58,994 nucleotides of DNA from Chlorobiota bacterium (GTDB lineage Bacteria; Bacteroidota; Ignavibacteria; OLB7), in assembly GCA_028287785.1 (NCBI GenBank), contig JAQBOZ010000026.1:1-58994 (forward strand), written 5' to 3'. Both the position numbers and the translations under genes were made by a program. Every line of letters starts with the position of its first letter. Position 1 is the stretch's first letter. This document shows, piece after piece, positions 1 to 58,994 of this stretch. The notes beneath the pieces were generated by a model. That model was not told the origin of the DNA, did no database searches, and saw nothing but the letters and a program-made list of their open reading frames with translations.

Positions 1-124
1 ATCATCACATCGCACAATCATCACATCGCACAATCATCACATCGCACAATCATCACATCGCACAATCATCACATCGCACAATCATCACATCGCACAATCA
101 TCACATCGCACAATCATCACATCG
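1..124. repeat. 16-bp tandem repeat (minisatellite)
   Basis: The unit ATCATCACATCGCACA is repeated seven times in full and followed by the first 12 bases of an eighth copy. All units I read are identical. The array touches the left edge of the window, so its true length is unknown. The last partial unit overlaps the 3' end of the DAHP synthase gene and supplies its final Met codon and stop codon. The unit is not a multiple of three and has no spacers, so this is a minisatellite and not a CRISPR array. Confidence 0.95.
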
Positions 125-1106
125 TCAGCGCCGCGCGGATATTTCTGGAGAGGCGCATCAGCTTCGAGAAATCCGCCAGCGGAAGCGCCTGGGCCGCGTC
201 GCTTTTTGCCGATGCGGGATCGTGATGGACTTCGACGATTGCGCCGTCCAGCCCCGCGGCTATTCCGGCAAGCGCACCCTGTACAACAAGGCTCCGGCGT
301 CCGGCCGCGTGCGATGGATCGATGATCACCGGAAGCTCCGTCTTCTCCTTCAGCGCGGCGGCTCCCAGCACATCGAGCGTGTTGCGCGTGATCGATTCAA
401 ACGTCCTGATCCCCCGCTCGCAGAAGACCACCGTTGCGGCCCCGGCCACCAGCGCATGCTCCGCCGCGCCGATCCACTCCTCCACCGTCGCCGACATGCC
501 GCGCTTCAGAAGAATCGGCAGACCGCTCATGCCGGCCTCCTTCAGCAGCGGAAAATTCTGCATCGATCGCGTGCCGATCTGAATCATGGAGATATAGCTT
601 GCAGCGAATTCCACATCGCGCGGATCGACGATTTCGCTGACAAGCTGGAGGCCATAATCCCTGGCGATTTCGCTGGACATCACCAGCCCCGATTTTCCCG
701 AGCCCTGAAAATCGTGCGGCGATGTACGCGGCTTGTACGCGCCGCCACGCACGAAACGGAGCCCCTCGCCGGCAAGGAATTCGTAGATCGTGGCGACCTG
801 TTCCTCGCTTTCGATGCCGCACGGCCCGGCGATCATTGTCAGCCCCTCGATTCCCGATTGAATATCGATCGGCGGACGATCGTGCGCCACGCGCAGATTT
901 TTCTCCTCCTGCTCCATCACCCCCGTAACGCCGGGAAGCGATGAATATTCATCGAGACGAATTTCATCGGCGGGATCGCTGATCAGCAGGACCACGCGCG
1001 CGCCGTTGAGCGTCGAGATGCCGGCAGCGCCATCGTGCATCAACTCGCGCCGCACCGCCGCGATCTGCAACGGGGTGGCATCGGATGTAAAGAGAATCGC
1101 TTTCAT
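117..1106 (-). CDS. aroF: 3-deoxy-7-phosphoheptulonate (DAHP) synthase, type I-beta
   Basis: This 329-residue enzyme condenses phosphoenolpyruvate and erythrose 4-phosphate, the first step of the shikimate pathway in the cytoplasm. Residues 1 to about 75 form the small ferredoxin-like N-terminal domain of the Thermotoga-type enzymes. The catalytic barrel follows, with GPCGIES, GGAYKPRTSP, IQIGTRSMQNF, LLKRG, IIDPSHAAG and EVHHDP, which carry the PEP, phosphate and metal contacts of the DAHP/KDO8P synthase family. Length is normal. The gene lies 61 bp downstream of the prenyltransferase gene on the same strand and may be cotranscribed with it. Shikimate-pathway output (chorismate) would feed the menaquinone route suggested by its neighbours. 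The stop codon sits inside the tandem repeat at the window edge. Confidence 0.96.
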   Translation of the reverse strand: MKAILFTSDATPLQIAAVRRELMHDGAAGISTLNGARVVLLISDPADEIRLDEYSSLPGVTGVMEQEEKNLRVAHDRPPIDIQSGIEGLTMIAGPCGIESEEQVATIYEFLAGEGLRFVRGGAYKPRTSPHDFQGSGKSGLVMSSEIARDYGLQLVSEIVDPRDVEFAASYISMIQIGTRSMQNFPLLKEAGMSGLPILLKRGMSATVEEWIGAAEHALVAGAATVVFCERGIRTFESITRNTLDVLGAAALKEKTELPVIIDPSHAAGRRSLVVQGALAGIAAGLDGAIVEVHHDPASAKSDAAQALPLADFSKLMRLSRNIRAALTM

Positions 1107-1167
1107 CGAAAATCAGTAAATCGAACAATCGTCCCATCGCATTTCATCGATGGGATCGGGAAAACAA

Positions 1168-2040
1168 TCATGCCGACACGGCGATATCCACCACCGTTGC
1201 CACGGCGAAAAGGATGCTGACGTAGCCGTTGAGATTGAAGAATGCCAGATCGATCCGGGAGAGATCGCCGTTCCGGAGAATCCATCCCTCGTAGATCAGA
1301 ATTGCGGCAATCGCCGCGACGCCAAGATAAAATGCAACGCCCATCCCGGCCAGCACGCCGAAGAGCGTGTAAAAAACAACGGCGGTGGCGTGTATGGGAC
1401 GGACAAGTTTGATGGAACGGAGCGCACCGAGCCGCGCCGGAACCGATTTCAGCCCCTGCTTCCGATCGAACTGCTCATCCTGGCAGGAATAATAAATATC
1501 GAAACCGGCGGTCCAGAGGGTCACGCCGAGACAGAGAAGGATGGGCACCCAGGAAAAAGCGCCGGTGAGCGCGAACCAGACGCCGATGGGGGCCATTCCC
1601 AGGCAGAGCCCCAGCACGAAATGCGCGGCGACGGTGTAACGCTTGGTGAGCGAATAGCCCAGCAACAGCACCAGCAGCGGCAGCGAAAGAAATCCGCAGA
1701 GCGAATTCACGGCGAACGAAGCGGCGATAAATACGGCGCACGCAATTCCGGTGAAGAGTCGCGCCTCGCCGATATTCACGGTTCCGGCCGGCAGCTCGCG
1801 ATTTTTCGTGCGCGGGTTGATGGCGTCGATATCCACATCGGCCACCCGGTTGAATCCCATCGCGGCGGTGCGGGCCGCGACCATGCAGACAAGCAGCAGC
1901 ACGATATCCTTCGCGGTGAGCGTAACGTGCCCCGTCCTGTAGGCGATCAATCCCGAGACGAACGCAAACGGCAGCGCGAAGACGCTGTGGCTGAACTTGA
2001 TCATCCGGCCGAATGTGGCCGCGCGTTGAAGTAACGACAT
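1168..2040 (-). CDS. mqnP: UbiA-family prenyltransferase (MqnP/UbiA type)
   Basis: This 290-residue integral membrane protein should attach a polyprenyl chain to an aromatic quinone precursor. The first Asp-rich motif is NRVADVDIDAINPRTKNRE (about residues 64-82) and the second is DIYYSCQDEQFDRKQGLKS. Together they bind the Mg-diphosphate of the prenyl donor. The rest consists of eight or nine hydrophobic segments. The family includes UbiA, MenA and the futalosine-pathway enzyme MqnP. I prefer MqnP because the next gene upstream looks like aminofutalosine deaminase and the whole run also includes DAHP synthase. The sequence alone does not separate MqnP from UbiA. A repeat element (R1) lies directly upstream of its ATG. 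Confidence 0.85.
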   Translation of the reverse strand: MSLLQRAATFGRMIKFSHSVFALPFAFVSGLIAYRTGHVTLTAKDIVLLLVCMVAARTAAMGFNRVADVDIDAINPRTKNRELPAGTVNIGEARLFTGIACAVFIAASFAVNSLCGFLSLPLLVLLLGYSLTKRYTVAAHFVLGLCLGMAPIGVWFALTGAFSWVPILLCLGVTLWTAGFDIYYSCQDEQFDRKQGLKSVPARLGALRSIKLVRPIHATAVVFYTLFGVLAGMGVAFYLGVAAIAAILIYEGWILRNGDLSRIDLAFFNLNGYVSILFAVATVVDIAVSA

Positions 2041-2071
2041 GAATTCCGTCCCCGAGCGAGGAATAAATAAA

Positions 2072-2170
2072 TGCGTGCGCGGGACGATGCCCCACGCATC
2101 AGGGATTGCGCCCCTCCGGGGCTTGAGAAATGTTTTCCGACAGCACGGCGGACAACGTTATTCAACTTGC
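2072..2170. repeat. R1 dispersed palindromic repeat, copy 1
   Basis: This copy lies between the amidohydrolase and prenyltransferase genes, about 30 bp upstream of the prenyltransferase start. It contains the palindromic core GCCCCTCCGGGGC, preceded by an inverted arrangement around CGATGCCCC. About 52 bases are nearly identical to the copy upstream of topA (41945-42000). The right part ends with a degenerate form of the GTTGTTCAACAGTCTG terminus seen in other copies. The gap of 208 bp is otherwise non-coding. Confidence 0.8.
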
Positions 2171-2248
2171 CACACCGGCGGCGCACTATGAAAATATTCT
2201 CCGAACATTATTCTCGTTTTCGATTCCCCACACCGGCAGCGCGCCGGA

Positions 2249-3469
2249 TCAGGCCACGCGATCGCGCCGGATCGGTGAGAGAATAATCTGCTGTTCGAGC
2301 GATCGGATGTCATCGGTGATCCGCTCGATCTGAACAGCCACCAGGCCGGGGACGTTCCCCGGGGCGATTGCGCCAAGATCATCGAAGCCGAGAATGGCGG
2401 CCCCTTCGGTCGTCAGCGCATCAAGAAAAATACCGGCGGGAAGATCGGGCCAGCGCTCCAGCAGCACGCGCGCCTCATCGAAGACATCGATCCCGGGATT
2501 GGAACCGCGGCCATCGGTGCCAAGCGCGAACCGGATGCCGTTTCCGACGATCGCATCCAGTTTCGGGAGAAGACCGGTGATGTGGAGATTCGATACGGGC
2601 GAGAGAATCGCGCGGACGCCGCGAGCGCCAAGCATCGCAAGCTCGTCAGCCGTGGCGTCGGCCAGGTGAACCGCCACGAAATGATCATCCAGAATCCCCA
2701 TCCGATCGTAATACTCGATCGGCGAACAACCGGCCGGCGTCCATTCCGGCTCCCACGCGCCGATCTGCTCCAGAAAATTCCGCCACGGCCCCGACGTGCT
2801 TTCGTACAACAGCCGTTCATCGGGATCTTCGGCCAGATGCTGATAGATATTCACATTCCGATCGCGCGTCAGCCCGGCAATCCGCCGCATCAACTCCGGC
2901 GAAACGGAATAGGGAGCGTGCGCGCCGAGCGTATGCGCCATCGTCGCGGGCCACTCCACATTCTTCCGCGCCTCCTCCGCCCATGCGATCGTCGCATCGA
3001 CGCGATCGCGACGGAAGCTGATCAGCTCGTGAATGAACCGGCAATGCATCCCCGAGCGGGCGATCGCGCCGAACGTTTCATAGTTGTTCACCACCTCGCC
3101 GACCGCGACCGTGCCGGCGCGCCGCATCCTTTCCAGCACCTCGGCAACCGATTCATTGAGACCCGTCCCCCCGCGTGGCTCGCCGGAACGCTGCGAAAGA
3201 AGTTTTCGCACCCACGCGTTCAACCCCGCGCCTCCCGGCACCGGCGTATCCTCTCCGGCATCCGTCAGATGGACGTGGCAGTTGAGAACGCCGGGCATCA
3301 GCACCTGGTGATCGCGCCGATCATCATAATGGGAGTCGAGCGTCGAGCGCGGGCCGGCCGCGACGATGCGCCCCGAGTCGTCAACAATGACGCCGGCGGC
3401 GGGAATCGGCTGGGAGCGTTCCCCCATCGGCAGGAGAATCTCAGCGGTATGAAGTGTGTGAGCGGACAA
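2249..3469 (-). CDS. mqnX: amidohydrolase, probable aminodeoxyfutalosine deaminase
   Basis: This 406-residue metal-dependent hydrolase belongs to the TRZ/ATZ/guanine-deaminase amidohydrolase family. Metal and catalytic ligands are visible as NCHVH (HxH, about residues 63-67), QHLAED, AVHLAD and GTDGRGSN. Members of this family deaminate aminodeoxyfutalosine in the futalosine route to menaquinone, and the neighbouring UbiA-type prenyltransferase supports that role. Other substrates (adenosine derivatives, S-adenosylhomocysteine, guanine) cannot be excluded from sequence. The reading frame begins with TTG at 3469. An ATG seven bases upstream is out of frame, so the start is uncertain. The gene is 115 bp downstream of the methyltransferase on the same strand. 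Confidence 0.75.
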   Translation of the reverse strand: MSAHTLHTAEILLPMGERSQPIPAAGVIVDDSGRIVAAGPRSTLDSHYDDRRDHQVLMPGVLNCHVHLTDAGEDTPVPGGAGLNAWVRKLLSQRSGEPRGGTGLNESVAEVLERMRRAGTVAVGEVVNNYETFGAIARSGMHCRFIHELISFRRDRVDATIAWAEEARKNVEWPATMAHTLGAHAPYSVSPELMRRIAGLTRDRNVNIYQHLAEDPDERLLYESTSGPWRNFLEQIGAWEPEWTPAGCSPIEYYDRMGILDDHFVAVHLADATADELAMLGARGVRAILSPVSNLHITGLLPKLDAIVGNGIRFALGTDGRGSNPGIDVFDEARVLLERWPDLPAGIFLDALTTEGAAILGFDDLGAIAPGNVPGLVAVQIERITDDIRSLEQQIILSPIRRDRVA

Positions 3470-3584
3470 TCGGCATTAAAGATCTGCCCGGCGGCGGCGC
3501 GGCGGAAGCCACGCGGAAGGCGCCATCGGATTGGGCGAACTTACGGTCAATGAAGTTATCCGCGTATTGCAAATGTTATCGGCA

Positions 3585-4373
3585 TCAGGAAAGCCGTCCG
3601 AAGTAGATCATCGTATCGTACTCGAAAGCGATTGTCCCCTCCGTCTGGTGCTCATCGAAGATCTCGCGGAGGCGAGCGAGCATCGGCGCAAACCCCGGCT
3701 CTTCGGGGCCGGGCGTATAGGAAGAAGAGAGAAGCCGCCCCTTCACCCCGTCGAAATCGAACTGCTGAACGTAATCGGGGATGATGCGCGCGGTAAATCC
3801 ACAGGGACGGAAAAAATGAGCGAGAACATCGGAATCGATGGTGGTGATGCCGTTGTGCCGCACCGTTTCGTAATCGGTGCCACAGGTCAGGAGCAATTCC
3901 TCATACGCGCGAAGAAACGGCGATGAATCCAGACGGCGATCGTTCCAGATAAGGGCGACATATCCCCCCGGGCGGAGAACCCGCATAAACTCCGCGCGTG
4001 CCTTCTCGCGATCGAACCAGTGAAACGCCTGCCCGGCGATCACGAAATCGACGGAGCCGGCGGCAAGCGTGGTGTTCTCCGCCGTCCCATCCACGCTGTG
4101 GAACCGCGAAAATTCCGCCAGATATTCCTCCCCCGCCTCCCTCATCTCCAGATTGGGCTCAATTCCATAAACCTCGTTGCCGTAGTTGAGAAACGGCTCG
4201 GCCGAAAACCCCGTGCCCGAGCCGATATCGGCGATCATATGATCGGGCTTCAGCCCGCACGATTCCGCGAGAACATCGATGATGGCATCGGGATAATGCG
4301 GGCGATAATGGAGATAATCCGAAACGCGATTGGAAAAGCGTCTGGTGGAAGAGGAATTCGTGGGATTGCTCAT
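3585..4373 (-). CDS. class I SAM-dependent methyltransferase
   Basis: This 262-residue protein has the Rossmann methyltransferase motifs: motif I ADIGSGTGFS, the acidic residue after strand 2 in YGIEPN, then GTAENT and VIAGQAFHWFD, and motif post-III LRPGGYVALIWNDR. It fits the Methyltransf_11/25 group of small-molecule methyltransferases. The frame is open for another 62 codons upstream, but the ATG at 4373 begins the conserved part (MSNPTNSSSTRRFSNRVSDY), so I chose it. It is the first gene of a run of same-strand genes that includes the probable futalosine genes. The substrate cannot be deduced, and a quinone-methylation role is only a possibility. Confidence 0.85.
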   Translation of the reverse strand: MSNPTNSSSTRRFSNRVSDYLHYRPHYPDAIIDVLAESCGLKPDHMIADIGSGTGFSAEPFLNYGNEVYGIEPNLEMREAGEEYLAEFSRFHSVDGTAENTTLAAGSVDFVIAGQAFHWFDREKARAEFMRVLRPGGYVALIWNDRRLDSSPFLRAYEELLLTCGTDYETVRHNGITTIDSDVLAHFFRPCGFTARIIPDYVQQFDFDGVKGRLLSSSYTPGPEEPGFAPMLARLREIFDEHQTEGTIAFEYDTMIYFGRLS

Positions 4374-4873
4374 GATTTTTTCGATAATGAGTTTCTCGGA
4401 TATCCGGCATGAGGCCGCAGGTTCCCGCAAATGTCGCGATTTCTGACGAGCTGCGGAAGTATACGATGGCAACGAATTTTCAACTCTGTAACTTCCGATG
4501 GCTATGCCGGGTTCCGGACATTGACAGAGAAAATCGCGGTCGGCAGGCACTCCGGGCAATGCCGTGACTCATCGATCAGATAAATCACACTCCGTGAACA
4601 TCCATCACGGGTTGGGCAGATATATGTCCTGAAAACACCCTCATATCGCATTTTTCCTCCGTGGCATGTCGATTGACGCGCATCGCTTCAGGAATCGCGG
4701 TCGGCACCGTCATTATCGCGCGATCGCCGCCGGCATCGATCACACAGCGTCCGGGAAAAACAGAGCAGAAAAAAAATCACACTACTATTTCGCACCGGAA
4801 CACCCGTGGATTTCCACGGAACAGTTACCTCACAGCGAATGTTCCACACACCTCACCATTTACAGGGAACACC
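4374..4873. other. divergent intergenic region
   Basis: About 500 bp separate the divergently read methyltransferase and outer-membrane protein genes, so promoters for both are expected here. I see no convincing gene, repeat or RNA structure. The open frames present have atypical composition and no ribosome-binding site. Confidence 0.5.
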
Positions 4874-5608
4874 ATGATATCGCAACGGATAACATCCCTG
4901 CACGCCATTATCCTCCTTGTCGCGCTGGCATTCGGCGTCGCGTGCCCGGCCGGAGCTCTGGCGCAACAACCCGATCCATTTTTTGTTGACGCAAAGGATA
5001 GAAGGTCGGCATCGCTTCCAACGCCATCCGGCCTGATTATCGGAATCGATCAACCGATTGCCCGTCTGGACCGTGATAGAGCTATGGGCGTGCTCACCAA
5101 TTTCGATATCGAAGCTTATTACGACGCATGGCAGATCGGGGTTCATAAAAGAAATCAGGGAACAATGGCAAGTCTGACGCTCAGAACAATCGGACGGGAG
5201 CGATATTCCGGATTTTTTCTGGAGGTCGGACGATCGCCGCTTACAGCCCACGAGGTATTGCCGAACTCATTTGGTTATACCACCACGGAGCAGCGCAGCC
5301 TTGTCTTCGGCGCCGGATACAGAGGGAATGTCGGATTCGGCAAGGATGGGCTGATGAACGTAGCGTACGAATTTTCCAGCGGCGATTCGAATTCCAAATT
5401 CGGCAACCCATCATATTTCCATATAGGGGCGGATTTTGGATTCCGCTTCCCCATTTCCATCTCCGCGTTCATCGTCGGCATTTCCGGCTTTATGGACATG
5501 ACGCCGCAACGAGAATTCACCCCTATGCTATCGCATCCATCCCCCGACCAGTCCTTTCTAACGGGAATCGGGTTTCATGCCCGCTACGCACTTAATTTCG
5601 GGAGCTGA
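4874..5608 (+). CDS. putative outer-membrane beta-barrel protein
   Basis: This 244-residue protein starts at ATG 4874 with a clear signal peptide (ISQRITSLHAIILLVALAFG, cleavage near ALAQQP). The mature part alternates hydrophobic and polar residues in short strands, for example YSGFFLEVGRS, RSLVFGAGYRGNVGFG, LMNVAYEF and FHIGADFGFRFPIS. It ends with GIGFHARYALNFGS, a terminal strand typical of small outer-membrane barrels. The open frame extends upstream to 4661, but only the internal ATG gives an export signal. It ends 3 bp before the lipoprotein gene, so the two are probably cotranscribed. I do not recognise the family and assign no function. Confidence 0.6.
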   Translation: MISQRITSLHAIILLVALAFGVACPAGALAQQPDPFFVDAKDRRSASLPTPSGLIIGIDQPIARLDRDRAMGVLTNFDIEAYYDAWQIGVHKRNQGTMASLTLRTIGRERYSGFFLEVGRSPLTAHEVLPNSFGYTTTEQRSLVFGAGYRGNVGFGKDGLMNVAYEFSSGDSNSKFGNPSYFHIGADFGFRFPISISAFIVGISGFMDMTPQREFTPMLSHPSPDQSFLTGIGFHARYALNFGS

Positions 5609-5611
5609 CAC

Positions 5612-6403
5612 ATGATACGAGCCACCGGATACATGCTTGCACTGATATCCCTGCTGTTGCTTGGCGGTTTCTGCACCGGCTGCACCGGCCTTTTATCCAC
5701 CGACGCGGGGAAATATTTTCACTGCGAACGAAAGGGGGATATCCGAACCGATAATATCAAGGCGGTGGGAATCTATACATTTTCCAGCGGCCCGATTATT
5801 TATGCCGAGGGACTTGAGCCCGATCTCTATCCTCCCGAAATAACGGGCACAACATTGCTGGCGCCGGACACAATCAACACGGAGCCGAGCCGGGAGCTTG
5901 CCCGGGCGATCAAACGAGAGCTGGAATTGAGGGGATACAAGGCGCCGGTGATGTCGGGACTTGGTCACTCGAAAGCGGTAAACGTGAACAACTGCCTGGC
6001 TGATGCGAGGAGCAAGGGCATGGACGCCGTCTTTATCACATATTATGCCGGCATTTCCTCACGATGGCGCTACGCCCGCAGCACCGGGAGGGCGCCTTCC
6101 CTGGAAACCACTTCAACACACAGGAACGGATATATGTATCTCCCCAACTCCGCGCTCTTCGATGCACGGACGGGTGATCTTTTATGGAGCAATTCCTATT
6201 ACGGCCTGGTGGAGAACGCACATGTGGTAAATATCAGCAATGAGGGATTTATCGATATCGTTCCCGAGGCGCTTATAGAAACCGGTGATGAGAATTTCGT
6301 CGGGGCGGCATCCAAGGCGGTGAAGAACATCTTCACTCCCCCGCTCTGGCCGGACAGCTTCAGGGAATTTCCGGTGCGCGAACATGTTGAAAAAGGGGGA
6401 TGA
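5612..6403 (+). CDS. putative lipoprotein, unknown function
   Basis: This 263-residue protein has a hydrophobic N-terminus ending in lipobox-like cysteines (LLLGGFC, then TGC, residues 16-24), so it is probably a lipoprotein. The mature part has an alternating alpha/beta look, with ELARAIKRELELRGYKAP followed by MDAVFITYYAG. This resembles DUF4136/DUF799-like periplasmic lipoproteins only in outline. The gene follows the barrel-protein gene by 3 bp. Its last 60 or so codons recur twice downstream as decayed copies, which suggests a former tandem array of this gene. Confidence 0.6.
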   Translation: MIRATGYMLALISLLLLGGFCTGCTGLLSTDAGKYFHCERKGDIRTDNIKAVGIYTFSSGPIIYAEGLEPDLYPPEITGTTLLAPDTINTEPSRELARAIKRELELRGYKAPVMSGLGHSKAVNVNNCLADARSKGMDAVFITYYAGISSRWRYARSTGRAPSLETTSTHRNGYMYLPNSALFDARTGDLLWSNSYYGLVENAHVVNISNEGFIDIVPEALIETGDENFVGAASKAVKNIFTPPLWPDSFREFPVREHVEKGG

Positions 6404-6422
6404 TGAAAATCCATTGAAGAGC

Positions 6423-6554
6423 CCGGGCGCCGGAAGCAATCCAGCAGCCGGTTCAGGGCATATCCCCGCGGTAAAGAGCATCTTCGAGCCCGCTCTCTGG
6501 CCTGAAAGCTTCAAGGAATTCCCGACCAGGGGGGATAAGAAAAAGCACCTGTAG
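6423..6554 (+). pseudogene. decayed second copy of lipoprotein 3' end
   Basis: From 6471 the frame reads VKSIFEPALWPESFKEFP and stops at 6552-6554. This matches VKNIFTPPLWPDSFREFP at the end of the intact lipoprotein. The 48 bases before it (GAGSNPAAGSGHIPA) are only loosely similar. There is no start codon or signal peptide, so this is a remnant of a paralogue whose 5' part has been lost. Confidence 0.75.
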
Positions 6555-6677
6555 CCCTTCGCCATGCGCTCTGATTCCGGGGAGAGAGATTTCTCTCCCC
6601 GTTTCTGCTTTCCGGGAAAATCCATTCCGCGCATTTTTCTCGCGGGGATGTGACCTTATCCCATTCCGTCCGCTCGT

Positions 6678-6845
6678 TTCACCGCTCGGCGTTTCAACCA
6701 CATCGTTTCCGATGCGCTGGACAGCACTCGTGGAGGGAATTATTTCGAGGCTGCTCCAAAAGCTGCCGGAATGATCTTTGCTCCCCTGCTCCGGCCCGGC
6801 AGCCTCAAGAAATTTCCTCTGACGGGGGATACGAAGAAACGGTGA
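6678..6845 (+). pseudogene. decayed third copy of lipoprotein 3' end
   Basis: In the frame starting at 6696 the sequence reads NHIVSDALDSTRGGNYFEAA, then PKAAGMIFAPLLRPGSLKKF, and stops at 6843-6845. This aligns without a gap to IDIVPEALIETGDENFVGAA and the following residues of the intact lipoprotein at 5612-6403. No start codon or signal sequence precedes it. It is a second, more diverged remnant of the same gene family. Confidence 0.75.
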
Positions 6846-7041
6846 TGAGAGATTTCCCATCGGAGGAAAAAAGTCGGAGTGAGAAAAGATGAACCACCCG
6901 TAGTTCCGGGCGGGGTGATATATTCGCCACGAGCCGGACAATCGTGATTCGAACAATCAGGCTATCGGCCGGCGTAATAGAGAGCACCGATGTGTTCTCT
7001 ATTATCGTAACCGGCCTCTCCTCTCTTCTCCCACTGAATCG

Positions 7042-7974
7042 ATGGGCCCGATCGTGAGCTTCAATCAATCCCGTGGCCGTAAGGCTGAGGCCATGCTGGT
7101 GCTGGTAACTCTCATCTGGGGAGGCACCTTCGCCACCACGAAATCGCTTACCCACACCATCGACCCGGCGTCGCTGCTGGCGCTTCGATTCGGCATCGCG
7201 TCGCTCGCGTTCTTCCTCTTTTTCTTCAAGAAGCTCAGCACCTCGCTTCACGGGAAGGTCTGGCTGCACGGGATGATCCTGGGAATGTTCCTGTACGGCG
7301 GTTATATCCTTCAGACCATCGGGTTGCAGTCCACGTCGAGCAGCAGATCCGGGTTTATCACCGTTCTCTATGTTGCGCTGACGCCGCTGCTTCAGATGAT
7401 TCTCACCAGGAAACTTCCCCGGCGGCGTATCAGGCTGGGGCTGGGAATGGTGCTTCTCGGGCTCTGGGGGCTGACCGCTCCCGGAGAAAGCATCTCCGGG
7501 ATGATAGAACCGTGGCGGACCGGCGGATTCGGCATCGGCGATCTTCTCACGCTCGGCGGGGCATGTTCGTTCGCCATCTACATTATCCTGCTGGACCGAT
7601 TCGGGTCGTACGATGTCATCCCGCTGACCGGCGTCCAGATCGCCACGATGTTCACCCTCGCTCTTGTCCAGGTGTTCTTCTCCGGCCATCCCACCCTGCC
7701 CACGGGAATCGCGCAGTGGGGGGACATGCTCTATCTCTCCATTCTTTCCGGCGTGCTTGGCACATACTGGCAGACCCGCTATCAGCGCTATACCACGCCG
7801 ACGCGGGCGGCCGCCATCTATACGCTGGAGGCGGTCTTCGCGGCGCTGGTCGGCGGGGTGTTTCTTGGGGAATGGCTTGGGCTGATCGGGGTGATCGGTG
7901 GCGCGCTGATCGTGGCTGGTCTGCTGATCGTCGAGTGGCCGTCCGGGGAGATCGCGATTGCCGATGAAATCTGA
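7042..7974 (+). CDS. EamA/DMT-family transporter
   Basis: This 310-residue inner-membrane protein has about ten transmembrane helices in two EamA repeats of five. The first begins at MLVLVTLIWGGTFATTKSLT and the second at GDLLTLGGACSFAIYIILLD. The typical GLQSTSSSRSGFITVLYVALTP and YTTPTRAAAIYTLEAVFAAL segments of the drug/metabolite superfamily are present. Such proteins usually export metabolites or amino acids, and the substrate here is unknown. The gene stands between the lipoprotein remnants and the tandem lipoprotein array, on the same strand as both. Confidence 0.9.
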   Translation: MGPIVSFNQSRGRKAEAMLVLVTLIWGGTFATTKSLTHTIDPASLLALRFGIASLAFFLFFFKKLSTSLHGKVWLHGMILGMFLYGGYILQTIGLQSTSSSRSGFITVLYVALTPLLQMILTRKLPRRRIRLGLGMVLLGLWGLTAPGESISGMIEPWRTGGFGIGDLLTLGGACSFAIYIILLDRFGSYDVIPLTGVQIATMFTLALVQVFFSGHPTLPTGIAQWGDMLYLSILSGVLGTYWQTRYQRYTTPTRAAAIYTLEAVFAALVGGVFLGEWLGLIGVIGGALIVAGLLIVEWPSGEIAIADEI

Positions 7975-8047
7975 ACGGGGACAATCGATACATCGCACGT
8001 GATATCGATCCGGGTCACGAATCCCGCGGCGAATTGTCACTCCTGTC

Positions 8048-8821
8048 ATGCGAACCTATCTCCTTCCACTTCTGCTGATTGCAATCGCGCTGGGATTTAT
8101 GCTCCAGGCGGCCTGCGCGCCGCTCTACATCCCGCCGAAGGTCCAGGCGCCGCTGCTGAGCAACGCCGGGGAGGTCCACGTAGCGGCCGACGCGGATATC
8201 GGCAGGCAGGGTTATGACGCCCAGGTTGCATGGTCGCCGTACAACCATTTCGGGCTGTACGGCGACTTCTCCATCGCCCCGCGCGAATCCAGACTACCGG
8301 ACAGGGAAGCGCATCTGCGCCATACCTACGGCGAGGGAGCAGCCGGATGGTACACCAGAACCGACGAGGGGACGCGCGTGGAACTGCTGGGGGGGATCGG
8401 CCTCGGCACCACGACAAATCTCTGGTATCAGGATCGGGGCGGAAACTCCTACTACGGCAGCCCCACGACAGGAACGGATTCGCAGTTGCACGTGATACGC
8501 GGAACATATAAGCGCTACTTCCTCCAGGCCAACTGGGGACGCACGCGGCCCGTCCCCGACACGGTCACCACATTCTCCGAGAAAGGGTTTACCATGCGCG
8601 CCGGCTGGCTCCAATTCATCCACCTTTCCGACATCAATGGAAACGACGTGCCCCGAAGCACCTTCTTCCTGGAACCCGCGATGTTCATCCGTGGAGGTTC
8701 CAGGCTGGTGCAGGTCGAGGCGCAGGCCGGCTCCTCCCTTGTGCTGGGGCAGGGACGCTACGATTCCTACACTCTCTATCTGCGGCTGGGAATCCATTTC
8801 ATGTTCGGGCGCGGGCTGTGA
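8048..8821 (+). CDS. tandem paralogous lipoprotein A
   Basis: This 257-residue protein begins with a signal peptide and lipobox (LLPLLLIAIALGFMLQAAC), giving a probable lipid-anchored protein. The mature part resembles a small beta-barrel, with alternating strands such as YDAQVAWSPYNHFGLYGDFS, GWYTRTDEG, VELLGGIGLGT and a C-terminal LYLRLGIHFMFGRGL. It is the first of three tandem paralogues. Its first 75 or so codons are nearly identical at DNA level to gene B, while the middle diverges. The similarity between A and B also extends about 50 bp upstream of the ATG. The function is unknown. Confidence 0.75.
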   Translation: MRTYLLPLLLIAIALGFMLQAACAPLYIPPKVQAPLLSNAGEVHVAADADIGRQGYDAQVAWSPYNHFGLYGDFSIAPRESRLPDREAHLRHTYGEGAAGWYTRTDEGTRVELLGGIGLGTTTNLWYQDRGGNSYYGSPTTGTDSQLHVIRGTYKRYFLQANWGRTRPVPDTVTTFSEKGFTMRAGWLQFIHLSDINGNDVPRSTFFLEPAMFIRGGSRLVQVEAQAGSSLVLGQGRYDSYTLYLRLGIHFMFGRGL

Positions 8822-8867
8822 GATATCGATCCGGTCACAGATTTTGCCGTGATGTGTCAATCCGGCA

Positions 8868-9647
8868 ATGCGAACCTATCTCCTTCCACTTCTGCTGATT
8901 GCAATCGCGCTGGGGCTTATGATCCAGGCGGCCTGCGCGCCGATCTATGTCCCGCCGAAGGTCCAGGCGCCGCTGCTGAGCAACGCCGGGGAAGCCCACG
9001 CATCGGCAGCCTTCGAGATTGGAGGAGAGGGCTACGACGCGCAGATCGCGTGGTCGCCATATAACCACTTCGGGCTGTACGGCGGCTTCTCCATCGCCCC
9101 GACCGATTCAGGTCTGCCGCACTGGCGGACGCACCTGCGCCATACCTACGGCGAGATGGCCGCAGGATGGTACACCAGAACCGACGAGGGGACGGGCATT
9201 GAACTGCTGGGGGGAATAGGATTCGGTACCACCGCAAACCGCCTGAATCGCGAGCTTACCTCGGACACTCTCCCCCGCTATCCCGGAGTGTATTACGATT
9301 CCGAGTTGTACGTGGCGCGCGGAACGTACATGCGCTACGTTGTCCAGGGGGACTGGGGGCACACGATTGCCATCTCCGGCGATATCGTCACGTTTGCCGA
9401 GGGCGGATTTGCCGTGCGCGCCGGCTGGGTTCAGTTCCTCGATCTCAACGATGAAAACGGAAATAATCGGCCCCGAGGCGGCGGATTCCTGGAGCCGGCG
9501 GCATTTATCCGTGGAGGTTCAACGCGGTTTCAGGTTGAGGGAGAGGGAGAGGGAGGATTTTCCGTGCTGGTCGGCAGGGATGCATTCAACAGCCTCGATC
9601 TCTACCTGCGGCTGGGAGTCCATTTCATGTTCGGGCGTGCCCTATGA
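8868..9647 (+). CDS. tandem paralogous lipoprotein B
   Basis: This 259-residue paralogue of gene A has the same signal and lipobox region and the same framework: PKVQAPLLSNAGE, IAWSPYNHFGLYGGFS, GWYTRTDEGTGIELLGGIGF and LYLRLGVHFMFGRAL. The segment around residues 120-150 is longer and different from gene A. Its last codons overlap the start of gene C (ATGA at 9644-9647), so B and C are translationally coupled. The function is unknown; a surface or periplasm-facing small barrel anchored by lipid is the best description. Confidence 0.75.
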   Translation: MRTYLLPLLLIAIALGLMIQAACAPIYVPPKVQAPLLSNAGEAHASAAFEIGGEGYDAQIAWSPYNHFGLYGGFSIAPTDSGLPHWRTHLRHTYGEMAAGWYTRTDEGTGIELLGGIGFGTTANRLNRELTSDTLPRYPGVYYDSELYVARGTYMRYVVQGDWGHTIAISGDIVTFAEGGFAVRAGWVQFLDLNDENGNNRPRGGGFLEPAAFIRGGSTRFQVEGEGEGGFSVLVGRDAFNSLDLYLRLGVHFMFGRAL

Positions 9648-10414
9648 GATATCGCATGATGCTTCCGCTCTGGATTGCGCTTCTCGTCTGCGGATGCGGA
9701 ACCCTCTATCAACCATCCTCGGTGGCGACGCATCAGTTCAGGGGCTCAGGTGAGGTGATTGCGGCCGGATATTTCGGGCCGAGCGGATGGAATGGGCAGG
9801 CCGCGTGGTCGCTGCTGCCACATGTGGCGCTGCATGGAGGTGCCGCGTGGGTCAATCCCTCAAGCTCCGAATACACCTCCCCCACATCACTCCCCCCCTA
9901 TTTTGGTCAACAGATCGTGGGACAGAATCTACTGGCGGAGGGGGCCGCGGGATGGTACACGGCAACTGGCAGCCTGGAATTGCTGGCGATCTATGCCGGT
10001 TATGGGGCGGGGCACGTCGTCATCTACCACTATGCCAACAGGTTCCCCGCCGATACCGCGTGGGAACGCGCCGAGGGGGATTATCACCGCTACACTGTCC
10101 AGGTAAATATCGGCAGGGTGATCGTGGAGAAATCCGAAGGCGCGACATCGAGGAAACCGGAGGAGGCGAACATTGGCGCGGTGGTGAAGATATCCTGTAT
10201 CAACTACGATCGGCTCGACGGAAGCCTTCAGCGATTGAATCCACCGGGGGGCATTGTGCTGGAGCCGATGGTGTACATACAGACGGGGACGCGGTATCTC
10301 CAATACGGCATGCAGGCCGGCTTTGCCACTCCGCTCCGCAGATGGAACGGGCTTTCAGTCTATCCGCTACAGATCAGCGTGGGCATCCGCGCGAATCTCG
10401 ACAGGCTTTTCTAA
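9644..10414 (+). CDS. tandem paralogous lipoprotein C
   Basis: This 256-residue protein is the most diverged member of the three-gene array. It keeps a lipobox (LPLWIALLVCGC), a WNGQAAWSLLPHVALHGGAA segment that aligns with WSPYNHFGLYGGFS of A and B, the GAAGWYTATGSLELLAIYAG segment, and a final barrel-like stretch. It overlaps gene B by 4 bp. Its TAA stop at 10412-10414 abuts an R1 repeat whose outer end reads AACAGACTGTTGAA. The function is unknown. Confidence 0.7.
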   Translation: MRYRMMLPLWIALLVCGCGTLYQPSSVATHQFRGSGEVIAAGYFGPSGWNGQAAWSLLPHVALHGGAAWVNPSSSEYTSPTSLPPYFGQQIVGQNLLAEGAAGWYTATGSLELLAIYAGYGAGHVVIYHYANRFPADTAWERAEGDYHRYTVQVNIGRVIVEKSEGATSRKPEEANIGAVVKISCINYDRLDGSLQRLNPPGGIVLEPMVYIQTGTRYLQYGMQAGFATPLRRWNGLSVYPLQISVGIRANLDRLF

Positions 10415-10524
10415 CAGACTGTTGAAGGACGTCATCTGCGGCGTTGACCTTCTTCTCAAGCCCCGGAGGGGCGCAAGAGCCAGGTGTGCAGGGCATCGCC
10501 CTGTGCACGCCCTTCAACTGCCTG
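10413..10524. repeat. R1 dispersed palindromic repeat, copy 2
   Basis: The copy begins within the TAA stop of the preceding lipoprotein gene and ends just before paaD, so it fills the gap between these convergent genes. The left end is AACAGACTGTTGAAGG and the right end CCTTCAACTGCCTG, an imperfect inverted pair. Between them are the palindromes GCCCCGGAGGGGC and TGCAGGGCATCGCCCTGTGCA. It is inverted relative to the copy at 41945. It may also act as a transcription terminator because of its hairpins. Confidence 0.8.
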
Positions 10525-10534
10525 CCGGAAAATA

Positions 10535-11029
10535 TCAGATCGGCTTGAAGCCCTCGAAGGACTGGCGGCAGGAATTGCAGTAGTGGATGGAACGGCAGAG
10601 CGTGGGGCCGAACGGCGATTGAAGCACCGTGCTGTGGCTTCCGCAGAATGGACATGGCGTATTGTTCAGCACTTCCAGCTCCAGCACGCCCTCGTACGGC
10701 GCGGGGGGGGCAAGCCCATGCTGCAACAGGCGTTTCCTCCCCTCCTCGGTCACCCGGTTGCTGTTCCACTGCACATCGAAATCGATCTGTACATCCACAT
10801 CGGCAAAGCCCATCTCCCCAACCCGTCGCCGGACATCATCGCGCATGTAGTCGATCGCGGGACAGCCGGTGAAGGTGGGAGTCATCGAGATATGCGCCAC
10901 ATTATCGGGCGAGATGGAGATGTTCGTGATCACGCCGAGATCGACCAGGGAGATTGTAGGTATCTCCGGGTCCATCACGCCGCGAAGCGCCTCGCGAATA
11001 TCGTCGACGGTGGGCATCGGCTTCACCAC
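10535..11029 (-). CDS. paaD: phenylacetyl-CoA epoxidase assembly protein PaaD
   Basis: This 164-residue protein has a MIP18/DUF59 domain (residues about 8-95, with DPEIPTISLVDLGVI and TPTFTGCPAIDYM). A C-terminal Cys-rich module follows (CPFC at about 126-129, then C and YCNSC). It is thought to help load or maintain the metal centres of the PaaABCE monooxygenase and is needed for its activity. The frame starts with GTG at 11029 and overlaps the end of paaC by 7 bp; an ATG four codons in is an alternative. Last gene of the paaABCD run in this window. Confidence 0.93.
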   Translation of the reverse strand: MVKPMPTVDDIREALRGVMDPEIPTISLVDLGVITNISISPDNVAHISMTPTFTGCPAIDYMRDDVRRRVGEMGFADVDVQIDFDVQWNSNRVTEEGRKRLLQHGLAPPAPYEGVLELEVLNNTPCPFCGSHSTVLQSPFGPTLCRSIHYCNSCRQSFEGFKPI

Positions 11030-11784
11030 TCCGCCGATGGATCGATGCGGAAGACCTCCGTCATCTCATCGAGAAGGGGTTTCAGATGCTCGGTATGATA
11101 GCCCTTTCTTCCGCCGTACGCCGGCGTGACGGCATCGAGCGACGGAAGAATCAGCGTTCCCTTTTCCAGCGTGACGGCGATCGTCTCCAGCCACTTCCCC
11201 CGCAACGCCGCCTCGCCGGGGAAAATCCCCTCGGCCGCCAGCTCCGTCTCGTAATCCGACGGCTCGAAGATGCCGAGCGCGAGCGGGAAGACCTCGTTCA
11301 ATGCCGACTGCATGCGGGCGTGACTCTCCTCGCTTCCGCGGGCGCCAAGCTGCGCTATCCAGGTGTTGGCGTGGAAGAGATGATACTTGATCTCCCCCTT
11401 GATCTTGGTTGCCAGGCGCGCGAGCGGCTCGAAGCTGGAGCGCTCCAGCATCTCGTAGCGGAGAAGCTCGGCGGTATCGTGGAGGAAATGGCGCATCAGG
11501 CTGAAATCGTAGCCGCCGATGGGATACTCCACAAGCTGGCAGCAGCGGAACTCCCCCTCGCTCCGCCCGAAGGCTACTGCATCGGGCTCGGCGCCGCCGA
11601 GCGATTCGAGAATCCTGTAGAGCCCGAGGCTGTGTCCCAGCTTGTCCTGCGCGATCGATGAGAAGGCGATATCCTCCTCCATGATCGGCCCAAGCCCCGT
11701 CCATTCGGAATTCCGATGGGCGATGATCAGCTCGTCATCGGCCATGCGGAGGAGAAGATCGCGTAATGCCGCCGTATCGTTCAT
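11023..11784 (-). CDS. paaC: phenylacetyl-CoA epoxidase subunit PaaC
   Basis: This 253-residue ferritin-like protein is the structural partner of PaaA in the ring 1,2-phenylacetyl-CoA epoxidase. Diagnostic segments are DELIIAHRNSEWTGLGPIME at the N-terminus, IAQDKLGHSLGLYRIL, IKGEIKYHLFHANTW and AYGGRKGYHTEHL near the end. The ATG overlaps the paaB stop by 4 bp and paaD overlaps its 3' end, which indicates tight coupling. Length is normal for the family. Confidence 0.95.
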   Translation of the reverse strand: MNDTAALRDLLLRMADDELIIAHRNSEWTGLGPIMEEDIAFSSIAQDKLGHSLGLYRILESLGGAEPDAVAFGRSEGEFRCCQLVEYPIGGYDFSLMRHFLHDTAELLRYEMLERSSFEPLARLATKIKGEIKYHLFHANTWIAQLGARGSEESHARMQSALNEVFPLALGIFEPSDYETELAAEGIFPGEAALRGKWLETIAVTLEKGTLILPSLDAVTPAYGGRKGYHTEHLKPLLDEMTEVFRIDPSAEW

Positions 11785-12167
11785 GGTTCAGTCGTGTTTT
11801 GCCGTTTGTATGCCGTGATCTTTCCACCAACGCGATATCCCTTCGCCTCGCGATAATCCTTCTCCGGCGTCGTGGCGAAGATGTCGGCATCCTCCACGCT
11901 GATCACCGAGATATCCTCAGTGCGAACCACCCAGATGCTGACGGTGCGGGAGCGCCGGCCGTACTGCTCCTTGGCCCAGAGGAGAGCGATCTCCGGGTTG
12001 GGGGCGTGAAGCGATCCGACATGGACCGGATGATCGCCACGGGTTTCCAGATGGAACACCTCGTAGGATTCCAGTTGATCCAGCGGCGGAATCGGCGCCA
12101 TCTCGGTTTCATTCTCCTGCGGGATCGCCGCGCGCGTCACGCGCGGGTCGAGCGACTGTATTGTCAT
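11781..12167 (-). CDS. paaB: phenylacetyl-CoA epoxidase subunit PaaB
   Basis: This 128-residue small subunit of the phenylacetyl-CoA epoxidase carries the typical YEVFHLETRGDHPVHVGSLH and EIALLWAKEQYGRRSRTVSI segments and the SVEDADIFATTPEKDYR end. The frame is open further upstream, through a repeat-containing intergenic region. I chose the ATG at 12167 because AGGAAG lies about ten bases before it. The N-terminus is about 20 residues longer than in many homologues, so the internal ATG of MAPIPPLDQ is an alternative start. A 214-bp gap with hairpins separates it from paaA. Confidence 0.93.
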   Translation of the reverse strand: MTIQSLDPRVTRAAIPQENETEMAPIPPLDQLESYEVFHLETRGDHPVHVGSLHAPNPEIALLWAKEQYGRRSRTVSIWVVRTEDISVISVEDADIFATTPEKDYREAKGYRVGGKITAYKRQNTTEP

Positions 12168-12235
12168 GCTTTGAGGCTTCCTAAAAGCTCTTAACAGAAT
12201 GGGCAGTTGGCCCGTTAAAGAGGCCCTTCCAGGGC

Positions 12236-12334
12236 ATATCGTCAAGCTCTCCAACGGACTGTTGAACAACGTCATCCGCCACGCCGGGATGAATGCGACC
12301 GAAGGATCTCCCACCCATGCGCCGGAGATCCTTC
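12236..12334. other. paaA-paaB intergenic hairpins with partial R1 repeat
   Basis: An 11-bp perfect inverted repeat, GAAGGATCTCC (12301-12311) and GGAGATCCTTC (12324-12334), lies in the middle of the gap. Beside it is a partial R1 end, AACGGACTGTTGAACAACGTC, near 12253. Both would be transcribed between paaA and paaB. They could attenuate or process the message and so set subunit ratios; that is inference. Confidence 0.6.
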
Positions 12335-12381
12335 GCGATTATCCGCGCTCCGGCGATATCCGGAGCCGGTGGAGACGTCAG

Positions 12382-13368
12382 TTACGAGAGCGGCGTCACA
12401 TATTTCATATCCGGCTTGCGGAGCGCCTCGCGGACCCAGCGTCCCTGCTCCTCGGCCATGCGGCGGACGGCGAGACGTTCCCTGTTGCAGGGGCCATCGC
12501 CGTTGATCACCCGCTTGAACTCCGCCCAGTCGGGATCGGAGAACTCCCAGACGCCGGTTTCCGGGTTCTTCCGGAGGTTCGGGTCGGGAACGGTAAGGCC
12601 CAGATCCCAGATCTTCGGGACATATGCGTTCAGGAACTCCTGCCGCATCTCGTCGTTGGAGGCCATCTTCACCTTCCACCGGGTCAGCTTTTCGGTGTGG
12701 ACGGAGACGGTATCGGGCGGGCCGTGGAAGTGCATGATCGGCTTCCACCAGCGGTTGAGCGCCTCCTGCACCATCTCCCGCTGCTTCGGCGTGCCGGTGG
12801 CGAGCGTCACCACGTTATCGTAGCCATACTTCAGATGGAACGATTCTTCCTGGCAGATCCGCTCCAGCGCGCGACAGTAGGGGCCATACGATCCCTTCGA
12901 GTTCGCCACCTGGTTGATGATGGCGCCGGCATCGATCAGCCACGCGATCACCGCGGTATCAGCCCATGTCTCGGCCGGATAGTTGAAGACGTTGGAGTAC
13001 TTGGATTTGCCGCTGATAAGATCGGCGATCATATCCTCGCGCGATTTTCCGAGCGTCTCGGCCGCGCTGTAGAGAAGCTGGCCGTGCCCGATCTCATCCT
13101 GCACCTTCGCGATCAGCGCCATCTTCCTGCGGAAGCCCGGCGCCCGCGTGATCCAGGTCCCCTCCGGCAGCGCGCCGATGATCTCCGAATGCGCGTGCTG
13201 CTCGATCATCCTGATAAGCTGGCGACGATATTCGCGAGGCATCCAGTCGTGCGGCTCGATCTTTTCGCCACGAGCGATCCGCGCCTCGAACTCGGCCAGC
13301 AGCTCCGGATCGTCCACCTGGTTGGGGTCGAGCGGCTGGGCGTCGATGACAGAGAGGTTTCCGTACAT
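12382..13368 (-). CDS. paaA: phenylacetyl-CoA epoxidase catalytic subunit PaaA
   Basis: This 328-residue di-iron oxygenase subunit converts phenylacetyl-CoA to its 1,2-epoxide together with PaaC, PaaB and an electron-transfer subunit. Iron-ligand motifs are visible as [12 protein letters not shown] (ExxH) and [11 protein letters not shown] (ExxxH). The conserved [20 protein letters not shown] and [21 protein letters not shown] segments are also present. It heads the minus-strand order paaA-paaB-paaC-paaD. No paaE reductase, paaK ligase or other paa gene is present in the window, so the enzyme must borrow a reductase or be completed elsewhere. Confidence 0.96.
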
Positions 13369-13548
13369 AATATTCCGAAGTACAAACGTGATTGTTCGAT
13401 CGCGAAATTACGAAAGATTCCGGTCCGGGTAATCCGTAAAAGATCAAGAGGTGTAAGCTCGACGGCGTCGCGATGCGGCCGGAATTCCCGTATCACTCCC
13501 CTTTCCGACGTTTTCGGCCGGTCGCCATTGTCATATCCGACCCGGCGG

Positions 13549-14520
13549 CTACCTTCTGATGCACGCCCGGAACCCCGCCGCCAGCGCCCCGCGGTCCAGC
13601 CCCCTGCCGATCATCACCAGCAGATTCTCCCGCTCCCCATCGCCCCACGGCCTTCCATACTCCCAGTTCGACAGCGCGTGAACTGCCTGGAAGAGATAAC
13701 GCCGTGGCTGCCCCGGCAGATTGAGTATCGCCTTCACGCGATAGAGATTCTCGTGGTCCCGCTCCAGCAGCCCCGCAATCCACGCATCGAACGCGGTTCC
13801 ATCGATCTCCCCGCTTACGCTGATGCTCACCGAATCGATCCCAGCATGATGGTGATGATCTCCCGCGGTGGCCGCATCACCGGCCGCGACCGCCATCCGC
13901 TGAAGATCGAATCCCCCCAGGTCGAGGATCTCCATCGGATCGATCGCGGCGTGCCGCGTCCGCTCGATTCTCGCGGTCGGGTTGATGGCGCGTATCGCCG
14001 ATGAAAGCCGCGTCAGATCGCTCTCGCCGGCCAGATCGGTCTTGTTGAGGAGGATGAGATCGGCATAGGCCAGCTGCGCTGATGCCTCGGAGCCATCATC
14101 GAGATGCCGGCCCAGGTTGACAGCGTCGGCAACGGCCACCACGCCATCAAGCTGGAAGGTTTCGCCGGCATCGGCATGCGTCAGAAATGTCATGATGATC
14201 GAACCGGGCTCCGCCAGGCCGCTCGTTTCCACGACGATATGATCGAACGAAGCGCGACGCTCCATCAGCTCCTCCACCGCGTCGATCATATCGTCGCGGA
14301 CGGTGCAGCAGATGCAGCCGTTGGTCATCGTGTAGACGTTTTCCTCGACATTGAGGAGCAGATGATGGTCGATGCCGATCTCGCCGAACTCATTGACGAT
14401 CACAGCCAGCCGCAGCCCGTGATCGCCGCTGAGGAGATGGTTGAGGAGCGTGGTTTTTCCGGCGCCCAGATAGCCGGTCAGGATCGTGATCGGGGTTGGC
14501 CCGGATGAATGGTAGCTCAC
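13549..14520 (-). CDS. CobW/COG0523-family GTPase (metal chaperone)
   Basis: This 323-residue GTPase has Walker A GYLGAGKTTLLNHLL, the metal-binding CxCC motif in NGCICCTVRDDM, Walker B-like VETSGLAEP and the base-recognition NKTD. A CobW C-terminal domain follows. A His-rich linker (HHHH, about residue 205) separates the two halves. COG0523 proteins hand zinc, cobalt or other metals to client enzymes using GTP; the His cluster suggests zinc or nickel binding. The start is GTG at 14520 and overlaps the stop of the Cys-cluster protein gene by 4 bp, so the two are coupled. It precedes paaA by 180 bp on the same strand. A role in metal supply to a paa enzyme is possible but unproven. Confidence 0.92.
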   Translation of the reverse strand: MSYHSSGPTPITILTGYLGAGKTTLLNHLLSGDHGLRLAVIVNEFGEIGIDHHLLLNVEENVYTMTNGCICCTVRDDMIDAVEELMERRASFDHIVVETSGLAEPGSIIMTFLTHADAGETFQLDGVVAVADAVNLGRHLDDGSEASAQLAYADLILLNKTDLAGESDLTRLSSAIRAINPTARIERTRHAAIDPMEILDLGGFDLQRMAVAAGDAATAGDHHHHAGIDSVSISVSGEIDGTAFDAWIAGLLERDHENLYRVKAILNLPGQPRRYLFQAVHALSNWEYGRPWGDGERENLLVMIGRGLDRGALAAGFRACIRR

Positions 14521-14921
14521 CTCCCCCGGGCTCCCTCAGGAAAGGTGATCTGGATCAGCGGGACCACGTCCGGGTTCTCCTGCTGGCGGCGCTCAAACTG
14601 AAGCGTGTCGTAATAGACGCAGCGTCCGCCGCCGTGGGTGGGCCATTCGCGGCAGACCTCCGGCCGACCCTCGTAGATGGAACAGAGCCGTTTCACGGGG
14701 TCCTGAAAGATGCACGATTCCCCGAAGATCGGGTCGGGGGTTCTTCGGAGCACGCGCTCGCCGCTTGCGTGCTTTTTGGTATATCTCCGCCGTGCCGCCT
14801 CCGGCAAAATGCCGAAATGATTTCCGAGACGGATGATATCATCCTCCGACACCTGAACCCGCTCGTAGATCGCGCAGCAATAGCCGACACAATTCAGACA
14901 GTCATATTTGATTTTAGCCAT
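14517..14921 (-). CDS. YkgJ-family cysteine cluster protein
   Basis: This 134-residue protein has conserved cysteines in DCLNCVGYCCAIY near the start, then GESCIFQD, RLCSIYEGRPEVCREWP and GGRCVYYDT. This is the pattern of the CxxCxxxCC zinc/iron chelating family (YkgJ, UPF0153). These proteins are thought to bind a metal or FeS cluster, and their role is not settled. The frame is open 12 codons further, but ATG 14921 (MAKIKYDCLNC) is the natural start. It overlaps the CobW GTPase gene by 4 bp. Confidence 0.85.
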   Translation of the reverse strand: MAKIKYDCLNCVGYCCAIYERVQVSEDDIIRLGNHFGILPEAARRRYTKKHASGERVLRRTPDPIFGESCIFQDPVKRLCSIYEGRPEVCREWPTHGGGRCVYYDTLQFERRQQENPDVVPLIQITFPEGARGR

Positions 14922-14956
14922 GAGATACAGCGTTGCGACAATGGGGGAAACGAACA

Positions 14957-15925
14957 CTATGTCAGCGCGGAATGAATATTGAAGAGGCTGTAAAGGATAT
15001 ATGTGGACAGGAGCACGTAGAACGAATAATGATCCAGCTTTTTCGCGAATGATTCGCGGCCGCTTTTATAGAGAAACAGCGAAACAACCGATATCACCAC
15101 CGTCAGGAGAATATAAATAAATGTGACCAGATGAATTTTATCCACCAGCGTGAATGTCACCGATGACGGCAGGATGGAATCGACGATATATTTATTTCCG
15201 ACGGTGGCAAATATCGCGCCGACCGGGAGGCCGAATCTGGGATCGACATCGACGGGATCGATGAAGAAGACCATGATGGCGATAACGAACGCCACGTAGA
15301 CGCCCGTGAAGAGCTTGAAGAAAAGGCCCAGCCCGTCGCGCTTCAGCTTGATCGTGGCGATCACGGCCGGATAGGTGCTGCTGGTCCCGAGCGACGGATC
15401 GCCGTAGGTGGTCTGGTAGCGACTCAATTGCGAGGTGACATGAAAGCTTGAGATTTTCCAGCCGTTCAGCTTCACCGATGAATCGATTTTCGTGTTGTTG
15501 ATATCGGCCACATAGACAAGGCTGCTGGTATCGTGCGTCGCATCCTCGATCACGATTTTCAATGTCTGCTCATCGAAGGGAAAATCATTGACATCCCATC
15601 GCTGCTTGATCGTCGCCTTGCATTTCACGGTGCCCCAGTTCACCCCCATTTTCTTTTCAACATCCGGGAGCGAATAATTGTAATTCTTGGCGTTGGTGAT
15701 CTCCGCCGAGGAGAGCGGGTTCAGCGAATCGCGTGAGTAGAGAGCCCACACCCAGAAATCGCTGGCAAATGCCTCGTTCGGAAAATCGAGGTCATAAATC
15801 GAGAGGATATACATGCCGATGGTGCATGTATCCTTCCCCTTTATTTCCGGTGTCTGAGACGCTACTCCCCTCGCGCCAAGCACAAGCAGGAGCAGAACCG
15901 AGGCAACAAGCAGAGAATATTTCAT
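14957..15925 (-). CDS. prokaryotic pentameric ligand-gated ion channel homologue
   Basis: This 322-residue protein resembles bacterial members of the Cys-loop receptor superfamily. The signal peptide is MKYSLLVASVLLLLVLGARG. An extracellular beta-rich domain follows, with the hallmark WDVNDFPFDEQTLKIVIED (Cys-loop region; like other bacterial homologues it lacks the two loop cysteines). Four transmembrane helices follow: M1 LFFKLFTGVYVAFVIAIMVF, the M2 region DPRFGLPVGAIFATVGNKYI, M3 VDKIHLVTFIYILLTVVISV, and M4 HYSFYVLLSTYILYSLFNI. Length matches GLIC and ELIC. The start at 15925 was chosen for the signal peptide. Its stop lies 35 bp upstream of the Cys-cluster gene, so it may head that operon. 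The ligand and ion selectivity are unknown. Confidence 0.8.
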   Translation of the reverse strand: MKYSLLVASVLLLLVLGARGVASQTPEIKGKDTCTIGMYILSIYDLDFPNEAFASDFWVWALYSRDSLNPLSSAEITNAKNYNYSLPDVEKKMGVNWGTVKCKATIKQRWDVNDFPFDEQTLKIVIEDATHDTSSLVYVADINNTKIDSSVKLNGWKISSFHVTSQLSRYQTTYGDPSLGTSSTYPAVIATIKLKRDGLGLFFKLFTGVYVAFVIAIMVFFIDPVDVDPRFGLPVGAIFATVGNKYIVDSILPSSVTFTLVDKIHLVTFIYILLTVVISVVSLFLYKSGRESFAKKLDHYSFYVLLSTYILYSLFNIHSALT

Positions 15926-16131
15926 GGCCCGTGGATGTTCTCCAATACGGCGCGCCGGTACGACGGCCTCCATTGATCGATCGCGAAATATAATATAGAG
16001 AAGGAGTCACGATGTTCAACCGTCCGAGCGGCCGGAATGGCATTCCGGCAATACACTGATCGAATGGAACGGCGGAACCGCCGGGAGTCAACCTTTGCCA
16101 TGAAGGGCGGGTTCGCGATATTGAACGGATT

Positions 16132-16446
16132 TTGCGAGTTGCTGTCTGCCTGGAACTTGCGATCACCCCGGGCCGCGGAGACGAACCGCGGTACCGTCGG
16201 GGCCGGAACGATGTGGACCACATTGCTCCAACCTTCACCCGCGTTACGCTTCGCGCCGCCTCGCATGTTCACGCCGATATCATGGATGCCGCCGGCGGAA
16301 CCGTTCGCGTGGTGTACGATGGAAGGATGGATGCGGGAAACCGGACGATGACGATCGATGCCTCCTCCCTACCGGCCGGAAACTACTTTATCCGCATCGA
16401 GACGGGCGATGGGATCGTGGCGAAGACGCTGGTGGTGGCTCACTGA
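16132..16446 (+). pseudogene. fragment of a T9SS-sorted protein (C-terminal domain only)
   Basis: The frame ends with ASHVHADIMDAAGGTVRVVY and LPAGNYFIRIETGDGIVAKT, the typical end of a type IX secretion sorting domain. There is no signal peptide, the only upstream start is a weak TTG, and the first 50 or so residues have no recognisable domain. The likeliest explanation is the surviving 3' end of a lost secreted-protein gene. It converges with the OmpA-like gene, ending 29 bp from it. Confidence 0.6.
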
Positions 16447-16475
16447 TCCGCTGGAGCTTCCGAGACATTCAACTG

Positions 16476-18557
16476 TCACCGTCCGCGGCGGCCTCCGTTC
16501 TTCACGAGAGGCTGCCGCACGGTGATGTCGAACAGATCACCGCCCCTGGCCTCAGATCCCAGTATCAACCTGCGATCGGCTCCCCGGATGGACATGGCGA
16601 CATTTGAGATATACCGCTGCCGGTATACGTCGACAATGATGCGTACCAGCCTGGCGGCCCCGTCAATGTTGCCTGTGCAGGATATGCTGACAGTCGCCCC
16701 CGTCCTTATTCTCCCGGCGATCTCCGCCGCCGCCGCACTGTTCCGCTGCCCGACCACTCCCGAGTCGACCGAGCCGGGGAAAAGACCGGCGCTCACGAAC
16801 TCCACGCCTCCGGCAACCCCGCTGTCGATATCGCGCGAATATCGCCGGACCACGATCGGAATCCTGCTGCTGACGGTCTTCAACCCGCCAAGGCTGTCCT
16901 CCACCGTCAATTCCGCGATCAGCGGATCAGGAAGTTCCCCGCTGATATCCTCTCCCACGCGCCACTCGCTGCTTCCGGTTCCCGCCCCGTCCGGATGCCG
17001 GCTTGTGTAGCTGCCCACGGTCCGCCCCTGATGGCTGAGCGTGATGCGCCACGAACGGACGCCGGCATCGGCATCGATGTGGGGATCGAGCGCAATGAGG
17101 GGTGGTTCAAGATCGTGATCGATGCGGCCGGGTGTCGCCAGCCGGAGCATGAGCGGCTCTCCGCCGGACACCAGCACGACGCGACGGGAGATCGGGTTAT
17201 CGTTGTCCCTCCCGGTTGCGTGTTTGTCCGCATGCGGGTCGATCGAGAGGCGGCTTGTATCGATGTTCCAGACATCGGCGAGATATCTTCGCACCGCCGC
17301 GACGCGCGCGCTCCCCAGGGCCGGCGATTCATCACGGTCGCTGAACCCGGAAAGTGAAATCCCTGCGGCTGAATCCCCACGAAGCCTGCTCCCCAGAATA
17401 TTCAGCGTCTGCGCCTCGATATCATCAGGCCCAAGCGAATCGATCATGAACAATTCCGTCTCCCCGGGACGAAGCATCCGATACCGCCCTTCGATGACGG
17501 CCGATCCGCGCTCGAAACGGATTGCCTCGGGAACCGGAACGGCGAGATGATGGTGCGTGTCGAATATCTGGACGGTGGCAACGGAGAGCCGCTCCCCTCT
17601 GTCGCCCACGCCGAACAGCTCGATCGATGCGCGAATCTGACGGCCGTGCGTGATCGTCTCGGTTCGCGATATCGTATCAGCCGCCGGAGCTATCGCCAGC
17701 CCCGATCCCGTATCGGCCAGAGCCGGCGCGATGGCCGGTGGCGGCACCTGAAGCTCCGGTTCCGCCAGGGGATTGTAGAGCACCGCCACGCCGATGCCGG
17801 CGCCGAATGTCCGCCAGGCGGCCTCGCGAACCGGCGAAGCGAGGCCGGCGCGCACTGTGATCTCCGGCGCAATCAGCAATCGCGAACGCGATGGCGCCTG
17901 ATAGGAAACCCGGAGCAGAGCATCGACGATGATGGGGCTGGGGGAAAAATCGATCCCTCCCGGCAGGGCTTCCTGGCGCGAGCCGGAGCGGAAGCGGTCG
18001 GCCCCGGTGCCGGTGATAACATCGATCTGGCGGAAATCCGCCGAGTAGCGGTAGCCGAACGCCGCCCCTGCTCCCACGGCAAAACCACCGCCGACCGGGT
18101 AGTTCGCGAGGAAATCCAGACGCAGATCGCGGAAGATGGCGTTGAGGCGATACTCGTTGGGAATCGTCAGTGGCTGGTGGAGCGCCGTGTCCAGAACAAT
18201 CAGCGGATCGGTCGGCGTCGCGACGAAATAGCCGGTGGTATAGGCGGCGCCCAGACCAATCGAGAGACCGAGATCGCCGGCGAAGAGTTGCGGCAGCAGC
18301 AGACGGCCCGCAACGAAGCCGGAAAGCGCCCGCCCGCCGGTGAAGCGATCGCAGTCGGGCGCGTCGGTGAAGACGGGAAAATCGCCAGGCTCCAGGTTGC
18401 CATCGACGCCGGCGGCAAGGCCGATCAGCAGAGGCGCGTGCCGCGGCTGAGCCATCAGGCGGCCCACGCCGGACAACGCGGCCACCATCATCATGATGAT
18501 GGCTCCATGCCGGATTCGTGGCGGCGTTCGATCCCGTCTCAGACTCTTCACCGTCAC
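16476..18557 (-). CDS. OmpA-family outer-membrane protein with C-terminal extension
   Basis: This 693-residue protein starts with GTG (18557) and a signal sequence (IIMMMVAALSGVGRLMAQ). Residues about 40-270 look like an outer-membrane barrel. An OmpA-type peptidoglycan-binding domain lies in the middle, around residues 370-465, with LSGFSDRDESPALGSARVAA and NPISRRVVLV in place of the usual G-x-D...R...R pattern. About 220 further residues follow, containing a weak second OmpA-like stretch (SAGLFPGSVDSGVVGQRNSA, then TVSISCTGNID). The gene starts 3 bp after the stop of the choice-of-anchor-D gene, so they form an operon. It probably links outer membrane and cell wall. Confidence 0.75.
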   Translation of the reverse strand: MTVKSLRRDRTPPRIRHGAIIMMMVAALSGVGRLMAQPRHAPLLIGLAAGVDGNLEPGDFPVFTDAPDCDRFTGGRALSGFVAGRLLLPQLFAGDLGLSIGLGAAYTTGYFVATPTDPLIVLDTALHQPLTIPNEYRLNAIFRDLRLDFLANYPVGGGFAVGAGAAFGYRYSADFRQIDVITGTGADRFRSGSRQEALPGGIDFSPSPIIVDALLRVSYQAPSRSRLLIAPEITVRAGLASPVREAAWRTFGAGIGVAVLYNPLAEPELQVPPPAIAPALADTGSGLAIAPAADTISRTETITHGRQIRASIELFGVGDRGERLSVATVQIFDTHHHLAVPVPEAIRFERGSAVIEGRYRMLRPGETELFMIDSLGPDDIEAQTLNILGSRLRGDSAAGISLSGFSDRDESPALGSARVAAVRRYLADVWNIDTSRLSIDPHADKHATGRDNDNPISRRVVLVSGGEPLMLRLATPGRIDHDLEPPLIALDPHIDADAGVRSWRITLSHQGRTVGSYTSRHPDGAGTGSSEWRVGEDISGELPDPLIAELTVEDSLGGLKTVSSRIPIVVRRYSRDIDSGVAGGVEFVSAGLFPGSVDSGVVGQRNSAAAAEIAGRIRTGATVSISCTGNIDGAARLVRIIVDVYRQRYISNVAMSIRGADRRLILGSEARGGDLFDITVRQPLVKNGGRRGR

Positions 18558-18560
18558 CTC

Positions 18561-20282
18561 TTATCGGGATAATACCATCGGAACAACGCTCTGATCGCCG
18601 GCCGCGACAAGCGCGACGAAGTAGAGGCCACCGGGAAGGCCCGCAAGCGAGAGCCGAACGTGAGCCTCCTCCCCGGTTCCCTCCTCCAGCGTCCGGCGGA
18701 GGAGTTCCCGCCCGGCCGCGGACACAACGCGAACCACACCGCGCGAACCGGCCGGCGCGGCATAATCGACCGCTACCGAGCCGTCCGGATCGAGCCTGAC
18801 GGCGTGAACGGCGATCCGCAGGCCGAGCTGCGGCACATGCCCGATGATGCATCCCTCCAACAGCACGCGGCCGTTGCCAGGGACAACCGTATCGCCCGGC
18901 GGAAGCCCGGTCACACTCTCCATCACGACGCTGTTGACCTCATGTCCGGTGGCAAGGCCCAGGAAATCGAGATCGGCCAGGTCTCCCCCCGGACCACCCC
19001 CGATCGTCAGCTCGGCGATGCCGTCGGATGGATGCTCCACCGCAACCCCGGCAACCGAGGATGTGGCCGAGCGGAGGAAGAGCGCCGTGGAATCGTAGCG
19101 GAGGCGGACCCGCAGCCCCGCCACGCCATCACCGGCCCCGAGCGGGGGCTCGATCCGGAGTCGCAACCGCGCAATGCCGCCGACACGCGCCGTGTTCGAA
19201 TCGAGCCATATCGTCCATGACTTCAGGGCCCGGATCGGGCTTGTCCCGCGCAGCAGCAGATAGCCGGGGCCAATCCCCTGAAGAGTATCGATGCCGGTGT
19301 AATCGCTCCCCGGAGCATCGGGGGTGAAGCGAACGCGCACAACGGCGCTATCCCCGGCGGGGATGACGAGCCCCGATTGCGCCGGCGCGCCCGGCGAGAA
19401 AACCGGAAGGCTGAAGCCCTGGCCGCCGAGCGTGACCGGGGACGCTGTGTAATTATGGATCGTAAAGGAGCTGTCGCGATGGCTCCCGAACGGGACATCA
19501 CCAAAATCGATCTCGGCGGGATCGATCACCACCTGCGGCGATCCTCCGGTGCCGAAGAGGGATATCTCGAAGATCTCGGAACTGGTCACCAGATGGACAA
19601 CGACGCCCGCGAGCCCCAGCGTGGTGGGACAGAAACGGAAACTGAACGGGACAAAACTTCTCGGAGGAATCGTTATCCCCTCCGGCGGGATTACGGTGGT
19701 GGCAATGAACGGATCGCCGGGCGAGAGATCGGTAAGCGCGCGGATCACAACGGCCGTATCCCCGCCATTGTAGAGATTGACCGTGCGATCGGTGCACTGG
19801 CCGATGGGAACGCCCCCGAACCAGATCAGGCCGTAGATGACCGGCGGAGCCGTATCGACGGCGCAGCCGGTGACGATGAGCGTATCCGATCCTCCATCGG
19901 AACGGAGGACGATACCGGCGGAGACACAGCCGCTGTCCACCGGCGCGTACTCCACGATCACCCGGATAAACCGCGATGATGGAAGGGCAACGTCCCCGGC
20001 CGGAGCGATAATCCGGTAATCTCCCCGACTGCCGCCGATCAGATACGGCGCCTGAAGGTGCAGGGTGCCGGTCCCGACATTGGCAACGATAAACGAATCG
20101 CGAGCGCTCCCCCCACGAGGCACCCTGCCGAAATCGATGAAGTTCCCAGGCACGTCGAGCACCGGCCCCGCCGACTGCATCCGCCTCTCCGCGCGTTTGC
20201 CGGCGGGTTGCGCCGAAGCCCCCGTGACGATGGACGCCAGGAGGAGAAGCGCAGCCAGGGCTTGTGATATCAATGGGTTCAT
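18561..20282 (-). CDS. secreted choice-of-anchor-D/cohesin-like protein with T9SS-type tail
   Basis: This 573-residue protein has a signal peptide (SQALAALLLLASIVTGASAQ). Three Ig-like ASH/choice-of-anchor-D domains follow, each with an FG(R/D)VP-type strand: FIDFGRVPRGGSARDSFIV, the region near residue 165, and EIDFGDVPFGSHRDSSFTI. A cohesin-like domain (about 350-470) comes next, then a C-terminal sorting-type domain ending VRLSLAGLPGGLYFVALVAA. It is probably a surface or secreted adhesion/scaffold protein. It is the first gene of a two-gene unit with the OmpA-like gene. Confidence 0.75.
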   Translation of the reverse strand: MNPLISQALAALLLLASIVTGASAQPAGKRAERRMQSAGPVLDVPGNFIDFGRVPRGGSARDSFIVANVGTGTLHLQAPYLIGGSRGDYRIIAPAGDVALPSSRFIRVIVEYAPVDSGCVSAGIVLRSDGGSDTLIVTGCAVDTAPPVIYGLIWFGGVPIGQCTDRTVNLYNGGDTAVVIRALTDLSPGDPFIATTVIPPEGITIPPRSFVPFSFRFCPTTLGLAGVVVHLVTSSEIFEISLFGTGGSPQVVIDPAEIDFGDVPFGSHRDSSFTIHNYTASPVTLGGQGFSLPVFSPGAPAQSGLVIPAGDSAVVRVRFTPDAPGSDYTGIDTLQGIGPGYLLLRGTSPIRALKSWTIWLDSNTARVGGIARLRLRIEPPLGAGDGVAGLRVRLRYDSTALFLRSATSSVAGVAVEHPSDGIAELTIGGGPGGDLADLDFLGLATGHEVNSVVMESVTGLPPGDTVVPGNGRVLLEGCIIGHVPQLGLRIAVHAVRLDPDGSVAVDYAAPAGSRGVVRVVSAAGRELLRRTLEEGTGEEAHVRLSLAGLPGGLYFVALVAAGDQSVVPMVLSR

Positions 20283-20384
20283 CGGTGTTCAAAAGGTCGG
20301 CATCAATGATCGCGCGGCCGGAAGAGCAAGGGTCGCGGAGCCGTAAATATCTCAATTGGGAGCGCAATGGCAATAGACATGGGA

Positions 20385-20667
20385 TAGTGACTCAGTTTGA
20401 ATCCATCCCTCGGCCCCCTGAACGATCATCGATCGCGACAATTCCTTGATCAATCTTCAAGCTCCAGAGGAGCGCGCCGGTTGTAGCAACGGTACGCCCA
20501 TCTCCCGCTCAAGCTCCATCGGAGCGTACCATCCCCACATCCATGAAGAACGGTACGCTCCGATGGAGCTTCAGATCAAGGCGTGGCATCGCTACAACCG
20601 GTTCGCCCCGATGGGGCTGGAATGACAGATGCAGGATGCCGGCCCTTCGCCACCAACCGAGTCACTA
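20385..20667. repeat. R2 MITE-like palindromic element, copy 1
   Basis: The element is bounded by TAGTGACTCAGTTT (20385-20398) and AACCGAGTCACTA (20655-20667), a 13-bp inverted pair with one mismatch. Inside are several short palindromic modules: AGCTCCAGAGGAGCG, AGCTCCATCGGAGCGTACC in both orientations, and GCCCCGATGGGGC next to CTACAACCGGTT. The same modules occur in reverse order at 58747-58994. No coding sequence is credible inside it. It lies about 120 bp upstream of the sigma-factor gene. Confidence 0.85.
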
Positions 20668-20789
20668 CAAGACACGGCCGTCATGGGCATATCTCACCGC
20701 CGAAGAATTATTTTCCATGTATGTGATGAATCGATGGCATCGGGTGTCCTGACCTCCAACGCGAGCAACATAAAGCGACCGATGTCCAT

Positions 20790-21464
20790 ATGAACCGATA
20801 TACTTCCATCCTATCGCCGGGATCGCCCGTGAAACAGCAGGAACGGCCAACGCCTCGGGAGCGCGATGCCGACGATATCGCCCTCTTCAATCGATTCCTC
20901 GAAGGGGATGACGCGGCGTTTATGGCGTTCTTCAACAGGCACACTCCCCGGCTCTTCCTCTACTGCCTGAAATTTCTGAACAATGACCGGCAGATGGCAA
21001 ACGATATCATGCAGGATGTCTGGGAACGGGCCATCCGCTTCCGATCGGAGAAGAAGGAGCCGCCGCGCAGTCCGCTCGGCCTGGTGCTGAGAACGGCGCA
21101 CAACCTCTGCGTCAATCAGATCCGCAACGCGAAACATCATCTCTCCTACGATGAGCTACCCGAGTGGAAACATCCGGGAGGGCGGGGCGGGGAGATGTCG
21201 GAGATGGAGGAGGCCGTGACGCTTGCGCTGCCAAGGCTGCCGGAGCAGCAGCGGGAGGTGCTGATACTGCATGCCTACGCCGGCTACAAATTTCAGGAGA
21301 TCGCGGAGATGCTCGATGAATCGGTTGGATCGATACGGACGCGCGCATGGCGGGCACGGGTCGAGCTGGGAAGGATTATCGGAGCACTGATCGGGATGGA
21401 GGAGAACAATGAGAACAACGGCGGCCCTGGCGGACATATCGGCGGCCTGGAGGATCAACCATGA
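20790..21464 (+). CDS. ECF-type RNA polymerase sigma factor
   Basis: This 224-residue sigma factor has region 2 (FNRFLEGDDAAFMAFFNRHT, then FLNNDRQMANDIMQDVWERA) and region 4 (LPRLPEQQREVLILHAYAGY, then FQEIAEMLDESVGSIRTRAW), which form the promoter-binding helix-turn-helix. It resembles the sigma-70 family ECF proteins of Bacteroidota. The last 20 residues are Gly/Asn-rich. The stop overlaps the start of the next gene by 4 bp (ATGA), the usual arrangement for a sigma/anti-sigma pair. An R2 repeat lies directly upstream and could influence its promoter. Confidence 0.92.
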   Translation: MNRYTSILSPGSPVKQQERPTPRERDADDIALFNRFLEGDDAAFMAFFNRHTPRLFLYCLKFLNNDRQMANDIMQDVWERAIRFRSEKKEPPRSPLGLVLRTAHNLCVNQIRNAKHHLSYDELPEWKHPGGRGGEMSEMEEAVTLALPRLPEQQREVLILHAYAGYKFQEIAEMLDESVGSIRTRAWRARVELGRIIGALIGMEENNENNGGPGGHIGGLEDQP

Positions 21465-22144
21465 CGAGAAATGAACGCGAAGAGCTGATCCGGCACTATA
21501 TGACCGGCGAGATGAGCATGGCCGAGGAGCATGATTTCTTTATCCAGGTGGCGCTCGACAACGAGCTTCGCATTGGCCTGAAGGCCCACCGGACGATCGA
21601 CAGCGCCATTCGGAAGGACAAAGAGATCGATCCATCGGAATATGCGCCGCTCGGCGCGGCCGTTGCCACGATGCTCTCGGCCTCGCACGGTGCGCCTTCC
21701 ACGTCGGGCGGAAGCGCCGGCGCCGGACATGCCGGCTGGTCGCTGCCGGGAGGCTCGTTCCCCGCCGCGTTGTGCGCCGTCGGGGTGATGTTCGGCTCGC
21801 TGCTGGTGACGCCGTTCCTCCCCGTGCCATCGCTCCCCCATCCGCGGGCTTCCGTGACGGTGGCGGCTCCCGCGGCCGTGCCGGCCCCCCCGCCACCGGA
21901 TAATAACATGACCGGGGGAACGATATCGACCACTGACGTTTCAGGGGAATCCGCCATATTGAACGGCGAGCATTCCTCGCATCTCCCAGGAAAGCCGACC
22001 CGCCAGGAAACCACGCTCCATCAGGAGCCTGCCCGTGGCGGGATCGACAGCACGAACCGGCGGAATGTCACAAAGCCGGCGCGGCAGGGGGACGACAGCA
22101 CGCATATCGGCGTCAGGACGATCATCCTGCCGCCGAAGAAATAA
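21461..22144 (+). CDS. putative membrane anti-sigma factor
   Basis: This 227-residue protein starts with a short charged helical region (REELIRHYMTGEMSMAEEHD) like the N-terminal domain of Bacteroidota anti-sigma proteins. A single hydrophobic segment around residues 100-118 (AALCAVGVMFGSLLVTPFLP) would span the inner membrane. The rest is Pro/Ala/Thr-rich, low-complexity and probably periplasmic. It lacks the zinc-type HxxxCxxC motif. Translation is coupled to the sigma gene (4-bp overlap), and a GGAGGAT ribosome-binding site precedes its ATG. The anti-sigma role is inferred mainly from position. Confidence 0.7.
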   Translation: MTRNEREELIRHYMTGEMSMAEEHDFFIQVALDNELRIGLKAHRTIDSAIRKDKEIDPSEYAPLGAAVATMLSASHGAPSTSGGSAGAGHAGWSLPGGSFPAALCAVGVMFGSLLVTPFLPVPSLPHPRASVTVAAPAAVPAPPPPDNNMTGGTISTTDVSGESAILNGEHSSHLPGKPTRQETTLHQEPARGGIDSTNRRNVTKPARQGDDSTHIGVRTIILPPKK

Positions 22145-22245
22145 CGCCCCGTCAGGCTGTTGAATTCCTTCCGGTCCTCAGACTGTTCATCCGGGAGCGA
22201 TCCATGGACTCCGGGGCCGTTCGGATCGCACACAAACGGAATCCC

Positions 22246-23604
22246 ATGAACATGAGAGCATTTCTCCCGATTCTTCTGATGTTCGCCGGAGCCTTCAGCG
22301 CCGTCGCGCAGCCGCGTATTCCCCTTGCCGGCAACCGGCCGGCCGAGACCTCTCCCTGGAAAGTCTACGGCCCCTCCAACTCCCCTCTTCCCACGTTCTT
22401 CCGGTTCGTGCTGGACAGAGACCGGAGCGTGGGATGGTTCGGAACGGGAACAACGGTCACCAGCTTCGATGGATCGACATGGACAACCCACGACTGGCCG
22501 GCGACCGGGCGGCTCTGTGGGATGGCGATCGACAGCAGCGGCGATCTCTGGGGGGCGATCAGCGGCGAGCACACATCGATCGTACGGAGCCACCGCGGTG
22601 TCTGGACAACATTCGACGGCACCGATACCACGACCGGCCTGACAAAGCAGATGCTGATTGCCCTTGGCCTGACGCTCGACGTGGGACGTGTCCAGGCGGG
22701 ACCGAACGGCCATCTCTGGGTGATGGGCCCCGGCGCCCTCCTCCATTTCGATGGCGCGCGGTGGCGCATGTTCACCCCCGGCAATTCCAAATTCCCGCCC
22801 GACCCCTATGCTCATATCGTCGATCGCCAGGGAAACGTCTGGATCGGGAAAAGCACCGGCGGATTGCTGAAGTTCGATGGAACGTCATGGACGGAGATCC
22901 ACCCGGATCAGTTGGGGCTTGGAGCGCACGGCACCGATCATACGGGAACATTCCCCGTTTCGGTCGACCACCGGAATCATCTCTGGGTGCGCGTGGCGGC
23001 GACGGACGGCGATCAGTTTCTGGAATTCGAGGGGGACAAGCCGATCCATGCCTACGCCGGCGATTCGTCCGAGCTGGCCTGGGGAACGCCGCACTTCGAT
23101 GCCGGCAACGAGCCGTGGATTGGAAGCTATCGGGGTCTGGCGCGATACCACGCCGCGGCCTGGTGGAAGTATACCACGGCGAATTCCGGGCTGCCTGACG
23201 ACAACGTGACCGCCGTGGATATCGACAATGGGCACATCGGGTGGATCGTGACGGGGGATGCAATGCTGGCAATGCTCGATGGCAATGTCCCTCCGGGAGA
23301 AGGGATAGCGGGAATAACTCCGAACCCGATGCCGATCACCGTGCGGAACATCTCCATGGAAATCCTCCCCAACCCGGCACGCGGGATATCGACCGTCGGC
23401 TTTATGCTGTCGGAACGGGAACGGGTCCGTCTCAGTCTGGTGAACAGTCTGGGAGATGAGGTTCAGGTGATGATCGACGGAGTGATCGAGCCGGGAGAGC
23501 ATGCCGCCAGGCTGGACGCCGGAGGGCTCGCCAACGGCGCATATTTCGTCAGGATCTCCACCGGGGCCGCCGTTGTGACAAAACCGGTGGTGATCGTTCA
23601 TTGA
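22246..23604 (+). CDS. secreted two-component-regulator-type propeller protein with T9SS-type tail
   Basis: This 452-residue protein starts at ATG 22246 with a signal peptide (RAFLPILLMFAGAFSAVAQP). Propeller blades follow, each with the DxxGxxWxG-like signature of periplasmic sensor propellers: DSSGDLWGAIS, GPNGHLWVMG, DRQGNVWIGKS and DHRNHLWVRV, with LLKFDGTSWTE-type strands. It ends with a sorting-type domain (LPNPARGISTVGFMLSERER, then LANGAYFVRISTGAAVVTKP). No kinase domain is attached. It is a likely surface or secreted protein of unknown ligand. It follows the sigma/anti-sigma genes on the same strand after about 100 bp and may be part of their regulon. Confidence 0.8.
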   Translation: MNMRAFLPILLMFAGAFSAVAQPRIPLAGNRPAETSPWKVYGPSNSPLPTFFRFVLDRDRSVGWFGTGTTVTSFDGSTWTTHDWPATGRLCGMAIDSSGDLWGAISGEHTSIVRSHRGVWTTFDGTDTTTGLTKQMLIALGLTLDVGRVQAGPNGHLWVMGPGALLHFDGARWRMFTPGNSKFPPDPYAHIVDRQGNVWIGKSTGGLLKFDGTSWTEIHPDQLGLGAHGTDHTGTFPVSVDHRNHLWVRVAATDGDQFLEFEGDKPIHAYAGDSSELAWGTPHFDAGNEPWIGSYRGLARYHAAAWWKYTTANSGLPDDNVTAVDIDNGHIGWIVTGDAMLAMLDGNVPPGEGIAGITPNPMPITVRNISMEILPNPARGISTVGFMLSERERVRLSLVNSLGDEVQVMIDGVIEPGEHAARLDAGGLANGAYFVRISTGAAVVTKPVVIVH

Positions 23605-23628
23605 TGCTGTGTAGGTGATTGGAAGCGT

Positions 23629-23664
23629 CGAAGCGTCCGGGGTAATAGCGCCACGGACGCTTCG
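23629..23664. terminator. convergent-gene hairpin terminator
   Basis: A perfect 10-bp inverted repeat, CGAAGCGTCC (23629-23638) and GGACGCTTCG (23655-23664), lies in the 66-bp gap between the convergent propeller and PAP2 genes. No strong T-run follows on either strand, so its efficiency is uncertain. It may serve both directions. Confidence 0.65.
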
Positions 23665-23670
23665 GCATAT

Positions 23671-24234
23671 TCAGACACCTCCCCTGTGCCGTCGCCATCT
23701 GTCGATGATCAGCTTCCAGATCAGCAGCACGATCGCCGCCATCACCGATCCCACGAGCGCGCCGCCGATCACATCGCCCGGATAATGGACTCCCACGTAG
23801 ACTCGTGAAAATGCAATAACAGATGCCACCCCGAACGCATATGGCGCCGCGCGACGGAAGAAATAACTGATGATCACCGCGGCCGCGAAGTTGTTCACCG
23901 CGTGCGATGATGGGAACGATTTTCCACCGCCACACGGCACCAGCAATCGCACCCCCGCCAGCGCCTCGCAGGGACGAACCCGCATTACCATCTCCTTGAT
24001 GATGCGGCTGTTGACCGGATCGGTGATCAACACCGTCACGGCCATCAGCAACGCGCACCACCGGCCACGCGAGCCCCCCTTCCAGAGAAGAAGAATAAAG
24101 AGGATCGCATACGGGATGTAGGCGTTCCTGACATCGGTGATCGCCGGCATGATCAGGTCGAACAGCGCGTTGGCGCTCCCGCCGTTGATCGCCCGGAATG
24201 CCGTGCTGTCGATTGCGTAGAGAGCCCCGTTCAT
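23671..24234 (-). CDS. PAP2-family membrane phosphatase
   Basis: This 187-residue protein has five or six transmembrane helices and the three PAP2 phosphatase motifs: KEMVMRVRP, PSSHA (in GKSFPSSHAVNNF) and SRVYVGVHYPGD. Such enzymes remove phosphate from lipid pyrophosphates, in many bacteria from undecaprenyl pyrophosphate. The start overlaps the stop of anmK by 4 bp, so both belong to one transcript. That association with muropeptide recycling makes undecaprenyl-diphosphate phosphatase a reasonable but unproven role. Confidence 0.9.
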   Translation of the reverse strand: MNGALYAIDSTAFRAINGGSANALFDLIMPAITDVRNAYIPYAILFILLLWKGGSRGRWCALLMAVTVLITDPVNSRIIKEMVMRVRPCEALAGVRLLVPCGGGKSFPSSHAVNNFAAAVIISYFFRRAAPYAFGVASVIAFSRVYVGVHYPGDVIGGALVGSVMAAIVLLIWKLIIDRWRRHRGGV

Positions 24235-25406
24235 GGCAGCCTGATTGATCCGCAGATGACGGGACGCGATGCCCCGGTGACGCTCGGGACATTGGACGGC
24301 ACCTCGTTCAGCGTCTCGTTGGCGAGAATCGCGAAACAGATGGCCTCCTTCGCATCGGCCGGAAGGCCGAACGCATCGGCCGGAGCCACTGCGGTGCCCG
24401 GCATCTCATCAGCAAGCATGTGCATCATCGTGATGTTCCGCGTCCCCCCGCCTCCGACAATCAGCTCATCGACATGACATCCCCCCGCCGCGTGGTCGCA
24501 GATCGCCCCGGCGATGGTTCGCGCCGTCAGCAACGTCAGCGTGGCGATGATATCGGCATCGGCCAGACCGAGCGACCGGCCATGCCGCGCCATATCCCTC
24601 CCCACCTCCTCGCCGAACCGTTCACGTCCGGCCGACTTCGGAGGGGAAGCCGCGTAATAGTCATCGGCCAGCAATGTCTCCAGCCAGCGCATGTCGGGCG
24701 TTCCGGTCGCCGCAAGCTCGCCCCCCCGATCATAATCCACCCCGCGAAGCTCCCGCATCGCGGCATCGATCAGCATGTTGCCGGGGCCTGTGTCGAACGC
24801 GATCAGCCGGGCCGCGTCGGCATCAACAGGGAGCCAGGTGATATTGGCAATGCCGCCGATGTTGAGCGCGACACGATTGCTCTGGGCCGACCTGAGAAGG
24901 GCGAAATCGCAGTACGGGACCAGCGGCGCCCCCTCACCACCGGCGGCGACATCGGCGGAGCGGAAATCGTTCACCACGATTGCCCCGACTCGTCCGGCAA
25001 CGATGGCGGCGGAACCGATCTGCACGGAAAGGCCGTGCGGAGAGCGGCGCGGGGCGTGGTAGATGGTCTGCCCGTGCAGCCCGACAGCATCGATCCCGGA
25101 AACAACAATCCCCGTATGCGAGGCCGCGGCATGGATGGCGGCGGCATAGACGCCCCCCAGATCGGCATCCAGCTCGAAGAGATCCCGAACCCTCATCTCC
25201 CCCGACGACGCGGCCAGAATGCGCTGTTTCAGCTCGGCCGGGTAGGGCACTTCGTGATAGCCCGCAAGCCGGTGGCGAAGCGTGCTCCCGGCGCCCGATA
25301 TCTCCACGAACGCCACATCGACGCCGTCCAGCGATGTGCCGGACATGACGCCGGCAACAAGCCTGAGAGGTTTCCCGCGATAGGATGAAAGAAGCGATCG
25401 GGACAT
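24231..25406 (-). CDS. anmK: anhydro-N-acetylmuramic acid kinase
   Basis: This 391-residue cytoplasmic kinase recycles 1,6-anhydro-MurNAc from peptidoglycan turnover to MurNAc-6-phosphate using ATP. The phosphate-binding GVMSGTSLDGVDV at residues 19-31 and FDTGPGNMLIDAAMRELRG, with NIGGIANIT nearby, identify it as AnmK. Length is normal. It overlaps the PAP2 gene by 4 bp and lies about 40 bp downstream of the copper ATPase gene on the same strand. Confidence 0.96.
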   Translation of the reverse strand: MSRSLLSSYRGKPLRLVAGVMSGTSLDGVDVAFVEISGAGSTLRHRLAGYHEVPYPAELKQRILAASSGEMRVRDLFELDADLGGVYAAAIHAAASHTGIVVSGIDAVGLHGQTIYHAPRRSPHGLSVQIGSAAIVAGRVGAIVVNDFRSADVAAGGEGAPLVPYCDFALLRSAQSNRVALNIGGIANITWLPVDADAARLIAFDTGPGNMLIDAAMRELRGVDYDRGGELAATGTPDMRWLETLLADDYYAASPPKSAGRERFGEEVGRDMARHGRSLGLADADIIATLTLLTARTIAGAICDHAAGGCHVDELIVGGGGTRNITMMHMLADEMPGTAVAPADAFGLPADAKEAICFAILANETLNEVPSNVPSVTGASRPVICGSIRLP

Positions 25407-25448
25407 GATAAGAGAGTGCTGATAGGATGTTCGGGAACGGGCCGGCCT

Positions 25449-27716
25449 TCAGGCCCGGCGGACGCGCCGCTCCGGCGTCTTCCGGAGACGGAGGGAGTTG
25501 GAGACGACGCTCACGGAGCTGAGAGCCATCGCCGCGCCGGCGATCATCGGATCGAGAAGGCCGAACGCCGCCAGCGGAATGCCGACGATATTATAGATGA
25601 ATGCCCAGAAGAGATTCTGGCGGATGATCCGCATCACGCGTCGTGAAAGCTCGATAGCCTCCGGGACGCGGGCGATCTCCCCCCCCACGATCGTCACGTC
25701 GGCGGTCGCCATCGCCACGTCGGTGCCGGTCGCCATTGCGATGCCGAGATCCGCGGCGGCCAGCGCGGGGGCATCGTTGACGCCATCGCCGACCATCGCC
25801 ACCCCTCCTGAATCGCGCCGGAGGCTTCTGACGCGATCCGCCTTCTCATGCGGCAGCACGCCGGCGATCACCTCCCCGATCCCCAGCTCCGCGCCGACGG
25901 CGTTCGCCACCGCTGCCGAATCCCCCGTCAGCATCACCGTGGCGATCCCCGCCGAAGCCAGCGCCCGTATCGCCCCGGCCGCCGAGGCTTTCACCGTATC
26001 GGCAACCGCGATCATGCCGGCCGGCTCGCCATCGATCTCCACGATGACCGGGCTGGAACCGGCGGGAATATCGTCAATGCTCTTCATGCCGTTCACCCGG
26101 CCCGGACGGGCAACACGGACGAGATGCCCATCGACAATGCCCCGCACCCCCATGCCGGTTTCCGAAAGGAACTCCCTCACCGGAGCGCGCCTGATGTTTC
26201 CGGCATCGGCATGGCGGATGATGGCCCTGGCGATGGGATGTTCGGAGCGCTCCTCGACCGAGGCGGCCAGACGGATGATCTCCTCCCCTGGCATGGCGCC
26301 GAGCGCCATCACCGCAACCACTTCGGGGGTCCCGTTGGTCAGCGTGCCGGTCTTGTCGAAGACCACCGTGGTTATCGCGCCGGCCCGTTCGAGCGCGGCG
26401 GCATTTCTGATGAGAATCCCCCGCTCGGCGCCGTTTCCCGTTCCGGCGATCACCGCCGTCGGCACGGCCAGCCCCATGGCGCAGGGGCATGCGATCACCA
26501 GCACCGCAACGGCGTTGATCAGCGCCGTTGCCACCCCCGCATGTCCGATCGCGAGCCAGCCGGCAAACGTCAGCAGAGCGATGCCGATCACCACCGGGAC
26601 GAAGACCGCGGCGACGCGATCGGCCAGACGCTGGATAGGCGCCTTCGATGCCTGGGCATCGCGCACGGCGCGGATGATGGAGGCAACCGCGGTTTCATCG
26701 CCGACGGCATCGGCGCGCATCGTGAAGGAGCCTGTAGAGTTCAACGTGCCGCCAAGCACGGCGGCGCCGGGGAGCTTCTCCACCGGCATCGATTCGCCGG
26801 TCATCATCGATTCATCCAGCGCCGAGGCCCCTTCCAGAAGCGTCCCATCCACCGGCACGCTCTCCCCCGGCCGGACCATCAGCAGATCTCCCACATGAAG
26901 AAACTCGATCTCGACATCGGTCACGGCGAGAGGATCGACGGGGGAAACGCGATGCGCGATGTTCGGCAGAAGCGAGACGATGCGGGAGATCGCGTCGGAT
27001 GTATGCGCCATCGCCCTGGCCTCCAGCCAGCGACCCAGAAGCACCAGCGCCACGACGACCGCGGCCGTATCGAAATAGACAGTATTCCCGGAAACGCCAT
27101 GAAGCGCGCCGGGAGCGAAGATGATGATCGAGCTGAGGATGAACGCCGCGCCCGTGCCGACCGCGACGAGCGTGTTCATATCGGCGGCGAGATGGCGCGC
27201 GCTCCTGGCGGCCAGAATGAAGAAATCCCGCCCGGAGTAGAGGAGCACAACGCTCGTCAGCATGAACTGGATGATGTTGAGCAGATCCATCCGCCGCATC
27301 GCGAAGCCGGAGAGGCCGGGAAGGATCATCGGCAACATCGAGATAAGCATCACGGCCGCCGCGGCCGGGGCGGCCACGAGGAACTTCCGCCTAGCGGCGC
27401 GGACATGCTCCGTCCGTTCGCGCTCGATATCCCCCTGCTGCTCCCGCTCGATCACCCGTGCGCCATAGCCGGCACGATCGACACGATCGCTCAACGCGGC
27501 GGTATCGACATCCGGCCGGGCCTTGACCCGAGCGCGATTTGTTGCCAGGTTCACCACCACATCCTCCACCCCATCCACCTTCCGCAGAGCCTTCTCCACG
27601 CGGGAGACGCAACTGGCACATGTCATCCCCTCGATCGCCAGATCGATCCTGCGCGCCGGCGCGCCGGCGGATGCCCCGGCAGCGACGGCGGTTTCGGAAA
27701 TCCCTTCCTGTATCAT
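25449..27716 (-). CDS. copA: copper-translocating P-type ATPase
   Basis: This 755-residue P1B-type ATPase exports copper(I) across the inner membrane. It has one N-terminal heavy-metal domain (MTCASCVSRVEKAL, about residues 31-44), eight transmembrane helices, the CPC metal site (VIACPCAMGLAVPTA), the phosphorylated DKTGTLTNG, the SEHPIARAI motif, and the hinge VGDGVNDAPALAAADLGIAM. The seventh and eighth helices carry YN and MALSSVSV, the Cu(I) signature of the P1B-1 subgroup. No copper regulator or chaperone gene is adjacent. Confidence 0.95.
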   Translation of the reverse strand: MIQEGISETAVAAGASAGAPARRIDLAIEGMTCASCVSRVEKALRKVDGVEDVVVNLATNRARVKARPDVDTAALSDRVDRAGYGARVIEREQQGDIERERTEHVRAARRKFLVAAPAAAAVMLISMLPMILPGLSGFAMRRMDLLNIIQFMLTSVVLLYSGRDFFILAARSARHLAADMNTLVAVGTGAAFILSSIIIFAPGALHGVSGNTVYFDTAAVVVALVLLGRWLEARAMAHTSDAISRIVSLLPNIAHRVSPVDPLAVTDVEIEFLHVGDLLMVRPGESVPVDGTLLEGASALDESMMTGESMPVEKLPGAAVLGGTLNSTGSFTMRADAVGDETAVASIIRAVRDAQASKAPIQRLADRVAAVFVPVVIGIALLTFAGWLAIGHAGVATALINAVAVLVIACPCAMGLAVPTAVIAGTGNGAERGILIRNAAALERAGAITTVVFDKTGTLTNGTPEVVAVMALGAMPGEEIIRLAASVEERSEHPIARAIIRHADAGNIRRAPVREFLSETGMGVRGIVDGHLVRVARPGRVNGMKSIDDIPAGSSPVIVEIDGEPAGMIAVADTVKASAAGAIRALASAGIATVMLTGDSAAVANAVGAELGIGEVIAGVLPHEKADRVRSLRRDSGGVAMVGDGVNDAPALAAADLGIAMATGTDVAMATADVTIVGGEIARVPEAIELSRRVMRIIRQNLFWAFIYNIVGIPLAAFGLLDPMIAGAAMALSSVSVVSNSLRLRKTPERRVRRA

Positions 27717-27920
27717 AATTCCCTCAAGTTAGCAGAGTTGCCCGACTTCAACGGTTGAACTTTGTCAGAGCGTTTCACGGGAAGACCAAATCGGCCTCCT
27801 TCAGCCGGCCGGTGGCCGATACCCTTGCTCCTGATAATAGACGGCCAGCCTCCCCACCCGGTAACGCGATGACGAACGATTACCGATAGGCGGCACCGCA
27901 CGCCGGAACTGAAACGCAAA

Positions 27921-27953
27921 GCGCGCCATCCGGCATTGAGCCGAATGACGCGC
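27921..27953 (-). terminator. hairpin terminator of the T9SS-tail protein gene
   Basis: The arms GCGCGCCATCCGGC (27921-27934) and GCCGAATGACGCGC (27940-27953) pair with two wobble positions around a 5-nt loop. On the minus strand the sequence after the stem is moderately T-rich. It lies 24 bp past the stop of the minus-strand secreted protein gene. Confidence 0.7.
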
Positions 27954-27977
27954 CTGATCCTCCCTGCGTGACTATCG

Positions 27978-29138
27978 TTACTTCATCAGCACCAGCCGCA
28001 TCGTCATTACCCGGCCGCCGGCCTCCAGCCGGGCGAAATAGGTGCCAGCCGGAAGCCCGGTGGCATCGAAGGGAACCTGATGCGCGCCGGCCTCCAGATC
28101 GCCATCGACAAGCCGCGAGACCTGGCCCCCGAGCGCATCGGCGACGGTGAGACGAACATGCGCGGCGTGTCCCAGAGCAACATGAAGGGTCGTGATGTTC
28201 TGAAATGGGTTCGGGGCGCCGGTCAGCACCGGCGAGGTTATCGAGACCCGTCCGCGCTCATCCTCCACTCCGCTTGCCGGGTCCCTGACAATCACGCGCA
28301 GCTTGATGACGGAGACCTTGCCATCGCTCGTAAAGAACCTGATGGTCACCGTGCGCGATTTCGGCGTCTGGGTGACGGGGATGTAGCTCAGATCCACCGG
28401 GATGGTATCCCCGGCCTTGATCGAAAAGGACCCCTTCGGCGCATAGACCGTAAAGCGATCGTCTCCAAGCACGCCATCGGTAACGATCTGCGTTACGTAG
28501 ATCGAATCGCAGGAGGTGAGATAGACGTTGTCCAGCCCGTTGGCGCCGAACCGGACGCTGTCGTATACGCTGACCGAATCGGTCAGGAAGAGCGTATCCT
28601 GAATCAGCACGCGATCGTAGGTGACGGCAAATGTGCTGGCGCTGGAGTAGACGGTATCGATGCGCGTGGAGAGAAACCCAAGCCCCGGCTTCGCGTCGGC
28701 GACGTGCATCGTAAACTGCGCCTGCGTGGTAAGCGGGACCGAGTCCTGATCCATATGATAGTAGATATTGACCAGGATGCTCCTGGTCCCCGTTGCTCCG
28801 GGGATGAACGAAAAGCCGGCAAACGAGATGCTCCCCGCCGACAGCGTTTTTCCGTTCACATAATGCCAGAGAATGGGGTTCAGATAAAGCGCCCCGGAAC
28901 CGGGATCGATATTGGATGTGAAGTCGATCGTATCGCCGCTGGCAATCGCGGAATCGATGATCAGATCGGTGGTTCCGATGTTCATCATGTCGAACGGCAC
29001 GGTCACGGTCTGCGCGATATCGCCGCAGAGGATAAGCGGCTGCGTCCGCTCCGATGAGGGCACCACAAGCTGTGCGTGAAGCAGCGATACGCCCAGAAAA
29101 AGGAAGGCGATAATGCAGAGAGTCGTTGTTTTCTTCAT
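27978..29138 (-). CDS. secreted protein of unknown function with T9SS-type tail
   Basis: This 386-residue protein starts at ATG 29138 with a signal peptide (KKTTTLCIIAFLFLGVSLLH). The middle has beta-rich, choice-of-anchor-like segments, for example SRTVTIRFFTSDGKVSVIKL and several 'SVYDSVRFG'-type strands. It ends in a clear sorting domain: GAPNPFQNITTLHVALGHAA, then LPAGTYFARLEAGGRVMTM. The frame stays open for 90 more codons upstream, but only this ATG gives an export signal. It is not in an operon with its neighbours. Function unknown beyond probable surface location. Confidence 0.75.
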   Translation of the reverse strand: MKKTTTLCIIAFLFLGVSLLHAQLVVPSSERTQPLILCGDIAQTVTVPFDMMNIGTTDLIIDSAIASGDTIDFTSNIDPGSGALYLNPILWHYVNGKTLSAGSISFAGFSFIPGATGTRSILVNIYYHMDQDSVPLTTQAQFTMHVADAKPGLGFLSTRIDTVYSSASTFAVTYDRVLIQDTLFLTDSVSVYDSVRFGANGLDNVYLTSCDSIYVTQIVTDGVLGDDRFTVYAPKGSFSIKAGDTIPVDLSYIPVTQTPKSRTVTIRFFTSDGKVSVIKLRVIVRDPASGVEDERGRVSITSPVLTGAPNPFQNITTLHVALGHAAHVRLTVADALGGQVSRLVDGDLEAGAHQVPFDATGLPAGTYFARLEAGGRVMTMRLVLMK

Positions 29139-29390
29139 AAATCCGCTCGTGAGTGTAATAGCGTTCAGAGTCCGAACCGGGAAATCCGGAGAGATTCCCC
29201 CCGGCAGGCGAGGCTCCTGGGGCCGCTGGACAGCCCCGTCCCGACAACGGCGGTGGTAAAACTCCCGGAGCGGCCAAATGTTACGCTCCGGGCAATATTC
29301 CCGCAACCGAATCGGTGTTGATCGATAAAAAATCTCCCGCCGCCAGCCCGCCGGTTGCGTTACCGATCCGGGGTGGGTATGTTGAATGAT

Positions 29391-30287
29391 ATGAAAATCG
29401 GTGCTCATACATCAGTTGCCGGCGGCCTTCATCTGGCCGTGGGGCGTTCGCGGCTCTTCAACGGCACGGCGATGCAGATATTCTCGAAGAACAACAGCCG
29501 CTGGACGGCTCCCCCGCTCTCCGATGAGGCGGTTGCCGCGTGGCATGACGCGGCCGGCGCGTTCCCGCTGGATTCCGTCGCCATTCACGATTCCTATCTT
29601 ATCAACCTCTGCTCTCCCGACCCGGTCACATTTGCCCGTTCGCTGGATGCCTTTATCGACGAGCACCGGAGAGCGGCGCAGCTTGGGATCAGGCTGCTGA
29701 ACTTTCACCCCGGCGCGGCGGTGGGACGGGACCGGGGGTCGGCGGTGGAGATCGTTGCCGCGCGGATCAACATGGCCCACGAGGCCACGAAGGATCTGGA
29801 TACCATCTCGGTGATCGAGACCACCGCAGGACAGGGAAGCACGCTCGGATATCGCTTCGATGAGATCGCGGCGATCATCGGCGACATCGATGACGGCAAC
29901 CGGGTGGCAGTCTGCATCGATACATGCCATATCTTCGCGGCGGGATATGACATCAGAACCGAGCGCGGCTACGATGAGGCGATGGAGGAATTCGACGGCA
30001 TGATCGGCATCGAAAAGCTGGCGTTGATGCATCTGAACGATTCGAAGGCGGAGTTCGGCTCGCGCGTGGACCGTCACGAGCATATCGGCAGGGGGCGGAT
30101 CGGCGAGACGGCGTTCAGGATGGTGATGTCGGACGGCAGGCTGGCGATGATACCGAAGGTGATCGAGACGCCGAAGGGAAAGGATCTGCGGGAGGATGTG
30201 GAGAATATCGCCCTTCTCAGAAGCTTTATCCCCGATGGCCTGACATCGGAATGCGAGGCCGGCGCGACGGCCACGATCGATCAGTAA
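29391..30287 (+). CDS. nfo: endonuclease IV (AP endonuclease)
   Basis: This 298-residue protein cuts DNA at abasic sites in base excision repair. The family's metal ligands are visible in NFHPGAAVG, VIETTAGQGS, CIDTCHIFAAGYD, LMHLNDSKAEFGSRVDRHEH and PKVIETPKG. The N-terminus MKIGAHTSVAGGL and IFSKNNSRW are typical. I chose ATG 29391; ATG 29379 four codons earlier is possible. Its C-terminus has an extra Ala/Thr-rich tail of about 10 residues. Confidence 0.95.
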   Translation: MKIGAHTSVAGGLHLAVGRSRLFNGTAMQIFSKNNSRWTAPPLSDEAVAAWHDAAGAFPLDSVAIHDSYLINLCSPDPVTFARSLDAFIDEHRRAAQLGIRLLNFHPGAAVGRDRGSAVEIVAARINMAHEATKDLDTISVIETTAGQGSTLGYRFDEIAAIIGDIDDGNRVAVCIDTCHIFAAGYDIRTERGYDEAMEEFDGMIGIEKLALMHLNDSKAEFGSRVDRHEHIGRGRIGETAFRMVMSDGRLAMIPKVIETPKGKDLREDVENIALLRSFIPDGLTSECEAGATATIDQ

Positions 30288-30357
30288 GTTCAAGTTTTCC
30301 TGAAGCGCGGCGATCTTTCCAGGTCGCCTGCACACAGGCTCTTATCCCCGGGGACCG

Positions 30358-30873
30358 ATGGAGCACGAACGGAACCACGACCGCGAGCTGATACGGGACT
30401 ACCGTCTGAAGCGCCTTCAGCGCTCGGCGGAGTACGCGCTGCTCGCCACGATGCACATCTTCTTCCTCCTGGCATTCCGGGAGTACTACCGCTGGTGGAT
30501 GGCGATTATGCTGGCGGCGGTGATGTTCGGGATGAACTTTCAGTTGACGCAGCTCCGCGAGGGACGCCGCACATCCGGCGTGCACGACCGCCAGAGGATC
30601 AAGGCGGATGTGTTCGAGTCGATCCTCTTCCTGATGTTCATCGTGATCATCTCCGCCGGCGGCCTGCTCAGGAACTGGCTTCATGTAAGCGATCAGGAAT
30701 ATCTGGCGTACGTCGCGGCCATCCTCGGCGGATTGTTCCTGGCCGGGATGGCGGGAGAGGTCTACTGGCAGTTCTGGAATTTCCCGGAGCTGGAGGAGGA
30801 GAGCCGCAGCAATTACATCGCCAACCTCAAGCGCACCATCATCCTCCCCTACACGTTCTCCCGAAAACGTTGA
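30358..30873 (+). CDS. four-helix membrane protein, unknown function
   Basis: This 171-residue protein has a charged N-terminus and four predicted transmembrane helices, around residues 26-46 (YALLATMHIFFLLAFREYYR), 48-63 (WMAIMLAAVMFGMNF), 87-105 (ESILFLMFIVIISAGGLLRN) and 118-138 (YLAYVAAILGGLFLAGMAGE). I do not recognise a family. It lies 70 bp after nfo and about 220 bp before gmhA on the same strand. Confidence 0.65.
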   Translation: MEHERNHDRELIRDYRLKRLQRSAEYALLATMHIFFLLAFREYYRWWMAIMLAAVMFGMNFQLTQLREGRRTSGVHDRQRIKADVFESILFLMFIVIISAGGLLRNWLHVSDQEYLAYVAAILGGLFLAGMAGEVYWQFWNFPELEEESRSNYIANLKRTIILPYTFSRKR

Positions 30874-31099
30874 CCATCCGCCGCCGGTCACGTCGCGATA
30901 CGAATTGTTGTCTCACAACGTGCGGGGCGGGACGCGGAAGGTTCGTAGATTGGGGGGTCGATTGGGAGCGCCACGGCTTTCGGGCGTCCGGGGCCTGATG
31001 ATCTCCCGCACGGCAACCGCCGCTGACGATCTCCTTTCGGTTTTCTGGAGCCCTCGCCGCGCATCTCCGTTTCTCTCTTCTGGTTATCTTGCCGGTTCA

Positions 31100-31687
31100 A
31101 TGAACATTTCGGAATTCTACGATCACTCACTCCGCGAAAGCGTCGAGGTTAAAGAGCGGACGATCGATGCATGCCGTGACGATGTCTTCAGCGCCATCGA
31201 GCTTATCACGGCGGCCTATCGCGGCGGCGGCAAGGTGCTGTTCTGCGGCAACGGCGGAAGCGCGGCGGACAGCCAGCATCTCGCCACCGAGCTGATGATC
31301 CGTCTGAACCACGACATCAACCGGCCGGCGCTGGGCGCCATCTCCCTCTGCACCGATCCATCGAACGTCACCGCGTGCGGCAACGATCTCGGCTTCGAGC
31401 AGATCTTCGCCCGCAATGTGGAGGGGCTCGGCTCACGGGGAGATATCCTTGTCGGGATATCCACCAGCGGCCGGTCGCGCAACGTTGTGCTGGCCGTGGA
31501 AGCGGCTCGCCGCAAGGGGATGCGGGTGATCTGCCTGCTCGGCGGCACCGGAGGAGATCTGAAGGCCATCTCCGATGTTGCCATCGTGGTTCCATCCTCC
31601 AACGCCCAGCGGATTCAGGAAGCGCATATCACCCTCGGCCACATCATCTGCGAATCAGTCGAACAACTGCTCCACGGAGAATCATGA
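31100..31687 (+). CDS. gmhA: phosphoheptose isomerase
   Basis: This 195-residue SIS-domain enzyme converts sedoheptulose 7-phosphate to D-glycero-D-manno-heptose 7-phosphate, the first step of LPS-core or S-layer heptose synthesis. Typical segments are FCGNGGSAADSQHLATELM, GISTSGRSRNVVLAVEAARR and AHITLGHIICESVEQLL. I chose the internal ATG at 31100, since the upstream part of the open frame lacks homology. Its stop overlaps the ATG of the next gene by 4 bp. Confidence 0.93.
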   Translation: MNISEFYDHSLRESVEVKERTIDACRDDVFSAIELITAAYRGGGKVLFCGNGGSAADSQHLATELMIRLNHDINRPALGAISLCTDPSNVTACGNDLGFEQIFARNVEGLGSRGDILVGISTSGRSRNVVLAVEAARRKGMRVICLLGGTGGDLKAISDVAIVVPSSNAQRIQEAHITLGHIICESVEQLLHGES

Positions 31688-33534
31688 TCAGGCGCCTAGC
31701 GGTTACCACAGCCATCCTCTTCCTCCTGGCGAACGCCACCCGGACCGACACGTTCCGCAGCAGCGCCGTGGCCCGGCAGCAGCTCCCCGACTCCACGCGT
31801 CGCGGCCCGCTCCCGCAGGCGGATTCGCTTCATGCGCTGGAACGGCTTGCGGGCGATATCGGCACGTTGATCGATCTGCCGGCCGAGATGAAGGCCGGAA
31901 AGGTCGGCGTGGAGGTGCGTTCGCTGACGACGGGCAAAATTCTCTACCGGGCAAACTCCGACAAGCCGCTTACGCCGGCATCGAACACGAAGGTCGTCAC
32001 CACGTTCACGGCGCTCTCGGAGCTTGGACCGAACTATAATGTCAGGACCATCGTGGCATCCGATGGCAGCCCGTTCGGCGGCCTGGTTCATGGAAATCTT
32101 TATGTGAAGGGATATGGCGATCCGTTCCTCTCGATCAACGAGATCGACGCGCTGATCGACGGCGTAGTCAACTCGGGGATCAAGCAGATCGACGGGAATA
32201 TCGTGGGGGATGGGACGTTTTTCGATAACAAGACCGAACGGACCGAGTACAGTGGCGATGCCGATCCGGTGGAGAATCTCCCGCCGATCGAGGCGCTGAC
32301 GATCGACCGGGGCGGGTTCACCGTGGTGATATCATCACCACGCACCCCCGACTCCCCGTGCAATGTCCAGACGTTCCCCCATTCCTACGCGTTCCAGATC
32401 GACAACTCCGCCGTGAGCGCAGCGGCACGCGCCGTAGCCCCCCGTCGCGGCAGACGACGCGCCGACCTCCCCGAGCCTCTCCCCGGCACACGCCCGGCCG
32501 ACGATCAGCGCCAGCTCTACGGCGACGAATGGCCGGCCGCCGGTGGTACTGAACTGAACCAGCGGCATCCGGCAAAAAAGGCGCCGGTGGTGGTTTCTAA
32601 AAAGGCGGGTGCAACAAAGAAGGTGGTGACTCCGAAGAAGGTGGTCGCCAGGGCGGAGGTAAAGCCGAAGAAGACCGCGCCGAAGGCAGCGGTTGCAGCC
32701 CCCAGGGAGGAGCCGCGCGCGGCATCGCCGGGGCGCGGACCGTTGAAGGTTTCAATGAGCGCGGGAGAGAATGGTCGCCAGATCATTACGGTTACCGGAA
32801 GCCTTCCCCCCAACCGCACAGTAAGCTATCATTACCGGATGAAGAACCCGCCGCTGGTGATTGCCGGCATGGTCTACGATCGTCTCCGGTCGCACGGCAT
32901 TCAGATCAGCGGAGGAATCATGGCGGGGCAGACGCCGGCCAGGAGCAGGGTAATCGCGGAGGCTGGGCGGCCGTTGCTTGAGATTCTTCACTTTGTGATG
33001 AAAAATAGCAATAACTTTCTGGCCGAATATGTGTTCAAGATGATTGGTGGAGCTGCCGGAGGGCAGCAGGAGACAGCGAAAAAATCGGTTGAGAGGATTG
33101 AGCAGCGGATGGTGATGAACCATGTCCCATTCGGGCGATGCATCATCAACGACGGGTCCGGGCTTTCGCGGGCAAACTGCCTGTCGGCCACGGTTCTTTC
33201 CGGCATACTGGACGCAGCCCACAACGATCGCAAGCTCTTTGACGCCTTCTATTCCGTCATGTCGATCGCCGGGATCGATGGCACGTTACGGCATCGCATG
33301 CGGGGAACATATGCCCAGGGGAACGTTCATGGGAAGACCGGCACGCTCAACAACGTATCGGCGCTGACCGGCTACGTCACCACGCGCGACGGAGAATTTC
33401 TCTGCTTCTCGATGTTGATGAACGGCGGGAATCACGGCGCCTACCGGGCAGCCCAGGATAGAGTTGCCGCGCGGCTTGCGGCCTTCAGCTACACGGCGGC
33501 GCCTCCCGCGATCGCCCCGGCCGAGGGAAAGTAA
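31684..33534 (+). CDS. dacB: D-alanyl-D-alanine carboxypeptidase/endopeptidase (PBP4 family) with basic insertion
   Basis: This 616-residue protein begins at ATG 31684 with a short signal peptide (RRLAVTTAILFLLANATRTD). It carries the penicillin-binding active-site motifs SNTK (SxxK, about residue 103), SNN (in MKNSNNFLAEYVF) and HGKTGTL (KTG). These place it in the peptidase S13 / PBP4 family that trims or cleaves peptidoglycan cross-links. A low-complexity insertion of about 110 residues, rich in Lys, Pro and Ala (KKAPVVVSKKAGATKK, KKVVARAEVKPKKTAP), interrupts the domain between FQIDNSAVSAA and the following LKVSMSAG strand. The gene is coupled to gmhA by a 4-bp overlap. Confidence 0.92.
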   Translation: MIRRLAVTTAILFLLANATRTDTFRSSAVARQQLPDSTRRGPLPQADSLHALERLAGDIGTLIDLPAEMKAGKVGVEVRSLTTGKILYRANSDKPLTPASNTKVVTTFTALSELGPNYNVRTIVASDGSPFGGLVHGNLYVKGYGDPFLSINEIDALIDGVVNSGIKQIDGNIVGDGTFFDNKTERTEYSGDADPVENLPPIEALTIDRGGFTVVISSPRTPDSPCNVQTFPHSYAFQIDNSAVSAAARAVAPRRGRRRADLPEPLPGTRPADDQRQLYGDEWPAAGGTELNQRHPAKKAPVVVSKKAGATKKVVTPKKVVARAEVKPKKTAPKAAVAAPREEPRAASPGRGPLKVSMSAGENGRQIITVTGSLPPNRTVSYHYRMKNPPLVIAGMVYDRLRSHGIQISGGIMAGQTPARSRVIAEAGRPLLEILHFVMKNSNNFLAEYVFKMIGGAAGGQQETAKKSVERIEQRMVMNHVPFGRCIINDGSGLSRANCLSATVLSGILDAAHNDRKLFDAFYSVMSIAGIDGTLRHRMRGTYAQGNVHGKTGTLNNVSALTGYVTTRDGEFLCFSMLMNGGNHGAYRAAQDRVAARLAAFSYTAAPPAIAPAEGK

Positions 33535-34354
33535 CCAAACCGACGGGTTGGGTGTAACATCATGGCCGCGACAATGCTTTATCATCCGTGGCCTTCCGAA
33601 CATGTTCAGCGAACGGCATCCGCGACCGGCGGTGATGCCGGGAAATGGCCCGATGTTGGTTGAAGGTTTGGGCTTTATCAGGCGGCGGCAACGGCGAATC
33701 CTTTTCGCCGTGATGCGGGCTCTTCACGTGGAAGTATTGAAATGCAAGACAGCAATCACCGGATCGAGGCAGGATTACGATGAAATGAGGGAAAAAGCTC
33801 GATATCCGGGAGTACGGTGGTAATAACTTTCTGTAACGAACGGAGGAGGGGGAAAGAATCTTCTTGCCAGTCACGATGGGCATCATGATATTTGCATCCG
33901 AGCTCAACATCCACTGGATCACTCTCCCAATTGATCTCTGAAACGTCCCCTCTCTTGTGAGGGAATCCCTGAAATTTTACATCGCATTCCCACGCAGATG
34001 GAATAATCGCCCGCCTGGCGGCGCGAGCATCTGCCCCTCTACCGGCAGCCTCAGACTTACCGCTGTCCTCGCGGGTATCTCTCGTAGCACGCAAGTGACG
34101 CTGGCGTTCTCCCCCCAACCTTCGGCCGCCCAACGTTCTTGACGCTACGCATATCTTAATTCTCAACATATCTCCGGCATCTCATTCCTTCAGATTCTCG
34201 TGTCGATCCAACTGGTCGATTCCCGAGGTCGCTTCACGCATGGTTCGCTCGGAACCGGCCGGTCGCCAGGAATGCGAAGAGGTATACATATTGCACAGAA
34301 CATAATCACGGCACACAATCACGCCATTGTTTTCCTAACAAGGATCAGGTAAGC
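33535..34354. other. non-coding region upstream of rho
   Basis: About 820 bp lie between dacB and rho. Open frames on both strands here have atypical composition, lack ribosome-binding sites and resemble no family I know. The promoter and leader of rho are expected in the last 150 bp; AAGGATCAGG precedes its ATG. I cannot identify a small RNA or a decayed gene. Confidence 0.45.
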
Positions 34355-35656
34355 ATGTCAACATTAGACGAAGCGGTCAATCCGCTGCTCGATATCGCCG
34401 AGCTTAAGGCGAAGAGAATCGCGGAGTTGACCGAGATCGCAAAAGGCCTTAACGTCCCCGGCTACAGCGATTATCGGAAGCAGGAGCTCATCTTCAAGAT
34501 TCTGGAAGCGCAGACGCAGATGCAGCGCCAGGAAGGAAAAGATAACGGGATCAACTTTTCCCAGGGAGTCCTTGAAGTCCTTTCCGATGGGTACGGCTTC
34601 CTCCGCTCCTCCGATTACAACTATCTCCCGTCGCCGGATGATATTTACGTCTCGCCATCGCAGATCAAGAAGTTCGGCCTTCGCACCGGAGATACCGTCA
34701 GCGGACAGGTTCGCTCGCCGAAAGAGGGCGAGCGATTCTTCGCGCTGCTGAAGGTGGATCAGGTGAACTACCAGTCGCCGGAACTGATGCGCGACCGGAC
34801 GATTTTCGATAACCTTACGCCGCTGTACGCCAACGAGAAGCTCCATCTGGAGACGACCCCCGGCGAGTACTCGATGCGTATCATGGACCTTCTTTCGCCG
34901 ATCGGCAAGGGACAGCGCGGTCTGATCGTCTCCCCGCCAAAGTCGGGTAAGACGGTGCTGCTGCAGAAGCTGGCAAACGCCATCAGCCGGAATCATCCGG
35001 AAGTAAAGCTGATCGTCCTGCTGATCGACGAGCGTCCCGAGGAAGTCACGGACATGGAGCGCTCCGTGCAGGCGGAGGTGATCTCCTCCACGTTCGATGA
35101 GCCGCCCGAGCGGCACGTTCAGGTGGCGGACATGGTTCTGGAGAAGGCCAAGCGACTGGTGGAAGCGAAGTACGATGTGGTGATCCTGCTCGACTCGATC
35201 ACCCGTCTGGCCCGCGCCCACAATACCGTGGTCCCGCACTCCGGCAAGATCCTCTCCGGCGGTGTGGACGCCAACGCGCTCCACAAGCCGAAGCGCTTCT
35301 TCGGCGCCGCGCGTAATATCGAGGAGGGTGGCTCCCTGACGATCATGGCAACCGCCCTTATCGATACCGGGTCGCGCATGGATGAGGTGATCTTCGAGGA
35401 GTTCAAGGGAACCGGCAACATGGAAATCATCCTGGATCGCCGCCTCGCCGATCGCCGCATCTTCCCGGCCTTCGATATCATCCGCTCCGGCACGCGTAAG
35501 GAGGAACTCCTCACCGAGCCGACCGATCTCAACCGGATCTGGATTCTCCGCAAGGTCATCGGCGATATGACGCCGCTGGAGGCGATGGAGTTCCTGCTGG
35601 ACCGCATGCAGGGAACCCGCCAGAACAAGGAGTTCCTGAAGGCGATGAGCTCGTAA
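34355..35656 (+). CDS. rho: transcription termination factor Rho
   Basis: This 433-residue hexameric RNA helicase ends transcription. It has the Rho N-terminal helical domain, the RNA-binding OB fold ([20 protein letters not shown]), Walker A in [17 protein letters not shown], Walker B in [17 protein letters not shown] and the Q/R-loop segment [20 protein letters not shown]. Length is typical. The gene is single and followed by a strong hairpin. Confidence 0.97.
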
Positions 35657-35691
35657 GCCTTCTCGGGCAACGGTTTTGCTGAAACAGCATA

Positions 35692-35724
35692 GGCAGGGGT
35701 CGGACGGTTGTTCCGGCCCCTGCC
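35692..35724 (+). terminator. hairpin after rho
   Basis: GGCAGGGGTCGGA (35692-35704) pairs with TCCGGCCCCTGCC (35712-35724), 13 bp with one wobble and a 7-nt loop. No strong T-run follows. It lies 36 bp past the rho stop and 30 bp before the end of the convergent pirin gene, so it may act in both directions. Confidence 0.65.
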
Positions 35725-35753
35725 TGTGTATGCCATGCTGGTTTCAGGAATCC

Positions 35754-36383
35754 CTACGCAAGATCGAACAGGAGCAACTCCGCTCGATCAGCGGCAATCA
35801 GATGCAGCCCCGGCGCATCGATGATCTCGGCAACGTCGCCATCGGCAAGAAGTTCACCGTTCAGACGGATGGCTCCCCGCAGCACGCGCAGCCATCCGGC
35901 GCGGCCCGCGTCGAGATCGATATCGATCCCCTCCCCCGCCTCGATCACGGCGGCATACAGCCCGGCATCCTGATGGATCGTTACCGTATCTCCGCGACCA
36001 TCCCGTGAGGCAATCAGCAGCCATCGGCCGGCGGCCTCCTCCTCGATAAACATCCGCTGTTCGTATCCGGGGATCATCCCCAGGCTCTCCGGCGTGATCG
36101 AGATCTGAAGATATCGCGCCGCCTCGCTCTCCGAGTTGTTGAATTCGGTATGCGAAATCCCCCGTCCGGCGGTCGCGCGATGGATATCTCCCGGAAAGAT
36201 GATCGTCCCGTTGTTCAGCGCGTCCTGATGCCCCACGCTCCCCTCAAGAACATAGGTGATGATCTCCACATCGACGTGCGTGTGAAGCGGGATTTCCTCA
36301 TCGGGAGCCAGCCGAATCTCCTCGACTCCCAGCAATGCGCGGAAGCCGGCCGATGTATCGCCGGAGCGGTGTAGTGTGATCAT
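35754..36383 (-). CDS. pirin-family protein
   Basis: This 209-residue bicupin protein matches short pirin homologues (YhhW/quercetinase-like). It has the conserved [40 protein letters not shown] and [19 protein letters not shown] segments, which include the metal-binding His and Glu residues. Pirins have quercetin 2,3-dioxygenase or redox-sensing roles in other bacteria; the substrate here is unknown. I chose ATG 36383 because the longer open frame adds a non-homologous N-terminus. Confidence 0.88.
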
Positions 36384-36647
36384 GCAATTCGCAGAATGTC
36401 GTATAAATCCCGGCAATCGGCCGCGCGGCGGCGCTGTTCCGGGCTTCTTCCCGGAATACGGAAGTTGATGGCTTCCGCGTACATCGCCCAATTCCTTCAA
36501 AACCAGAGTGAACGCAAGAGCGCGCAAGTTACGGTCGATACTTCCTCTCCTCCTCATCGTGGCGGCGGGGTGCGATAATGCCGGGAATATCCGTTCTGAT
36601 GGGAAATTGAGGAGAATAAACCGAAGATGGCCGGGGTAAACGAAAAA

Positions 36648-36675
36648 AACGGCCCCGCATTTCTGCAGGGCCGTT
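36648..36675 (-). terminator. rho-independent terminator of the DUF3494 gene
   Basis: AACGGCCC (36648-36655) pairs with GGGCCGTT (36668-36675), with three more pairs inside. Transcription of the minus strand reads the stem and then a run of T residues (complement of the A-run at 36643-36649). It lies 24 bp past the stop of the DUF3494 gene. Confidence 0.85.
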
Positions 36676-36698
36676 CAAGATCATCGGGAGAGAGAATA

Positions 36699-38612
36699 TT
36701 ATCTCACGACGATTATTTTTCCGGCGAGCGTCGTTGATCCCGCGTGGAGAGCGTAGTAATACACTCCCTCGGCCAGCTTCGACGCGTCGAACAGCACAGT
36801 GTGCGTTCCGGCTTCCGAATATCCCGGTGCAAGGATCGCAACCTCGCGGCCAAGACCATCGCTGATCGTCAGGAGAACATCACAGGCAACCGGAAGAGCA
36901 AACGAGAAATTCATCGCTCCGCTTACCGGGCTGGGGTAATTCGAAACCGAATACCCACCCATCCGTTGCGTGACATCCGCTCCCGCCGCGCGTGATCCGA
37001 TCGAAAACGGCTCTGATGTCCTCGTCATCCCCTTCGAGCTGGTGATGCGGACGAAGACGGAATTATGATATCCCGTTGGCGTCGTCATCCAGGAAGTGTT
37101 CGTTGCCGCGGATGTCTGAACCGTTGCTATATGAGCCCAGGTAGCCGTGTAGTCAAGCGAGTACTCCACCTCCATCGACTCACCGATGTCCGGCGTAAAT
37201 GTCCAGCCGATGCCAAGCGGCTTATTATTTCCGATGTTCTTCAGACTATCCAGGCCAGCCAGCGTCAGCGAATTAATCGAGCCGACCCCGACCGTCTTGG
37301 TGATCGTGAAAACCCCGCTTATTCCCACGGCATGATTTGCATCTGAAATACGGACGAGCGCCTGTGTCGTCGCCTCATTCGGCACATCAGCCCATGTGAA
37401 ATTGAACTGGTCGCCGGTAATCGCGCCGATCGAATGCCACGTCGCGCCGCTATCGAGCGAGTATTCGAAGGTTTTTCCGGCGGCTATCTTCACCCCTGTC
37501 CAGGTGATATTGTAGTTGCGCGTTCCTCCCGCAACAACCTCACCCATGGCCGGCGTCAGCACAACGATAGTTCCAACCTCCGGCCTGCTCGATGTAATCG
37601 TAAAGATCCCGCTTTTCCCGGTGAGACTGTTCTTATCGGTTATGCGGACAACGGCCCTGGTGGAGAACGTATCAGGCACATTCCAGTTATAGAGATAGGT
37701 ATCGGTGTTTATATCACCGATCGTTGTCCACGTCGCGCCGCCATCGAGAGAATAATCAAGGGTCTTTTTTGCGTCGATTCCCGTTCCCGCCCAGGTAACC
37801 TGATAGTTCTGCGTTCCGCCTTTTACCGAATCGCCAAGTGATGGGCGTACAACGATCAGGCTGTTTCCCGGACCATTGCCACCATCAACCGGCACAGCTA
37901 CAGTATTGGATGCCATCGTGACAGCGCCGACAAGCGCAAGCGCCCTTCCTTCGAGCGTTGTGCCACCGTAGAGGTGAATGGAGCCGTTGGCAATGATCGT
38001 CCCCTTGAAAATCGAATTATCGAGTACGCTCACGGCACCATCGACAATCCAATAGATATTGACGGCCTGCGCGCCATTAGCGAGAATAACATGTGTTCCC
38101 GCGGCCGCATTGAGCGCCCCCCCTATTTTGACAACGAAAATCGCACTGGGATCTCCCTTTGCATCGAATGTCATAGTTCCGGTGAGCGTTGAGGCCGGAC
38201 CGGAACAATAGGTTCGGGGGGTAAGGACCTGACCGTTTCCGAGCGTGACATTCAATGTGGTATCACATGGGATAAGATTTCCCTGATTCCATGCAATGGT
38301 AAGATCGTTCTTCGCCACAAGCGCCTGGGGATCGGCAACATGTTTTGCACCGCTATACTGGCCCGGAGGGAATCCCGTAAATGCGCCGGCATTTGTCCCG
38401 ACATCTCCCGTAATCTGGGTCAGCCCCGTGTTCCCGATCGCGCCGGCACCACTGAATGCACCGTAGGTCGACGTTGTTCCCAGGTTCGGCGGAGTCGGCG
38501 GAACCTGCGCTGGCGGCATTGCGCGACCGAATGATGTGACGGACGCAAGGATGACGGCGATAAACGCCATGATAAATACCGTCTGCACGCGCATTGTTTT
38601 GAAATATCTCAT
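36699..38612 (-). CDS. DUF3494 (ice-binding-like) protein with Ig-like repeats and T9SS-type tail
   Basis: This 637-residue protein has a signal peptide (VFIMAFIAVILASVTSFGRA). A DUF3494 domain follows (residues about 45-235): YGAFSGAGAIGNTGLTQITG, GDVGTNAGAFTGFPPG, GNGQVLTPRTYC and AQAVNIYWIVDGAVSV. Three Ig-like repeats come next, each with NxxxTWAG..DYSLDGGATW..IG.-type strands. A terminal sorting domain ends in LAEGVYYYALHAGSTTLAGK. DUF3494 is found in ice-binding and adhesion proteins; ice binding is not implied without test. The first ATG is at 38612, with another six codons in. Confidence 0.85.
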   Translation of the reverse strand: MRYFKTMRVQTVFIMAFIAVILASVTSFGRAMPPAQVPPTPPNLGTTSTYGAFSGAGAIGNTGLTQITGDVGTNAGAFTGFPPGQYSGAKHVADPQALVAKNDLTIAWNQGNLIPCDTTLNVTLGNGQVLTPRTYCSGPASTLTGTMTFDAKGDPSAIFVVKIGGALNAAAGTHVILANGAQAVNIYWIVDGAVSVLDNSIFKGTIIANGSIHLYGGTTLEGRALALVGAVTMASNTVAVPVDGGNGPGNSLIVVRPSLGDSVKGGTQNYQVTWAGTGIDAKKTLDYSLDGGATWTTIGDINTDTYLYNWNVPDTFSTRAVVRITDKNSLTGKSGIFTITSSRPEVGTIVVLTPAMGEVVAGGTRNYNITWTGVKIAAGKTFEYSLDSGATWHSIGAITGDQFNFTWADVPNEATTQALVRISDANHAVGISGVFTITKTVGVGSINSLTLAGLDSLKNIGNNKPLGIGWTFTPDIGESMEVEYSLDYTATWAHIATVQTSAATNTSWMTTPTGYHNSVFVRITSSKGMTRTSEPFSIGSRAAGADVTQRMGGYSVSNYPSPVSGAMNFSFALPVACDVLLTISDGLGREVAILAPGYSEAGTHTVLFDASKLAEGVYYYALHAGSTTLAGKIIVVR

Positions 38613-39246
38613 GATTCTTGTTTATGTTAGAAAAATCGAATGGGATCGTGCGATGCGCGCACAATCTCCGAAACCGCAATTGGCGGAAATTTTACAAGAA
38701 GAGTAGTAGAAAAGGAAGGTGCGAGTTAAGGAGGGCTCGGATCTCTTCGGTTTGAACTAGAAGTTCTTTGGACCTTATCAGGAAACGGAAGCCATGAGGA
38801 CTATTTCCTTGTTTCCTGACTATCAACCGGTTTCCCGGCTGTCATCGACGCCGCACTATTTCCGGACCTGGATCATGCGCCATTTATTCAGCAGACCGAA
38901 AAAGAAACCAGAGGCTTAACGAAGCGCGGAAAAACATTTTTTTCGTTCGCTTGTTTTCATCCCGGATGATCTCATCATCCACCGCCACGAGCAGAAAAGC
39001 GGCGAAATATGCCGTGCGATCCGATTATGGCTGCGGCCGTGATTCGGAACAATTTCAACAGGACCTGTTGCGGACCGGGATACAATATCAAGATAGAGAG
39101 CAAACGACGTGCCGATAGTGTGGGGCTGAATTTCGATCATTTCCCGATGGAGCGGCGGCGCCATCGTATTCCCGGCGGACAGATCTCTTCTCATTTTTTC
39201 CGGGAATCGTGGTAAACAACCCGGAGCCGGCCTGGCATATTCCGTT
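38613..39246. other. non-coding region beside the DUF3494 gene
   Basis: The region lies between the start of the DUF3494 gene and the end of the CDGSH gene. Its frames show no recognisable protein and its composition is AT-richer than the neighbouring genes. I see no clear repeat, RNA or remnant gene. Confidence 0.45.
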
Positions 39247-39442
39247 TCAGACGCTCTTATCCGGCTCGAAATCCGTTTTTCCATGTGCTCCGTCGCAGAA
39301 CGGCTTGTTTCCGGAGCCGCCGCAACGGCAGAGCGCAACGCGAGTGTCCTTCAACAGCGTCTCACCATCCTCGCCGATCACCTCGATATTGCCACGCACG
39401 AACAACGGCCCATCGGTGGTGACGATGATGCTGGTCGTTCAT
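39247..39442 (-). pseudogene. CDGSH iron-sulfur domain protein, apparently frameshifted at its start
   Basis: On the minus strand the frame ending with TGA at 39247-39249 reads SIIVTTDGPLFVRGNIEVIG and then LCRCGGSGNKPFCDGAHGKT. The CxCxxSxxxPxCDGxH pattern is the 2Fe-2S site of CDGSH (mitoNEET-type) proteins. The likely ATG at 39442, preceded by AGGAGGGAG, is one base out of frame. ATG-AAC-GAC-C then leads into the correct frame, and the coding frame itself begins with a stop (TGA) overlapping the ATG. One extra base near codon 4 would explain this. It lies 19 bp downstream of the topA stop on the same strand. It may be a genuine frameshift, a sequencing or assembly error, or use of an internal TTG. 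Confidence 0.72.
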
Positions 39443-39461
39443 AGTACTCCCTCCTGCCGGC

Positions 39462-41897
39462 TTACTCCCTCGTCTTGCAGCGGGGACACTCGATGAAATT
39501 CCCCTCACCCGCCACAAATCCTTCAACCAGCCACTTGTTGCCGCATTTCGCGCAGGGACGATTTACCGGCTTCTGGCTGGATGTAAACCGGCATTCCGGG
39601 TAGCGCGTGCATGCGAAGAAAATGCTGCTGTAGCGTCCTCCCGTACGTGATACGATGCTCCCCTGATCGCACGACGGGCAGGTGATGCCGAGGGAAACCG
39701 GCTTTGTCGCCGTGCAGACCGGATAGGTAGTGCAGCCGTAGAACTCGCTGCCGCTCTTCGCCTTCCGCAGGCGCATCGGGGCGCCGCACTTCTCGCAGGT
39801 CTCCGCGGGCGCCTCGGAAACCGCGCCGGCGACGGATGCTTCGCCGGTGCCGGCGATATAGCGTGGTTTCGGCGCCCCATTCTCGGTAGCCGAGATGATG
39901 TTCCGGCACGCGGGGAACGCAAGGCAGGCCAGATAGTGGCCGTAGTTTCCCACGCGCAGTTCCATGGCCGCGCCGCACTTGTTGCAGACAACATCGCTCT
40001 TTACGCCTTTCGGCCGCTCACCTCCGCGCGATGGCGCCGTGATGCCCCGCCCTCCGGTAGGCCCAAGAGCCACGCTGCCGAGCGCTTTCTCCAGCGGCGC
40101 GTAGAAGCCCTGCATCACCTTCAGATAGGTTGTCTTCCCTCCGGCGATCGTGTCCAGATCCCCCTCCATCTTCGCCGTGAACTTCATATCGAAGAGGGCG
40201 GGAAAGCCGGCCACAAGGGCATCACAGACCTTCATCCCAAGCTCCGTCGCGTGAAGCTTCCGCTCCGTCTGTTCAACGTAGCCACGATCCTGAATTGTCG
40301 TGATGATCGCTGAATAGGTGCTTGGCCGACCAATCCCCTTTGCCTCCAGCTCCTTCACCAGCAGGCTTTCCGTATAGCGGAGCGGCGGCTTGGTGAAGCT
40401 CTGCCGCGTGATGATCTTCTCCAGAGCCAGCTCGTTTCCCTTGCGGATGTTCTCCGGGAGCACCACCGTGGCGGCCTCATCATCCCCCCCTTCGGTGTCC
40501 GCCTTCTTCCCCTTGCGCGTCTCCTTCTCATCTTCATCATCCGCATAGACCTGCATCCACCCCTTGAAGCGGGTGATGCGCCCCGTGGCGCGGAAGAGAA
40601 ACGGCCCCCCCTCGATCTCCACGGTGGTCTGATCGAAGATCGCAGCGGCCATCTGGCTGGCGACGAAGCGACTCCAGATAAGCTCGTACAGATCGGCCAG
40701 TTCCTTGTCGAGGCTCTTGCGCGCCTCTTTGGGCGTGATGGTTACATCGGCCGGACGGACTGCCTCATGGGCATCCTGCACGTTCGCTCCCCCTTTGGCC
40801 GGCTTCTTCTTTACGGGGGCATCATCCTTCGCCTTCGGCCGCGCCGGCGGGAGGTATTCCTTGCCGTAGTTTCCATAGATAAACCCCTCCGCCGCGGCAA
40901 CCGCCTCCTCGCTGATGCGCGTGGAATCGGTTCGCATGTAGGTGATCAGCCCGACGCGCCCCTGCTTCCCAAGCTCCACCCCCTCGTAGAGCTGCTGCGC
41001 CACCTTCATCGTCCGCCCGGTGTTCATCTTCAGCCGCCGCGAGGCCTCCTGCTGAAGGGTCGATGTGGTGAACGGCAGCGGCGCGTTCCGCTTTACTTCC
41101 TTCTTCGCGATCGAGGCAATGGCGTAGCTCTCCTTCAACGCGCGCTCACGAAGTGCTTCCGCCTGCTTCCCCGTCGAGATGAACGGCAGCGATTCCGGCC
41201 GATCCTTCAGATCGAGCGCCGAGCCCGACGGATTTCTGATCTCGGTGCCGTCGAACCGAACCAGCCGCGCCGTGATCTCCTGATTATCCTTCGTCCGGAA
41301 ATGCCCAACCAGCCCCCAGTATTCGATGGGAATAAAGCTGTTGATGGCCCGCTCCCGCTCCACCACCAGCCGCAACGCCACCGACTGCACCCGCCCGGCC
41401 GAAAGCCCGCGCCCCTCGCCGGTGAAACGCCGCCAGAGATAGGGAGAGACCTTGTAGCCGATCAACCGGTCCATCACCCTCCGTGCCTCCTGCGCCTCCA
41501 CCATATGCCTGTCGATATCGCGTGGCGACCGCATGGCGCTGGTAACGCCGCTTTTGGTGATCTCGTTGAAGAGCACCCGCTGAATATTCCGGTTCTCCCC
41601 CCGTATCTCCTCGGCGATATGATGGGCGATCGCCTCCCCCTCGCGGTCGGGATCGGTCGCCAGATAGACGCGCGAACAGCGGCCCGCAAGGCTCCGAAGC
41701 CGCTTGACGATATCCTGCTTCCCCCGGATCACCTCGTATGTGGGGATAAATCCCCCCTCCACGTCGATCGAGAGGCCATCCTTGGGAAGGTCCTTCACAT
41801 GTCCCACCGACGCCTCGACGATAAAGTCCGATCCCAGATATTTGTTGATCGTCTTCGCCTTGGCGGGAGACTCCACTATCACCAGCGATTTTTCCAT
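39462..41897 (-). CDS. topA: DNA topoisomerase I
   Basis: This 811-residue type IA topoisomerase relaxes negatively supercoiled DNA. The Toprim domain begins at MEKSLVIVESPAKAKTINKY and includes the TDPDREGEAIAHHIAEEI motif. The active-site tyrosine lies in GLITYMRTDSTRIS. Four Cys-rich zinc-ribbon modules follow at the C-terminus: CNKCGAAMELRVGNYG, CEKCGAPMRLRKAKSG, CPSCDQGSIVSRTGGR and CAKCGNKWLVEG. A long Lys/Asp-rich acidic loop (VYADDEDEKETRKGKKADTE) interrupts the catalytic part. Starts at 41897 and 41909 (four codons longer) are both possible. An R1 repeat lies just upstream. Confidence 0.96.
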   Translation of the reverse strand: MEKSLVIVESPAKAKTINKYLGSDFIVEASVGHVKDLPKDGLSIDVEGGFIPTYEVIRGKQDIVKRLRSLAGRCSRVYLATDPDREGEAIAHHIAEEIRGENRNIQRVLFNEITKSGVTSAMRSPRDIDRHMVEAQEARRVMDRLIGYKVSPYLWRRFTGEGRGLSAGRVQSVALRLVVERERAINSFIPIEYWGLVGHFRTKDNQEITARLVRFDGTEIRNPSGSALDLKDRPESLPFISTGKQAEALRERALKESYAIASIAKKEVKRNAPLPFTTSTLQQEASRRLKMNTGRTMKVAQQLYEGVELGKQGRVGLITYMRTDSTRISEEAVAAAEGFIYGNYGKEYLPPARPKAKDDAPVKKKPAKGGANVQDAHEAVRPADVTITPKEARKSLDKELADLYELIWSRFVASQMAAAIFDQTTVEIEGGPFLFRATGRITRFKGWMQVYADDEDEKETRKGKKADTEGGDDEAATVVLPENIRKGNELALEKIITRQSFTKPPLRYTESLLVKELEAKGIGRPSTYSAIITTIQDRGYVEQTERKLHATELGMKVCDALVAGFPALFDMKFTAKMEGDLDTIAGGKTTYLKVMQGFYAPLEKALGSVALGPTGGRGITAPSRGGERPKGVKSDVVCNKCGAAMELRVGNYGHYLACLAFPACRNIISATENGAPKPRYIAGTGEASVAGAVSEAPAETCEKCGAPMRLRKAKSGSEFYGCTTYPVCTATKPVSLGITCPSCDQGSIVSRTGGRYSSIFFACTRYPECRFTSSQKPVNRPCAKCGNKWLVEGFVAGEGNFIECPRCKTRE

Positions 41898-41944
41898 GAA
41901 GAAGGCCATGCGCCGGGTCGTAAACCCCGGGAAAACGTTGATAC

Positions 41945-42177
41945 TGATGCGCGGGGCGATGCCCCGCGCATCAGGGATTGCGCCCCTCCGGGGCTTGAGA
42001 AGATTCTTCCGCCAGCGCAGCGGATGGAGTTGTTCAGCGTACTTCGAAGACGCAGACTGTTCAACAACGATCAGATGCAAGGCGGCCGAGCGCGAGCGAA
42101 TGAGGCGTCCTCTCCCGGACGCCGCAGTGAGCGAACGCGAAGGCCAACGCAGCAGATGGCGTTGTTCAACAGTCTGC
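41945..42177. repeat. R1 dispersed repeats upstream of topA, including a complete MITE-like element
   Basis: The part 41945-42000 is the palindromic R1 core (GCGCGGGGCGATGCCCCGCG, GCCCCTCCGGGGCTTGAGAA). The part 42052-42177 is a 126-bp element with inverted ends GCAGACTGTTCAACAAC (42052-42068) and GTTGTTCAACAGTCTGC (42161-42177), matching at 16 of 17 positions. The right end overlaps the 3' end of the NUDIX gene and supplies its last residues and stop. No protein is encoded inside. Confidence 0.85.
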
Positions 42178-42651
42178 CGGCTCCGGGCGCTGAACTACCC
42201 GTTGTGTTACGTCAGGAAGCGCGTGGAGCGCCGTGCCGAGAAATGACGGACGGACCAGGCCTGGATTGATCGATTCCAGCGGAAACCAGCGAAACAGCAG
42301 CGGCGTTCCGGCCTCATCGCCATAAAACACCTCCCGCCAGCCCAGAAACCGATAATCGTCGGGAAACTCCATCGCGTAGTAAAGCCCCAGCTCGTGGCAA
42401 TCCATGCCGTTGTAGTTGAAGAAGTTCTCCACAACCCAGAGGAGCCGTCCAACATGCACCGCGACGCCGAGCTCTTCCACCATTTCGCGGCTGAGCGTCT
42501 CGGAGCTTGTCTCCATCATCTCGCAACGGCCGCCCGGAAGCGTCCAGAAATCCTCATCCTCCCCGCGATGCAGAAGCAGATATCCGTCATGAATGGCAAC
42601 GCCCGCGATGCGGAGGACGAAGCGGACACCGTCTCGTTCAAAATTTATCAT
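42166..42651 (-). CDS. NUDIX hydrolase
   Basis: This 161-residue protein hydrolyses nucleoside-diphosphate-linked compounds. The NUDIX box is complete (GGRCEMMETSSETLSREMVE, with the following ELGV, matching Gx5Ex7REUxEExGU). It has the usual N-terminal strand IAGVAIHDGYLLLHRGED. The last three residues (ADC) and the TGA stop come from the R1 element's terminal repeat, so the natural C-terminus may have been altered by insertion. The substrate is unknown. Confidence 0.93.
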   Translation of the reverse strand: MINFERDGVRFVLRIAGVAIHDGYLLLHRGEDEDFWTLPGGRCEMMETSSETLSREMVEELGVAVHVGRLLWVVENFFNYNGMDCHELGLYYAMEFPDDYRFLGWREVFYGDEAGTPLLFRWFPLESINPGLVRPSFLGTALHALPDVTQRVVQRPEPADC

Positions 42652-43031
42652 CGTGATTTCGGAATGATGCTCGAATGGCGATGGAATATAGCATCTTCGA
42701 AGGCGCTGAAGAGCACGGCGGGAGGATGAATCGGCACGGTTGAACGCTTCCGGAAGCGGGTCGGTGCAACCAGAAGCCCTTGACGTGAATTTGTATCCGG
42801 TAACGTATCAGGCTCCTCCTCTCCCGGAGTATGACACGGCGTTTTCATCCCCATCGCCAGTCGCTACGCCACCTCCCATCCGCGTGGTATCCGCCACAAG
42901 CGGATCGTTGATCGGACGCTCATCGGCAATCATGCCATGCTCTCCCCGGCCCGGCCGCACAGTTGAACGCGGCCATGTCACGCAATCGCCTCGACGATTG
43001 TCCTCATTATTGATCAACAGAAGGACTGGTT
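42652..43031. other. intergenic region before the dioxygenase gene
   Basis: About 380 bp between the divergent NUDIX and dioxygenase genes. It should contain both promoters; the dioxygenase ATG is preceded by AGAAGGA. I see no gene or repeat. Confidence 0.45.
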
Positions 43032-44021
43032 ATGAAACGGCGCGATATACTGAAAGGAATCGGAGCGATTGGCATCGGATCGGCAATTCCGATGCAGATG
43101 GCGCTCTCCGCTCGGAAGAACGGAACGACTGCGCCACCGGCGTGCCTTCTCACACCCGCCGAAACCGAAGGCCCGTATTATTTCAACGCCAATCTCGTGC
43201 GGCAGGATGTGACCGAGGGAAAGCCTGGCATTCCGTTGCGACTGCGGCTGACCGTAGTCAATCAGGACTGCGTGCCGATTCCCAACGCGCTCGTGGATAT
43301 ATGGCACTGCGATGCCACCGGCGTTTATTCCGGCTATTCCGGGCAGGGCTCGAACGGAAACGTCAGCACCGTGGGGCAGACATTTATCAGGGGAATTCAG
43401 GTGACCGATTCGGCGGGCCAGGTGGAATTTCATACGATTTATCCCGGATGGTATCCGGGCCGCGTGACGCATATTCATATCAAGGTCAATCTCAGCTCGA
43501 CCACGGCAGTGACATCGCAGCTTTATTTTCCGGAAAATATCTCCAGCCAGGCCTACGCCACGTCTGAATATTCGGCGCACGGCCAGAGCCCGTTGACAAA
43601 TTCCAGCGATTCAATCGCCCGCAATGACGCAAACCGGCTTCTGCTGAATGTCTCGGCCGACGGCAATGGATATCTGGCAACGCACACGATCGGCATCAGC
43701 GCTGTTGCCTCCGTTAACCATTCCGTCAGGGAAACGGGCGGACAATTCAGCATGCAGCAGAATTTTCCGAATCCATTCTCCAGGGCAACCACGATCACAT
43801 TTTCGCTATTGCAGTCGTCGAAAGTGGAACTGACGGTATTTGATGTGGAGGGGAAGCCCGTTGCGCGACTGCTCGATGAACGAATGGGATCGGGAGAACA
43901 TAAAATCGATTGGGATATATCGTCAGGCGCTCGCGTTGCGGCGGGAAATTATCTCTGCCAATTAACTGTCAGGAACGATCGCGGAGAATTCCGGCAGACG
44001 CAGGTTGTGACGGTGCGGTAG
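43032..44021 (+). CDS. Tat-exported intradiol dioxygenase-like protein with T9SS-type sorting tail
   Basis: This 329-residue protein begins with a twin-arginine signal (MKRRDILKGIGAIGIGSA). An intradiol ring-cleavage dioxygenase domain follows, with the entry motif TPAETEGPYY, then LVDIWHCDATGVYSGYSG (first Tyr ligand region) and YPGWYPGRVTHIHIKV (second Tyr and His ligands to iron). The domain normally cleaves catechols or related aromatics. The last 80 residues form a sorting domain (QQNFPNPFSRATTITFSL, then VAAGNYLCQLTVRNDRGEF). It is transcribed alone, followed by a strong terminator. The domain is smaller than classical protocatechuate dioxygenase subunits, and the true substrate is unknown. 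Confidence 0.85.
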   Translation: MKRRDILKGIGAIGIGSAIPMQMALSARKNGTTAPPACLLTPAETEGPYYFNANLVRQDVTEGKPGIPLRLRLTVVNQDCVPIPNALVDIWHCDATGVYSGYSGQGSNGNVSTVGQTFIRGIQVTDSAGQVEFHTIYPGWYPGRVTHIHIKVNLSSTTAVTSQLYFPENISSQAYATSEYSAHGQSPLTNSSDSIARNDANRLLLNVSADGNGYLATHTIGISAVASVNHSVRETGGQFSMQQNFPNPFSRATTITFSLLQSSKVELTVFDVEGKPVARLLDERMGSGEHKIDWDISSGARVAAGNYLCQLTVRNDRGEFRQTQVVTVR

Positions 44022-44142
44022 AATCATTTCGCGTCGATAGTATAAGACAGTTTTTCGCCGGTGCATGCATGAAATTCTCCATTATGCCGTCCGCGCGACC
44101 AACCCGCTGAACGATTCCAGAGAACGATAAATACCAACGATT

Positions 44143-44178
44143 AATCGTCGCGACAGGGGCCTGTCGCGACGATTTTTT
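44143..44178 (+). terminator. rho-independent terminator after the dioxygenase gene
   Basis: A perfect 14-bp stem, AATCGTCGCGACAG (44143-44156) and CTGTCGCGACGATT (44161-44174), has a 4-nt loop and is followed by TTTT. It lies about 120 bp past the dioxygenase stop. Confidence 0.9.
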
Positions 44179-44565
44179 ATTTATGCCGCAACCAATCCAA
44201 TATGCCGGGCCGGAAGGGCGCTCCCCGTTTATGATGCGGAAAATTCGGTAGCGGACCACCCACCGCAACCATGCGCCGGCAAAGGATCAACAATTATTTC
44301 CACGTTGTCCCGATAGCCGTAACAAAACAGATCCCATCGACATTATCAATACTGTGCATCTGAATCAGACAATTCAACACCGATTGTAGCCTATGTGTCC
44401 TTGATAACCCAGCATCGATCTCAGGACGGTTCGCGCGCTGAACACGATATCAATCCGATGCATTCCCTGTCCCGGCACCAGCCGGCCGAAGCGCGAATCA
44501 GGTAGCGATGACAGAGCCCCAATCATCAAGGGCCAATCAACTCAGCAATCAAACAGGATACTTCA
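44179..44565. other. non-coding stretch before the small lipoprotein gene
   Basis: No convincing gene is visible in this 390-bp segment. The last 40 bases carry the start region of the following gene, with AGGATA before its ATG. Confidence 0.45.
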
Positions 44566-45288
44566 ATGAACAGCATCTTTCACGGCACCTCGGGCCGTAC
44601 CCTCGCATCCTTCGGCGGCGCAATGCTGCTCGCTCTCTCGCTCGTCGCCTGCAACTCCAGCCTTAGCTCGCCCGACGCAACCACGACGGCCGATGCCAGC
44701 AAGACGGCAGCCGAGATCGCCAGCGATATCTCGCTGACGACCACGACAACCGACAGCCTTGGCAATGCGCTGAACTGCCATATGCAGGGCGATCCCGCGC
44801 AGCTCTGGAATCTTGCGGTCAAGTTGCAGGGAACGCTGACCGATTCGCAGAAGCTGGTACTCTTCAGCCGGGCGGAGTCGCGCATCGACAGCATGACGGG
44901 GAATCCTGACAGCATGAAGTGTGGCCGCCATGATGGTGATCCGCGCCACGGTCTCCAGCGCCTTCCTGCAAACGACATGCGTGGGAACGATTCGGCGGCA
45001 ATGGGAACGGCGCTTGGACTGACCGATGCCCAGCAGACCGCGCTCTATAACCTGAGAGTTCAGCAGCACGCACAGGTCGATTCGCTCGAAGCGCTCCTGA
45101 AGGCCGGCACGATCGACCAGGCAACCTTCCGCGCCGAGATGGACAAGCTGCGCGCCGCCAGGGATGCCGCGCTTGCCACGATTCTCGATGCGAAGCAGCT
45201 CGAGATCCTGAAGATCCATGACGCGCTGGTGGTACGGCTGCATGGCCCAGGCGGCCCGGGCCATGGCGGCCGTCCCGGACACAGGTAG
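44566..45288 (+). CDS. putative lipoprotein with Spy/CpxP-like helical C-terminus
   Basis: This 240-residue protein has a signal peptide and lipobox (FGGAMLLALSLVAC). Thr/Asp-rich linker residues follow, then a helical region with LTDAQQTALYNLRVQQHAQV and DQATFRAEMDKLRAARDAAL. The LTxxQ-like starts and Ala/Arg helices resemble periplasmic Spy/CpxP chaperones and related metal-stress proteins. It ends in a Gly/His-rich tail (HGPGGPGHGGRPGHR), which could bind metal. It is monocistronic and followed by a strong terminator. The Spy-like assignment is tentative. Confidence 0.6.
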   Translation: MNSIFHGTSGRTLASFGGAMLLALSLVACNSSLSSPDATTTADASKTAAEIASDISLTTTTTDSLGNALNCHMQGDPAQLWNLAVKLQGTLTDSQKLVLFSRAESRIDSMTGNPDSMKCGRHDGDPRHGLQRLPANDMRGNDSAAMGTALGLTDAQQTALYNLRVQQHAQVDSLEALLKAGTIDQATFRAEMDKLRAARDAALATILDAKQLEILKIHDALVVRLHGPGGPGHGGRPGHR

Positions 45289-45311
45289 GCGTTCGCGGAG
45301 ATACTGAAACG

Positions 45312-45347
45312 GAAAGGGGGACTCGCATGCGCGAGAGTCCCCCTTTC
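45312..45347 (+). terminator. hairpin terminator after the small lipoprotein gene
   Basis: GAAAGGGGGACTC (45312-45324) pairs with GAGTCCCCCTTTC (45335-45347), a perfect 13-bp stem with further pairing in the loop. It is followed by a T/C-rich stretch. It lies 24 bp past the stop codon. Confidence 0.85.
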
Positions 45348-45871
45348 TTCGTTCAAGCCCTTCTCCTGATGACTGGACATGGAGAGAGTTCTGATACCGG
45401 AAAGCCGCTCGCAGAACAAACCCGTGCCGGCTCGCATCGATTCCGATGGCATGGGAATGATCGGGCGGAGCCGGTCCACGAAGAGAGACAACATCACACC
45501 ATCGTCTGCGCCACACGCTTTCGCACATCCGGGCGCTGCTGCCGGTCTCTATGCCAGGCTGGAAAATCGATTGGAATATCCCGTGGAATCGCGGGCAATT
45601 CCCCATCACCGATAATTCATCACCCTCATTTTCCTGGAAAGAAAATTCAGGATATCAATCGTGATCGGCTCAAAGCACGATCCGACGCCATCAACGGCGC
45701 CATTGTCATATGATGGGGGCACATCATGATGTACTGGCGTGCCTGATAGTAATAAACGTTATTTGCCCGCAGGCTCGCGATGATAATTACAGAAATTCAA
45801 CGGGCTTCCTGTGACACAGGCTTTATCGACGTGTATCACCCAACCACTCATCCTGCCGGGAGATTAATAGT
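45348..45871. other. non-coding stretch before the Cys-rich gene
   Basis: About 520 bp with no supported gene. A 128-codon frame exists on the plus strand (from 45327), but it begins inside the terminator and shows no recognisable sequence. Confidence 0.45.
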
Positions 45872-46276
45872 ATGAGAACGCGTATCACAACCGCAATCGT
45901 CGTGGTGGCGATCATGGCAATGGCAATGGTGCTGGGCTCACGGACCGCACACGCACAATGCGCCTCCCTCTCCGTCTCCAATTTCACATCCTGCGATATC
46001 GAGCTCTGTCTCTACGATGCCGCGGGAAATCAGGCGTGCATCACGCTCGCCGCCGCAGGAAACCCGACATCGACGGGATTCATATCGGCATTTATGCCGG
46101 TCGGGGCCATCAGCACCGCGAAGAACCGCTATCCGTTCAGCGGAAACCCGTTCTGCACTCTGTGTATCAGAATCCCTGGCTCGCACGTGGTGACCGGATG
46201 CTGCGCAACCGTATGCTACGATGTGCTGACCTGCTCCATTACCGTAAACCCATGTCCGGATCACTGCCTGCCATGA
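45872..46276 (+). CDS. cysteine-rich small secreted protein (family member 1)
   Basis: This 134-residue protein has a signal peptide (AIVVVAIMAMAMVLGSRTAH, cleavage near AHAQC). The mature protein of about 105 residues carries twelve or so cysteines. They include CASLSVSNFTSCDIELCLYD, FCTLCIRI and a final TGCCATVCYDVLTCSITVNP. The pattern suggests disulfide bonds in a beta-rich fold. A second protein with the same layout is at 52118-52585. GGGAG lies about 12 bases before the ATG. I do not recognise a named family. Confidence 0.75.
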   Translation: MRTRITTAIVVVAIMAMAMVLGSRTAHAQCASLSVSNFTSCDIELCLYDAAGNQACITLAAAGNPTSTGFISAFMPVGAISTAKNRYPFSGNPFCTLCIRIPGSHVVTGCCATVCYDVLTCSITVNPCPDHCLP

Positions 46277-46496
46277 TGAGATAACCGTCCATCTGATCGT
46301 TGTTTATCAGCCCGAAGACCTGGCGGCCCGCCAACACCCATATATCACCGGCTATCGTCGATGCTCCGTGGAGCAACGACGGGTCCGTCAGGTTCCGGTC
46401 CACCACACCCACTACTGCTCTGATTGGTTTCCCCCCGGTTCTTCCTATTTTGAGCGCTGTAAAGAACCATTCCAAACCCACGAACGTGGAGACCAG

Positions 46497-47801
46497 ATGA
46501 AGGACGAGCTTAAGAACGCGGGCGCACCATGGTGGCGCGAGATGATCACGCGCCGTGAGGCGGGAGGCCGTATCGCCAGGATCGGGGCGACGGCACTGCT
46601 GATCTCAACAGCCGGTATCACGATTGCGGGCTGCGGCGACAAGGACGACGAGGAAGTGCAGCGCGATGCGCTCGATCTTCAGCAGAAGGAAGGCTGGAAC
46701 GTCGGCTCCACCGATAAGTCACTGCCATACGCAAACAAGACGGGGACCAGCAGCAGCGGAACGGTCGACTGGAACAAATACCTCGATCCCGCCACGCTCC
46801 TTTCCGCCTGGTCCATCAACGACCCGCGCTGGCAGCCATACGTGGTGCCGACACTGGTGCAGTCGCTGGCGCAGCAATCGCTTCGCGGGCAGATAGCGCC
46901 GGTCTATTCCCGTGGGATGGAGGAGGCATACGCGCGCGGGCTCGGGATGAAGGAGATCCTTTCCAAGAGCAAGAACAAGGACAACACGATGCTGGTGGTG
47001 GACCTTCCCGGCCCTGAAGCGGTGGCATACGCCGCGGCGCTGGCCGATGTGGCAAACCCCGTCATCACGTTCGATAACTGGCCCCATCCGCTCGGCGTGG
47101 TTCATTCGCAGGAGACGCTTGGCGCCATGGTCTACTACGCCGATGAAGTTGCAACGAAGGCCGCAAGCCGACCGAAAACGGCGCCGGCTGTGCTGATCCT
47201 CGACAGCAACAGGCTTGCCCCGTACACCGATGAGGACAGCCAGTTCGATAATCGCTATCTGGCGAAGATCCCGACGGCCGACAGGCTCAAGGCGATGAAC
47301 ATCTCCACGGTGCTCTATGCCGTTCCCGATTCATCGCGCACATCCGAGCTGGATGATATCAACGAGGATTTTGCCGACTACAAGAGCAAGGGCCTCGCGG
47401 TATCGATGGTCGCCCTCTCGGATTTCCAGCCCGACAAAAGCGATTCCACCGCCCTGGCGACAAACGGCACCACGACGATCCACCACACGTATTACTACGG
47501 TGGCGGCCCGATGTACAGCCCGTGGTTCTTCTATCATTATCCCGTCTTCGTTCCCAGCTATTCCATCCCGTCGCGCACAAGCCTCCCCTCCACCTCGCTC
47601 CGCGGCAGTTCCTATACGCCCGCGCTCCGGCCAACGATGTTTTCGTCCCGCAGCACCGGGGGCGCAAAGGGGGTCGGAAAAGCAAGGCCAAGCGGGTTCG
47701 GAAGGGTTTCCACGCGCGTCGGCAGCGATGGGCATACCACCGGTATCAGGTCGGGACGCTCCGGCTCGTTCGGCAGATCGATGGGCGGACATTCAAGCTG
47801 A
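46497..47801 (+). CDS. putative lipoprotein with Ser/Gly/Arg-rich tail, unknown function
   Basis: This 434-residue protein starts at ATG 46497 (GGAG eight bases before). A twin-arginine-like region (ITRREAGGRIARIGATALLI) leads into a lipobox (TAGITIAGC), so a Tat-exported lipoprotein is possible. The middle (about 60-310) is a mixed alpha/beta domain that I do not recognise. It is followed by an aromatic His/Tyr-rich stretch (HHTYYYGGGPMYSPWFFYHY) and a basic Ser/Gly/Arg-rich end (SGRSGSFGRSMGGHSS). It precedes the next gene by 63 bp and may be cotranscribed. Confidence 0.6.
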   Translation: MKDELKNAGAPWWREMITRREAGGRIARIGATALLISTAGITIAGCGDKDDEEVQRDALDLQQKEGWNVGSTDKSLPYANKTGTSSSGTVDWNKYLDPATLLSAWSINDPRWQPYVVPTLVQSLAQQSLRGQIAPVYSRGMEEAYARGLGMKEILSKSKNKDNTMLVVDLPGPEAVAYAAALADVANPVITFDNWPHPLGVVHSQETLGAMVYYADEVATKAASRPKTAPAVLILDSNRLAPYTDEDSQFDNRYLAKIPTADRLKAMNISTVLYAVPDSSRTSELDDINEDFADYKSKGLAVSMVALSDFQPDKSDSTALATNGTTTIHHTYYYGGGPMYSPWFFYHYPVFVPSYSIPSRTSLPSTSLRGSSYTPALRPTMFSSRSTGGAKGVGKARPSGFGRVSTRVGSDGHTTGIRSGRSGSFGRSMGGHSS

Positions 47802-47864
47802 TCCTGATGGCGATGGCACGGCGTCGCGCAACAACTATCTCGAACCGGAACTATCAAAGAACAA

Positions 47865-48518
47865 ATGAACAGACGTGGATTTTTCTCGAATATCAAATCG
47901 GTATTCCACAGGAAGCACGAGGGCGATCCGTTCTTTTTCGGATTTCAGTGCGTGATCAACATCTATGGCGAGGATGACCTCAGAAGCCGCATTCATAAGG
48001 TGATTGCCGGTGGAGAGGAAACCGAATCGCCCGAGCAGAAGCGCCATTTCTATAAAAGCATCACCGCGCTGCTTCAGGAAAGCCTCCCATTTCTCGAATA
48101 TGGCTACTGGGATTATCTCACCGATCGCGACGAGGCGATTGGTGAATTCCGGAGCTGGGTTGATGAGATCGAGGCAAGCATGGCGACCGAGGAGGAGGAG
48201 ATGGGAGCCGAGCCTGATGAGGCGCAGCGGCTCAGCAGCGAAAAGAATTACGTGGTGGTGAGCCTGGCATTTCTTCTGGAATTCAGCGACGAACTCAGCG
48301 AGATGATCGGCATGATCGAATCGATCCCCGAGGATGATCCGTTTACGCCGACCGCGTTCCAGACACTGATTCAATCGGTGAAGTATATCGATTTCGAATA
48401 CAGCGAGGGGGATGCCGTGTTTATCATGCCGGGAAATGAGGAGGATGGATTTTCCTGGACCGATATGCGCGGCGAGGGATGGGAATATCTGAAGCCGATC
48501 ATGGGGACGATCAACTGA
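47865..48518 (+). CDS. acidic cytoplasmic protein of unknown function
   Basis: This 217-residue protein is strongly acidic in places (EEEEMGAEPDEAQ) and lacks a signal peptide or membrane helix. Conserved-looking segments include VFHRKHEGDPFFFGFQCVIN, FLEYGYWDYLTDRDEAIGEF and FIMPGNEEDGFSWTDM. I do not recognise a family. It follows the lipoprotein gene by 63 bp on the same strand; the pairing may be functional. Confidence 0.6.
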   Translation: MNRRGFFSNIKSVFHRKHEGDPFFFGFQCVINIYGEDDLRSRIHKVIAGGEETESPEQKRHFYKSITALLQESLPFLEYGYWDYLTDRDEAIGEFRSWVDEIEASMATEEEEMGAEPDEAQRLSSEKNYVVVSLAFLLEFSDELSEMIGMIESIPEDDPFTPTAFQTLIQSVKYIDFEYSEGDAVFIMPGNEEDGFSWTDMRGEGWEYLKPIMGTIN

Positions 48519-48568
48519 TTTCATGGCGAACGGCCGCGGCACTTCCATGGCCGACCGTTCCAGCAATG

Positions 48569-48616
48569 ACGGCCTCCGCGTTATCCCGGACAATCGGGAG
48601 ATACGCCGGGGGCCGT
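48569..48616. terminator. long imperfect hairpin between convergent genes
   Basis: The stretch 48569-48588 (ACGGCCTCCGCGTTATCCCG) pairs imperfectly with 48595-48616 (ending GGGGGCCGT) around a 6-nt loop. It lies in the 127-bp gap between the acidic protein and DUF4249 genes, which converge, and could end transcription from both sides. No T-run is present. Confidence 0.55.
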
Positions 48617-48645
48617 GCGGTTTCAGATCGATCATGACCGTAGGA

Positions 48646-49491
48646 TCAGATCACGACAATCGCGGTGTTGACGGCCTTGGCGATAAACATTCCTATTCCA
48701 TCGCCATGGATATTCCACGCCACTGTCTCCGAAAATGCCGGGAGATATCGGTCCTTCAGCTCAAGCCGGCTGTCTCCCGAGTGCGAAGATTCCCAGTAAT
48801 CATAGTACGCCCGGTCGTAGGCGTAGACTCTGCCCACGGCTGGATAGGAAACATTATCGCCATCCGGGCGCTGATAGAGAAATGAGACGCTGACCACATC
48901 GTTCGAATCGATATCCCCACGTTCCGGAACCCAGTTCGGATAATTGCGGGCGAAAACCTGGTGACCGGACCAGTAATCGTACGAATCGCATCCGAGCATA
49001 TAGACCTCGTGTGCGTGTGTGCGGACATACGCGGTAACCATATAGATGCTGGGGTCGCGCGCGCCATTGATGGTTGTCCCCAGCTCGGCGGTCATCCTGA
49101 GGATTGTCGGAATTTCCGGCGCAACTGTCGTGGCAGTTACCTGTTCCCCCTCCCATTGGGCCAAAAGGTGGTATTCCCGGCCGGCAACCGGCGTCAGATC
49201 GGTTGCCTGATAGTATCCATTGCCGATCGGCTTCAGCGGATATATTCCGGTTGCCGTCTCGATCCGCGCCGTAACATTATCCAGCCCCACCTCCTGCTCC
49301 GAATATTTCCGGCTCAGCGGAAGCGTCCGTGAAAAACGAATGCTGTCCACCCGCTCCCCAACCGTGATAACGCCGTTAACGACAATACGCGGCTGATATT
49401 CGATCTCGCCGGGGTCGACCATTGAATCGCAACCGCAGATAATCGAACCAAGCAGAAGCAGAATAAGAGAACGTTTATTCATGAGGTGCAT
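48646..49491 (-). CDS. DUF4249 lipoprotein, partner of the TonB receptor
   Basis: This 281-residue lipoprotein (SLILLLLGSIICGC lipobox) matches the DUF4249 family: IEYQPRIVVNGVITVGERVD, then IRFSRTLPLSRKYSEQEV, ATGIYPLKPIGNGYYQATDL and AGREYHLLAQWEGEQVTATT. DUF4249 genes usually sit beside TonB-dependent receptors in Bacteroidota and may form a SusC/SusD-like import pair. Its ATG (49491) immediately follows the stop of the receptor gene (49492-49494), so the two are cotranscribed. An ATG three codons in is an alternative start. Confidence 0.88.
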   Translation of the reverse strand: MHLMNKRSLILLLLGSIICGCDSMVDPGEIEYQPRIVVNGVITVGERVDSIRFSRTLPLSRKYSEQEVGLDNVTARIETATGIYPLKPIGNGYYQATDLTPVAGREYHLLAQWEGEQVTATTVAPEIPTILRMTAELGTTINGARDPSIYMVTAYVRTHAHEVYMLGCDSYDYWSGHQVFARNYPNWVPERGDIDSNDVVSVSFLYQRPDGDNVSYPAVGRVYAYDRAYYDYWESSHSGDSRLELKDRYLPAFSETVAWNIHGDGIGMFIAKAVNTAIVVI

Positions 49492-51894
49492 TCAGAATGT
49501 GCAACTTAAGCCGACGGTCGGAAGGATCGGGAACAGGCTGACCTGATGCAGTTCAAGTCGTTGAGTCGGCGCCCCGGTGATGGGATCGAAGTCGATCGAT
49601 TGTTCCGCGTACTGCGAAAATATATTCCGGTGATTATAGGCGTTGTAGATATTCATCGAAAACTGCCACGGGATATCGAACAACCTGAATGAATAAGTTG
49701 CGTTCAGATCCAGTTTATGGAATGCCGGCAGGCGATGCGAATTTCGTCCCGGATAATCGAACCTGGAAATTATGGAGACATGGGGGTGATATTCATCACG
49801 AAGGCCCGGAAACTGATATTGCCCTCCGGCAAATGTATAGGGCTGTCCGGTTACATATGTCCATGTGGCGCTCAGCTCCCACCGATCATTCAATTTACAG
49901 GCGGCCACCACGGAAACATCATGACGGCTGTCGTATCGCGGATAGAACGGACGCCCCTGATTGAGATAAGCGAATGCGCGGGTGGTCCAGGAAAGAGTAT
50001 ACCCGATCCATCCGGTCACCGGCCCGATTTTCTTATTGAGGAACAACTCCACACCATACGCGCTTCCGCCCCCCCGCACCAGATTTGAATCCAGTAGAAT
50101 ATCCGCGGAAAAATCCGCGCTCTCGCGATAATCGTAAAGATTATCCATCTGCTTGTAATATCCCTCGGCCGACAGAAGGAACATATTATCCATGAGATTC
50201 CATTCAATTCCCAGCGACCCCTGCATCGCCTGCTCCGGCTGGTCGATGCCGGTGGACATGAACCATGTATCGCTCGGGAGGGGAAGATCGTTCCGGGCGA
50301 CCAGGTGCATGTATTGATGGGAGAGAGAGAAGGCGGCCAGAAGCGAGATATCGACACCCGGAGCGTATTTCAGCGATAATCGTGGCTCCGCCTGCAGATA
50401 TGCACCGCCGGAGAACCATGAGAGCCGCCCGCCGTAATCCATCGTCAGGGCATCGGTAAGGTTCAGCTTGTTCTGCAGGTACAATCCGAATTCCACGGCG
50501 TCCGCGGTATGCGGATGAAGCGTGCTGTCGGAGTCGGGATATTCATAGCCGGATTCGCTCAGGGTTGCGTGCGATATCAGTTCGAATCCTGCTTTCACTT
50601 CCTGTGTCGAATCGGGATGTGCGGTCAGATCGGCGCGGAAAGTTATGTCGTGAATTGCCGACGCGGAGCGAAACGAAGAACGGACGATATCGAGCGAATC
50701 GCGGTAGTGAAAAAGATTTTCCACCTCATACCCGCTGAAGCCGAGCTGTCCGGCAATTGATATCACCGGAGAGAAGACATGGCTCCACCGGGCATTCGCC
50801 AGCGAGTTTCCCCACACCATGGTGAACGGGACAGGCTCTTCCGGGCTGCTCGTCAGCCGATCCCGCCCGATATACCCGCTCACTGAAACCTGGTCGTTGA
50901 TCGAGGGTTTCCAGCCGATCCTGCCGTTGAGATCGTAGAAATAATAGCGTGGAATGGTATCGGCCGCGGGAACAAACGGGGCGATAAGATCGAGATACAT
51001 TCTCCTTCCCGATACCATGAACGTTGCGTTATCGGAGAGCGGCCCGTAGAGCGCGAGACGGGAACTGAGCAGACTGATGCCGGCTGTGCCCGAGATATGC
51101 CCGGCGGTCCCATCGCGCATCGTCACATCCAGCACACTGGAGAGCCGCCCTCCGTATTCGGCGGGGAACGATCCCTTCACCAGCTTTACATCCCGCACTG
51201 CATCGTTGTTGAAGGAGCTGAGAAAGCCTCCGACGTGCGAGGGATTATAGATAACAGTTCCGTCGAGCAGCGTCAGATTTTCGTCCGGCGAGCCGCCGCG
51301 CACATATAATCCGCTCGATATCTCGCCTATCGATTTCACCCCCGGCATAAGCTGAAGCGCGCGAAAGATATCAGCCTCTCCCCCGAGCGACGGCATCCTG
51401 GCAACAAACTCCGATGGCAGCTCCACCACGCTCACTTTTCCCATCGCCATCTGCCGGCGTGCTTCCACTGTCACCCCATCGCCCATGATATCCTTGCGAT
51501 GAAGCCGCACATTCAGATGCACTTCACGTTTTTCCCCTATCTCCACCGGAGCGCTCCACGCGCCGAATCCCACCGAGCGAACGTTCAGGAAATACTGGCC
51601 GGCCGGCATATCACGAAGAGCATACATCCCCTCCCGGTTGCTCACGCCACCGCGAAGAACCTTTCCGGCGGCCGTGCTGTCGCTCAACAGCCGCACCGTG
51701 GCGCCGACAACCGGCTCGCCGCTCTCACCATCCGTCACCCGTCCCTCGACGGTCCATGCGGTCTGCGCCGCAACCGGAGCAACGGCGAGCATCATCCAGA
51801 ACATAATGGGCGGCAGACCGGGAATAGCAAGTTTCGATAGCGCTGTCATACTGCGTACAAGCTCTTGCATCAGTGGGGTTTGGGAGCGGAACAT
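49492..51894 (-). CDS. TonB-dependent receptor with carboxypeptidase-like domain
   Basis: This 800-residue outer-membrane receptor begins with a signal sequence (near IMFWMMLAVAPVAAQ). A CarboxypepD-regulatory-like domain follows (TAWTVEGRVTDGESGEPVVG through MPAGQYFLNVRSVGFG), then the plug (FRALQLMPGVKSIGEISSG, YVRGGSPDENLTLLDGTVIY, FPAEYGGRLSSVLDVTMRDG). It ends in a barrel with terminal SCTF, a normal C-terminal aromatic. This is the SusC-like/FecA-like group of the FCB bacteria. The substrate is unknown. It is followed by the DUF4249 lipoprotein. Confidence 0.92.
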   Translation of the reverse strand: MFRSQTPLMQELVRSMTALSKLAIPGLPPIMFWMMLAVAPVAAQTAWTVEGRVTDGESGEPVVGATVRLLSDSTAAGKVLRGGVSNREGMYALRDMPAGQYFLNVRSVGFGAWSAPVEIGEKREVHLNVRLHRKDIMGDGVTVEARRQMAMGKVSVVELPSEFVARMPSLGGEADIFRALQLMPGVKSIGEISSGLYVRGGSPDENLTLLDGTVIYNPSHVGGFLSSFNNDAVRDVKLVKGSFPAEYGGRLSSVLDVTMRDGTAGHISGTAGISLLSSRLALYGPLSDNATFMVSGRRMYLDLIAPFVPAADTIPRYYFYDLNGRIGWKPSINDQVSVSGYIGRDRLTSSPEEPVPFTMVWGNSLANARWSHVFSPVISIAGQLGFSGYEVENLFHYRDSLDIVRSSFRSASAIHDITFRADLTAHPDSTQEVKAGFELISHATLSESGYEYPDSDSTLHPHTADAVEFGLYLQNKLNLTDALTMDYGGRLSWFSGGAYLQAEPRLSLKYAPGVDISLLAAFSLSHQYMHLVARNDLPLPSDTWFMSTGIDQPEQAMQGSLGIEWNLMDNMFLLSAEGYYKQMDNLYDYRESADFSADILLDSNLVRGGGSAYGVELFLNKKIGPVTGWIGYTLSWTTRAFAYLNQGRPFYPRYDSRHDVSVVAACKLNDRWELSATWTYVTGQPYTFAGGQYQFPGLRDEYHPHVSIISRFDYPGRNSHRLPAFHKLDLNATYSFRLFDIPWQFSMNIYNAYNHRNIFSQYAEQSIDFDPITGAPTQRLELHQVSLFPILPTVGLSCTF

Positions 51895-52117
51895 GCCGAT
51901 ACGGCGGCAGATGGAGCTTCATCATAACGGACGGCGAGTGTAATGGAGGTACATTCCTCCATGTGACTCAACCATGTGACGAAACGGTTGCTCAATCCGT
52001 TACTATGTAAACCGTTACCGGGCGCCGGGCAAGGCAATAATAGCTCCGTAGTGGAGTCCAGCCAGGCACATGAGAATGGAACTGCCGTATTGAATAATTT
52101 CTAAAGGATTGCGAGGA

Positions 52118-52585
52118 ATGAATAGAACGATCCCCTCCGGCCCGCATGGGATTGCGTTGCTGCCGGCGCGATGGTATAGATGGATGTTCGTTGCAGCCGC
52201 ACTTGTGCTATTGACGATCTCCGCGCATGCTCAGCCATGCAATCCCGCTGTCTTTACCGTCAATGTGCTTCCCACCGTTCCATCGTGCGCCTATCCTCTC
52301 CAGCTTGAGTGGAATTTCGGGCCTTTTCCCGGCCTGATCGGATCTTCACCGAACATTCCCGCCGCGGGCGTCTACAACTTTCCCGCCCCGGCCGGCCCCG
52401 GAGGGCCTCTGTTTCTGAACTGGGCTCAGGTGGCATCCACCCCCCCTCAGGCAACGCCCATTCCGATCAATACATGGTATCATGTTTCCCTTGGCCCAAA
52501 CTGCTGCTGCTGCGTGCAGCTTAATGTCACAAACGTCGGTGGATGCTGGATCATCACCGTCGATAAGGGCGGCTGCCCTCCGTAG
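52118..52585 (+). CDS. cysteine-rich small secreted protein (family member 2)
   Basis: This 155-residue protein has a signal region (RWMFVAAALVLLTISAHAQP). The mature part shares with the protein at 45872-46276 an N-terminal Cys a few residues after cleavage, a spaced CAYPLQLEW-type segment, and a final block HVSLGPNCCCCVQLNVTNVG, then GCWIITVDKGGCPP. An upstream TTG at 52109 is in frame, but ATG 52118 has AGGA in front of it. It lies about 140 bp upstream of the large glycine-rich gene on the same strand, possibly in the same transcript. Family unnamed as far as I can tell. Confidence 0.75.
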   Translation: MNRTIPSGPHGIALLPARWYRWMFVAAALVLLTISAHAQPCNPAVFTVNVLPTVPSCAYPLQLEWNFGPFPGLIGSSPNIPAAGVYNFPAPAGPGGPLFLNWAQVASTPPQATPIPINTWYHVSLGPNCCCCVQLNVTNVGGCWIITVDKGGCPP

Positions 52586-52727
52586 CCGTCTCACTGTTCC
52601 GGCCGCGCTCCCTTCTCCCGTCATCTGATACGAACCCCATCCCTAGTGAACTTCCTGGCGCATCACCGATCGATTCCGGCCCGATCGGCACGGCGTTCAG
52701 GAGGTTCCAGCAAAACATCGTACAGGC

Positions 52728-55700
52728 ATGTCCCCATTTCGTTTCCTCATCCCGTCACAGCGGCGCATTGGCGTGCTGCCGATAGCACTGCTTCTCCACT
52801 TCCTCCTTCTCCCGGCGGCATCCGCCCAGCAGACGGTGGCGGGGATCATCAACAACTACTACGAGGTTGTTGCGATGAACTCCTGTACCCTCACCCTCAA
52901 CTTCACGGGGGGGCTGAACATCGGGGATCGCATCATCATCATCCAGATGCGGGGGGCAGCGGTGGACGAGTCCGAATCATCAACATATGGTGATGTCACC
53001 AACGGCTACGGCAACGCAGGGCTCTGGGAGGTGAACGGCGTGACCGGAGTGACTTCAAACAAGATATCCCTGCGTGAACAGCCCATCAACACCTACACCG
53101 TCGGCCCTGGACGCGTCCAGGTGGTACGGCTCCCCTCCACCACCGGCGATATGACCGTCACCAGCACGGTCACCGGGTTCCCGTGGGATGGAACCGTGGG
53201 CGGCGTGGTTGCCATGGAGGCTGACGGAACGATTACCCTGGACGCCGATATCGACGCCTCGGGTTTGGGATTTCCCGGAGGGACATCGTTCCACGGAACC
53301 AATGCCTCCAACTGCAGCTCGTTTGCGATGAGCAGCAGCGATGCAGGAGCGCGCGGAACCGGAGTGGCGGCGATCGCCGGAAACAGGGCGGGCCGGGGGG
53401 CGCCGGCAAACGGCGGCGGCGGCGGCGCCAACCATAACGCGGGGGGCGGCGGCGGCGGAAACGGCGGCGCGGGAGGCCTTGGAGGGGCGCAGTTCCAGGG
53501 GACCCAATGCTCGAACATCGTCCTCAACGGCGGCGTTGGCGGACACGCGATCGATTACGGGAGCCTGCCGCTCCGTCTCTTCATGGGCGGCGGCGGCGGC
53601 GGCGGCCATGAAAACAACGGAGGCATCTCCACCGGCGGAAAAGGTGGCGGCATCATCATCATACTGGGGGGAGATGTCAAGGGAAACGGACATTCGATCA
53701 TCAGCAACGGCCAGGACGCCGTTGCGGTGCCGGATGACGGCGCGGGGGGCGGCGGCGGCGGCGGCGCGATCTACTTCGGCACCTACAAGGCTCTCGGCCC
53801 CCTGACCGTTTCGGCGCAGGGAGGACGGGGGGGCGATGCGAATTCTCCCAACGAGGTGATTGGACCCGGCGGCGGCGGCGGCGGCGGCGCGCTTGCCTCT
53901 CCAGCCATCGCCACCTTCACTGCCAATCTCTCCGGCGGAGCCACGGGCCTCTCAGCCCTTACAGGCGATTCGCACGGCGCGCAACCGGGCGCGTCCGGCA
54001 CCGGCATTGTGGGACATGGGCGCAACTATCCCGAGGGAACGAACAGAAACATCGTCGGGTTGGTGGTCAGGGCCACAGGCCCAACCTCCTTCTGCAAAGG
54101 TGGAAAAGTCACGCTCAATACCGGAATCCCCTATACCAGTTACGAATGGATCGATCCCGATGGAAGAAAATCCTACGGCGCGGAAGTGGTTGCCGATCGC
54201 ACGGGCGATTATCAGTTGACCGTGACCACCGCCGATGGATGCGAGGGGGTGGATCGTATGACCATCACCGTCTGGGATCCCCCCGAGGCGCACGCGGGGG
54301 TGGATATCCCGCCATGCGATGCCACGAAATTCCAGTTTATCGGATTCGATGCCACGGGAGGAACTCCCCCCTACCGCTATTCCTGGTCGCCCGCGGCCGG
54401 GCTGAGCGATGCGACGATCAGCCACCCTTCCGCCAAGCCGGACAGGACCACCACCTATACCATGACCGTGACCGACGCCCACGGCTGCACATCGACCGAT
54501 GATGTGGTGGTCAACGTCGTGACGCCGATGAACGTGGATATGCCCTCGGAGGTCTCCACCTGCGCCGGAACGCCCATCACCATCGGCAACATCGCCACCG
54601 GCGGTACTCCGGGATATGGCTATCAGTGGAAACCCGCGGTCGGACTGGATAATCCCACGTTCGCGCGACCGCTCGCCAACCCGGACAGAACCACGACCTA
54701 CTACCTGCGGCTGAACGACGTGAATGGCTGCATCTATTTCGATACGATCACCGTGGTGGTCAAGCCGCTGCCGATCGTCTCCGCCGGACCGGATCTCATC
54801 CTCTGTTCCGGCAGCTCCGTCCCCCTCACCGTGACCAGGGGAAGCGCCTACAAGTGGACTCCGGCAACAGGGCTCTCCTGTGCCGATTGCCGCGCGCCGA
54901 TCGCGTCGCCGAAAACAACGACGCGCTATATCGTTGCGGTTACCGATTCCCTGGGATGCATCGCCTCCGATACGGTGATGGTCGTGGTCCGCACGCCGAA
55001 GATCTCCAGCGCCTCGGGGACGATTGATTTCGGCAGCCTGCTTGGCTGCACGACCAGCGCCCAGCATGATTTCGTCCTCCGCAACGACGACAGTGCCGAC
55101 ATCGATATCGATCAGGCGACCTTCAGCGACGCCGGTTTCGCCGTGGTCGCTCCCGGCTTTCCCATTCATATCAAGGCGCACGATTCGGTTACGATCCACC
55201 TCCGCTTCACCCCGGTCAAGGGGGGCACATCCACCGGACGGATGACGCTGAAGGCGCTCTGCAACACCCAGTATGCCATCGATCTTACCGGCATCAAGCC
55301 GACCACGGCCATCGCATCCGATCCGGCAGTCGTCGATTTCGGACGGTCGTTCGCATGCCAGACGGTCACGGCCGATTCCACAATCATCATCAGCAATACC
55401 GGAACCGCCCCCCTTATCGTGGGAACGGAGGTTGTCTCGGCCCCCTTCTCGGTGACAGGCCCGGCGCTTCCCCGAACCGTTCAACCGGGAGATACGATCC
55501 ATCTGGTGGTCCGCTATGCCCCCGTTGGGGCGGGAACGTTCGCCACCGATCTGGCCCTCCCGTTTCAGGCGGGCGCCTGCTCCGATACGCTTCGCATCAC
55601 GCTGAATGCCACGCGGCTCCAGCCTCGCGCGGCGGCATCGCTGGCATCGATCAGCTTCCCTCCGTTGCTCGGCTGCGACGCCACACGCGATACGAGTATC

Positions 55701-57236
55701 GTCGTGGTCAACACCGGCGATTCGCCGATCACCATCGATGGAGGCATCGGCGCGGCCGGCTTCAAGTTGACCAACCCGACGCCGACCGGGCCGATTGCGC
55801 CGGGAGATTCCATCACCCTGACGCTTGCGTTCAGGCCGGCGGCCCAGGGAGCCAGCTCTACCCGGTTTGCTCTGGTCTACGGCCCCTGCCACGACACGAT
55901 TCCGGTCAACCTGAGCGGCACCAAGGAGGGTATCAGCTTCCAGCTTCCCGACTCGATCGACTTCGGCGATCTGGCGGCATGTGCCGGCAGCACTCTTCAC
56001 CGGAAGCTCACCATCACCAACAACAGCGATGGGACGATCGCCGGGTTGATCCGGGAGAGCAGCATCACCGGGGAGTTCGGCTCGTCGATCGTCGACGGCG
56101 CGCCGGTTCCGAACGGTCAATCGGTGGATTTCGATATCACGTTCACCCCCACCAGGGATGGCACGGTTGCCGGCACGCTCGATATCACGCTCGATCCATG
56201 CGGCATCAGACGAAGCATTATCCTGACCGGGCGTCGCGTCTCCCCCGCTGTTACGGCGGTGGCCCCGCTGAATCTGGGACAGGTGCCGGCCGGTGGAACT
56301 GCCTCGGGCGCCATCCGCTTCCGTAACACGGGCACGGGGCCGATCACGATCGACAGGATCGATGGCGTAACCGCGCCGTTCAACCTGGCCGGGACACAGC
56401 CTGCGCTGCCGGCGATACTCCTGCCGGGCGATGAGCTGATTGTCACGATTCAGTTCGACGCGACTATCGGAGCCCATCAGGAGACCATAACCGCGGTGGC
56501 GACAATCCCCTGCTCGATCAGCACCGATGCGGTTGTGGAGGCGGAGGGAACTTCGCTTGGGGGCACCACCGCCATCATGATTCCATCGGTAACCGCGGCT
56601 CCCGGTGACACGGTGGTCATTCCGCTGACCATCACGTCGGCAGGCAGCGCCCCGGCCGCTTCCATCGGCAGCTATCGCACCACGCTCCGGTTCGACAGAA
56701 AGCTCCTGATCCCGGTAACGAAGCCGGTATCCGATGCGATCGTCGGAGGAGACCGGGTGGTGACATATACCGGGCAGAGCAACGGCGTGACCCCACCGGG
56801 CGTGTTTGCGTCGATCAGATTTATCGCGGCGCTCGGTGATACGCTTATCACTCCGGTCGCGATCGATTCATTTGCCTGGAACGACCAGAGGATCACCGTA
56901 ACCACGAGCGACGGGCTTTTCACGCTGCGCGATATCTGCCTGACCGGCGGCCAGCGCCTGATTAATGCCGACGGGAATCTGACGCTGAAGGCAGCCTATC
57001 CGAACCCGGCCGGAGCCGTTGCCGATATCGAATATGAAGTGGTGGAATATGGGCGCACGGAACTCTACGTCACCGATCTTCTCGGGCGCAGGGTGGCGCT
57101 GCTGGTTGATGCCGAGCTTGTCCCCGGCGGATATATCGTCAGGTTCGATACGCGGGAATTGAATTCCGGCACGTATTTCTACACGCTGCAGACGCCGACC
57201 GGACGGCTGACCAGAATGATGCAGATCAGGAAATAA
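52728..57236 (+). CDS. giant glycine-rich surface protein with Ig-like and ASH repeats and T9SS-type tail
   Basis: This 1502-residue protein begins with a signal peptide (GVLPIALLLHFLLLPAASAQ). A domain of about 120 residues follows, then a Gly-rich section (about residues 200-430) with several runs of seven or eight glycines, as in GGGGGGGGNGGAGGLGG. Three PKD/Ig-like repeats (about 440-760) contain GGTPPYRYSWSPAAGLSD and GGTPGYGYQWKPAVGLDN. Five ASH/choice-of-anchor-D repeats (about 765-1290) each begin with a DFG-type strand (TIDFGSLLGCTTS, VVDFGRSFACQTV, and so on). A cohesin-like domain (about 1310-1410) and a sorting domain ending TYFYTLQTPTGRLTRMMQIR close the protein. It is a likely cell-surface adhesin or scaffold. 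Confidence 0.85.
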   Translation: MSPFRFLIPSQRRIGVLPIALLLHFLLLPAASAQQTVAGIINNYYEVVAMNSCTLTLNFTGGLNIGDRIIIIQMRGAAVDESESSTYGDVTNGYGNAGLWEVNGVTGVTSNKISLREQPINTYTVGPGRVQVVRLPSTTGDMTVTSTVTGFPWDGTVGGVVAMEADGTITLDADIDASGLGFPGGTSFHGTNASNCSSFAMSSSDAGARGTGVAAIAGNRAGRGAPANGGGGGANHNAGGGGGGNGGAGGLGGAQFQGTQCSNIVLNGGVGGHAIDYGSLPLRLFMGGGGGGGHENNGGISTGGKGGGIIIILGGDVKGNGHSIISNGQDAVAVPDDGAGGGGGGGAIYFGTYKALGPLTVSAQGGRGGDANSPNEVIGPGGGGGGGALASPAIATFTANLSGGATGLSALTGDSHGAQPGASGTGIVGHGRNYPEGTNRNIVGLVVRATGPTSFCKGGKVTLNTGIPYTSYEWIDPDGRKSYGAEVVADRTGDYQLTVTTADGCEGVDRMTITVWDPPEAHAGVDIPPCDATKFQFIGFDATGGTPPYRYSWSPAAGLSDATISHPSAKPDRTTTYTMTVTDAHGCTSTDDVVVNVVTPMNVDMPSEVSTCAGTPITIGNIATGGTPGYGYQWKPAVGLDNPTFARPLANPDRTTTYYLRLNDVNGCIYFDTITVVVKPLPIVSAGPDLILCSGSSVPLTVTRGSAYKWTPATGLSCADCRAPIASPKTTTRYIVAVTDSLGCIASDTVMVVVRTPKISSASGTIDFGSLLGCTTSAQHDFVLRNDDSADIDIDQATFSDAGFAVVAPGFPIHIKAHDSVTIHLRFTPVKGGTSTGRMTLKALCNTQYAIDLTGIKPTTAIASDPAVVDFGRSFACQTVTADSTIIISNTGTAPLIVGTEVVSAPFSVTGPALPRTVQPGDTIHLVVRYAPVGAGTFATDLALPFQAGACSDTLRITLNATRLQPRAAASLASISFPPLLGCDATRDTSIVVVNTGDSPITIDGGIGAAGFKLTNPTPTGPIAPGDSITLTLAFRPAAQGASSTRFALVYGPCHDTIPVNLSGTKEGISFQLPDSIDFGDLAACAGSTLHRKLTITNNSDGTIAGLIRESSITGEFGSSIVDGAPVPNGQSVDFDITFTPTRDGTVAGTLDITLDPCGIRRSIILTGRRVSPAVTAVAPLNLGQVPAGGTASGAIRFRNTGTGPITIDRIDGVTAPFNLAGTQPALPAILLPGDELIVTIQFDATIGAHQETITAVATIPCSISTDAVVEAEGTSLGGTTAIMIPSVTAAPGDTVVIPLTITSAGSAPAASIGSYRTTLRFDRKLLIPVTKPVSDAIVGGDRVVTYTGQSNGVTPPGVFASIRFIAALGDTLITPVAIDSFAWNDQRITVTTSDGLFTLRDICLTGGQRLINADGNLTLKAAYPNPAGAVADIEYEVVEYGRTELYVTDLLGRRVALLVDAELVPGGYIVRFDTRELNSGTYFYTLQTPTGRLTRMMQIRK

Positions 57237-57261
57237 TCGATCGCAAAAGATCGGCGAACTG

Positions 57262-57297
57262 AAAAAGGCGGAACCGAATTATCGGCTCCGCCTTTTT
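57262..57297. terminator. bidirectional terminator between the giant protein and LVIVD genes
   Basis: AAAAAGGCGGAACCG (57262-57276) pairs with CGGCTCCGCCTTTTT (57283-57297) with one wobble pair and a 6-nt loop. Each strand ends in a T-run, so it can serve both convergent genes. It lies 26 bp past the giant gene's stop. Confidence 0.92.
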
Positions 57298-57339
57298 GCG
57301 TATATGATATCGCCAGCACTAAACGGCGATGATTGGATG

Positions 57340-58431
57340 TTACATCAGCTTCGTGTAAAGCACCGGCTTATCCAGTTTGCTGACATCGTAGAGGAAGAAA
57401 CCGGATTCGGCGGTAACAACCAGGAGATTTCCGCTCAGGATAACATCATACGGCGTGATGCCGCCGATTGTACCGATCTGCCGGACATTGCCGGGATTGT
57501 GGACATCGAGAATTTTCAATCCCGCGGCCCCGTCGCAGACAATCGCAATCGAATCGCGCACGGCCAGGCCGTATGGCCCGGAAAGAGACACCGTCCGGAC
57601 AAGCACCGGATTTTCGATATCCGTGATATCGAGAATATCCATCTGATCCCCGTTGGAACCACACGCGGAACCCGAACGGAGCGTGACATAGGCGCGGTTT
57701 CCCTCCACAACAACGGGATCGCAGCTGCGCGCATGCTGAAATTGAGAGATCTGCGTGGGATGCGTGCGATCCGTAATCGAGAAGACATACATCCCCCGCT
57801 GCCCTCCGATAAAGAGCCTGTCGCCATCGGCAAATATCGTCTCGATATCCCACCCGATATTCGTCACCGATGACTGCACGGGCTTTGCCGGATCGGAAAT
57901 ATCATAGATGGTCAGATTATATGTGTTGACGCAATAGAGATAATGATCGATAATCGTAAACCGAGCCAGCGATCCCCCCTGCCCGCCGGTCTGCCCGCTC
58001 AGCGTGGTCGGAGCGACGGCATCCTCCTGTCGCCCACAGGAATTGCACCCGGAAAAACCGCTTTCCGGCATGTTATCGACGGGCATTCCCACGAGATAAT
58101 GATCGAACGTCCCGATGACGGTATCAACCGGAACCGGCCTCGATTTATCGGCGATATCGTAGACATTCAGATTCTGCCCGTCGTCCGCGTACATGTAGTG
58201 GGATTCCACGGCCACATCGTGATTATTGGCGATGATGATTGTGGAAAGCTGCCGTGGTGACGATGGATTTTCGATATCATAAAGCCGGATATCCGAACCG
58301 GGCGTCGTGCGGATAAGTGTTGAACCAATAAGATAGATTTTCGATATCGAATCGGTATCACCGATGCTCAGCTTGAACCCGAATGAAAATACAACAAGCG
58401 AAAAGAGACAGATAAACATCGACCGTTTCAT
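57340..58431 (-). CDS. LVIVD-repeat beta-propeller protein, exported
   Basis: This 363-residue protein starts at ATG 58431 with GGAGGAAG just upstream and a signal peptide (KRSMFICLFSLVVFSFGF). Repeated short blades carry the LVIVD signature: DIRLYDIENPSSPRQL, NLNVYDIADKSRPVPV, NLTIYDISDPAKPVQS, GMYVFSITDRTHPTQI and GLKILDVHNPGNVRQI. Such propellers are usually surface or periplasmic and may bind other proteins. Two cysteine pairs (SGCNSCG and near SGSACGSNG) may form disulfides. No sorting tail is seen. It is monocistronic. Confidence 0.88.
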   Translation of the reverse strand: MKRSMFICLFSLVVFSFGFKLSIGDTDSISKIYLIGSTLIRTTPGSDIRLYDIENPSSPRQLSTIIIANNHDVAVESHYMYADDGQNLNVYDIADKSRPVPVDTVIGTFDHYLVGMPVDNMPESGFSGCNSCGRQEDAVAPTTLSGQTGGQGGSLARFTIIDHYLYCVNTYNLTIYDISDPAKPVQSSVTNIGWDIETIFADGDRLFIGGQRGMYVFSITDRTHPTQISQFQHARSCDPVVVEGNRAYVTLRSGSACGSNGDQMDILDITDIENPVLVRTVSLSGPYGLAVRDSIAIVCDGAAGLKILDVHNPGNVRQIGTIGGITPYDVILSGNLLVVTAESGFFLYDVSKLDKPVLYTKLM

Positions 58432-58746
58432 ACTTCCTCCATTGGTTTGCGCGGGGCCGGCCGGACGACCGATGGCGATTTGCTCGTGATATATGAAAAA
58501 TATTCCGCAATCGTGGTTATTATCGATCGGATGATGCGGAGATCGTGGACAACCGGATCGGCAGTGCAATCAGCAAACGAAACACCCGAAGGAATTGCGA
58601 TGGCATCGTTCCGCTGTCGGCCGATTCAGATTCCGGCCGTATCCCGGACGATGCGGCCCGGTTCTTACGATCCGACCCAAGACACGCTCTCCGGACGATG
58701 TAACCCAGGATGATGCCGGGTGAGTGTTGCGATACTCTTCTGCAGG

Positions 58747-58994
58747 TAGTGACTCAGTTTGAGATACGGTTCATGCTGTTTGGACTCATCGAGGGGATTC
58801 GACATCTGTCCTTCCAGCCCCATCGGGGCGTACCGGTTGTAACATCGCCATGCCCCCATGATTCCAAGCTCCATCGGAGCGTACCATTCGGCACGGATGC
58901 GGGGATGGTACGCTCCGATGGAGCTTGAGCGGGAGATGGGAGCATTGTTGCTACAACCGGCGCGCTCCTCTGGAGCTTGAAGAGTGAAGAAGGG
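58747..58994. repeat. R2 MITE-like palindromic element, copy 2 (cut by window edge)
   Basis: It begins with the same end, TAGTGACTCAGTTT (58747-58760), as the copy at 20385. It carries the same modules in reverse orientation: CCAGCCCCATCGGGGCG, then AGCTCCATCGGAGCGTACC, then GGTACGCTCCGATGGAGCTT, then CTACAACCGGCGCGCTCCTC. The two copies are inverted relative to each other. The element runs off the right edge. Nothing coding is visible in the 300 bp before it. Confidence 0.88.

Follow-up and report, generated by a model that had tools for sequence, protein, structure and literature searches.

A bacterial Pro-loop receptor subunit with glycine at the M1 proline site belongs to a lineage with phenylalanine at the pore 9' position

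Background

Among the prokaryotic members of the pLGIC (Pro-loop receptor) superfamily are GLIC, which is cation-selective, and ELIC, which we take to carry proline at the kink site of helix M1 and leucine at position 9' of the pore helix M2. The described systems closest to the protein analysed here are GLIC, the proton-gated pLGIC of Gloeobacter violaceus (PDB 3EAM, 4HFB), and two further channels of solved structure, sTeLIC (PDB 6FL9) and DeCLIC (PDB 6V4A/9FTG). Two inventories, that of the ART-LGICs by Tasneem et al. 2004 (PMC549065) and that of the Pro-loop receptors by Jaiteh et al. 2016 (PMC4795631), include bacterial members. The [F/Y]PxD motif of the Pro-loop is part of the definition of the superfamily (PMC4795631); position 14' of M1 is proline in 77% of the superfamily, with glycine, at 5%, as the main alternative (PMC4795631, Table 1), and P, G and S are all tabulated at this site for bacterial members (PMC549065); position 9' of M2 is leucine in 75% of the superfamily and phenylalanine in 13%, phenylalanine thus being a known minority state (PMC4795631). 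The M1 proline has been said to occur in all pLGICs, and the replacement of Pro-203 of GLIC with glycine yields a non-responsive protein in which the current is abolished, alanine and leucine at this position being likewise silent (PMC4813548).

Here we describe a pLGIC subunit gene in the window, that is, the whole stretch of DNA analysed, 58,994 nucleotides of contig JAQBOZ010000026.1 from a Chlorobiota bacterium (GCA_028287785.1; Bacteroidota, Ignavibacteria), the product of which combines glycine at the M1 site with phenylalanine at 9'.

Results and discussion

The 322-residue product of the open reading frame (Table 1; hereinafter the channel protein) is identified as a pLGIC subunit by profile matches, predicted fold and signature residues. 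The NCBIfam profile LGIC_1 matched it with E = 2e-15, well under the cut-off of that profile, and PF02931, the ligand-binding domain of neurotransmitter-gated channels, matched residues 109-196 with E = 1.1e-5, at 25.5 bits versus a gathering cut-off of 26. The top matches in a phmmer search of PDB sequences were pLGICs, the best of them an acetylcholine receptor (3e-7), and the profile of the family described here matched GLIC along the whole chain, from the ectodomain through M1-M4, at ~1e-20. Matches of this strength far exceed what chance would give. The ligand-gated channel identity proposed in the initial annotation was thus borne out, and so were the details it had read from the sequence, namely, a signal-peptide-like N-terminus, FPFDEQ at the position of the loop, and four helices.

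Table 1. Positions of the channel gene, its encoded features and its neighbours in the window
Feature	Position	Strand	Residues and motifs	Basis
pLGIC (Pro-loop receptor) subunit gene	14957..15925	-	CDS 15925 to 14957, 322 aa + stop	profiles, AF2 model, structure matches
Signal peptide	15854..15925	-	1-24, MKYSLLVASVLLLLVLGARGVASQ	translation; AF2 helix 2-21, then low-confidence linker 23-29
Periplasmic ligand-binding beta-sandwich	15338..15832	-	32-196	AF2 strands; PF02931 match 109-196
Pro-loop, Cys-less	15566..15583	-	115-120, FPFDEQ	sequence; P116 and D118 invariant in homologue alignment A3
Extended loop C	15365..15421	-	169-187, lineage motif Y-x-T-x-[FY]-G-D-P...[YF]	alignment and conservation
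M1 helix	15263..15334	-	198-221	AF2 secondary structure
Gly208 codon, M1 14' (kink proline site of GLIC and DeCLIC)	15302..15304	-	208	HMMER alignments to both
M2 pore helix	15173..15247	-	227-251: R0' G2' G6' F9' G13' N14' K15' Y16' D19' S20'	homologue alignment
M3 helix	15065..15148	-	260-287, beginning T-L-V-D at 259-262	AF2 model
M4 helix	14963..15055	-	291-321	AF2 model
Promoter-like site upstream of the channel gene	15990..16019	-	TTGAAC, TATATT/TATTAT	consensus scan only, 9/12 matches
YkgJ-like CxxCxxCC Cys-cluster gene, 35 bp downstream of the channel gene	14517..14921	-		PF03692, E = 3e-11
CobW-type GTPase gene, 4 bp overlap with the ykgJ stop	13549..14520	-		PF02492, E = 5e-56; PF07683

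The AlphaFold2 (AF2) single-chain model of the channel protein, for which the alignment was built from loci without plasmid-derived rows, has a mean pLDDT of 90 and consists of the expected beta-sandwich followed by four helices, with an M3-M4 link of ~3 residues and no intracellular domain. When this model was compared with the PDB using Foldseek, 1107 matches were obtained at E <= 1e-3, with GLIC in the lead (4.6e-19, TM 0.75-0.78), and VIA-align gave Z scores of 25.4 for GluCl, 24.8 for GLIC and ~25 for GABA-A, the first two over ~282-286 residues. The beta-sandwich plus four-helix arrangement anticipated in the initial annotation is therefore also predicted by modelling. As for its designation 'Cys-loop-type', the superfamily assignment stands but the label is loose: in the alignment to an acetylcholine receptor there is no cysteine at either residue 108 or residue 122, so that the cysteine pair around the loop that defines the eukaryotic Cys-loop receptors in the strict sense is absent, and 'Pro-loop receptor' is the better name. 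The lack of these cysteines is generally the state of the prokaryotic members.

The Pro-loop of the channel protein reads F115-P116-F117-D118, in agreement with the [F/Y]PxD motif, and the residues W156 in beta9, R196 before M1, P253 between M2 and M3, and R230 at M2 0' match those tabulated by Jaiteh et al. (PMC4795631, Table 1). Two superfamily positions deviate, namely, M1 14', which is Gly208 instead of proline, and M2 9', which is Phe239 instead of leucine, being aligned by HMMER with the leucine of sTeLIC and DeCLIC. Since glycine is the main alternative at M1 14' (PMC4795631), Gly208 is compatible with membership in the superfamily. In the ligand-binding domain, the canonical tryptophan of loop B is replaced with Ala129 in a pairwise alignment to an acetylcholine receptor, so the classical aromatic cage is incomplete. 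Within or close to the canonical binding loops, the lineage conserves W60, E127, D141, Y170, T172, G175 and D176; judging by the acids among them (E127, D141, D176), a cationic or polar ligand appears somewhat more likely. A metal, a proton or an amine had been named as possible ligands in the initial annotation, expressly as speculation.

With GLIC, the channel protein shares, despite only 17-18% identity, the Cys-less Pro-loop, the absence of an intracellular domain, the pre-M1 arginine, the M2-M3 proline and an acid at -2'; the differences are the proline at the M1 site of GLIC, its isoleucine at 9', its F14'/N15' in place of N14'/K15', and a loop C that is ~10 residues shorter. Mutations of 14' and 15' in GLIC change the action of ethanol and propofol, as stated in the titles of the PDB entries matched by Foldseek; in the channel protein, these positions are asparagine and lysine. 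In a direct sequence search, the nearest transmembrane domains of solved structure were those of sTeLIC (E = 0.005) and DeCLIC (E = 0.3), both of which resemble the channel protein in the LP...T-x-x-D signature at the M2-M3 junction and the start of M3, and the former also in R0'. However, both have leucine at 9' and an acid (Asp/Glu) at 2', where the channel protein has phenylalanine and glycine, and DeCLIC, in addition, has proline at the M1 site and a large extra N-terminal domain. The eukaryotic receptors GluCl, GABA-A, GlyR and nAChR have the same fold and the FPFD loop but differ in possessing the disulphide, the intracellular domain, the loop-B tryptophan and the M1 proline.

A scan of contigs with one sequence detected two relatives only, whereas profile searches of genomes recovered many more, with homologues in 28 of the 395 genomes of the window's phylum, 33 of the 294 of its class and 39 of the 398 of a second phylum, which is Pseudomonadota because it includes a Thiotrichaceae genome. 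Further homologues, either labelled 'hypothetical protein' or left unannotated, are encoded on plasmids of Azospirillum and linear plasmids of Streptomyces; no homologue was found in the phage collection searched. The channel protein is 58% identical to its same-genus homologue and 28-53% identical to those found elsewhere, in three phyla. As the lineage to which the channel protein belongs is largely without annotation and scores at or below the Pfam cut-off, bacterial homologues of neurotransmitter receptors are probably under-counted.

Within the homologue set, which combines the two phyla and the plasmid matches, 54 of the 86 aligned sequences have phenylalanine at 9' and 32 have another residue. 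The M1 site is proline in 31 of these 32, as against 3 of the 54 Phe-9' members, in which it is otherwise glycine (42), serine (6), alanine (2) or threonine (1). The two groups are split by one branch with an SH-aLRT support of 99 after removal of the trait columns, in a quick tree of the 86 sequences that contains long branches and carries SH-aLRT support without bootstrap. The Phe-9' group is further characterized by a preference for glycine at 2' and 6', Gly/Ala at 13', Asn/Ser at 14', Lys/Gln at 15' and tyrosine at 16', and by a longer loop C with the motif Y-x-T-x-[FY]-G-D. The channel protein, with its glycine and phenylalanine, accordingly lies outside the group with M1 proline and an aliphatic 9' residue that includes GLIC, sTeLIC and DeCLIC. 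M2 is the best conserved segment of the lineage, with a mean entropy of 1.50 bits versus 2.23 for the ectodomain, as expected of a working pore; one member with a doubtful Phe-9' alignment and a very long branch (L042) was excluded from these conservation counts and kept among the 54 and in the tree.

Glycine or serine at the M1 site of some bacterial members is already on record in the tables of Tasneem et al. and Jaiteh et al. and hence is not new in itself; given that phenylalanine at 9' is tabulated in both inventories as well, the Phe-9' lineage probably was sampled there. Neither inventory, in the portions available to us, sets out the joint lineage with M1 glycine, Phe 9', the glycine pore and the distinctive loop C or tests it (PMC549065, PMC4795631). 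In the openly licensed literature searched, we found no description of the combined M1, 9' and pore changes as one lineage, and neither a solved structure nor a recording of any member.

Several side observations concern the diversity of the homologues. Seven sequences (L102, L104, L106, L107, L108, L110 and the second gene of L098) form a sub-branch with a Pro-loop that has lost the aromatic residue and the aspartate and retains the proline (for instance, RVPIENH and RAPLESH), the M1 site being serine, or alanine in L108; these are candidates for degenerate or partner subunits. At L098 (G729:C53:1441-3273), two pLGIC genes, one with a normal and one with an altered Pro-loop, adjoin on opposite strands, and at L104 (G637:C24:32423-34514) a short and a long form are in tandem, so that heteromers are possible in these two genomes. 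A genome from the family to which the window belongs (G004; L006/L054) encodes a pLGIC fused to a domain resembling type-I periplasmic binding proteins (Peripla_BP_6, E = 6e-4), and in L042 (G366) and L043 (G117) the pLGIC domains are fused to dCache-like domains. These sensor-domain fusions were considered as a novelty and rejected, PBP-I and Cache fusions having been described in 2004 (PMC549065).

We propose, with a probability of roughly 0.8, that the channel protein assembles as a homopentamer into an ion channel of the inner membrane that is gated by a small ligand in the periplasm; a homomer is favoured because the window genome has a single pLGIC gene. With the beta-sandwich exported to the periplasm by the signal peptide, the ligand would bind at the subunit interface, which involves loops A, C, E and F as well as loop D with its invariant W60. 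The binding signal would then run via the Pro-loop (FPFD, from D118 to R196) and, through P253 in the M2-M3 loop, reach the M2 helices, which would open a path for ions. The predicted gate, placed by prime numbering, consists of the rings of Phe 9' and Tyr 16' above a wide lower pore lined with glycines (2', 6', 13'), and a glycine hinge in M1 would take the place of the usual proline kink. By analogy with the proposal of Tasneem et al. for bacterial members (PMC549065), the most likely role would be that of a chemosensory channel that alters ion flux when the cell meets a solute.

With regard to selectivity, the aspartate at -2' of the channel protein, compared with glutamate at -2' in GLIC, might lend a slight preference to cation permeability. 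An anion-selective channel, working by the same mechanism and hence compatible with the proposal above, is a less probable but serious possibility: position -1' is proline, next to R0', and there is no glutamate, so that the Glu-[Arg/Lys] motif of animal cation channels is lacking, although 30 of the 54 members of the lineage, the channel protein included, do have an acid at -2' (27 Asp, 3 Glu), as does cation-selective GLIC.

Given that the change of Pro-203 to glycine silences GLIC (PMC4813548), the usual mechanism of conduction cannot be assumed for the channel protein. Conceivably, the pLGIC fold could sense a periplasmic ligand with the pore closed to ions, signalling or scaffolding through its conformation, and Phe 9' with Tyr 16' could even make a permanent hydrophobic plug. 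We consider such a non-conducting receptor unlikely, as the pore helix is the very part of the family that is most conserved, the glycines at 2' and 6', the near-invariant R0' and the conserved polar residues at 14'-16' look like constraints on a pore, and the protein lacks both a cytoplasmic domain and a long M3-M4 loop that could pass a signal on.

Returning to the ligand-gated channel, we put forward tentatively, at less than even odds, that the Phe-9' lineage as a whole gates without the M1 proline, by means of a glycine hinge and a double aromatic gate (Phe 9', Tyr 16') above a glycine-lined pore. If true, the geometry of gating would differ within the superfamily, in a lineage that spans genomes of Bacteroidota type as well as those of proteobacteria and actinobacteria. 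The M1 proline has been called essential on the basis of mutagenesis in GLIC, nAChR and 5-HT3 receptors, and the lineage naturally does without it; with glycine or serine in M1 and the pore helix as its most conserved part, it makes the need for the M1 kink in gating testable on wild-type proteins.

The Cys-cluster and CobW genes that the initial annotation reported on the strand of the channel gene are confirmed by their Pfam matches, and as the three genes are 35 bp apart at one junction and overlap by 4 bp at the other, co-transcription is plausible in the window genome. The implied functional link did not hold up. In a genome of the same genus (G001), the pLGIC, YkgJ and CobW genes are on three contigs (C8, C11 and C29), as they are in that of the window's own family, G004 (C119, C111 and C137); a third genome, G002, has YkgJ and CobW and no pLGIC match; no CobW or YkgJ homologue was found within ~6-8 kb of the pLGIC gene in related loci, none of those examined having kept the arrangement. 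With the two genes dispersed in relatives, no metal function is indicated by the neighbours, the adjacency is a chance of gene order, and a joint role of the channel protein with YkgJ and CobW in sensing or supplying metal, for which the shared strand and close spacing speak, is most improbable. Across genera, no gene family that would hint at a ligand or pathway was found to recur beside the channel gene in the related loci: an amino-acid permease near three loci was rejected as a conserved partner, being just 26-27% identical between the two groups, as were the kinase/regulator pairs of L012, L060 and L061, which are generic.

Elsewhere in the window, genes for phenylacetyl-CoA epoxidase, paaA-paaB-paaC-paaD (10535-13368, minus strand), lie directly downstream of cobW, the listed PaaB frame having an N-terminal extension of ~80 residues that is perhaps a start-site artefact. 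Upstream of the channel gene and divergent from it, a short frame (16132-16446, plus strand) encodes a C-terminal Por_Secre_tail (E = 1e-6) and no cargo domain, and looks like a remnant of a gene with a type IX secretion sorting tail. Near the channel gene of the same-genus genome (L047 9859-11662, G001), there are two tandem amino-acid-kinase-like proteins that, by eye, resemble molybdenum storage protein subunits. On plasmid pAB510b of Azospirillum sp. B510 (L013, 5773-11821), a homologue is located directly upstream of genes for CheW, an MCP and an MscS-type channel, all on one strand, a setting that agrees with the earlier proposal of a function in chemotaxis. Finally, two viral proteins in BFVD, A0A7S9SUV3 (Virus NIOZ-UU159) and A0A5J6VL22 (Megaviridae sample), have a predicted pLGIC fold (Foldseek E ~1e-14).
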